This document shows positions 1 to 36,056 of a DNA stretch of 36,056 nt, piece after piece. The first letter of the stretch is position 1, and every line of letters begins with the position of its first letter. The notes beneath the pieces were generated by a model that saw only the letters and a list, made by a program, of their open reading frames with translations, had not been told where the DNA came from and ran no database searches. The stretch lies in contig JARYMK010000009.1 in NCBI GenBank assembly GCA_029907165.1, forward strand, positions 1 through 36,056, given 5' to 3'. The stretch comes from Anaerolineae bacterium. GTDB taxonomy: Bacteria; Chloroflexota; Anaerolineae; DTLA01. The position numbers were made by a program, and so were the translations under genes.

Positions 1-128
1 GCCTCTTTCAAGACGCTGACCGCCGCCTCGCTGATGTCGTACACGGTCAGGTCAAACCCTGCCTTCAGGACATTGAGGGCCATCCACTTGCCCATCTGTC
101 CCAGACCGATGAATCCAACCTTTGCCAT
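1..128 (-). CDS. NAD-binding 6-phosphogluconate dehydrogenase / 3-hydroxyisobutyrate dehydrogenase family protein (N-terminal part, truncated by window edge)
   Basis: Reverse translation from ATG at 128 gives MAKVGFIGLGQMGKWMALNVLKAGFDLTVYDISEAAVSVLKE, with the GxGxMG Rossmann motif typical of the HIBADH/6PGDH family. The ORF runs off the window. Confidence 0.8.
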   Translation of the reverse strand, partial: MAKVGFIGLGQMGKWMALNVLKAGFDLTVYDISEAAVSVLKE

Positions 129-158
129 AGTCCCCCTTGTCTCGTATTGGTCGCCCGG

Positions 159-1043
159 CTAGAGGCCCAACGCCCGCGCCGGATTATCGGCCACCATCGT
201 GCGGATGTCCCGCTCCGACAGGCCGAGGTTCAGCATATCTTTTATGTAAATCCCCATCTGCTGGGCCGGAACGGGATTCAGCCACTGGCCGGAATCTGTG
301 GACATGATGCAGTGCTCGGGCCCAATCGCCTTGATGGCGTTGTACAGGTCGGCCACTTTGATGGGATGGGCCACCTGGCGCGTGGTGTCGTTGTACACGT
401 GCTCCAGGTAGGTTGCGCCCGCGTCCAGAATCGCCTTCATGTCGTCCACGCTGTAGGCCACAAAACTGGCGCACGGGTGCGTAACCACAATCTTGCGCAC
501 GCCCCGCTCGGCCGCGGCCCGCACCAGAACCATCGCCTCCTGGATGGTGATGTGGCCTGTGGCGAGCATCACGTCCCACTTGGCAATGAGGTCCAGGATG
601 GGATACACCTCGTCCTTCAGTTCGCCATTCGGCTTCAGGATGTAGATGCCCTGGATGTCCTCGCCCAACTGCGCCGCCAGGTTCGCCACGTGGCTCTTGT
701 TCTCAATGAACTTCTGCGCGTGGAGCGTCGGCATCCAGACCACCTTGGCCCCCAGTTTCAGTGCCACATCCACCGCGTGGTGATTCAGCCCACCCACCGT
801 GAGGTTCAGCGCGATGCCGCCGAACACGGGGAAGTCGGCCACCTCAGACGCCACCTGTGCCCGGCTTGCCGTCTCCACGAAGTGGTTTTTGACCAGAATT
901 GCTCGCATCCCCATCTCTTTGGCCTGCTGGGCCAGTTCCACGTCGTTGAGGATGCGCGGGTACACGTCCGGGGCCGAATGGATATGCAGGTCAATGGCCC
1001 CTTCCAGCAAACCCATCACCTTGCTGTCAAACCGAAGTCTCAT
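159..1043 (-). CDS. Amidohydrolase-like protein, probable DUF6282 family
   Basis: MRLRFDSKVMGLLEGAIDLHIHSAPDVYPR... has the metal-binding DxHxHxxPD motif. The 343-aa track ORF is extended N-terminally into the LarA-like ORF; the internal ATG at 1043 fits better. Confidence 0.7.
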   Translation of the reverse strand: MRLRFDSKVMGLLEGAIDLHIHSAPDVYPRILNDVELAQQAKEMGMRAILVKNHFVETASRAQVASEVADFPVFGGIALNLTVGGLNHHAVDVALKLGAKVVWMPTLHAQKFIENKSHVANLAAQLGEDIQGIYILKPNGELKDEVYPILDLIAKWDVMLATGHITIQEAMVLVRAAAERGVRKIVVTHPCASFVAYSVDDMKAILDAGATYLEHVYNDTTRQVAHPIKVADLYNAIKAIGPEHCIMSTDSGQWLNPVPAQQMGIYIKDMLNLGLSERDIRTMVADNPARALGL

Positions 1044-1087
1044 TCCGCTCCTCATGGTTGCAGTCCGCCCCCCACGGGCGTGGACTG

Positions 1088-2380
1088 CTAGAGTTTCCCG
1101 TCTGCGCCCCGGCCGGTAACAATCCACTTGCCGTATGGGAAGTAGCCCACCTTCACGTCGGGTCCGTACTTGGCCCTGACGCGTTCCCAAGCCTCTTGCA
1201 GCGACGTAACCGCCGGTATCTTCACAATTTCAAAGTCGGGTAGGCGCTCCGGCTCTGTAACGACGATGACTTCCTTGCGCGCCATGACCTCAATCACCGG
1301 CAGCCACAGGCAGGCGTGCCACAGGGCCTGCTTGCCGTAGAACACATCGTCGTACAGGCGGCGCATGGCCTCCTTCGTGGGCGGCATGTAGTCCTTGGCG
1401 TAGGCGTAGTGAGCCAGCCCGCCCGGCACCGGCGTCGCGACGATGATGGTGCCGCCGTCGCGCACAAACGGGTCCAGGTTCGCAATGGGCCAGCACGCGT
1501 GGGCGAAGAAGCGGTCGCCCGGGAACGAGCCGCTGATGCCCACATCCAGCGAGCCGCCTGGGATCTTGGCGGGGTCAAAGGCGTAGCGGGCGTTGTACTT
1601 CTTGACCGAGGCCCGGTGCACGGCCAGCGTGTCGCCAGCCGTGAGGTCTATCAGTTCCATCTTGGGGTTGAAGATGGCCAGCAACGACATGTCCAGGCGG
1701 GCCAGCGCCATCGCCTCCTCAATGTCCTCGCGGAAGCGGTTCAGCGGTGGCTCGTAGCCCACCTTCATCGTGGGCGAGGTCATCAGCCGATGGTGCCACT
1801 CAATGGTCTCAAAGGAACTCACGCCCGGCAGGATCATGCTCCCGCCGCCGCCATAGCCCCACAGCGTCGCCTGCGTCATGGTTACGGCCAGTCGGAAGTC
1901 GGCCGCCAGGAATCGCTTGTGCACGCTGATGGGCGAGCCGTAACTGGTAACGCCTACGAACTCAAAGTCCCACGTCTCGCGGGCTTTGCTGACGACGATG
2001 GGAATCCCAGAGTTGAGGATTTCCTTGCCCAGTTTGCGCTCCAGTTCCGTCTCGCTCATCTCGCGGAGCGCGCCGCTGGCGATGAGGATCTCTACGTACT
2101 TGCCGGCCTGCTTGATCTTCTCCAGGATGGGCGGTAGGAGTTTGTACGCAGGGGTCAAACGGGCGAAGTTGTCCACGAGGATGACGACGCGGTTGGCCTT
2201 GCGCAGCCGCTCGGAGAAGGGCGGCCCTGCCACCGGGTTCTCCAGCGCCGCCAGGATGGCGTCGTTGAGGTTCGGCATCTCGCCGGGAAACGGCACGTCG
2301 GTGTTCAGGACCAGATTCTTGTCCGGGATCTCCAAGTCCAGCGTCCCTTTCACGCCGTACGGAACATGGATGACTGTCAT
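1088..2380 (-). CDS. LarA-like (nickel-dependent lactate racemase family, DUF2088) protein
   Basis: 430 aa. Contains LVDNFARLTPAYKLLPPILEKIK, the characteristic LarA/DUF2088 segment, and a WGYGGGGSMILPGVSSFETIEWHH motif. Substrate not predictable. Confidence 0.75.
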   Translation of the reverse strand: MTVIHVPYGVKGTLDLEIPDKNLVLNTDVPFPGEMPNLNDAILAALENPVAGPPFSERLRKANRVVILVDNFARLTPAYKLLPPILEKIKQAGKYVEILIASGALREMSETELERKLGKEILNSGIPIVVSKARETWDFEFVGVTSYGSPISVHKRFLAADFRLAVTMTQATLWGYGGGGSMILPGVSSFETIEWHHRLMTSPTMKVGYEPPLNRFREDIEEAMALARLDMSLLAIFNPKMELIDLTAGDTLAVHRASVKKYNARYAFDPAKIPGGSLDVGISGSFPGDRFFAHACWPIANLDPFVRDGGTIIVATPVPGGLAHYAYAKDYMPPTKEAMRRLYDDVFYGKQALWHACLWLPVIEVMARKEVIVVTEPERLPDFEIVKIPAVTSLQEAWERVRAKYGPDVKVGYFPYGKWIVTGRGADGKL

Positions 2381-2438
2381 TGTCTATCTCCTTTCGTTTC
2401 GCACCCGCTGCGGTGCGCATGACGCTGCTATGGCATTG

Positions 2439-2750
2439 TTATCCGCCGGCCAGATTCAGAATCAGCGCGAGTTCATCTCCGTCGCTGACCGGCGTTTGAA
2501 GCGCCTCATCGCGGTTCAATTGCACCGGCACATCGTTGACAAATGCCGTCCATGCCGGCACAACCGTGTTGCCGTCGCCGTACAGGTAGCGGCGCATCTC
2601 GGCCCCGTACCGCGCCACCAGAGCCTCCAGCGCGTCGCCCACCGTGGCCGGTGCGTCCAGCGCGATCTGCACCCGGTCGCTGCCCGCCGCGCTGTTGAGC
2701 GGCGGGTACAGGTGAACCGACAGGTTTACCGCGCGTCGCTGCTCACTCAA
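2439..2750 (-). CDS. MoaD/ThiS-like sulfur-carrier protein
   Basis: Small ubiquitin-like protein ending ...DGDELALILNLAGG with C-terminal GG. Probable TTG start (2748-2750) overlaps the AOR stop (2743-2745). MoaD-like genes commonly accompany tungsten AOR genes. Confidence 0.75.
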   Translation of the reverse strand: MSEQRRAVNLSVHLYPPLNSAAGSDRVQIALDAPATVGDALEALVARYGAEMRRYLYGDGNTVVPAWTAFVNDVPVQLNRDEALQTPVSDGDELALILNLAGG

Positions 2751-4695
2751 CTTTGCCGCAGTCCGATACCGGCAGTTTGCCCCGGGCTTCCAGGTCATCG
2801 GCGATGGCGTTCAGGCCCAGGCGCTCCATTCCGGCGCGCGTGGGCAGGCCCGTGTCCGGATCCCAGCGGCGGGCCTCGTAGTACTCATCCAGGATGGCGT
2901 CAAATTTCTCCAGGTCTACAACAGCCCCGCCGCTTGGCCCGCCACCCAGCAGCGGCTCCTCAAAGAAGCGGCGAGGGATGACATCGTCGGCGCGGGTGGC
3001 ACCGCAGCGGGTGTTGTACGCCTTCTCCACGTTGAAGGCGCGCTCGCCCGCCATGAGCATCTCTTCTTCGCTCAGGTTGCGGCCCGTGCAGGCGTTGTAG
3101 AAGCGCGTGGCCAGGTGCACGCCTTTGCGGTACAGGTACGGGAACGTTGCCGAACGGTAGTACGCGAACTTGCACAGTCCCAGGATGTCGCCGATGGTAA
3201 CGAAATCCTCGCTGAACTTGAGCATCCTGCCCTTGCCACGCACGCCCTGCTTGATGTCGGCGGCCTCTTCGGAACCGAACCACTGGAGCGCCTCCTCCGG
3301 CCGCATGATTTCCTCAATGTACGGGTTGGAGCGCAGGTGGTCGCTGCCGCGCGTGGACGTGGCGTAGGAAACCGCGCGCACGGGCATCCCGCGCGGGTCG
3401 CCCGCCGTCATCTCCCCGCCTTTTACGTGCATCGCGAACCGCTCGCTGCCGCGCCCGATCTTCTCGGCGGCGCGCTTGGTGCCTTCGGCCAGGATGTTGG
3501 CCAATTCGCCCTGACGCAAGGCGATGCGCCGGGTCATTTCCAGCCAGGCTGCCTCGTTGCCGAACTCCAGCACGAGGCCCCCGGTCTCCTTTTCGGTCAG
3601 AATCCCGTTCTCAAAGCATTCCATGGCGAAGGCGAGGGTGTCGCCGGCGCCTTCCGTGTCCAGGCCGTAGTGATTGCACTGGTTGGACCAGGCGATGACG
3701 GCCTCGGGGTTGGTAACGCCGCAAGTCATGGAGCGGGCGATGGTTTCCCACTCCAGTTTGGCCGTAACGCCCGCGTAAGGGCCGGTGCGCACGCGGTAGT
3801 CGCGGCGGCAGCGCACCGGGCACGCCAGGCACGCCCCTGCCTTCACCTGATAGTCCGTGCGGAAAATTTCCGGGTCCAGCGTCTCCCAGGGATACGCGCC
3901 ATATCGCCAGTTCTCCGCTCCGTGGATGCCGAACTTCACGCGGTGGCCCATGAAGCGGCAGGTGCCGTACTTGGTCGCCGGCGGGACGTAGGGATCCACG
4001 GCGATGGTGTCCAGGTAGTCCTTGTAGGCCGCCTTCAGCGCGGCGATGTCGGCCACGCCGATGTCGCCCGTGCCCCGCGTAACGATGGCCTTCAGGTTCT
4101 TGGAGCCCATGACCGCGCCCAGGCCGCACCGCGCGCTCACGCCCTTGTCTGCGCCATTGTGGTACACGCCGGCCAGCCGCACCAGATTCTCACCCGCCGG
4201 GCCGATGCTCACGGTGCAGACATCAGGCCCGAACGTCTTGCGCGCCCACCCATGCACCCCAGACGTAAACTGTCCGCGCAGGTGGGCCGCGTCGCGAATC
4301 TCCACAGTGTCGTTGTCAATGTACAGGTACACCAGCCTCTCGGCCTTGCCCTGGAAGATGAGCGCGTCATACCCCGCTCGCTTCAGTTCCGCGCCCCACG
4401 ACGCCCCCGAATGCCCGTCGCCGTGCATGTTGGTCAGAGGCGACCGCGCGGTCACGGTCGTGCGGCTGGCTGCCGGCACGCCCGTGCCGATGAGCGCGCC
4501 CGGCGAGAAAATCAGCCGGTTGGCGGGATCAAACGGCTCCACCTCCGGCGGAACCTCGTCGTACAGAATCTTGGATGCGATGCCGCGGCCTCCCAGGAAC
4601 AGGTCAATGTAGTCGGAGCCGAGTTCCTCGGTGGTGATGGCTCCGGTGGTCAAATCCACGCGCAGAATCTTGCCCGCATACGAGTTCTTCGCCAT
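2743..4695 (-). CDS. Aldehyde:ferredoxin oxidoreductase family (tungsten/molybdopterin) protein
   Basis: 650 aa. MAKNSYAGKILRVDLTTGAITTEELGSDYIDLFLGGRGIASKILYDEVPP is the typical AOR N-terminus. CLACPVRC and distal ILGLCKF match the 4Fe-4S ligands. Confidence 0.93.
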   Translation of the reverse strand: MAKNSYAGKILRVDLTTGAITTEELGSDYIDLFLGGRGIASKILYDEVPPEVEPFDPANRLIFSPGALIGTGVPAASRTTVTARSPLTNMHGDGHSGASWGAELKRAGYDALIFQGKAERLVYLYIDNDTVEIRDAAHLRGQFTSGVHGWARKTFGPDVCTVSIGPAGENLVRLAGVYHNGADKGVSARCGLGAVMGSKNLKAIVTRGTGDIGVADIAALKAAYKDYLDTIAVDPYVPPATKYGTCRFMGHRVKFGIHGAENWRYGAYPWETLDPEIFRTDYQVKAGACLACPVRCRRDYRVRTGPYAGVTAKLEWETIARSMTCGVTNPEAVIAWSNQCNHYGLDTEGAGDTLAFAMECFENGILTEKETGGLVLEFGNEAAWLEMTRRIALRQGELANILAEGTKRAAEKIGRGSERFAMHVKGGEMTAGDPRGMPVRAVSYATSTRGSDHLRSNPYIEEIMRPEEALQWFGSEEAADIKQGVRGKGRMLKFSEDFVTIGDILGLCKFAYYRSATFPYLYRKGVHLATRFYNACTGRNLSEEEMLMAGERAFNVEKAYNTRCGATRADDVIPRRFFEEPLLGGGPSGGAVVDLEKFDAILDEYYEARRWDPDTGLPTRAGMERLGLNAIADDLEARGKLPVSDCGKVE

Positions 4696-4700
4696 GGTGT

Positions 4701-5255
4701 CTAACCCCTTTTCTCCAGTCTCTTCAAGACGGGCCCTTCGCCGCTGGGGGTGCTGCGCCGCAGTTCATCGCTGGCGGCCAGCAGCGCGGCAAAGCGCAGG
4801 CGGTTGTGCTCCGACACCTGCTCGTCGTTCAGCGCGCCCAGCACGTGCGACGGGCAGATGTCCACGCACGCGGGCGACTCGCCGCCGCATAGATCGCACT
4901 TGATGGCCTTGTTGGTTACGGGGTCCAGCGTGATGATGCCGCAGGGACACGCCCCGACACACGCCCCGCACGAGGTGCACTTCGTCTCGTCCACGACAAC
5001 GATTTGGAGTTTCTTGTTCAGTACGATGGCGTCAAACTTGCAGGCCGCCTGGCACGCGGGGTCCTGGCACTGCTGGCAAGTAACCGGTACATCTATGCCG
5101 GTGGAGAGTTCCGCCACGCGGATGCGCGCCCGATAGGGGTTGAACGCGCCGACGTGCTGCAGCGAGCAGTACAACTCGCACAGATGGCACCCGCTGCAAA
5201 TCCCCGTCGCCTCCCAGGGGTAGTTGGTGTAAACAATCCGCTTCTTCTTCGCCAT
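4701..5255 (-). CDS. 4Fe-4S ferredoxin-type electron transfer subunit (AOR partner)
   Basis: Multiple Cys clusters: CSGCHLCELYC, CQQCQDPACQAAC, CTSCGACVGACPCG, CDLCGGESPACVDICP. Lies directly upstream of AOR. Confidence 0.88.
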   Translation of the reverse strand: MAKKKRIVYTNYPWEATGICSGCHLCELYCSLQHVGAFNPYRARIRVAELSTGIDVPVTCQQCQDPACQAACKFDAIVLNKKLQIVVVDETKCTSCGACVGACPCGIITLDPVTNKAIKCDLCGGESPACVDICPSHVLGALNDEQVSEHNRLRFAALLAASDELRRSTPSGEGPVLKRLEKRG

Positions 5256-5362
5256 GAGATTCTCTCCCGATTGGATTTGGCAGCAGAGAGGGACTTCGGG
5301 TGGGATAGATTGTTTAGTTTATCATAACACGGAAATCTACCCTGGAACCTTGTAGTTGCGTT

Positions 5363-5375
5363 GCAACAATGTTGC
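5363..5375. promoter_or_regulatory. Candidate regulator-binding palindrome upstream of the ferredoxin/AOR operon
   Basis: GCAACA-A-TGTTGC perfect 6-1-6 inverted repeat, ~40-50 bp upstream of a TATGAT -10-like hexamer (5321-5326, minus strand). Confidence 0.35.
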
Positions 5376-5422
5376 GCGAAAGTTGCCGAATAGGGGAACT
5401 GCGATGAGACAGCGAAGAACGA

Positions 5423-6247
5423 CTACGAGGGCGAGTACAGATACCCCTTGCCGCGTATGGTTCGGATTAGGCGGGGCTTGGCCGGGTTGGGCTCCACCTT
5501 GCGCCGCAGGCGCGAGATGTGCGGACGGATGATCTCCGCGGCCTCCCGCTCCGAGACATCGTAGCCGAGGGCCATCCTGGCCAGGTGGCGGCAGGAGAAG
5601 ACCGTGTCGGGATTGCGAAGGAACTGCGACATGAGCGCCATCTCGTTGCCTGTCAGCGCCACCGTGCGAGCCTCGCGGCCATCCGTCGCGCCCACCAGCA
5701 GCAGGCCCTTAGCCTGATCCAGCGTCAGGCCACCGGCGCGGACGAACCGCTCCACGCCCGCATCCGCTGGCTGGGTCGCGGCTTTCTCCTCGTCTTGCAG
5801 CGCCGACAGGGCATCGGCCATCACGCGGATAAGATGCTGGCGGCGCAGGCGTTCCTGGCGCTGCTGAAGGGCGCGGGCCACCGCCTCGCCGATCTCGCGG
5901 ATGCTGCACGGCTTCAGTAAGTAGTCGGTTGCGCCGGACTTCACGGCCACCACCGCGCTTTCCAGCGTCGCGTGCGCCGTCAGGATGATGATGAGCGTGT
6001 TCGGGTAACTTTCGCGCACGCGCTTCATCACCTCCACACCGTCCGGTCCAGGCATCCGAAGGTCTAGGAGCACGAGGTCATACGGCGATGCCGCCAGCCG
6101 TTCCAGCGCCTGCGTGCCCGACGCGGCGGCATCGGCCTTGTACCCCATCAGGTTCAGCGCCCGCGTGATGGCCATGCGCGGGGTCGCCTCGTCATCCACC
6201 ACCAGGATTCGCGCTTCAGGAATCGGCGGATAAGCAGGGTCCGGCAA
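5423..6247 (-). CDS. Response regulator: receiver domain plus C-terminal OmpR-type winged helix
   Basis: ARILVVDDEATPRMAITRALN...DLVLLDLRMPGPDG...ILTAHATLESAVVAVKSGATDYLLKP receiver; SRLRRKVEPNPAKPRLIRTIRGKGYLYSPS wHTH end. Probable TTG start at 6247 behind GGAGG (GGAGGTGGACCTTG). Confidence 0.88.
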   Translation of the reverse strand: MPDPAYPPIPEARILVVDDEATPRMAITRALNLMGYKADAAASGTQALERLAASPYDLVLLDLRMPGPDGVEVMKRVRESYPNTLIIILTAHATLESAVVAVKSGATDYLLKPCSIREIGEAVARALQQRQERLRRQHLIRVMADALSALQDEEKAATQPADAGVERFVRAGGLTLDQAKGLLLVGATDGREARTVALTGNEMALMSQFLRNPDTVFSCRHLARMALGYDVSEREAAEIIRPHISRLRRKVEPNPAKPRLIRTIRGKGYLYSPS

Positions 6248-8486
6248 GGTCCACCTCCTGCGACTCGCTGCGAGTCTCCGGCGCCAGCGGAAGCGACACG
6301 ATAAACGTCGCGCCCCCGCCCGGCGCGTTCCGGGCCGTGATTGAGCCTCCGTGCTGCTGGATGATGCTGTGGCTGATGGCCAAACCGAGGCCCGTACCGT
6401 CCTCCTTGGTCGTGTAGAACGGCTCAAAGATCATGCTCATGGCCTCCGGTGTGATGCCGGAGCCCGTGTCGGAGAACGCCAGTTCCATCTGGCCCTCGCA
6501 CACCCGCGCCGCGATGTCCAGCGAGCCGCCTCCGGGCATCGCCTCAATGGCGTTGATGATCAGGTTCAAAAACACCTGCGACAGGTGGTCGGCAGAAGCC
6601 ATCACGGGCGGGAGGTCTGCGGGCATGTCCAGCGTAACGACGATGCCCCGCTGCTGCAACTGGTTCGCGGCCAGGTCCAGGGCGTGGCGTACAAGCGGCG
6701 GCACCAGCGTAGGACGGCGCTCAATCTGCGGCGGTCGCGCGAAATCCAGCACCCGTTCGCTCAGCGACATCAGCCGCTCAATCTCGCGCCGCACCGCCAG
6801 CAGGTACTCGTGGCGCTCCTCCGGCCCCAACGGAAAGTCCAGCACCAACTCCAGGCTGTTGCCGATGCCCTGCAGCGGGTTGTTGATCTCGTGCGCCAGG
6901 GCCGCCGCCAGACGCCCCATGGCCGCTAGGCGCTCTGTGCGGAGCATGTACTGCTCCATGCGCTTGCGCTCCGTGATGTCGCGGATCAGCGCCACCCAGC
7001 CGATATGACGGTGTTGCTCGTCCTCCAGCGGCACGACGCTGTGCTCTGTCGTAAACACACGCCCGCTCTTGTGCTTCATCTGGAACTCAGGCAAGAACAG
7101 GAAACCCTTCTCGGCCAGCGCATCGCGCAGGTGCCGATTGAACTCCTCCACGGCGGCCCCGTCCACATGGAGCAGCCCGATCTCCCGTTCCAGCATCTCC
7201 TCGCGCGTGTAGCCGAATATCTCCGTGGCGGCGGGGTTGCAGTCCAGAATCCGCATGTCCAGGTCTATGATGAAGGCGGCGTCGCGCAGACTCGCGAACG
7301 TCTTTTCCAGCAGCCGACGGGACTTGCCCAGCGCCTCCTCGGCCTCGCGCCGCTTGGTGATGTCGCGGACGTACTCAATGACCCCGATACACGTGCCATT
7401 GTTGTCGTACATGGGGAAGGCGTACAGTTCCAGCCAGCCTTCCACGCCCTTGGGGCCGGTCAGCGGAATCTCATCCATCTGCGGCGTGCCCTTCTTCATG
7501 GCGCGCCGCGTCGGGCAGATGAGGCACGGCTCGCTCCGCAGGTGATACGCCTGGTAGCACAGTTTGCCCACGAGGGGCATCGCGTGGGCGTACCATCGCT
7601 CCATGGCGTTGTTGACGCGCAGAATGCGCATGTTCGTGTCCAGGACGCTGATGCCGTCCTGAATCCCGTCAAACACCGCCTGGAGAAACCACTCGTCGTA
7701 GCGGATCTTCTCCTCGGCGCGCTTGCGTTCGGTGATGTCGCGGACGTACTCAATGGCGCCTACGGGTCTCCCATCGTCGCCCAGCATCGGGAAGGCGTAG
7801 AGTTCCAGCCAGCCCCACACTCCATCCTTGCCAGTCAGGGGAACCTCGTCCATCTGGGGAGTCCCCGTTTCCATGGCGCGAATGGTGGGGCAAACGGTGC
7901 AAGGCGCGTAACGGCCATGATACGCATGGAAGCACTTCTTTCCGACCAGCGGAACCATATGGGCGTACCACTTCTCCATGGCCTGGTTCACGCTGACGAT
8001 GTTGAGATCCTTGTCCAAGACGCTGATGCCGTCCTGAATCCCGTCAAACACCGCCTTCAGGAACCGCTCGTCTCGGCGAATTTTGTCCTCGGCCCACTTG
8101 CGCTCCGTGGCGTCGCGGACGCAGGCCACCAGATACGGCTCGCCCTCCAGGAGCACCCGCCGCAGCGTAACCTCGGCGGGGAAGACCACCCCCGACCGCC
8201 GCTTGCACGTCAGCGTCAGAGACGCCGCGCCCGACTGCAAGGCATCCCGCACAAGTCGCCTTGCAGCGCGCGCCGACTCGGGCGCGACCAAGTCGCACAC
8301 ATCCACGCCGATCAGAGCATCGCGCGGGCAGGCGAAAATCTCGCACGCCGAAGGGTTGCAGTCCAGAACAACGCCGTCGGACGTCTGGAGCACAATCGCC
8401 TCGGCGGCCGCCTCAAACAGCGCCCGATACCGCGCCTCGCCCACCTCATGTCTATCTGCGATGATGCGGGGCTTCGTCCGCTCCAT
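6216..8486 (-). CDS. Multi-PAS sensor histidine kinase (soluble)
   Basis: 756 aa. About four PAS domains (RDATERK / RDITERKR / RDITKRRE / RDITERKRM junctions), HisKA motif LAHEINNPLQGIGNSLE, HATPase motifs LINAIEAMPGGG and FEPFYTTKEDGTGLGLAISHSII. Confidence 0.95.
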   Translation of the reverse strand: MERTKPRIIADRHEVGEARYRALFEAAAEAIVLQTSDGVVLDCNPSACEIFACPRDALIGVDVCDLVAPESARAARRLVRDALQSGAASLTLTCKRRSGVVFPAEVTLRRVLLEGEPYLVACVRDATERKWAEDKIRRDERFLKAVFDGIQDGISVLDKDLNIVSVNQAMEKWYAHMVPLVGKKCFHAYHGRYAPCTVCPTIRAMETGTPQMDEVPLTGKDGVWGWLELYAFPMLGDDGRPVGAIEYVRDITERKRAEEKIRYDEWFLQAVFDGIQDGISVLDTNMRILRVNNAMERWYAHAMPLVGKLCYQAYHLRSEPCLICPTRRAMKKGTPQMDEIPLTGPKGVEGWLELYAFPMYDNNGTCIGVIEYVRDITKRREAEEALGKSRRLLEKTFASLRDAAFIIDLDMRILDCNPAATEIFGYTREEMLEREIGLLHVDGAAVEEFNRHLRDALAEKGFLFLPEFQMKHKSGRVFTTEHSVVPLEDEQHRHIGWVALIRDITERKRMEQYMLRTERLAAMGRLAAALAHEINNPLQGIGNSLELVLDFPLGPEERHEYLLAVRREIERLMSLSERVLDFARPPQIERRPTLVPPLVRHALDLAANQLQQRGIVVTLDMPADLPPVMASADHLSQVFLNLIINAIEAMPGGGSLDIAARVCEGQMELAFSDTGSGITPEAMSMIFEPFYTTKEDGTGLGLAISHSIIQQHGGSITARNAPGGGATFIVSLPLAPETRSESQEVDLAGPCLSADS

Positions 8487-8516
8487 CCTATCTCACCTAT
8501 CTTTCTAGGGTGGGCC

Positions 8517-8553
8517 GAAGTGGCCGACGAATCCTAAACCCGCCGGCCACTTC
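8517..8553 (-). terminator. Intergenic hairpin downstream of the UlaG-like gene
   Basis: Perfect 10-bp inverted repeat GAAGTGGCCG(8517-8526)/CGGCCACTTC(8544-8553) after the stop at 8576. No U-tract on the minus strand, so terminator function is uncertain. Confidence 0.4.
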
Positions 8554-8575
8554 ACGGTCTCATGCCTCGGCCTGG

Positions 8576-9655
8576 CTACCAGCGATCCGGTCCGTACTCC
8601 ACGCTCTTGCGCCAGTTGGTGCGCTCGCGCCAGTCAGGGTACACGTACCGGCCGATGTTCATGTCGGTCGGGTGCTCGTACCGCGCGCCGGGGAGCAACA
8701 CCACGGTCCGCATGTCCAGCCGCTTCTCCTTGGCCTTGCGGCTGACGATGTACTCCAGGTACGAGGGGTCCTCGTAGCAGTTGGCCCAGTTGTCGTGGTG
8801 CGCCGGGATCACCACCTTGGCGTTCATGGCCTCGGCCACCCGCCACACGTCCCACGGCGACATCTTGTCGGTGTAGCCGGGGGCATTGTTCCCCATGTCC
8901 ATGGTTACCATGTCAATCTTGTAGGCCTCGCCCACCATGCGATAGCCGTTGTGGTACAGCGTGTCGCCGAGGAAGGCCATGTTCCCGCCCTCGGTGTTGA
9001 AGATGAAACTCACGGCGACTTCCTCAAACGGTCTGGGCGTGTCAAAGCCGGTCTTCGTGGCGATCACGTCAAAGTTGGGGGCAAAGTCAATCTTCATGTC
9101 GGCGATCTGCACGCTCTTGCCCACTTCGGCCACGATGAGCCGGTCGTCGGGCACGCCCATGTTCTTCTTCATGCGGCGGGCGGCCTCGGGGGGCGCGATG
9201 AACTTGCAGTTCGTCGTCTGCAACGCGGCGCTGATGGTGTAGAAGTCCATGTGGTCCTGGTGATGGTGCGTGATGCACACCGCGTCCAGGCGGCTGAACT
9301 TCCACGGGTCTATCACGTGGGGGTTCAGGCGCATCCACCACAGTTTGTCCGCGCCGCTCGTGCGGCAGACGCCACAGTACGAGTAGTCGGTGAACAGGCT
9401 GGGGCCCGCGTACAGGTCCACCAGGAACACCGCACCCGCCTGCGACTTCAGCGCCCACGACGGCCCGCCGAAATACCACAAGACGCCCGTCCCTGGCTTC
9501 ACCTGGAAGTGCTCAATCTCGTAGTTGAGGTACGTGCCCCACTCTGGGAAGACTTCCTGGAGCCAGATTTCCCGGGTCATCTTGCGAGGCAGGCCGATGG
9601 TCGCCCCGTCCATGACGCCCATTTCATCGTACTTCACAACACTCTCGTCGCTCAT
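8576..9655 (-). CDS. Metallo-beta-lactamase-fold hydrolase, UlaG-like (L-ascorbate-6-phosphate lactonase family)
   Basis: LDAVCITHHHQDHMD metal motif, GGNMAFLGDTLYH, VVIPAHHDNW; overall UlaG-like architecture. Confidence 0.75.
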   Translation of the reverse strand: MSDESVVKYDEMGVMDGATIGLPRKMTREIWLQEVFPEWGTYLNYEIEHFQVKPGTGVLWYFGGPSWALKSQAGAVFLVDLYAGPSLFTDYSYCGVCRTSGADKLWWMRLNPHVIDPWKFSRLDAVCITHHHQDHMDFYTISAALQTTNCKFIAPPEAARRMKKNMGVPDDRLIVAEVGKSVQIADMKIDFAPNFDVIATKTGFDTPRPFEEVAVSFIFNTEGGNMAFLGDTLYHNGYRMVGEAYKIDMVTMDMGNNAPGYTDKMSPWDVWRVAEAMNAKVVIPAHHDNWANCYEDPSYLEYIVSRKAKEKRLDMRTVVLLPGARYEHPTDMNIGRYVYPDWRERTNWRKSVEYGPDRW

Positions 9656-9721
9656 GGGTTCACTCCTTTCACAAATGTTGGTGAGAATCGGATGTCCACA
9701 TGCGTCGGTCGTTGTTCCTAC

Positions 9722-11389
9722 CTAGACGCGCAGGATTGCGCCTGTGCTGGCCGAAGTTACCATCTTGGCATATCGGTACAGATACCCCTCCTTGATCTTT
9801 GGCTCAGGCGGAACCCAACGGGCCCGCCGCTCGGACAACTCCTGTTCAGATACCTCAAGCGTCAGCGTGCGGTTGGGGATGTCAATCCAAATGCTGTCGC
9901 CTTCTTGAACCAATGCAATCGGGCCGCCTTCCGCTGCCTCGGGGGAGATGTGGCCGATGGCCGCGCCGCGGGTTACGCCGCTGAACCTCCCGTCGGTGAT
10001 GAGCGCCACCGACTCGCCCAGCCCCATGCCCACGATGGCCGAGGTCGGCGCGAGCATCTCGCGCATGCCCGGCCCGCCCTTCGGCCCCTCGTAGCGCACG
10101 ACGACCACGTCGCCCGGCACGATGCGCCCGCCCAGGATGGCGTCCACGGCGTCTTCCTCGCAGTCAAACACACGCGCGCGCCCTCGCCGCTGGCGCATGG
10201 CTGGCGCTACCGCCACCTGCTTGACCACCGCGCCATCCGGCGCCAGGTTGCCCTTCAGGATGGCCAATCCGCCCTGCGGATGCACGGGCCGATCCAGTGG
10301 GCGGATGATTTCGGCGTCCCGGATTTCCACGCTCTGCAGGTTCTCGCCTAGCGTCCTGCCCGTAACGGTCATCACCGACAGGTCCACCAGCCCCTTCTCG
10401 GCGAGCCGCTTCATGACGCCCTGCACGCCCCCCGCGCGATCCAGATCATCCAGGTGGTGCGGCCCCGCTGGACTCATGTTGCAGATGTGGGGAACGCGAT
10501 CCGCAACCTCCTGGAACAGGTCCAGCGGGATGGCCAGTTGCGCCTCGTTCGCAATGGCGGGCACGTGGAGCACGGTGTTCGTGGAGCAACCCAGGGCCAT
10601 ATCCGCGGCGATCGCGTTGAGGAACGCTTCGGGGGTAGCGATGTCGCGGGGGCGAATCCCACGGCGGAGCAGTTCCATGACCTTTGCGCCGGCCATCTTC
10701 GCCAGGCGGAGCCGCGCCCCGCTCACCGCCGGAACGGTCCCGTTCCCCGGCAATCCCAGCCCCAGCGCCTCGGTCAGGCAGTTCATGGAGTTGGCGGTGA
10801 ACATCCCCGCGCACGAGCCGCACCCCGGACAGCACACCTCCTCCAGTTCGGCCAGTTCCGCTTCGGTCATGCTGCCCGCGGAGACCTGCCCCACGCCTTC
10901 CCACACGGTGGTCAGGTCGGTCTCGCGCCCGCGCCACAGGCCCGCAAGCATCGGCCCGCCGCTCACGACGACGGCTGGGATGTTGAGGCGCAGCGCCGCC
11001 ATCAGCATTCCAGGGGTGATCTTGTCGCAGTTCGTTACGAGGACGAGGGCGTCAAAGGGGTGGGCCATCGCCATCACTTCCACCGAGTCGGCGATGAGTT
11101 CCCGGCTGGCCAGGACGTACTTCATCCCCTCGTGCCCCATCGCCAGCCCGTCGCAGATGCCGATGGACGGGAAGACGACCGGAGTGCCGCCTGCCGACGC
11201 TACCCCGCGCACCACTGCCTCGGTTACGGCGTTGAGGTGAAAGTGCCCCGGCACAATCTCGTTGAAGGCGTTGACCACGCCGACGATGGGGCCGTCAATC
11301 TCCTGGCGCGTGTAGCCCATGGAGTACAGCAACGCCCGGTGCTGGGCCCGTTTCAGTCCCTTCTTCATCGCATCGCTTCGCATCGGCAC
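9722..11389 (-). CDS. ilvD: Dihydroxy-acid dehydratase (IlvD/Edd family)
   Basis: 555 aa. [110 protein letters not shown]. Confidence 0.92.
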
Positions 11390-11463
11390 CCCCTTTGTGC
11401 AATCGCTTGAGCATTGCGCTGCGGGCTGCGGTTGCGCCCGCGCGATCCCCGTACTTGAACACT

Positions 11464-11616
11464 TGTCATTGCGAGGGCACGGAGTGCCCGAAGCAACCCC
11501 AGGTCCTCTCCGTCATGCTTCGCTCAGCCTCTCGGCTGACGAGACTCTTCGGCGCTCCGCGCCTCAGAATGACAGTCTGCCGAGATTGCTTCGTCGCTGC
11601 GCTCCTCGCAATGACA
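11464..11616. repeat. Nested, imperfect inverted-repeat element (intergenic repeat of the GTCATTGCGAGG...GAAGCAA type)
   Basis: Outer arms TGTCATTGCGAGGGCACGGAGTGCCCGAAGCAA (11464-11496) and GATTGCTTCGTCGCTGCGCTCCTCGCAATGACA (11584-11616, inverted) enclose an inner element starting GTCATGCTTCGCTCAG and ending CTCAGAATGAC (11512-11573). Confidence 0.7.
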
Positions 11617-11644
11617 TACAATCAACAATTAACGTGATGAAGCC

Positions 11645-12523
11645 CTACCCGGCCGACTTCGCGGGAAGGTGGAGAATCGCCCGCGCCTCGTCGGGCGATG
11701 CCGGCTCGCGCCCCGCCATCCGCGCGATCTGAACCGCCTTCTCCACCTGGTCCCAGTTGCCCCGCGATTTCGTCTTTGTAGTTATGTCAATATAGATGTT
11801 GTCTTCCAATCCAACCCGAATGTGTCCCCCGAAGATAGCACCCGCCATCGCCACTGGGAAGCACAGCGGCCCCACGCCCACGCCCTGCCACGTGGACCCA
11901 GGCGGCACCGCGTGGATGTAACTGTTCAGGATGTCGGAGTTGAATCGCGTCCCCCCCATCACCCCGAACACAAAGGAGAAGTGCAGCGGCGGCACCAGGA
12001 AGTCGTAGTACTCGGTGAAGAACAGCACGTTGTGCACGTGGCCCAGGTCAAAGCACTCTATCTCCGGCTTGATGCCCTTCTCCTTCATCAGCGTGCCGAA
12101 CTCAATGGTGGCCTGCAGTGGGTTGTAGTAGGTCTTGTCGGCGATGATGGAGCCGTCGCGGTAACTCACCGTGCAGAAGTTCATCGTCCCCGGGTTCAGC
12201 GAGGCCAGTTCCGGCGTGTGGTATACGATAGGTCGCTTACGTTCCTCCAGTGTGGAGTCCAAACTCACGCCCGTGCTCAGGTTCAGCAGGACGCCGCTGT
12301 TTTCACGGATGGCCTGGACTACCTCGGCCATAATGGCGGGATCGGTGGTCGGCTTGCCGGTGATTGGGTCGCGGAAATGCACGTGCACGATGGCCGCGCC
12401 TGCCTCCTCGGCCTGCTTGGCCTCGCGGGCGAACTCCTCGGGCGTGTAGGGCACGTTGGGGTTGTGCTCCTTCATGGTAACGCTGCCGGCCAGCGCAGCC
12501 GTGATGATAACCTTGTCCGCCAT
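11645..12523 (-). CDS. Beta-keto acid cleavage enzyme (BKACE, DUF849; 3-keto-5-aminohexanoate cleavage enzyme-like)
   Basis: 292 aa. VIITAALAGSVTMKEHNPNVPYTPEEFAREAKQAEEAGAAIVHVHFRDPITGKPTTD..., ELASLNPGTMNF, GHIRVGLEDNIY: typical BKACE motifs. Confidence 0.9.
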   Translation of the reverse strand: MADKVIITAALAGSVTMKEHNPNVPYTPEEFAREAKQAEEAGAAIVHVHFRDPITGKPTTDPAIMAEVVQAIRENSGVLLNLSTGVSLDSTLEERKRPIVYHTPELASLNPGTMNFCTVSYRDGSIIADKTYYNPLQATIEFGTLMKEKGIKPEIECFDLGHVHNVLFFTEYYDFLVPPLHFSFVFGVMGGTRFNSDILNSYIHAVPPGSTWQGVGVGPLCFPVAMAGAIFGGHIRVGLEDNIYIDITTKTKSRGNWDQVEKAVQIARMAGREPASPDEARAILHLPAKSAG

Positions 12524-12537
12524 ATCCTACCCTCGTC

Positions 12538-13497
12538 TCACTCCATCTTCTGTACTTCGCGCAGGAGTTTCAGTTGCCGCAGGAAGTACAGGTCGCGCTT
12601 GCGTAGAATCTGCTCGCGCGATTTCCCGGTGTAGTCGTAGAACCCGCGCCCCGTCTTGATGCCGTAGTTGCCGCCCTGGACGATCTCATCAAAGAACGCG
12701 GGCGTCTTCGTCATCGTGCTCAATTCCTTGAACAGGTACTGGCAGATGGTGTGGAACACATCCAGGCCGCCCAGGTCTGCCGTCTCCAACGGCCCCAGCC
12801 AGGGATAGCGGAAGCCGACGCCGTTCTTCAGGGTGCGATCCACGTCCTCCACGGTTACGACGCCTTCCTGCACCAGGTGGAGCGCCTCGCGGAGCAGGGC
12901 ATACTGCAGGCGGTTGCTGGCGAATCCGGGGATGTCCTTCTGAACGCGCACGGGGACCTTGCCCAGCCGCTCGGACAGGCCGTAGATGACGTCCATGGTC
13001 TCGTCCGACGTCTGCTCGCCGCGGATCACTTCCACCAACGGCACGATCTCCGGCGGATTGGCCCAGTGCATCCCACCCACCCGCTGGGGATAGCGACACA
13101 CGGACGCAATGGCGGTGATGCTCAGGCCAGAGGTGTTGGTGGCGAGGATGGTGTCGGGTGGGCACAGGGATTCCATCTCACGGAAGAGGTCTTGCTTGAG
13201 GGCCAGGTTCTCGGGCACCGATTCCAGCACGTACTGGACGCCCTGCAGCGCGTCGGCGAGGGAACCCGTCCCTCGGATGCGTGCTCGGGCAGCCTCCGCC
13301 TCCGCTTCGGAAATCAAGCCCTCCTGGATGAAGACCTGCTGGCTGTGCCTCACGCGGTTCAGCGCGCGCTGGATGCCTTCGGCGCTGCGGCTGTAGAGGG
13401 CGACTTCGTAGCCGGCCTGGGCGAAGCACATGCTGATGCCGGAGCCCATAGTCCCCGCCCCGATCATGGCGACCCTGCGGATATCCTCAAGTCTCAC
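12538..13497 (-). CDS. 3-hydroxyacyl-CoA dehydrogenase family protein
   Basis: Start GTG at 13497 behind GGAGG. VAMIGAGTMGSGISMCFAQAGYEVALYSRS; ILATNTSGLSITAIA; GFASNRLQYALLREALHLVQEG; GGNYGIKTGRGFYDY. Confidence 0.88.
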   Translation of the reverse strand: MRLEDIRRVAMIGAGTMGSGISMCFAQAGYEVALYSRSAEGIQRALNRVRHSQQVFIQEGLISEAEAEAARARIRGTGSLADALQGVQYVLESVPENLALKQDLFREMESLCPPDTILATNTSGLSITAIASVCRYPQRVGGMHWANPPEIVPLVEVIRGEQTSDETMDVIYGLSERLGKVPVRVQKDIPGFASNRLQYALLREALHLVQEGVVTVEDVDRTLKNGVGFRYPWLGPLETADLGGLDVFHTICQYLFKELSTMTKTPAFFDEIVQGGNYGIKTGRGFYDYTGKSREQILRKRDLYFLRQLKLLREVQKME

Positions 13498-13566
13498 GGC
13501 GAGCCTCCTTGTGGCGAGAAGGTGCGATTGGTGGCAGGTGCAGATTACAACGTTTACCCAAGCCCT

Positions 13567-13595
13567 ATTATACCACAACTTTGGGCCAATGGCAC
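13567..13595 (-). promoter_or_regulatory. Candidate proximal sigma-A promoter
   Basis: On minus strand GTGCCA-N17-TATAAT (TATAAT = 13567-13572), 70 bp upstream of the GTG start at 13497. Confidence 0.45.
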
Positions 13596-13639
13596 GGTCT
13601 AGTGCAGTGCCAGGGGACAATTCTCAATGTCCAGGTCAT

Positions 13640-13654
13640 TATCGATTATCGATA
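13640..13654. promoter_or_regulatory. Candidate repressor operator
   Basis: TATCGAT-T-ATCGATA, perfect 7-1-7 inverted repeat starting ~11 nt downstream of a consensus -10 element. Confidence 0.55.
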
Positions 13655-13665
13655 GGCACACTTTG

Positions 13666-13693
13666 ATTATACGCGCCTCGCGCCGCGTGTCAA
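13666..13693 (-). promoter_or_regulatory. Consensus sigma-A promoter for the 3-hydroxyacyl-CoA dehydrogenase/BKACE group
   Basis: Minus-strand TTGACA (13688-13693) - 16 bp - TATAAT (13666-13671), both hexamers perfect matches. Confidence 0.7.
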
Positions 13694-13815
13694 GGCTAAC
13701 GGAGAAAGACAATATTCGCGGCCACGCCAAAAGATGCGCAATGTAGGAGGCTGCCTAGATTGGGCCCGCACGTGGCAGAAGCCGAGGCGGGGCATCGGTG
13801 GGCATAGGGTACGAG

Positions 13816-13851
13816 CGCCCTCCCGCAAGCCTGCAAGCCTGCGGGAGGGCG
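13816..13851 (-). terminator. Hairpin downstream of acsE (end of Wood-Ljungdahl cluster)
   Basis: 12-bp perfect stem CGCCCTCCCGCA / TGCGGGAGGGCG with 12-nt loop, 20 bp after the acsE stop. No strong U-tract. Confidence 0.5.
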
Positions 13852-13870
13852 GAGGGTTCTGGGCACGAGA

Positions 13871-14791
13871 TTACATCTTCAGGTACGAGTCGGCGAAGAT
13901 GATCTCGTTCTTCAGGATGCGCACCGTCTTGTAGATGGCCACCTGCTCCGGGTCATTCATGTCCACCACAGACGGATCAAACGGCTCCATGGCTTGGGTC
14001 GTATCGTACAGGTGCAGCAGGAGCCGCCCGACGGGGGTGCTGTCGTCGCGGGTTTCAATGATGCGCATGAACCGCATCAGTTCCCGATCCAGCGGGTCCG
14101 CGATGGCCGCATCCAGGCCCGCCGCCATCAGCATGACCAAATACGTGCGGTTGATGAGGCTACGGTTTTCGTGGGACACCTGGTTGGACACGTTGGACAG
14201 GCCAACCACCGTATTGAGCGGCGGGTCCCACAACTTCATCAGGCGCACCGCCTCAACCGCGTTCGGGACGTACTCCTGCGACCCCGCCACCGTCAGCACC
14301 AGCGGGTCAAAGTAGATGTTCTCCACCGGAACGCCCGCCTCGGTCAGTTTGGGCAGGAGAATTTCCATGGCGATATTGAATCGGTCCTCGGCGCTCACGG
14401 GGATGCCGGACTTCGTCATCGTCAGCGCGATGATGTTGGCCCCGTACTTCGCTGCCAGCGGAGCCATCGCCGCCAGGCGCTCCTCCTCGGCCGACGTGGA
14501 GTTGATGAACGGCTTGTTCTTGCACTTCTTGAGGCCCGCCTCAATCGCAGCGGCGTTTGTGGTATCCAGCGACAGGACGACGTCGGGAATGGCCGCCTGC
14601 ACTGCGTCCACGATCCACTCCATGATTTCCACGCCGGCTTTCTTCTGGGGGCCGATGTTCAGGTCAATCACCTGAGCGCCCGCATTCCACTGGGAAAGGG
14701 CGACCTTTTGGATGTAGGCCGTGTCGCGGTTGTTGACGGCCTCCTTGATCTTGGGCGCGATGATGTGGATGTTCTCGCCGATAATTAGCAT
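13871..14791 (-). CDS. acsE: 5-methyltetrahydrofolate:corrinoid/iron-sulfur protein methyltransferase
   Basis: 306 aa pterin-binding TIM barrel: MLIIGENIHIIAPKIKEAVNNRD...GAQVIDLNIGPQKKAG...SLDTTNAAAIEAGL...PFINSTSAE. Located in the CODH/ACS operon. Confidence 0.93.
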   Translation of the reverse strand: MLIIGENIHIIAPKIKEAVNNRDTAYIQKVALSQWNAGAQVIDLNIGPQKKAGVEIMEWIVDAVQAAIPDVVLSLDTTNAAAIEAGLKKCKNKPFINSTSAEEERLAAMAPLAAKYGANIIALTMTKSGIPVSAEDRFNIAMEILLPKLTEAGVPVENIYFDPLVLTVAGSQEYVPNAVEAVRLMKLWDPPLNTVVGLSNVSNQVSHENRSLINRTYLVMLMAAGLDAAIADPLDRELMRFMRIIETRDDSTPVGRLLLHLYDTTQAMEPFDPSVVDMNDPEQVAIYKTVRILKNEIIFADSYLKM

Positions 14792-14909
14792 TCGTGCACC
14801 TCCTCGTGTTCTTGTGCGCTTGCGCGCGATTGAAAACGCCGATGAGAAACCCCGAAACCCGCGAGTGCGGGCGGATGCCTCATGTCGTCATCCGCTTACG
14901 CCCCGCGGC

Positions 14910-16865
14910 CTACTGCGTCTCCTGGCTCTGGCGACCTACGCTCTGGAGCAGGCGCATCACGGACGGGAAACTGGCCGTGTCGGTGTGCGGCAAGAACAGC
15001 GCCGACGTGAACTGATCCATGAACGTGTTGTCCGCGCTCAACTCCAGGTAGGTCATCTTGTTGGCGATCTCCACGACGGCCTGGCGCATGTCCGCGCACA
15101 GCAGTGCCGCATACGCGCCCAGGGCCGACGTGTTGCCCAGATAATGGAACCGATCCCAGGGCATGTCGGGGAGAAGCCCGATTTGGATGGCCTTCTCCAC
15201 GTCAATGTACTTGCCAAAGGCTCCGCCGATGAGCACCTGTTCCACGTCGGCCAGTTCAATGCCCACGCTGCGGGTGAGCACCGAGAACCCGGCGTAGATG
15301 GCAGCCTTGGCGCGGATGAGGTTGGCGATGTCCACCTCGGTGATGACGATGTCGTTCTTCTTCGCGCGCGTCTCGGAGGCCCAGGCGACCACGTACTCCG
15401 GCCCGTGCTCGCCCATGCGGATGCGCGGCGTGTTCAGGGTTCGGTTCAGTTTGCCCGCCTTGTCCATCACGCCGGAGATGAACATCTCGGCCAGCAGCGA
15501 GATCATGCCCGACCCACAGATGCCCTCAGGCGGGGCATCGCCGATGGTGCGGTACGTCGGCTCGTAGGTCTTGGCGCTGATCCACACTTCCTCAATCGCG
15601 CCGATCGTGGCCCGCATCCCCGACTGCACGCCCGCGCCCTCAAACGCTGGCCCGGCCGAGCACGCGCACGAAATCAGCCAGTCGGCATTGCCCAGGACGA
15701 TCTCGCCGTTGGTGCCCACGTCTATGAACAGGCTGAGTTTGTCGGTGGTGTACAGTTTGGAACTCAACACCCCCGCCGTGATGTCGCCGCCCACGTAGGC
15801 CCCCACCCCGGGCAGGCAGTCCACTGTCGCGTCGGGGTTGATGTGGATGCCCAGTTCGTGGGCCCGCACGGGGGACGGATGGGTGATGGTGGGGATGTAG
15901 GGTTCCAAGCGGATCGCCTCGGGGTCTAATCCGAGGAACAGGTGGGTCATCGTGGTGTTTCCCGCCACCGTCATCTTGTGAATCTCGGTGCCGGCGATGT
16001 TGTTTCGGGCGCACAGTTCCTCAATGAGGCCGTTGATGGTCTGCACCACCAACCGCTGAAGGTGCTCCAGCCCGCCGGGCTTCTTCGCATAGATGATGCG
16101 GGAGATGACATCCTCGCCGCACGAGATTTGGAGGTTGTACGCCGAGGCGGTGTCCACCACTCGGCCTGCGATCATGTCCACGAGATAGACGACGTTGGAC
16201 GTGGTCCCAATGTCCACGGCGATGCCATACAGCGTCTGCGTCTGGTTCCCAGGGGCCACATCCAGCAGGCGGGGCGGGCCATCGGGATTCGTCCACGTGC
16301 CCATCTCCAGCGTGAGGGTAACATCCCAGTTTGCGTCGCGCAGCGCCCGCGCCAGTCTGCGAAGCGTGGGCAGCGCCACTGTTAGGTTGCGGATGTCGTA
16401 CTGGCGCGCTAGTTCGCGGGACACGCGTTCAAAGTCGGTTGTGTTGTCCAGCAGGCTCGGCGGCTCAATCTGTAGATGGACCTTGCGCAGGGTGGGCTTG
16501 GCAGCCCAGTCGCAGGCCGCGGGCAGTTCGTAGGCCCGCTCGGCGCCCCGCTCTGTGGGCAGACGGCGGACGATGACCTCCTCAAGCGGCGGGACGAACA
16601 CCTCCAGGTCGCCCTGCACGCGCGTTTGGCAAGCCAGGGCGTACCCTTGTTCCAGTTCGGTTGCGGTGAGGCGGACGGTCGTCTTGCGTTCCGCCTCGCC
16701 GCGGGTGATCACGACCTTGCAACGCCCGCAGCGCCCCTGGCTGCCACAGGGCAGGCTGATGGGAACGCCGGCGGCAAGGGCCACGTCGGATAGGATTTCG
16801 CCGGCGCGCGCCCGGGCAACGACGCCCGACGGCTGAAAGGTTACGGTGAACGTGTTCTCGGACAT
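14910..16865 (-). CDS. acsV: ATP-dependent reductive activator of corrinoid/iron-sulfur protein (RACo; 2Fe-2S plus ASKHA domain)
   Basis: 651 aa. N-terminal LPCGSQGRCGRCKV 2Fe-2S motif; C-terminal ASKHA motifs GIAVDIGTTSNVVYLVD, LFIDVGTNGEIVLGN, GICGSGMISLLAEM. Operon context. Confidence 0.88.
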   Translation of the reverse strand: MSENTFTVTFQPSGVVARARAGEILSDVALAAGVPISLPCGSQGRCGRCKVVITRGEAERKTTVRLTATELEQGYALACQTRVQGDLEVFVPPLEEVIVRRLPTERGAERAYELPAACDWAAKPTLRKVHLQIEPPSLLDNTTDFERVSRELARQYDIRNLTVALPTLRRLARALRDANWDVTLTLEMGTWTNPDGPPRLLDVAPGNQTQTLYGIAVDIGTTSNVVYLVDMIAGRVVDTASAYNLQISCGEDVISRIIYAKKPGGLEHLQRLVVQTINGLIEELCARNNIAGTEIHKMTVAGNTTMTHLFLGLDPEAIRLEPYIPTITHPSPVRAHELGIHINPDATVDCLPGVGAYVGGDITAGVLSSKLYTTDKLSLFIDVGTNGEIVLGNADWLISCACSAGPAFEGAGVQSGMRATIGAIEEVWISAKTYEPTYRTIGDAPPEGICGSGMISLLAEMFISGVMDKAGKLNRTLNTPRIRMGEHGPEYVVAWASETRAKKNDIVITEVDIANLIRAKAAIYAGFSVLTRSVGIELADVEQVLIGGAFGKYIDVEKAIQIGLLPDMPWDRFHYLGNTSALGAYAALLCADMRQAVVEIANKMTYLELSADNTFMDQFTSALFLPHTDTASFPSVMRLLQSVGRQSQETQ

Positions 16866-16927
16866 GACGGGTTCCTAGGGCAGGGGCGAACCTCGCTTCG
16901 CGCCATCGGTCCGCCCCTGCAGGGTTG

Positions 16928-18277
16928 CTATTTCCAGACGTTCTTCAGGTAGGACGGGATGTCCACTGCCTCGCGCGGCCCCACGCGCACGTCCCACCCG
17001 GGCAGTTCTTCTTCCAGTTCGCCCGAGATGGTGGCCACGAGGCCGGGGATGACGATCTTCTTGTGGTTGATCCGGTCGGGCACGTTGAACGCCTTGACCG
17101 CCTTGGCGATGCGCTCGGCGTCAAACTTGCCGGCGGCCCAGGCCGTCAGAACCGACATGCCCTCGGCGTCGGTGATGAGCACCCATGCGGGCAGACCGCT
17201 GGCCTCCACCTCGCCCGCCACGCTGAAGTAGGTCAGCGAGAAGTTGGTGGTAACCAGCAGCGGCGACTCGGGCTTGGGCGAGTTGAACTCGTACACGCCC
17301 GGGCTGACCTGGATGGGCTTCTGCGGGTCGGTGAAGATGTTCAGCCGCAGCGTCAGCAGGATGTACATGGCGGCCGGGTCAAAGTGATCCAGTACCACGA
17401 TGCCGCCGTACTTGGCGATGGCCTGCGCCGCCGCCACGACTTCCTCCTCAAACGAGCCGGCCCCCTCGCCTGGGAATGCCGCCAGGGGGTAGCCCAACGG
17501 CCGGAAGTTCTTCTTGAGGGCCAGTCGGCGCAACTGCGTGAACAGCGCCAAATTGCCGTAAAGGGTGCGTGCGCCCGGGTCAAGGACAATGCTCTCCACG
17601 CCCGCGGCCTTCACATTCTCGGCCAACTCGGCCAGGGCGCTGAGGTCGCCATCGGCTCGCACGAGGATGGACGCATTGGCAGCCTTGGCGGCTTTGGTCA
17701 TCTCCCGCCAGTTCTGGGCCGTGGCGGGCCCCACCAGCGGGGCAAGGCCGCCTTCCTTCGCCAGGCCTGCCGCGATGGCCGCCGGATTGTCGGACAGCAG
17801 AATCACGGGCCGCTTGGTCTTGGCGCGCACGGTGGCCACCGCCTGCGCGAACGTGTCGGCGTTGCCCGAAACGTTCTGCACCGCAATGCCGTCCGCGAAC
17901 AGGTCCATGCCCACGCGCTCGGTCTTGAATGCGACGATGTCGGCGACTTTGGCCTCCAGTTCGGCGGTCGGCAGGTTGTCGGGCACGCGCACGAACACGC
18001 CCGGCTGGTGGAAGAAGGTCTTCTCGTGGCGGAAGAGCACGGTCTCGTTGCCGACCTCCACCTTGTGATCCGCGCCGCCCAGGGTTACCAGGCGGATAGG
18101 CGGAGCAGAGGCCGCCTCCAGCGCCTGCTTGGCCTCCTCCGAGACGTAGGGACACGCCGAGAGGTCAGCCTGCTTGGCCGCCAGTTTCATGCCGAAAGCA
18201 AGGCACGTGGGGAACCCGCACTCCTTGCAGTTGGTTTTCGGGAGCAGTTTGTAGATTTCAAGTCCGCTCAGTGGCAT
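16928..18277 (-). CDS. acsC: Corrinoid/iron-sulfur protein large (gamma) subunit of CODH/ACS
   Basis: 449 aa. MPLSGLEIYKLLPKTNCKECGFPTCLAFGMKLAAKQADLSACPY is the N-terminal 4Fe-4S motif; C-terminal corrinoid-binding domain. Confidence 0.95.
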   Translation of the reverse strand: MPLSGLEIYKLLPKTNCKECGFPTCLAFGMKLAAKQADLSACPYVSEEAKQALEAASAPPIRLVTLGGADHKVEVGNETVLFRHEKTFFHQPGVFVRVPDNLPTAELEAKVADIVAFKTERVGMDLFADGIAVQNVSGNADTFAQAVATVRAKTKRPVILLSDNPAAIAAGLAKEGGLAPLVGPATAQNWREMTKAAKAANASILVRADGDLSALAELAENVKAAGVESIVLDPGARTLYGNLALFTQLRRLALKKNFRPLGYPLAAFPGEGAGSFEEEVVAAAQAIAKYGGIVVLDHFDPAAMYILLTLRLNIFTDPQKPIQVSPGVYEFNSPKPESPLLVTTNFSLTYFSVAGEVEASGLPAWVLITDAEGMSVLTAWAAGKFDAERIAKAVKAFNVPDRINHKKIVIPGLVATISGELEEELPGWDVRVGPREAVDIPSYLKNVWK

Positions 18278-18302
18278 CTTGTCCTCCTTGTTATCTAAAC
18301 GT

Positions 18303-18518
18303 CTATCTTGCGCTGAGAATCAGCAGGGCCGCGCCGGCGATGAAGAAGACCACGGTTCCGATCTGCCGACGGCGGTACAGGCGGTACAACCTGTCCGGCG
18401 GCAGGCGAAGCGGCGTCGGATCGCCCCAGACCAGGTTGGGGCGAAACGCGCTCAAGATGCTGATGAGCAGCAAGACCAGCCCCGCAGCCGCCGTTAGCCA
18501 GTTCACCTGCTGAAACAC
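18303..18518 (-). CDS. Small predicted two-helix membrane protein, uncharacterised
   Basis: 71 aa: MFQQVNWLTAAAGLVLLLISILSAFRPNLVWGDPTPLRLPPDRLYRLYRRRQIGTVVFFIAGAALLILSAR. Two hydrophobic stretches; probable GTG start with GAGG upstream; same strand between acsD and acsC. Confidence 0.7.
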   Translation of the reverse strand: MFQQVNWLTAAAGLVLLLISILSAFRPNLVWGDPTPLRLPPDRLYRLYRRRQIGTVVFFIAGAALLILSAR

Positions 18519-18535
18519 CCTCTACCTCTTCGGCG

Positions 18536-19504
18536 CTAATGGGCCATCAGTTGCTCAATGGCCTTGCGAACGATGGGAACCGAATCGGGATGGCGCAGCG
18601 TAACGATGTCCGCGCCGGCTTCCAGCAGGGCCACAGCCGTTACGGCCTCCCACAGGATGCCGCGCCGCGTCCAGTCGCCCCACGCGGCAGGCACGCCCTC
18701 GCCGACTTTGGACTCCTTCTGGCGCCAGGACTCCTCGCCGGTGAAGCAGATCATCGGCATTTGGGTCATGCTGTCGCCGGTGAGCGCGGCGATTCGCAGG
18801 CGCTCCATCACCGAGTAGGTGTATTCCAGGCCGTAGCCCAGCGCGCCCGTGGTGGGGTCCATCAGAATCCGGTCGGGTTCCATTTGCATGTCGCTGACCA
18901 GGATGTTCAGTTGCTTGGCCAGGTTCACGTCAATGGGCGTGGAGTTGATGACAAGATGGCCGTGGGCCAGGGCCGCCGCCACGATGGTGCGGTAGTTCTT
19001 GTCCTCGCAGAGGCCCAGCGCCAGGCGCTCGCCCGCCACGGCTTCGGCCACAGCCACCAGCAACTCGTTGTCCTTTTCGGCCTGGCCCGGGCCGCGCACA
19101 ATGAGCGGCAAGCCGGTCGCCTGGAGAACCGCCTTCGTTACGGCGGCTGCCTGAGCACCGGTGGTCTCGCTCCCATCGCCGTTGACGCCGCGCAACCTGA
19201 GCATGATCAGATCTGCACCCAGCGCCTCGGCCTTCTTCGCCCACTCAGCGGGATCCTTGAGGGTATCACCCCAGGCATTGAGGAGAACCGGAGACCAATC
19301 GGATGGGTACGAGTCCTGAACCTCAATGGCAATGGCTGGCGGGTGCGGAATGTTGCCCTCAAAGTGCAGGAACGGCAGCGTAGTTTCCCCGCCCACCGTT
19401 ACGGTTTTGGAACGGGTTCCCTTCTGGTCGCGTGTGGCTCCGAGAGTTACTTCGCGGACCTTGCCGGTCCATTTCTCCAACGGCGTTTCTACGGTAACTG
19501 GCAT
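18536..19504 (-). CDS. acsD: Corrinoid/iron-sulfur protein small (delta) subunit of CODH/ACS
   Basis: 322 aa. VTVGGETTLPFLHFEGNIPHPPAIAIEVQD; GADLIMLRLRG; DPTTGALGYGLEYTYSVMERLRIAAL; acsD/cdhD hallmarks. Confidence 0.95.
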   Translation of the reverse strand: MPVTVETPLEKWTGKVREVTLGATRDQKGTRSKTVTVGGETTLPFLHFEGNIPHPPAIAIEVQDSYPSDWSPVLLNAWGDTLKDPAEWAKKAEALGADLIMLRLRGVNGDGSETTGAQAAAVTKAVLQATGLPLIVRGPGQAEKDNELLVAVAEAVAGERLALGLCEDKNYRTIVAAALAHGHLVINSTPIDVNLAKQLNILVSDMQMEPDRILMDPTTGALGYGLEYTYSVMERLRIAALTGDSMTQMPMICFTGEESWRQKESKVGEGVPAAWGDWTRRGILWEAVTAVALLEAGADIVTLRHPDSVPIVRKAIEQLMAH

Positions 19505-19509
19505 GGATT

Positions 19510-19923
19510 CTACTCTCCTTTCTCTGAATCTGGCAGGTTGGCCATGTCTTTGACGATGTCATCCATGGTGAGGATTCCCACGGGCCGCTGAGGCGCGGGG
19601 CGGGCGTGCAGGATGATGAGTTGGTGCACGCCGCGGTCTAGCATGATCTGGACGGCAGCGCGGACCGGAATATCCGGGATAATGGTGGCGACCTGGGTTG
19701 TCATGATGTCTTCGGCTCGGAGGTCGGCAAAGGGCTTGATGTACGCCCGCACCATGTCGGTGCGCGAGATGATGCCGATGAGTTCGCCGCTGGGGTTCAC
19801 GACGGCCACGGCACTGGCGCGGTCGCGGGCCATCAGCGCGGCGACCTCGCGCAGCGGAGTCTCAGGAGCGCACGTTGCGACTCCGCGATGCATCACATCA
19901 CGAACGTATCGCACACCGGCCAA
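19510..19923 (-). CDS. Tandem CBS-domain protein
   Basis: 137 aa, TTG start behind GGAGG. VRDVMHRGVATCAPETPLREVAALMARDRASAVAVVNPSGELIGIISRTDMVRA...DIMTTQVATIIPDIPVRAAVQIMLDRGVHQLIIL...VGILTMDDIVKDMA: two CBS motifs. Confidence 0.92.
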   Translation of the reverse strand: MAGVRYVRDVMHRGVATCAPETPLREVAALMARDRASAVAVVNPSGELIGIISRTDMVRAYIKPFADLRAEDIMTTQVATIIPDIPVRAAVQIMLDRGVHQLIILHARPAPQRPVGILTMDDIVKDMANLPDSEKGE

Positions 19924-19965
19924 AATCGGGCCTCCTCAGGGACAGATAAGTTCCAGACGTGCACA

Positions 19966-19994
19966 AGGATAGCCTGGGAGACGCCGTCCGTCAA
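19966..19994 (-). promoter_or_regulatory. Candidate internal promoter for CBS-acsD-acsC
   Basis: Minus-strand TTGACG (19989-19994) - 17 bp - TATCCT (19966-19971), 43 bp upstream of the CBS TTG start. Confidence 0.45.
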
Positions 19995-20048
19995 ACACGG
20001 CGCAACCCAGGCTCGGCGCGGGCGGTCGTCCGCGACACGCCGTTGGAA

Positions 20049-20108
20049 GCGGCCAGCCGCCAGCATCCGGGATTCGCACCCGACCGCCCGATGCTGACGG
20101 CTGACCGC
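20049..20108 (-). other. Intercistronic 19-bp hairpin immediately after acsB
   Basis: Arms 20049-20067 and 20090-20108. The minus-strand transcript forms a 19-bp stem with only two G-U wobbles, 22-nt loop. Starts 9 nt after the acsB stop. Confidence 0.75.
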
Positions 20109-20116
20109 CTTCGCTC

Positions 20117-22405
20117 CTAGAACAATGGCGGCATAGTCAGCGCCGGGTGTCCCTTCTCCTCAAGGAACGGCAGCATTTCGTCCACAGTGGTCGCGACACG
20201 TTCGTCGGCGATCTTGTCCAGCAGGTCAGGATCGCCTTCACGGGCCGCCGCCGCCTTCAGTTCCTCGGCCATAGTCTCCTTCAGGATGGAGGACATCCAT
20301 ACGATGCGCTTCAGGCCGCCATCCGCGGCGATGAACTTGCGGCTCACCAGGAAGTACTTGCCGACGCCCATGACGCCTGGCGTCTGGAGTCCGCCACCTG
20401 CGACGCCCGCCAGCGTGGAGAACGTCATGCCGGCGGGTGTCATGCTCGGGTCCTCGCGCGAGACCACCATGAACCCGTTGGCCTCTGGAACCACCATCAT
20501 GATGGCCTCAAAGCAGCCGCAGGCCGTCATCGGGTTCTCCATGATGGAGTACATGGACACCTGCTGCACGCTTCCGTGCGAGGCGCTCTGGACGAACTCG
20601 TTCACCTTGTCAAAGTAGCCCTTGACCGGATCCAGGCACTTTCCCTTGGGAATGGGCTGGTTGGGGCCGGTGGGGTTGATCTGGTACGAGGCTTTGCAGT
20701 CCAGCCAGTTGTACGCGCCGCACAGGCCCAGGCGCTCAGGGGACACCACGCACACGTGGTTCGGCGCGAAACTCTGGCACAGTGTGCAGGAGTAGAACTC
20801 CTCCACCGACTCGTCGGTCATGTCGGCCAGGCGCTGGTTGCGGTAGTTGTACGCCTCGCGGGCCTTGGCGAGCCATTCCTCTATCTTCTTGGGGTCGGTG
20901 TAGATGGTTACCTGAATCTTGTCCACGATGGCGCCGAAATCGGCGTGGAAGCGGGCGACGAGAATCTTGCCGAAGTGCTCTAGGTTGAAACCCTTCTCGG
21001 CAGCCGCCTTGCTGATGCGAATCCAGGCGATGTCGCGCTGGCCGATGTGCTGGATGCCCGACGCGCCGTTGATGAAGTAGTGAATCTGGCGCTCCAGGAC
21101 AGGCTCAAAGTCCTCCTGCATCTTGCGGCCGGCCACTTCCACGACGATGCCCATGTCCATCGCGCCGCCCTCGGGAACGGTCTCAATCCCAGGGCCGACG
21201 ACGGTTACCTTGCCGTCTTCCACCGCGTCAAAGTCGGCCATGCGCAGGTACTCAAAGCAGCGGGTCTTCTTGCCGCCGAACTCAATGCGCATGTCCTCGC
21301 GGCGCACGCGCTCGCCCTCAAAGGCCGACCCGTAGGGCACCGGAATGGGCACCTCGGTAACCTTGATTTTGACGCCGCGTACCTCAATGCACCGCTGGAC
21401 GAGGCGCTTGGCGCGCTCTAGGTCGTTCTCGCCCGGAATCTCGTCAAACGGCATGGAGATGACATGCTCGTAGGACGTGATACCCGTGGGCAGAATCTGC
21501 GGGATGACGGTATCGGCGATGACGGGGAACCCGTAGTTGATGGCCCCTGCCGCCGCCGCGTACTTCAGGTCGTCCACCTCGCCCAGCGCCAGGACAAACG
21601 CGAACACGCGGTACTTGTTGTACAGCAAAATGTCGCGGGCCATCCCGCCCTTCATGCCGCCGAACGTCAGCGCCGAGCGGGTTGCAAACCCCAGGGCGTA
21701 GATGGCCGAGAGGGTATCCGTGCCGAAGGGTACGGTGTAGGTGTCGTAGCCGAGTTCCACGCCCTCTTCCATCAACTGGTGGATGATGCTGCGCCCGTTG
21801 ACGTTGCCGCTGAGGAACACCAGGATGTTCCGCTGCTGCAACTGGCGGACGATCTCCACCGCGACCTCGTTGGACTTGGCGCACCCAACGATGGCCGCAA
21901 ACCCGGGCATGCGCCCGTCCACCAGTTGGATGCCCCAGGCGCGGAGTTGGATGTCGTCAATGGGGCCGTTGAGCGTGCCGCCGTTGCCGCCCTCGCCTTC
22001 AAACTCCGGCGACGTGAAACTGCCGCCCTTGGCGATTTTGCCGCCCCAGGTGATCTTCTCGGGCTGCTCGCCGTAGGCGAAGCGGATGCCCTCAATCAGT
22101 TCGGCTGCAAACAGGGTCGCGATGCCCGAGTCCAGCGTCTCGCCCAGGTAGGGCAGCCAGACCTGGTCCTTGGGGATAGGGTGCAGCAGCGCCTTGGCCC
22201 GCTCCAGCACCTTGGGCATATCGCCCAGTTTGGAAACCTCAATTCCGGTGAGGCCCAGGATGACGGGCAGGTAGTAGGCGGTGTTGGTGAACTGCACCGG
22301 CGTGTCCGGCCCAAGTTCCTTGAGCGCCTTGTTGAGCAGTTGCTCCGCCTCGTAGACCAGCGCCGTGGCCCCGCGGATGGCTCGTGTGGCTATGTATCTG
22401 GACAT
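20117..22405 (-). CDS. acsB: Acetyl-CoA synthase (CODH/ACS complex subunit, bacterial full-length type)
   Basis: 762 aa. A-cluster region CTLCQSFAPNHVCVVSPERLGLCGAYNWLDCKASYQINPTGPNQPIPKG and CGCFEAI. Confidence 0.97.
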   Translation of the reverse strand: MSRYIATRAIRGATALVYEAEQLLNKALKELGPDTPVQFTNTAYYLPVILGLTGIEVSKLGDMPKVLERAKALLHPIPKDQVWLPYLGETLDSGIATLFAAELIEGIRFAYGEQPEKITWGGKIAKGGSFTSPEFEGEGGNGGTLNGPIDDIQLRAWGIQLVDGRMPGFAAIVGCAKSNEVAVEIVRQLQQRNILVFLSGNVNGRSIIHQLMEEGVELGYDTYTVPFGTDTLSAIYALGFATRSALTFGGMKGGMARDILLYNKYRVFAFVLALGEVDDLKYAAAAGAINYGFPVIADTVIPQILPTGITSYEHVISMPFDEIPGENDLERAKRLVQRCIEVRGVKIKVTEVPIPVPYGSAFEGERVRREDMRIEFGGKKTRCFEYLRMADFDAVEDGKVTVVGPGIETVPEGGAMDMGIVVEVAGRKMQEDFEPVLERQIHYFINGASGIQHIGQRDIAWIRISKAAAEKGFNLEHFGKILVARFHADFGAIVDKIQVTIYTDPKKIEEWLAKAREAYNYRNQRLADMTDESVEEFYSCTLCQSFAPNHVCVVSPERLGLCGAYNWLDCKASYQINPTGPNQPIPKGKCLDPVKGYFDKVNEFVQSASHGSVQQVSMYSIMENPMTACGCFEAIMMVVPEANGFMVVSREDPSMTPAGMTFSTLAGVAGGGLQTPGVMGVGKYFLVSRKFIAADGGLKRIVWMSSILKETMAEELKAAAAREGDPDLLDKIADERVATTVDEMLPFLEEKGHPALTMPPLF

Positions 22406-22444
22406 GCGATTCCTCCTTGAAGGGTGCAGGTCTTGTGTCGGCCG

Positions 22445-24388
22445 CTATTTGGAGGCGGACACGGTCTTCAGGTACTCCATCATGACCGCGTCGCCGCTCT
22501 TGCCGAACCGATCCGGATCCCACGCGACAAGGCCCAACTTCTCGCGCTTCTTGTCAATGTGCGCCAGCGATTTCTCCAGAATCTTGCGCCAGTCGGGCTC
22601 AAACTCCAGTTTGCCGCCCACCTGCGACTCCCAGCCCTCGGTCATGAGGCGCGTAACGACGTCGCTGGCGGAAACCGGCGAGTGGACGCCGAACAGCACG
22701 TAAGCGCCGGACGCCACAAAGTAGGTCCCGATGGCGATGGCCTTCTCGCACATGTACTCAGGGCAGATGCCCACGGCCGGCAGGTCGTCAATATCCTGGC
22801 CCAGGCCACCCTCCGTCGCCATTTGAGTCAGCACGGTCAGGATGCGCGAGTTGTCCACGCACGAGCCGAGGTGGAGCACCGGCGGAACGCCCACGGCCTC
22901 GCACACCTCGCGCAGCCCCTTGCCGGTTGCCGCCCAGATTTCGGGAGACAGCAGGCCGTACTTGGCCGAGCCGGTCGCCGCGCACCCCGTTACCACCACC
23001 AGCACGTCGTTGGCGACGAATTCCTTCACCAGGTTGTAGATGCCCTCATCCTGCGGGACGCGGGCGTTGTTGCACCCCACGACGCCCGCAGCGCCGCGGA
23101 TGCGCCCCTGCACGATGGCGTCGTTGAGCGGTCGGAACGAGCCACGGTACACGCCGCCCTGCATGTAGTTGAGGTACTCGTGCGAGAACCCAGCCACCAG
23201 CCGGTTCTTGATGGGCGGGATGCGAGTCTTGCCGCGGTTCGGGTAGTTGTCAATGGCCGCGCGGACGATGGCCTTCGCCGAATCCAGAGCACGGCTCTCG
23301 TCAAACTCAATGTGCGTCGCGCCTGGAATCTTGGCCTTCGGCGACGTGGTGATGAGTTTGGTGTGGTAGTTCTCGGCCAGCGATGCCAGGGCCTGCATGA
23401 TGCACTGCACGTCCACGATCATGGCCTCCACGGCGCCGGTGATAATCGCCAACTCCTGGTGCAGGAAGTTGCCCGCCGGCGAGATGCCGTGCCGCATGAG
23501 GATTTCATTGCCCGTGCAGCAGATGCCCGCCAGGTTGATGCCCTTCGCCCCTTTGGAATTGGCGTAGGCGATCAATTCGGGGTCCTGGGCCGCCGCGACG
23601 ATCATCTCCGACAGGGTTGGCTCGTGGCCGTGGACGATGATGTTGACCTCGTCCTCTTTCAGGACGCCCAGGTTGATTTCCGTGCTAATGGGGGCCGGCG
23701 TCCCGAACAGGATGTCGCCGATGTCGGTGGCCAGCATGGAGCCGCCCCACCCGTCGGCCAGCGAGGTGCGCAGTGCATGGCGCAGGATGTTCTCCGGGTC
23801 CAGGTCCACGCCCTCGTGGGTGCGGTGCAGCGTCTCCACCACCTCGCGGTCCACGCCGCGCGGCACGATGCCGAGTTTCTTCCAAATCTCCTGTCGCTTC
23901 TTGGTAGCGCGGGTTACGTAGGTAACCTGCCCCGTCTGTCGCCCGAAGTTGGCGAGGGCCTCGGTCGCTACATCCAGCGCGATTTCCTCTTTGGTGCGGC
24001 CGTCGGTGGGGATGCCCATGTACCGCGCGACGGCGTGGAGTTTCGCCACGTCGCGGATGCGATAGCCTTGCCCTTCGCCTTTGGCCACGTGGAGCAGCGT
24101 CATGGCCAGGTCGCGGCCGTGGTCCGAGTGGGCCGAAGCGCCGCCTGCTACCATGCGGGCGAAGTTGCGGGCCGCCACCGTGTGGACGTCGGCCCCGCAA
24201 ACGCCGCGGGTGGTCTTGCCCACCAAGCGGCACGGGCCCATGAAGCAAATCTTGCAGCACGCGCCCGTTTCGCCGATGGGGCAAGGCTTCACCTCTTCGG
24301 CACGGCTGAACGCGGTGGAGATGTTCTCCTCCGCAGCGATCTTCAGCATCTCAACCGCTGCGGGGTCTATGGTCTTGAACTCTGTCAT
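22445..24388 (-). CDS. acsA: Anaerobic Ni carbon-monoxide dehydrogenase catalytic subunit
   Basis: 647 aa. CPIGETGACCKICFMGPCRL; VCGADVHTVAARNFARMVAGGASAHSDHGRD; NIIVHGHEPTLSEMI; GICCTGNEILMRHG; LHLGSCVDNSRI: CooS/AcsA signatures. Confidence 0.97.
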   Translation of the reverse strand: MTEFKTIDPAAVEMLKIAAEENISTAFSRAEEVKPCPIGETGACCKICFMGPCRLVGKTTRGVCGADVHTVAARNFARMVAGGASAHSDHGRDLAMTLLHVAKGEGQGYRIRDVAKLHAVARYMGIPTDGRTKEEIALDVATEALANFGRQTGQVTYVTRATKKRQEIWKKLGIVPRGVDREVVETLHRTHEGVDLDPENILRHALRTSLADGWGGSMLATDIGDILFGTPAPISTEINLGVLKEDEVNIIVHGHEPTLSEMIVAAAQDPELIAYANSKGAKGINLAGICCTGNEILMRHGISPAGNFLHQELAIITGAVEAMIVDVQCIMQALASLAENYHTKLITTSPKAKIPGATHIEFDESRALDSAKAIVRAAIDNYPNRGKTRIPPIKNRLVAGFSHEYLNYMQGGVYRGSFRPLNDAIVQGRIRGAAGVVGCNNARVPQDEGIYNLVKEFVANDVLVVVTGCAATGSAKYGLLSPEIWAATGKGLREVCEAVGVPPVLHLGSCVDNSRILTVLTQMATEGGLGQDIDDLPAVGICPEYMCEKAIAIGTYFVASGAYVLFGVHSPVSASDVVTRLMTEGWESQVGGKLEFEPDWRKILEKSLAHIDKKREKLGLVAWDPDRFGKSGDAVMMEYLKTVSASK

Positions 24389-24421
24389 GGGGTCTTCCTC
24401 CTGGTTTCCCGCTGTTGCCTG

Positions 24422-24754
24422 TTAGTACTTCCGATGGTCGCCCGACATCTTGAGGTCGGCCAGATTCGTCTCGGTCATGCGGCCGGCCACGGTGTACCAC
24501 ATGGCGTTGTCCTTGGTCTGCTCCGGATAAGTGGGGAGTTCCAATTCCACGCCAACGGGGTACCCGGCGTCGGCCAGGGCCTTCTCAAGGGTGTTGGGGT
24601 TCACGCGGGCTGGATCGTAGGTGATGCGGACGGTCTTCCATGCCGAACTGGCGTAGACATCTTCCACACCGGGGATGCCTAGGAGCGCCTTTCGGACGAT
24701 GGGCACGTGGTGGTCTGCCCACATGCGTGGGACGCTGAACTCAACGTGTTCCAT
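24422..24754 (-). CDS. HMA-like ferredoxin-fold protein lacking the canonical CxxC metal motif
   Basis: 110 aa from ATG 24754: MEHVEFSVPRMWADHHVPIVRKALLGIPGVEDVYASSAWKTVRITYDPARVNPNTLEKALADAGYPVGVELELP... Beta-alpha-beta-beta-alpha-beta pattern like HMA domains. Confidence 0.75.
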   Translation of the reverse strand: MEHVEFSVPRMWADHHVPIVRKALLGIPGVEDVYASSAWKTVRITYDPARVNPNTLEKALADAGYPVGVELELPTYPEQTKDNAMWYTVAGRMTETNLADLKMSGDHRKY

Positions 24755-24827
24755 GCTCTCTTCCCTCGCTTGATTGTGGATGGTGCAGGTTTTTCGCCGA
24801 CTTGTGCCCGCCAAGGGGTCTGCGCCC

Positions 24828-24856
24828 ATTATAACAATTTCGGCGCGAGCCCACAA
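24828..24856 (-). promoter_or_regulatory. Candidate promoter for HMA-acsA-acsB
   Basis: Minus-strand TTGTGG (24851-24856) - 17 bp - TATAAT (24828-24833). An 8-9-8 palindrome AGCCCACA/TGTGGGCT (24848-24872) overlaps the -35. Confidence 0.5.
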
Positions 24857-24932
24857 ATTGATTATGTGGGCTTATCTACCAGGAAACTCTGTGTAGCTTC
24901 CTATCAAGCAAAGTTGGCATCATGGCACGCCC

Positions 24933-24959
24933 GCTGGACGGGCTACAAGCCCGCCCAGC
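24933..24959 (-). terminator. Hairpin downstream of fhs
   Basis: Minus strand GCTGGGCGGGCT-TGT-AGCCCGTCCAGC: 12-bp stem with one G-U, 3-nt loop, 16 nt after the fhs stop. No T-tract immediately after. Confidence 0.5.
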
Positions 24960-24974
24960 AGGCAAAGGTTTGGA

Positions 24975-26849
24975 CTAGAACAGGCCCACCACCCGGCCGG
25001 TCTCCAGGTCAAGGTCCACGTCGGTGAAGGCGGGACGGGTCGGCAGGCCGGGCATGGTGCGTATGGTGCCGCACAACGGGTACAAGAACCCGGCCCCAAC
25101 GCTGGCGCGGATGTCCACCACCGGCAGCGTCCAACCGCGCGGCGCCCCCTTGATCGTCGGGTCATGCGTAAACGACAGGTGCGTCTTCGCCATGCAGATC
25201 GGCAGGTGGCTGTAGCCCAGTTTGGTGAACAGGGCAATCTTCTCGTTCGCCTCCTGCGTGTACGTAACCCCGTCGGCGCGGTAGATTTCGCGCGCGATGG
25301 TCTCTATCTTCTCCTTGATGGACATATCGTCCGGGTACAGGAAGTGGAAGTTGGACGGCTTCTCGCACGCCGCGATGACCGCCTCGGCCAGTTCCGCGCC
25401 GCCTTCGCCGCCCTTGGCCCAGACCTCGCTCACGTAAGCCCCTTCCGCGCCAGCCTGAACTGCGGCTTGCTTGATGAGGTTGATCTCGGCATCGGTGTCG
25501 GTTACAAACCGGTTGATGGCGACCACCACCGGTACACCGAACTTGCGGGCGTTCTCAATGTGCTGGATGAGGTTGGGCAAGCCCGCCTCAAGAAGGCGCA
25601 GGTTCTCCTCCTTGTAGGCCTTGCCCAGCGGCTTGCCGGGGACGACGGCCGGACCACCACCGTGCATCTTGAGGGCGCGCACGCTGGCGACCATAACCAC
25701 GCAGTTGGGCACCAGACCCGAGACGCGGCACTTGATATCCATGAACTTCTCCATGCCGCAGTCCGCGCCAAAGCCGCTCTCCGTTACCACGTAGTCGGCC
25801 AGTTTGAGTGCAATACGGTCGGCGATGATGGAATTGTTGCCCTGGGCGATGTTGGCGAAGGGGCCGCAGTGCACAAATGCCGGACTGCCTTGCAGGGTTT
25901 GCAGCAAGTTGGGCATCACGGCATCCTTCAGAAGAACGGTCATGGCGCCGGCCACGTTCAGGTCTTCGGCCGTGATAGGCTCGCCCTTCTTGTTGGTGCC
26001 GATGACAATGCGCCCCATGCGCTCGCGCAGGTCCGCCAGGTCGCTGCACAGGGCCAGCGCCGCCATGATCTCGGACGCCACCGTGATGTCGTAGCCGGTC
26101 GCCCGCGGCGGGCCATCGTTGACGGTGCCGAGGCCGACCACGATGTTCCGCAGCGCCGCATCGCTCACGTCCACCACACGCCGCCACTGAATGGAGTAGG
26201 GATCAATATCCAGACGGAACATGCGCTCGCGGTCCGCATCGCTCAGGTCCGAGGGGCGCTCCGACTGGATGCCCAACTTCGCCAGGCGCTTCCGCATGGA
26301 AGGCGTGTACTGGTCATCGGGGCACAGCGCCTTGGCCAGGAAATTGGTGCTCCAGCGCGACTCTTTCTGGATGCGGTTGTCAATAGCCGCTGCCAGCAGG
26401 TTGTTGGCCGCGCCCACAGCGTGGATGTCGCCCGTTAGGTGCAGGTTGAAGTCCTCCATGGGTACAACCTGGGCGTAGCCGCCGCCCGCCGCGCCGCCCT
26501 TGATGCCGAAGGTGGGGCCCTGCGACGGCTGGCGGATGCACGTGAAGACCTTCTTCCCCAGGTAGGCCAGGCCTTGGCTCACGCCGATGGTGGTTACCGT
26601 CTTGCCCTCGCCCAGTGGCGTGGGAGTGATGGCCGTAACGTCAATGTACTTGCCGTTCGGCCGGTCTTTCAGCCGCTCCAGGACGCTGAGGTGCACCTTG
26701 GCCTTGTACTTCCCGTACAGGTCCACCTCGTCGGGGAGCAGGCCGATTTCCTCCATGATCTCGGTGATGGGCCGGAGTTTCGCTTCCTGCGCGATCTCAA
26801 TGTCGCTGGGTACGGGGTTCCTGCGTTCTACGTTGAGTTGCTTTCCCAT
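24975..26849 (-). CDS. fhs: Formate--tetrahydrofolate ligase
   Basis: 624 aa. TPTPLGEGKTVTTIGVSQGLAYLGKKVFTCIRQPSQGPTFGIKGGAAGGGYAQVVPMEDFNLHLTGDIHAVGAANNLLAAAIDNRI, the formyl-THF synthetase signature. Confidence 0.98.
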   Translation of the reverse strand: MGKQLNVERRNPVPSDIEIAQEAKLRPITEIMEEIGLLPDEVDLYGKYKAKVHLSVLERLKDRPNGKYIDVTAITPTPLGEGKTVTTIGVSQGLAYLGKKVFTCIRQPSQGPTFGIKGGAAGGGYAQVVPMEDFNLHLTGDIHAVGAANNLLAAAIDNRIQKESRWSTNFLAKALCPDDQYTPSMRKRLAKLGIQSERPSDLSDADRERMFRLDIDPYSIQWRRVVDVSDAALRNIVVGLGTVNDGPPRATGYDITVASEIMAALALCSDLADLRERMGRIVIGTNKKGEPITAEDLNVAGAMTVLLKDAVMPNLLQTLQGSPAFVHCGPFANIAQGNNSIIADRIALKLADYVVTESGFGADCGMEKFMDIKCRVSGLVPNCVVMVASVRALKMHGGGPAVVPGKPLGKAYKEENLRLLEAGLPNLIQHIENARKFGVPVVVAINRFVTDTDAEINLIKQAAVQAGAEGAYVSEVWAKGGEGGAELAEAVIAACEKPSNFHFLYPDDMSIKEKIETIAREIYRADGVTYTQEANEKIALFTKLGYSHLPICMAKTHLSFTHDPTIKGAPRGWTLPVVDIRASVGAGFLYPLCGTIRTMPGLPTRPAFTDVDLDLETGRVVGLF

Positions 26850-26919
26850 AGGTTCCTTCTGCCTCCTTGAGTTTTGGTTAGTTTGCCACCCAAATATCGT
26901 TATTGTCCGTGCAGGAAGT

Positions 26920-27798
26920 CTAGCGCGCGAGCAGACGGGCCGCCTGCAGGACGTTGAGCATCAGCATGATGTTTGTCATCGGGCCGGTGCCGCCGGGCAC
27001 GGGTGTGATGGCGCCCGCCACCTCCACAGCGGACGCGAAGTCCACATCGCCGACCATTTTACCATCCACGAAGTTGACGCCAAAATCAATCACTACGGCG
27101 CCGGGCTTGATCCAGTCGCCCGTGATGAGACCCGCCTTGCCCACCGCGGCGCACAGGATGTCCGCCTGGCGGCAGACGCCCGCAAGGTCCGCCGTGCGCG
27201 AGTGGGCCAGCGTTACGGTGGCGTTCTCGCGCAGCAGCAGGAGCGCCATGGGCTTGCCCACGATGTTGGACCGGCCCACGACCACGGCGTGTTTGCCAGC
27301 CAGTTCCACCTTGTAACGCTTCAGAATCTCCATTCCCCCGGCGGGTGTGGCGGGGACGAAGAAATCCAGCACGCCTGCGGGCCTGCCTGCGGGAGCCACC
27401 TGGGCCAGTCGCCCCGTGTTCACCGGATGCACGCCGTCCACGTCCTTTTGCGGCGCGATGGCCTCCTTGATTACCGCCTCGTCAATGCCTTTGGGCAGCG
27501 GCTCCTGCACCATGATGCCATGCACGTTGGGGTCCGCCGACAGGCTCGCCACCACGCGCACGATTTCTTCCTGCGATGCCGACTCGGGCAGCGCGTGCAG
27601 CGCAAAGCCCATGCCAGCGCCTTCAAACGTCTTGCGGATGGCGTTGGCGTAGGAGACCGAGGCCGGGTCCTCGCCCGCCCGCACGATGGCCACCGAAGGT
27701 GCGTAACCGTGCGCGGCCTTGAACTCGGCTACGGCAGCCACCACTTCTTCCTTCAGGGTCTTGGCCAGTTCTTTTCCATCCAGAATCAGCGCGGACAT
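26920..27798 (-). CDS. folD: Bifunctional methylene-THF dehydrogenase / methenyl-THF cyclohydrolase
   Basis: 292 aa from MSALILDGKELAKTLKEEVV. GIMVQEPLPKGI; KDVDGVHPVNTG; VVGRSNIVGKPMALLLLRENATVTLAHSRT. The track ORF start at 28062 overlaps fchA and is not needed. Confidence 0.96.
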   Translation of the reverse strand: MSALILDGKELAKTLKEEVVAAVAEFKAAHGYAPSVAIVRAGEDPASVSYANAIRKTFEGAGMGFALHALPESASQEEIVRVVASLSADPNVHGIMVQEPLPKGIDEAVIKEAIAPQKDVDGVHPVNTGRLAQVAPAGRPAGVLDFFVPATPAGGMEILKRYKVELAGKHAVVVGRSNIVGKPMALLLLRENATVTLAHSRTADLAGVCRQADILCAAVGKAGLITGDWIKPGAVVIDFGVNFVDGKMVGDVDFASAVEVAGAITPVPGGTGPMTNIMLMLNVLQAARLLAR

Positions 27799-27809
27799 TC
27801 TGTCTTCTC

Positions 27810-28442
27810 CTATAGTTTTGAGACCACGAGGTCGTAGATTTCCTCTTTCAATTGCGCCTTGCCAGACAGGAGACCGTCCAGCGCGGCGCGCTCGCGGGCC
27901 ACGAATTCCGCGTCCTTGATGGCGGCCAGGTTGATGAGCACGTTGAGTGCCGCCGACCGCAGCGCCGCTTCCGCCAGCAGCGCCGCCACACCCGCGTCGG
28001 ACACCGCGCCCACGTTCCCCTTCTCCGCGATGGGCTTGCAGAGATGCAGAACCTGAACGCACGCTTCGGCAATCTGCATGGGGACTTTCGTGGCGTCGCG
28101 GAGGATTTCCTGAATGGCGGCGGTGCGGGCGGCTTTCTGTTCGTCGGTGTCCTTGGGCATCTTGTACGCAGAGGAGAGGCGGTAGTACACGGCGATGTCT
28201 TCGTCAATCAGGGCGGTGAGGCGGGCGCGGAGTGCTTCGGTTTGGGCCAGCAGCGCCTGGATGTCCTCCTGCACGTCGGCGTACTTGGGCTTGCCGACGG
28301 TCAGGTTGCACACCATGCTGGCAAGAGCGGCGCCCAAGGCCCCCACGAGGGCCGCCCCGCTCCCTCCCCCGGGCACGGGCGCTTGGGACGCAAGTTCATC
28401 CAGGAACTGGGCAACGGTCTTCTGGCTGAATGACTCAGGCAT
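27810..28442 (-). CDS. fchA: Cyclodeaminase/cyclohydrolase (FTCD_C) family, probable methenyl-THF cyclohydrolase
   Basis: 210 aa from MPESFSQKTVAQFLDELASQAPVPGGGSGAALVGALGAALASMVCNLTVGKPKY. SD GGAAGGAGG upstream. Operon with folD and fhs. Confidence 0.9.
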   Translation of the reverse strand: MPESFSQKTVAQFLDELASQAPVPGGGSGAALVGALGAALASMVCNLTVGKPKYADVQEDIQALLAQTEALRARLTALIDEDIAVYYRLSSAYKMPKDTDEQKAARTAAIQEILRDATKVPMQIAEACVQVLHLCKPIAEKGNVGAVSDAGVAALLAEAALRSAALNVLINLAAIKDAEFVARERAALDGLLSGKAQLKEEIYDLVVSKL

Positions 28443-28474
28443 GTCCTTGCCTCCTTCCGGTAGATTCGCGCAAC

Positions 28475-28496
28475 AAAAAACTCGCTGGACGGCGAG
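28475..28496 (-). terminator. Intrinsic terminator / attenuator in the fchA leader
   Basis: Minus strand CTCGC-CGTCCA-GCGAG followed directly by TTTTTT, 33-54 nt upstream of the fchA ATG and before its SD. Confidence 0.6.
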
Positions 28497-28921
28497 CGGG
28501 AAGCACAGCGCGGCCTGGCCGCCACGTACGCGAAGGGATGGATGCACCTACCGACCGGCGTCGGTGAAGCGCCCCCTCGGTCAGGGCTTGACGGTAGCCT
28601 CCATGCTCCATGTATCGCCGTTGATAGTTTCTCAAGTCCGCCGATGGCGGGTTCAAGATCACGGTTTCAAAGACGTCGCGCAGCCGTGTAGGCCGGCGTG
28701 GGTGTCAAGTCTGTGGTCAGGGGGACAGGATTGTCCACCGAGCGCGTCCAGCGGGCCGAAGAGACGGTGAGATAGCCGCCGGTTCGCAGCGCGGCCATAC
28801 ATGCGCGCTGCGGCACAGCGGATAGTGCCGAGTTCCGAGATACGATGCATTGGCCCTGGCAGCCGGGTCATAGTCCTCTGCTCTCGGAGCGATGAGCGTG
28901 GGGTTCGTTCCCACTTTCACC

Positions 28922-28950
28922 ATTATACCATGGATCGCCAAAATAGGCAA
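28922..28950 (-). promoter_or_regulatory. Candidate sigma-A promoter of the Wood-Ljungdahl cluster
   Basis: Minus-strand TTGCCT (28945-28950) - 17 bp - TATAAT (28922-28927); about 470 nt of untranslated leader before fchA. Confidence 0.6.
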
Positions 28951-29164
28951 CATGCGCACGTTCGTTTATGAAGCCAAGAGGCAACAACACCCCAACGTTA
29001 CCGCTGCTTGTCAGTCTCCTGTCAGTCGCAAGTCCCATACTAGAATCGGTACAAACCGCGACCCGGCCTGGAGCGACTCGCGGGTTCCACCTCTGTCTGC
29101 TAACATGGCGCTACAAAATGGCGAACCTGCTCATTGTGCCACAAGGCCGGTCAGGAGGGGGAGA

Positions 29165-29500
29165 ATGCGCGCCCAAACTCGTTTGCTTATTATATCAACA
29201 ATCATCGTTGTCTCGCTTTTCTTTTCTACAGTTACCCTATCCGCACAAGCGCCCCGGATAGAAGAACCATCTGCTGTCTCGTTCACAACATCCACGCCTG
29301 AGTTGGGGGATGCCGCTCTGTGGGCAGGGCTCCTGCAGGCCACGGGCGGCGAGGTGCGCATTTCCTACCACGCCTACACCGGCAAGGTGCGCTTCATCGG
29401 CACCGACCCCACCCGTCCCATCCCCCGCCCCGAAGGTCTCAAGCCCGACGCCCCGCCGGAAGGAGTGGCGCTCTCATTCCTGCGAACGTACGGGGAATAA
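29165..29500 (+). pseudogene. Truncated secreted peptidase-propeptide (FTP-like) fragment
   Basis: 111 aa from ATG 29165 with SD GGAGGGGGAGA. Signal peptide MRAQTRLLIISTIIVVSLFFSTVTLSAQA, then GGEVRISYHAYTGKVRFIGTDPTRPIPRPEGLKPDAPPEGVALSFLRTYGE-stop, which looks like the start of a fungalysin/thermolysin propeptide without a catalytic domain. Confidence 0.55.
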
Positions 29501-29566
29501 CATGGGAACGCGTCCTCTACGGGCTGGCCTCGTGGCGCTGCCAAAAGGCCGGCCCCACGGCAGCGT

Positions 29567-32500
29567 TCACCAGCCGTAGATGCTCCCCTCGGCGCGGAGC
29601 AGCCACCCGTGCTCAAACCGTTGCGCCTGCGCGGTAACGCCGCGCTCGGGCTCCACTGCCCACCCCAGGCGCTCGCGCAGCCACGGGTTTTCGCGCCACA
29701 CCTTGCCGAAGCCGCGGGTCGGCTGGAACCGCCCGGTCGGCGGCACGATGGCCGGGTCGCTTTCCGGCTGGTCCGGGGTCCACATGTCGGTGATGGCGTA
29801 CCAGTCTCCGCCGGGGAAGAGCACATACACCTCGCCCACATCATCCTGCCGCCACATCATGAGGCCGCCCTCCAGCGCCTCCAGGGCCGCGGCAGTCTCA
29901 TGAGCAGACTCGTCCACGGCCCAGCCCAGCGCCTGGCGCACCACCTCGTCCGAGCGCCACAGCGCCGCGAAGATGCTGTCGGGCCAGTGCAGCCCTGCCG
30001 GGGGCGACAGGAATACCAGAGGCGTTGGCGTGGGCACCGGTGTGGGCGGAGGCGGCGGCGTGAACGTCGGAGTGGGAGCGGGCGCCTCAGCCCACGAGAG
30101 GCGCGCCAGGGGCAGCGACTCCACATGCCCGTCCGTCGTGCCTGCCCAGAGACGCCCGTCGGGCCCCAGCGCGATGCACGCGATGCCAGCCGCGCCGCTC
30201 GCCTCCTCCCAGTTCAGGCCCCCGTCGGTGGAACGCAGCAGGCGCTGCTCCTCGCGCCCGCCGTAGAATATCTCCGAGGTCAACGCGTACACCGTGCGGC
30301 TCGTCGCGAAGTCGGCCGCGAAGACAAACGCAAATCGGCTGGTGAGGGATGCCAGGGGCGGCCCCACCGGCTCCCACGTCCGCCCGCCGTCCTGCGACAG
30401 AAACATGCCCCCGTTCTCGGCCGCAACCAGGGCCACGCCGTCCTCGGCGAAGCGCGGCGATAGCGCAAGCGCCTTGACGAAGTACGGCGACACGGGAATC
30501 GCGCCGACCCGTTCCAAGAGACCATCGGAGCCACGGGTCCGGTAGACCTCTGTCCGGCTGTACTCGGTGCCGGATGCCAGCACCATGAACACAGGCCCTG
30601 CCGAAGCGGCGGCGCGGAACCCGACGATGTCCGAAACGCGCTCCCAGGTCTGCCCCCCATCCGTAGAGCCAAACACGCCTGTTTCGCCCGCCAGGAGAAG
30701 CGCCGCGCCGTCGGACGAGAAGCTCGGCGACAGCGCCAGGTCGCGGATGTAGAAATCCGTCAGGCCGCGCGCGGAGACCCGCCAGGTTCGTCCGCCGTCC
30801 GTCGTGCGGTGCAACCCGCCGGGGCTGAATGACCCCTCGCCGGGGAACGCGAAGAACGTTGCGGGTTCCCCGGGTGCCGTCGCCACGCGGAGCACGGCGC
30901 CCTCTGCGAACCACCCCTGCACCCGCACCCAGCCGCCTGCTTCGCTCCGGTACAGCGACGCGCCTCCCATCTCGCTCACCACGGCCAGCATGGAGCCGTC
31001 GCCGCCGATGGCCAACTCGCGCACCAGTCGCGGTGGCAAACCGCCCGGGGAACCCGCTGCCACCGGCGATGGCTCCGGCTCTACGGCTTCCACAGTCGCG
31101 CTGTTGGACGAGGCGACATAGAATCGCCCCGTGCGCCCATCCAGCACCGCCACGTCCGGAAACCGCACCGGAAGCGGACGGAACCCTACCACCTCGCCCG
31201 ACGCCGCGTCCACAGCCACCAGTCCGCCCCACGCCCGCGCGTACAGTCGCCCGCGCCCGGAGTCCAGGAACAGTCGCCCACTCACACCCTGAACCTGGGC
31301 CAGTAGCCGGCCATCGGGTGCCCACGCCGTGAGTGTGGCGCGAGGATAACTGGCCGCAAGCCAGATGCGCCCCACCTGCTCGTCCAGCACCAGACCATCC
31401 ACGAACCGCTGGGGGCTTTGGATGGGCGTTTCCAGCCGTGCCAGCGTCTTGGCATCGTAAATGTCCAGCCACGTGCGCGCCCCCGAGCCGGCCGCGTTGT
31501 TGGTCATGGTAACGAATAGCCAGTCCCGCGCCGCATCGTACACAGCCTCTATCGCGCCCGGCGAATACAGTTGTCGCTCCTGCCGCACGGTCCCGTCAAT
31601 GGAGCCGATGACACGGTGCGTGGTCATGTCGGCGATGAACACGCCCTGCTTCGTTACGAACAAACGGTTGCGCGACGTGTCCATGCTCACCTGGCCGGCC
31701 TTCGGAATCTCCGCGACCTTGTCGCCTGTGGCAGCGTCCAAGACAAGCGTCCGGTCGGCCCGCGCGTCGGCCACGTACAGCCGCCCGCCGTACAGCGTCA
31801 TCTGCGCCTCATTCAAGGGTTCAAAGCCCGCATCCAGCGCCTTCCAGGCGTGCAGCAAGGTCATCGTGGCGATGTCCACGCAATGCAGCACGCCCATGGA
31901 ATCCAGCGCGAACAGAAGGCCCGCGCTCTCATCCAGAAGCATCTGCACCACCTTCACCCCCAGGTGCAGAGGCTTGCCCATCTCGCCCGTCGCCAAGTCC
32001 ACAGGCAGCAGGACATCGGACAGCCGCAGCAACGTGCCCTTGTACACCAACGGCGCGGAGTACACCAGATTCAAGTAGGGCAGCGTCAGCGACTTGAGCA
32101 CCGCGCCCGTAGTCGCATCCAGCGCCAGGATGTGCGACCCAAACACGGTGTCCTGGACACCGTCCCGGAGCAGGAAAACCCGTCCCTCGTCGTCCAGCAC
32201 AATGCGCCCTGTGGGAGGATAAGGTTCGCCGATGTCCCACTGGCGGGTGATGCGCTCGCCCTGGATGACGGCCACGCGGCCCACAGGCTGCTGGCGGGTA
32301 AACGCCTGCACGGTGGCGTACACTTCAGGGCCTGTCGGACTGGGCACGAGACCGTAGACCTGCGCCCCCGGTTCCAGCATCCCGACATAGGCCAGGTCAC
32401 CGGCGCGGTACAAGAAGATCGCGTTCCCGCCCGAATCGCAGATGTACACCCGCCCCGCGCGGGGATTGACCGTCAGCAAGATGGTCGGCGCAAGCGCATC

Positions 32501-33112
32501 CGGCAAATCGGCCGCCGCCCGTTGCTCCAAGGACACCGCGTCCAAGCGCCGCAACCGCTTCTGGTCGGCGACGTACAGGTGGCCGCCCGCCACGTCCAGC
32601 GCCAGCGCCCGCACGTCCGCGACCGTCCCCAGCACCTCACCCAGGGGCCGATTCCCTGCGCCAGTGGCCACCACTGCGGCAATCTCCCGGTCGTCCGCAC
32701 TGCGCCCGGCGACGTAGAGCCGCGAACCATCGGCCGAAAGCGCCGCCGACGACATCCAGTCCACAATGACGGGCACGGGGACTGTGGCCCGCACTTGGTT
32801 GGTCGCCAGGTCAACCACCGCCAGCACGCCGGCGTCGGTGCGCGCATCGCCCTCGTTGGCGACCGCATACACGAGGCCGCGCGCGGCGTCCAGTGCGCCC
32901 GCCGAGACGTTGTAGACATCGCCCACAGGCACGCCCAAATCCAGCGACGTTCGCTTGGGCGCAACGGTGGCGGATGGCGACGGAGCGGGGGAAGCGGTCG
33001 CCTTGGGAGTCAGGCTGGGCGAGGGCATGGGTGTTGGCGTGGTGCAAGCCGCGAGCAACATCGCGCCCAGCGCGACGGTCATCGCTGCGCGAATCAGACG
33101 AGGAGATTTCAT
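29567..33112 (-). CDS. Large lipoprotein with beta-propeller (YVTN/PQQ-like) and BNR/sortilin-like repeats
   Basis: 1181 aa from MKSPRLIRAAMTVALGAMLLAACTTPTPMPSPS (lipobox LLAAC). Repeated propeller blades and STDGGQTWERV / SQDGGRTWEPV / STDGGLNWEEA Asp-box motifs; PTPTFTPPPPPTPVPTPTP linker. Confidence 0.85.
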   Translation of the reverse strand: MKSPRLIRAAMTVALGAMLLAACTTPTPMPSPSLTPKATASPAPSPSATVAPKRTSLDLGVPVGDVYNVSAGALDAARGLVYAVANEGDARTDAGVLAVVDLATNQVRATVPVPVIVDWMSSAALSADGSRLYVAGRSADDREIAAVVATGAGNRPLGEVLGTVADVRALALDVAGGHLYVADQKRLRRLDAVSLEQRAAADLPDALAPTILLTVNPRAGRVYICDSGGNAIFLYRAGDLAYVGMLEPGAQVYGLVPSPTGPEVYATVQAFTRQQPVGRVAVIQGERITRQWDIGEPYPPTGRIVLDDEGRVFLLRDGVQDTVFGSHILALDATTGAVLKSLTLPYLNLVYSAPLVYKGTLLRLSDVLLPVDLATGEMGKPLHLGVKVVQMLLDESAGLLFALDSMGVLHCVDIATMTLLHAWKALDAGFEPLNEAQMTLYGGRLYVADARADRTLVLDAATGDKVAEIPKAGQVSMDTSRNRLFVTKQGVFIADMTTHRVIGSIDGTVRQERQLYSPGAIEAVYDAARDWLFVTMTNNAAGSGARTWLDIYDAKTLARLETPIQSPQRFVDGLVLDEQVGRIWLAASYPRATLTAWAPDGRLLAQVQGVSGRLFLDSGRGRLYARAWGGLVAVDAASGEVVGFRPLPVRFPDVAVLDGRTGRFYVASSNSATVEAVEPEPSPVAAGSPGGLPPRLVRELAIGGDGSMLAVVSEMGGASLYRSEAGGWVRVQGWFAEGAVLRVATAPGEPATFFAFPGEGSFSPGGLHRTTDGGRTWRVSARGLTDFYIRDLALSPSFSSDGAALLLAGETGVFGSTDGGQTWERVSDIVGFRAAASAGPVFMVLASGTEYSRTEVYRTRGSDGLLERVGAIPVSPYFVKALALSPRFAEDGVALVAAENGGMFLSQDGGRTWEPVGPPLASLTSRFAFVFAADFATSRTVYALTSEIFYGGREEQRLLRSTDGGLNWEEASGAAGIACIALGPDGRLWAGTTDGHVESLPLARLSWAEAPAPTPTFTPPPPPTPVPTPTPLVFLSPPAGLHWPDSIFAALWRSDEVVRQALGWAVDESAHETAAALEALEGGLMMWRQDDVGEVYVLFPGGDWYAITDMWTPDQPESDPAIVPPTGRFQPTRGFGKVWRENPWLRERLGWAVEPERGVTAQAQRFEHGWLLRAEGSIYGW

Positions 33113-33199
33113 TCGGTGCCTCCGTTTCCGCAGCCGCACCCTACGGCTGTTTCCTGTGCCCTACAGACGCAGAGTGCGCTCCCGCTGTTCCCTTCGCAA

Positions 33200-34045
33200 T
33201 CACCGTCCCAGGAGGAACTGCAAGGGTATGTCAAGACGCGCCCGCCAGGCTGCTTCGTTATGGTCCGCCCCAACGAACTTGCGCGTAACCCAATCCACGC
33301 CCCCCGTGTATCCCAGCGCCCGCATGCCCTTGTCCATCGCCTTCTGGTATGGCTCGTACTCCGCATCCAGGCCCTCGGTGCCGTAGTCAAAGTAGATTCT
33401 GTGAAGACCGGCCCTGGGAAGCGCAGCCGTGAAGTAGTCCACTAGAACCATCCCTCCGGCCGGCCAGTGCGTAGACAGGCACGCAGCCCCGCCGAACACC
33501 TCGGGGTATTCGGCCAGCGCGTAGAGCGAAACGAGACCGCCCATGCTGGATCCCGCGACAAAGGTGTGCCGACTATCCGGCAACGTGGGGTACGCCGAGT
33601 CTATGAACGGCTTGAGTTCAGTCGTTAGGAAAAGCAGGTAGTCATCGGAAATCGGCGCTCCCCCGTGCTCGCGGATGAATCCGTCGCGCACCGCTTGGGC
33701 ATTGGGCTGCGCCAAGGGCTTGGCGGGCATGTACTCGCGCCACCGGTTGGCCCCATGCCAGATGCCCACGACGACGACCCCTTTGGGAATCTGCCGATTT
33801 TGGAGCAGCCGCGAAACCGCTTCGTCCACACCCCAGTCCTGGCCGGTGGTGGACAGAGCAGGATCAAAGAGGTTGTGCCCATCGTGCATGTACAGCACCG
33901 GATGGCGCTGGTCCCCGTTTGCACAGTCGGGCGGAAGCCAGACATCCACAGTGCGCGGTTCTACGTGGGCCGACGGGAACCGCTGGTACCGCTGAATCCA
34001 TCCGCCGCCATCCGATAGCGGCACATCTACCGCGCGTAAAATCAT
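33200..34045 (-). CDS. Alpha/beta hydrolase, enterochelin-esterase-like (putative esterase)
   Basis: 281 aa. HPVLYMHDGHNLFDPA; TFVAGSSMGGLVSLYALAEYPEVFGG (GxSxGG nucleophile elbow). Confidence 0.87.
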   Translation of the reverse strand: MILRAVDVPLSDGGGWIQRYQRFPSAHVEPRTVDVWLPPDCANGDQRHPVLYMHDGHNLFDPALSTTGQDWGVDEAVSRLLQNRQIPKGVVVVGIWHGANRWREYMPAKPLAQPNAQAVRDGFIREHGGAPISDDYLLFLTTELKPFIDSAYPTLPDSRHTFVAGSSMGGLVSLYALAEYPEVFGGAACLSTHWPAGGMVLVDYFTAALPRAGLHRIYFDYGTEGLDAEYEPYQKAMDKGMRALGYTGGVDWVTRKFVGADHNEAAWRARLDIPLQFLLGR

Positions 34046-34067
34046 TCACGGTCTCCCGGGGGCCCGT

Positions 34068-34961
34068 TCAAGTGGCGGACGACGGGTCTCCGGCACCCAC
34101 GAGCCGCCGCCACCACGGTTTTCGGGCGGGCAGCCGTCGGGCCAGTTCCGCGCGGGTCGTGATGTACCCTTGCGCCATCAGTTCCTCGGTCTGGGAAAAG
34201 TCCCACCCCTGCACCGGCTCACGCCCCATCAGGCCGATGTGCCAGACCTCTACGCCGCGCTCGGCGGCCAGCGCCATCTCCAAATCCGCCTGCCGCTGCT
34301 CCACCGTGCGCATCAGTTTGGCGAGGAACGGCCCAAAACGCTCGTCGCCGATGGGCACATAGCGCGGGTCAGCCAAATCCAGCGCGATGATGGACCGCGC
34401 CCCCTGACTCAACGCAGGTTCAATCGGCAGGTTGCTCACCACGCCGCCGTCCATGAGCAACTTGTCGCCTTTCTCCATCGGTCGCACCCAGGGCGGCAGC
34501 GCGGTGCTCGCCAGAAGCCCCTCCAACACCGAGTCATCCGGATCGGCTCCGTACAGCACCGGGCGGCCCGAATTCAGGTCGGCGGCGACGAGGATGAGCC
34601 GCACGCCCTGAATGTCGCCGAAGCGCATGTCGGGCGAGATGCCATGACTGACGAAGAAGTCGCGCATGCGGTGGTAGGGCCGCCACCCCGTGCGGTTGAA
34701 CAGCACGCGCAGGGTCAGCCACAGGTAGTTGGCGGGCATGAGGTCTGCGACGGCGGCATCGCGCCACGTCTCGGCGAGACCGTCCAGGCTGGCGAGGCTT
34801 ACGCCGCGCAACGCGAGATACGTCGCGTTCGCCGCCCCGATGGACGTCCCCACGAGGATGTCTGGCCGAAACCCCGCCTCCAGCAGCGCCCGAATCGCCC
34901 CGACCTGCAACGCACCGCGTGCTCCACCGCCGCCCAGCGCAAAAGCGAGAGGTCTACGCAT
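34068..34961 (-). CDS. Patatin-like phospholipase family protein
   Basis: 297 aa. LAFALGGGGARGALQVGAIRALLEAGFRPDILVGTSIGAANA (oxyanion GGGxR and GxSxG); LLMDGGVVSNLPI (catalytic DGG). Confidence 0.92.
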   Translation of the reverse strand: MRRPLAFALGGGGARGALQVGAIRALLEAGFRPDILVGTSIGAANATYLALRGVSLASLDGLAETWRDAAVADLMPANYLWLTLRVLFNRTGWRPYHRMRDFFVSHGISPDMRFGDIQGVRLILVAADLNSGRPVLYGADPDDSVLEGLLASTALPPWVRPMEKGDKLLMDGGVVSNLPIEPALSQGARSIIALDLADPRYVPIGDERFGPFLAKLMRTVEQRQADLEMALAAERGVEVWHIGLMGREPVQGWDFSQTEELMAQGYITTRAELARRLPARKPWWRRLVGAGDPSSAT

Positions 34962-35000
34962 TCGCCTCGCCTCCTTTTGGGTTGACCCCAAACGCAGAAC

Positions 35001-36035
35001 CTACCACCGCGCGTGATGCTCCTCGGCGAACCCCACCAGGTCCACGATGGCAATCTCCTCGCCATCGTCGGCCACGGCCCTCCCGTTGTACCGCCCGAAC
35101 ATCTGATGCACCTCGCTGAAGATGATGCCCAGATTGGTGCGGGCCGTACGGTTCAGGAATGGCGTGAACGTCAGGTCCAGCCGCCCCTCGTTGTCGGTGA
35201 ACCGCCAGGGCTTCATGTAGTCGCCGGATACATAACCGAAGTGCACCTTGTCCAGTTTGTGAATCCGATTGGCAAGGATGAGGGCATTCTCGGTCGCCGC
35301 CGACAGGTCGCCGAAGCCGCACCCCAGGTTCAGACCCACAGTGCGGCCGTCGGGCAGAAAGCCCGATGCGCTGGCCCAGTTCCAGAAGGAGCGGTACTCC
35401 CACACGCCGCGCCCCCAGTCCAGCGAGCCGATGCAGGTCGCCGGGTCCAGGCTTTCGCGCACATCGCCGTAGCGCAGGCTTCCGGACGCGGGCAGGCAGT
35501 TGATCTTGCGGTTGTAGTAGAAGCGCCGCTTGCCGATAGGGATGACGATGGTCATGGACTCGTACCCTGGCGGCGCGGCGAGGGTGATGTCCGCCTCTAC
35601 GCCGCGCCCGTCGTGGAACTTGGGCCACGAGACGAGGATGCTGCGGTTGCCATCCCGCACCTGGAACTCCAGCCGGACGCCACTCCCCTCAAAGAGGCTG
35701 TCGCCCTCGGTGCTGTTGCGCGGCAGCACGATGCCTTTGCTCAAGGGGACGACAAGCCCCTCCTCGTGCAATTCGCGGGTCTGGAAGTCCACGGTGTACA
35801 CGAAGATGTTGCCTGCGTAGCCCAAATCGGCGATGGTCGCCGAGAAGAAGCGGCGGGGCGTGAACACGGCGTAGTAATCCCACCGCTTGATGCGGAACCG
35901 CTGCAAGGGCCGCAGGGCGTAGAAGCGGGCAGCCTCCAGATTGCAGTCCAGGAGCGGCTGGCGGGCCCATCCCACCTGGGCCAATTCGCCGGACGGGATC
36001 AGAAGCGGCCCTGGTTGTGTGAGTTCTCGTTGCAT
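35001..36035 (-). CDS. DUF2804-like protein
   Basis: 344 aa from ATG 36035 behind GGAGGG. RRFYYNRKINCLPASGSLRYGD; LGCGFGDLSAATENALILANRIHKLDKVHFGY; resembles DUF2804 proteins as recalled. Confidence 0.7.
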   Translation of the reverse strand: MQRELTQPGPLLIPSGELAQVGWARQPLLDCNLEAARFYALRPLQRFRIKRWDYYAVFTPRRFFSATIADLGYAGNIFVYTVDFQTRELHEEGLVVPLSKGIVLPRNSTEGDSLFEGSGVRLEFQVRDGNRSILVSWPKFHDGRGVEADITLAAPPGYESMTIVIPIGKRRFYYNRKINCLPASGSLRYGDVRESLDPATCIGSLDWGRGVWEYRSFWNWASASGFLPDGRTVGLNLGCGFGDLSAATENALILANRIHKLDKVHFGYVSGDYMKPWRFTDNEGRLDLTFTPFLNRTARTNLGIIFSEVHQMFGRYNGRAVADDGEEIAIVDLVGFAEEHHARW

Positions 36036-36056
36036 GGTGTTTCCCTCCGTCAACAG

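Follow-up and report, generated by a model that had tools for sequence, protein, structure and literature searches.

In an uncultured Chloroflexi bacterium, the Wood-Ljungdahl operon is preceded by an untranslated leader of approximately 473 nucleotides (28443-28915, minus strand) which, on balance, is predicted to function as a cis-acting transcription attenuator specific to its genus. Attenuation is the best-supported reading because three species have all retained a terminator together with a predicted competing antiterminator. The leader lies in a window of 36,056 nucleotides (the whole stretch of DNA that was analysed) from a 3.2-Mb genome, here called G000. The operon is located on the minus strand and begins with fchA (27810-28442; FTCD_C family, formimino/methenyl-THF cyclohydrolase type; PF04961, E 5e-70), folD (26920-27798; PF02882 and PF00763) and fhs, which encodes formate-THF ligase (24975-26849; PF01268), and its further genes encode CODH, ACS, two CdhD-family subunits, a RACo-type protein and a pterin-binding AcsE-like protein. 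The regulation of Wood-Ljungdahl operons beyond cultured acetogens is seemingly little known, judging from a short literature search, and a conserved promoter with an attenuator-like leader in uncultured Chloroflexi provides a defined piece of about 500 bp that is testable in vitro. The leader was compared between three species of one genus, namely G000, G001, which is the most divergent, and G002 (contig JADBJK010000024.1, 'Chloroflexi bacterium isolate Tumba.bins.16').

Transcription of the leader very probably starts from a genuine promoter. The sigma-70-type motif TTGCCT-N17-TATAAT with a TGn-extended -10 element (28922-28950, minus strand; TTGCCT starts at 28950 and TATAAT ends at 28922), already recognised in a first-pass annotation of the sequence, is intact in both G001 and G002 and places the predicted transcription start near 28915. 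A chance match is unlikely because the 3.2-Mb genome contains 12 instances of TTGCCY-N17-TATAAT and none of the reversed control pattern; the related pattern TTGACR-N17-TATAAT occurs 49 times, again with no occurrence of its reversed control. Conservation begins at the promoter, since the alignment with G001 begins within the operon and breaks off shortly upstream of the promoter, with 5% matching over the next 530 bases. Overall the leader is 90% identical to that of G002 and about 67-68% identical to that of G001, where other intergenic stretches of the operon mostly show 63-73% identity with the exception of one that contains an unlisted ORF (84%) and one of 39 bases (90%). Two blocks of the leader are conserved. 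The 5' block (28855-28918, minus strand; 75% identity to G001 and 95% to G002) holds the hairpin GTGGG/CCCAC (28914-28898) at the 5' end of the RNA and could possibly act as a sensor or stabiliser, and the 184-nucleotide 3' block (28471-28654, minus strand; 78% and 92%, respectively) contains the putative antiterminator/terminator switch. The fast-evolving segment between them (28660-28854, minus strand) has 57% identity to G001.

The view that the leader lacks a convincing ORF holds up in comparison: substitutions are spread about evenly over the codon positions of its candidate frame (11/11/6 against G002 and 26/30/32 against G001), unlike those in fchA (0/0/25 and 10/2/83), and the leader is therefore regarded as non-coding. 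This bears directly on the very improbable alternative of ribosome-mediated attenuation by a leader peptide read from the ATG at 28871 (GAGGACTATGACC). The start-like site is conserved in all three species and a leader ORF in family f12 of the same class varies only by in-frame indels, which would suit such a peptide, but the even spread of substitutions, a 1-nucleotide frame break in G002 relative to G000 and the lack of a run of one codon type in the G000 ORF all argue against it. A leader peptide under coding constraint was rejected for this genus on the grounds of the missing codon-position bias and the frame break in G002.

At its downstream end the leader contains a weak intrinsic terminator, CTCGC-N6-GCGAG-TTTTTT (28475-28496, minus strand), with a stem at 28496-28481, a T6 run at 28480-28475 and a hairpin energy of -5.9 kcal/mol. 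The first-pass annotation had described this element just ahead of the fchA ribosome-binding site (AGGAGG, 28450-28455, minus strand), and it is indeed present there and complete in all three species, stem and U-run being intact in 3 of 3 with a differing loop sequence. The layout is that of an attenuator, with the promoter well upstream of fchA and an intrinsic terminator in between. Terminator-like motifs of this kind number 3 in 3.5 kb of sequence versus approximately 2.3 expected by chance. A mutually exclusive antiterminator is predicted in the three species, in which a 5' strand (28601-28633, minus strand) pairs with a 3' strand (28475-28508, minus strand) that overlaps the 5' arm and U-run of the terminator: 28633-28626 would pair with 28482-28475, where the terminator stem gives way to the U-run, 28621-28615 with the terminator 5' arm (28495-28489), and 28609-28601 with 28508-28500.

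The 3' block, which was delimited by conservation and not by folding, yields minimum-energy folds whose outer helices are common to the three species (z -2.3, -2.6 and -2.1), a z score equalled by about 7% of the tiles in the window. Pairing in core helices 3 and 4 is complete (100%) in each of the three species. Switching the 3' block to the terminator would cost 6.3, 6.9 and 6.7 kcal/mol in the three species. Among 100 shuffles of the sequence upstream, just 2, 1 and 6 match a cost of this size, as do about 3% and 5% of copies of the G000 sequence that were randomly mutated to the distance of G001 and G002. The predicted cost amounts to 4.3-4.6 kcal/mol with the full leader and to about 2 kcal/mol once the RNA extends past 28465. 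This predicted conflict with the terminator is a stronger point than the z score of the block; its support is moderate because the fold evidence comes from one energy model applied to three related genomes. Conservation of the pairing arms does not differ significantly from that of the rest of the 3' block (Fisher p 0.16). Where the first-pass annotation had looked to conservation and covariation in related genomes, conservation is found in the three species of the genus, but compensatory covariation is not, with 0 pairs changed on both sides in a set of only three related sequences.

An unlikely though not far-fetched explanation is that the leader is a long 5' UTR that serves mRNA stability or translation without any regulated termination, the hairpin being either incidental or a means of lowering basal transcription. 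The weakness of the terminator (-5.9 kcal/mol) and the ordinary folding energy of the leader as a whole (z -0.57, with 23 of 100 shuffles as good) are both compatible with this, as is the finding that the 5'UTRs of cooC1 and fhs1 in Acetobacterium bakii alter the mRNA level with temperature in a setting where attenuation is not clear (PMC6239172). Against it stands the retention of the terminator stem and U-run in three species, opposed by a specific rival pairing. Whole-leader stability, being not significant, was discarded as evidence of structure. Four hairpins further upstream were put forward by the first-pass annotation, namely CGGCAC/GTGCCG (28830-28811), CAGCGCG/CGCGCTG (28810-28787), TCCGAGA/TCTCGGA (28888-28834) and GGACA/TGTCC (28736-28723, all minus strand). 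All of them exist in the G000 sequence, and most fall within the fast-evolving middle segment, but as the main sign of structure they fail for want of conservation: in G001 every one of the four has lost pairs, and in G002 a pair is missing from three of them as well, so they were rejected as conserved structure.

Under the attenuation reading, RNA polymerase would start near 28915 and synthesise a leader of about 440 nucleotides ahead of the terminator. The end of this RNA would form either the weak intrinsic terminator (28496-28475) or the more stable long-range antiterminator, whose pairing of 28633-28601 to 28508-28475 makes the 5' arm of the terminator and the U-run unavailable. The default state is probably read-through, as suggested by the predicted energies and by the order of synthesis, in which the 5' strand of the antiterminator, as well as the 28609-28601/28508-28500 helix, comes ahead of the 3' arm of the terminator. 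By default, the polymerase would thus continue into fchA-folD-fhs and the CODH/ACS genes. A signal, which may be a protein, a metabolite or another RNA, could engage the 28633-28601 strand, perhaps via the conserved 5' block; with this strand held, the terminator would be released and expression would fall. We infer that termination takes place in the cell, that control runs in this direction and that such a signal exists. A further and improbable explanation takes the leader for a small RNA gene in its own right, running from 28915 to the end of the terminator at 28475 and acting in trans, with fchA being expressed via read-through. It is indeed a conserved non-coding stretch bounded by its own promoter and terminator, and greA leaders that double as trans-acting RNAs have been reported (PMC2965389), but the leader is present in a single copy that is always located directly ahead of fchA in the three genomes, a search for a further promoter-like site between leader and fchA found none, and read-through is the preferred fold.

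Rfam riboswitch families and T-box leaders act in cis and combine a terminator with an antiterminator, and the fchA leader resembles them in both position and layout. Its gene context of folate C1 and corrinoid metabolism, together with the suggestion of the first-pass annotation, would favour a known riboswitch or T-box class (THF, ZTP, cobalamin, SAM, glycine or Moco) that ends in the terminator. Unlike the members of these families, the leader has no covariance-model match: the window and 11 related loci gave no Rfam match at the gathering score, and none of these classes appeared up to E=5 in the leaders of G000 or G001. Such an identity is scarcely credible and was rejected for lack of an Rfam 15 match. 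The first-pass annotation had not matched the leader to a known riboswitch class either, and in the Rfam check no match attained the gathering score and no meaningful hit turned up at E values as high as 5. A DNA search of 397 genomes of the class found the leader in the three members of the genus only, with one copy each, and RNA-model searches of 60 genomes and, separately, of 44 sources, almost all of them fchA loci, likewise confined it to the genus; outside the genus the DNA and RNA-model searches gave only weak, scattered matches. The recurrence at several loci or genera expected of a widespread riboswitch was not observed, the leader being single-copy and restricted to one genus, and no relevant literature on an fchA or formyl-THF riboswitch was found. 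The first proposal of transcription attenuation is supported by the terminator and predicted antiterminator of the three species. A riboswitch or protein-binding leader, which that proposal also named, may apply, but has neither an Rfam match nor covariation nor recurrence in its favour.

Long leaders are also located ahead of fchA in other families of the same class. The fchA-folD loci of f6, f12 and f24 (and fhs in loci long enough to include it) have leaders of 236-337 nucleotides from the -10 element to the coding start, driven by TTTGCCY-N17-TATAAT promoters with a TGTGA-extended -10; a single f24 member has TTGCGT in place of TTGCCY. By a rough ORF count, only 3 of 29 other promoters of the same pattern in these genomes lack a 100-aa ORF within 200 nucleotides. 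The leaders of f6, f12 and f24 are long but unrelated in sequence to that of the genus described here, which suggests that the presence of a long leader recurs at this operon even as the sequence itself is replaced. Long unrelated leaders before fchA-folD in four families point to a shared need for leader-level control. A more far-reaching proposal is that the conserved 5' and 3' blocks together form an RNA sensor, new and restricted to this lineage, which might detect a folate C1 intermediate or a corrinoid, for instance, and would switch the Wood-Ljungdahl operon in its entirety. The f6, f12 and f24 leaders would, on this proposal, have evolved separately to sense the same signal; taken as a whole this is doubtful. 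Further members of the three families were sought and none were found beyond those already known.

Leader ORFs of these families vary in character. The f24 ORF is conserved, yet the substitutions between L016 and L018 (7/5/6 by codon position) are not coding-like and it was dismissed; its frame in L020 has no stop ahead of fchA. Substitutions in the f6 ORF are distributed 23/23/19. Family f12 has a strong terminator (AAACCGCGC..GCGCGGTTT) about 75 nucleotides ahead of the coding start and an ORF of approximately 57-64 aa (MRQS.TGA.SLNH...) that ends about 10 nucleotides ahead of it. The two species concerned (L021 and L017) differ only by in-frame indels in this ORF, with substitutions of 14/9/18 by codon position, and from its sequence it is a possible leader peptide. 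The first 50 or so nucleotides of f24 and f12 leaders (L016, L018, L020 and L021) share a 5'-end hairpin followed by TTTATGNTGTCAA, a common stretch with 80% identity over 36 nucleotides (E 4e-5), after which the leaders differ.

Lineage-specific 5' attenuators such as the rpsL-leader have been surveyed by Naville and Gautheret 2010 (PMC2965389). Like these, the fchA leader has a terminator shortly ahead of the first gene and a predicted antiterminator, and leaders precede the same gene in distant relatives without sharing sequence or structure. Unlike the surveyed examples, the gene in question is fchA of a Wood-Ljungdahl operon and the sequence is confined to one genus. Wood-Ljungdahl 5'UTRs of 41-64 nucleotides are known from Eubacterium limosum clusters (PMC5651825), and 5'UTRs of 48 and 120 nucleotides were tested in Acetobacterium bakii, where attenuation was not clearly observed (PMC6239172). 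The leader described here has in common with these acetogen 5'UTRs that it belongs to a Wood-Ljungdahl operon and is suggested to act after the start of transcription, but it is far longer.

Several other stretches of the window are of interest. The strongest-folding tile (z -5.5 to -6.0) is located at 24801-24984 (minus strand) between fhs and an HMA-domain gene and contains a perfect hairpin, GCCTGCTGGGCGGGC..GCCCGTCCAGCGGGC, and a second hairpin, AGCCCACA..TGTGGGCT, followed by TTGTTATAATGG; the CODH/ACS half of the operon may have an internal promoter or a processing site here. Past the acsB-type gene, the intergenic stretch 19924-20116 (minus strand) carries a long imperfect inverted repeat, GCGGTCAGCCGTCAGCATC ... 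GATGCTGGCGGCTGGCCGC, in a tile with a z score of -4.1. The interval between the two CdhD-family genes (18303-18535, minus strand) contains what looks like a small, unlisted ORF with hydrophobic segments; its 84% identity to G001 lies above that of other intergenic stretches. Divergent from the operon, a short ORF (29165-29500, plus strand) has a signal-peptide-like start and no Pfam match; it is absent from G001, and the gene looks truncated in the window because G002 has approximately 3 kb of extra DNA at this site.
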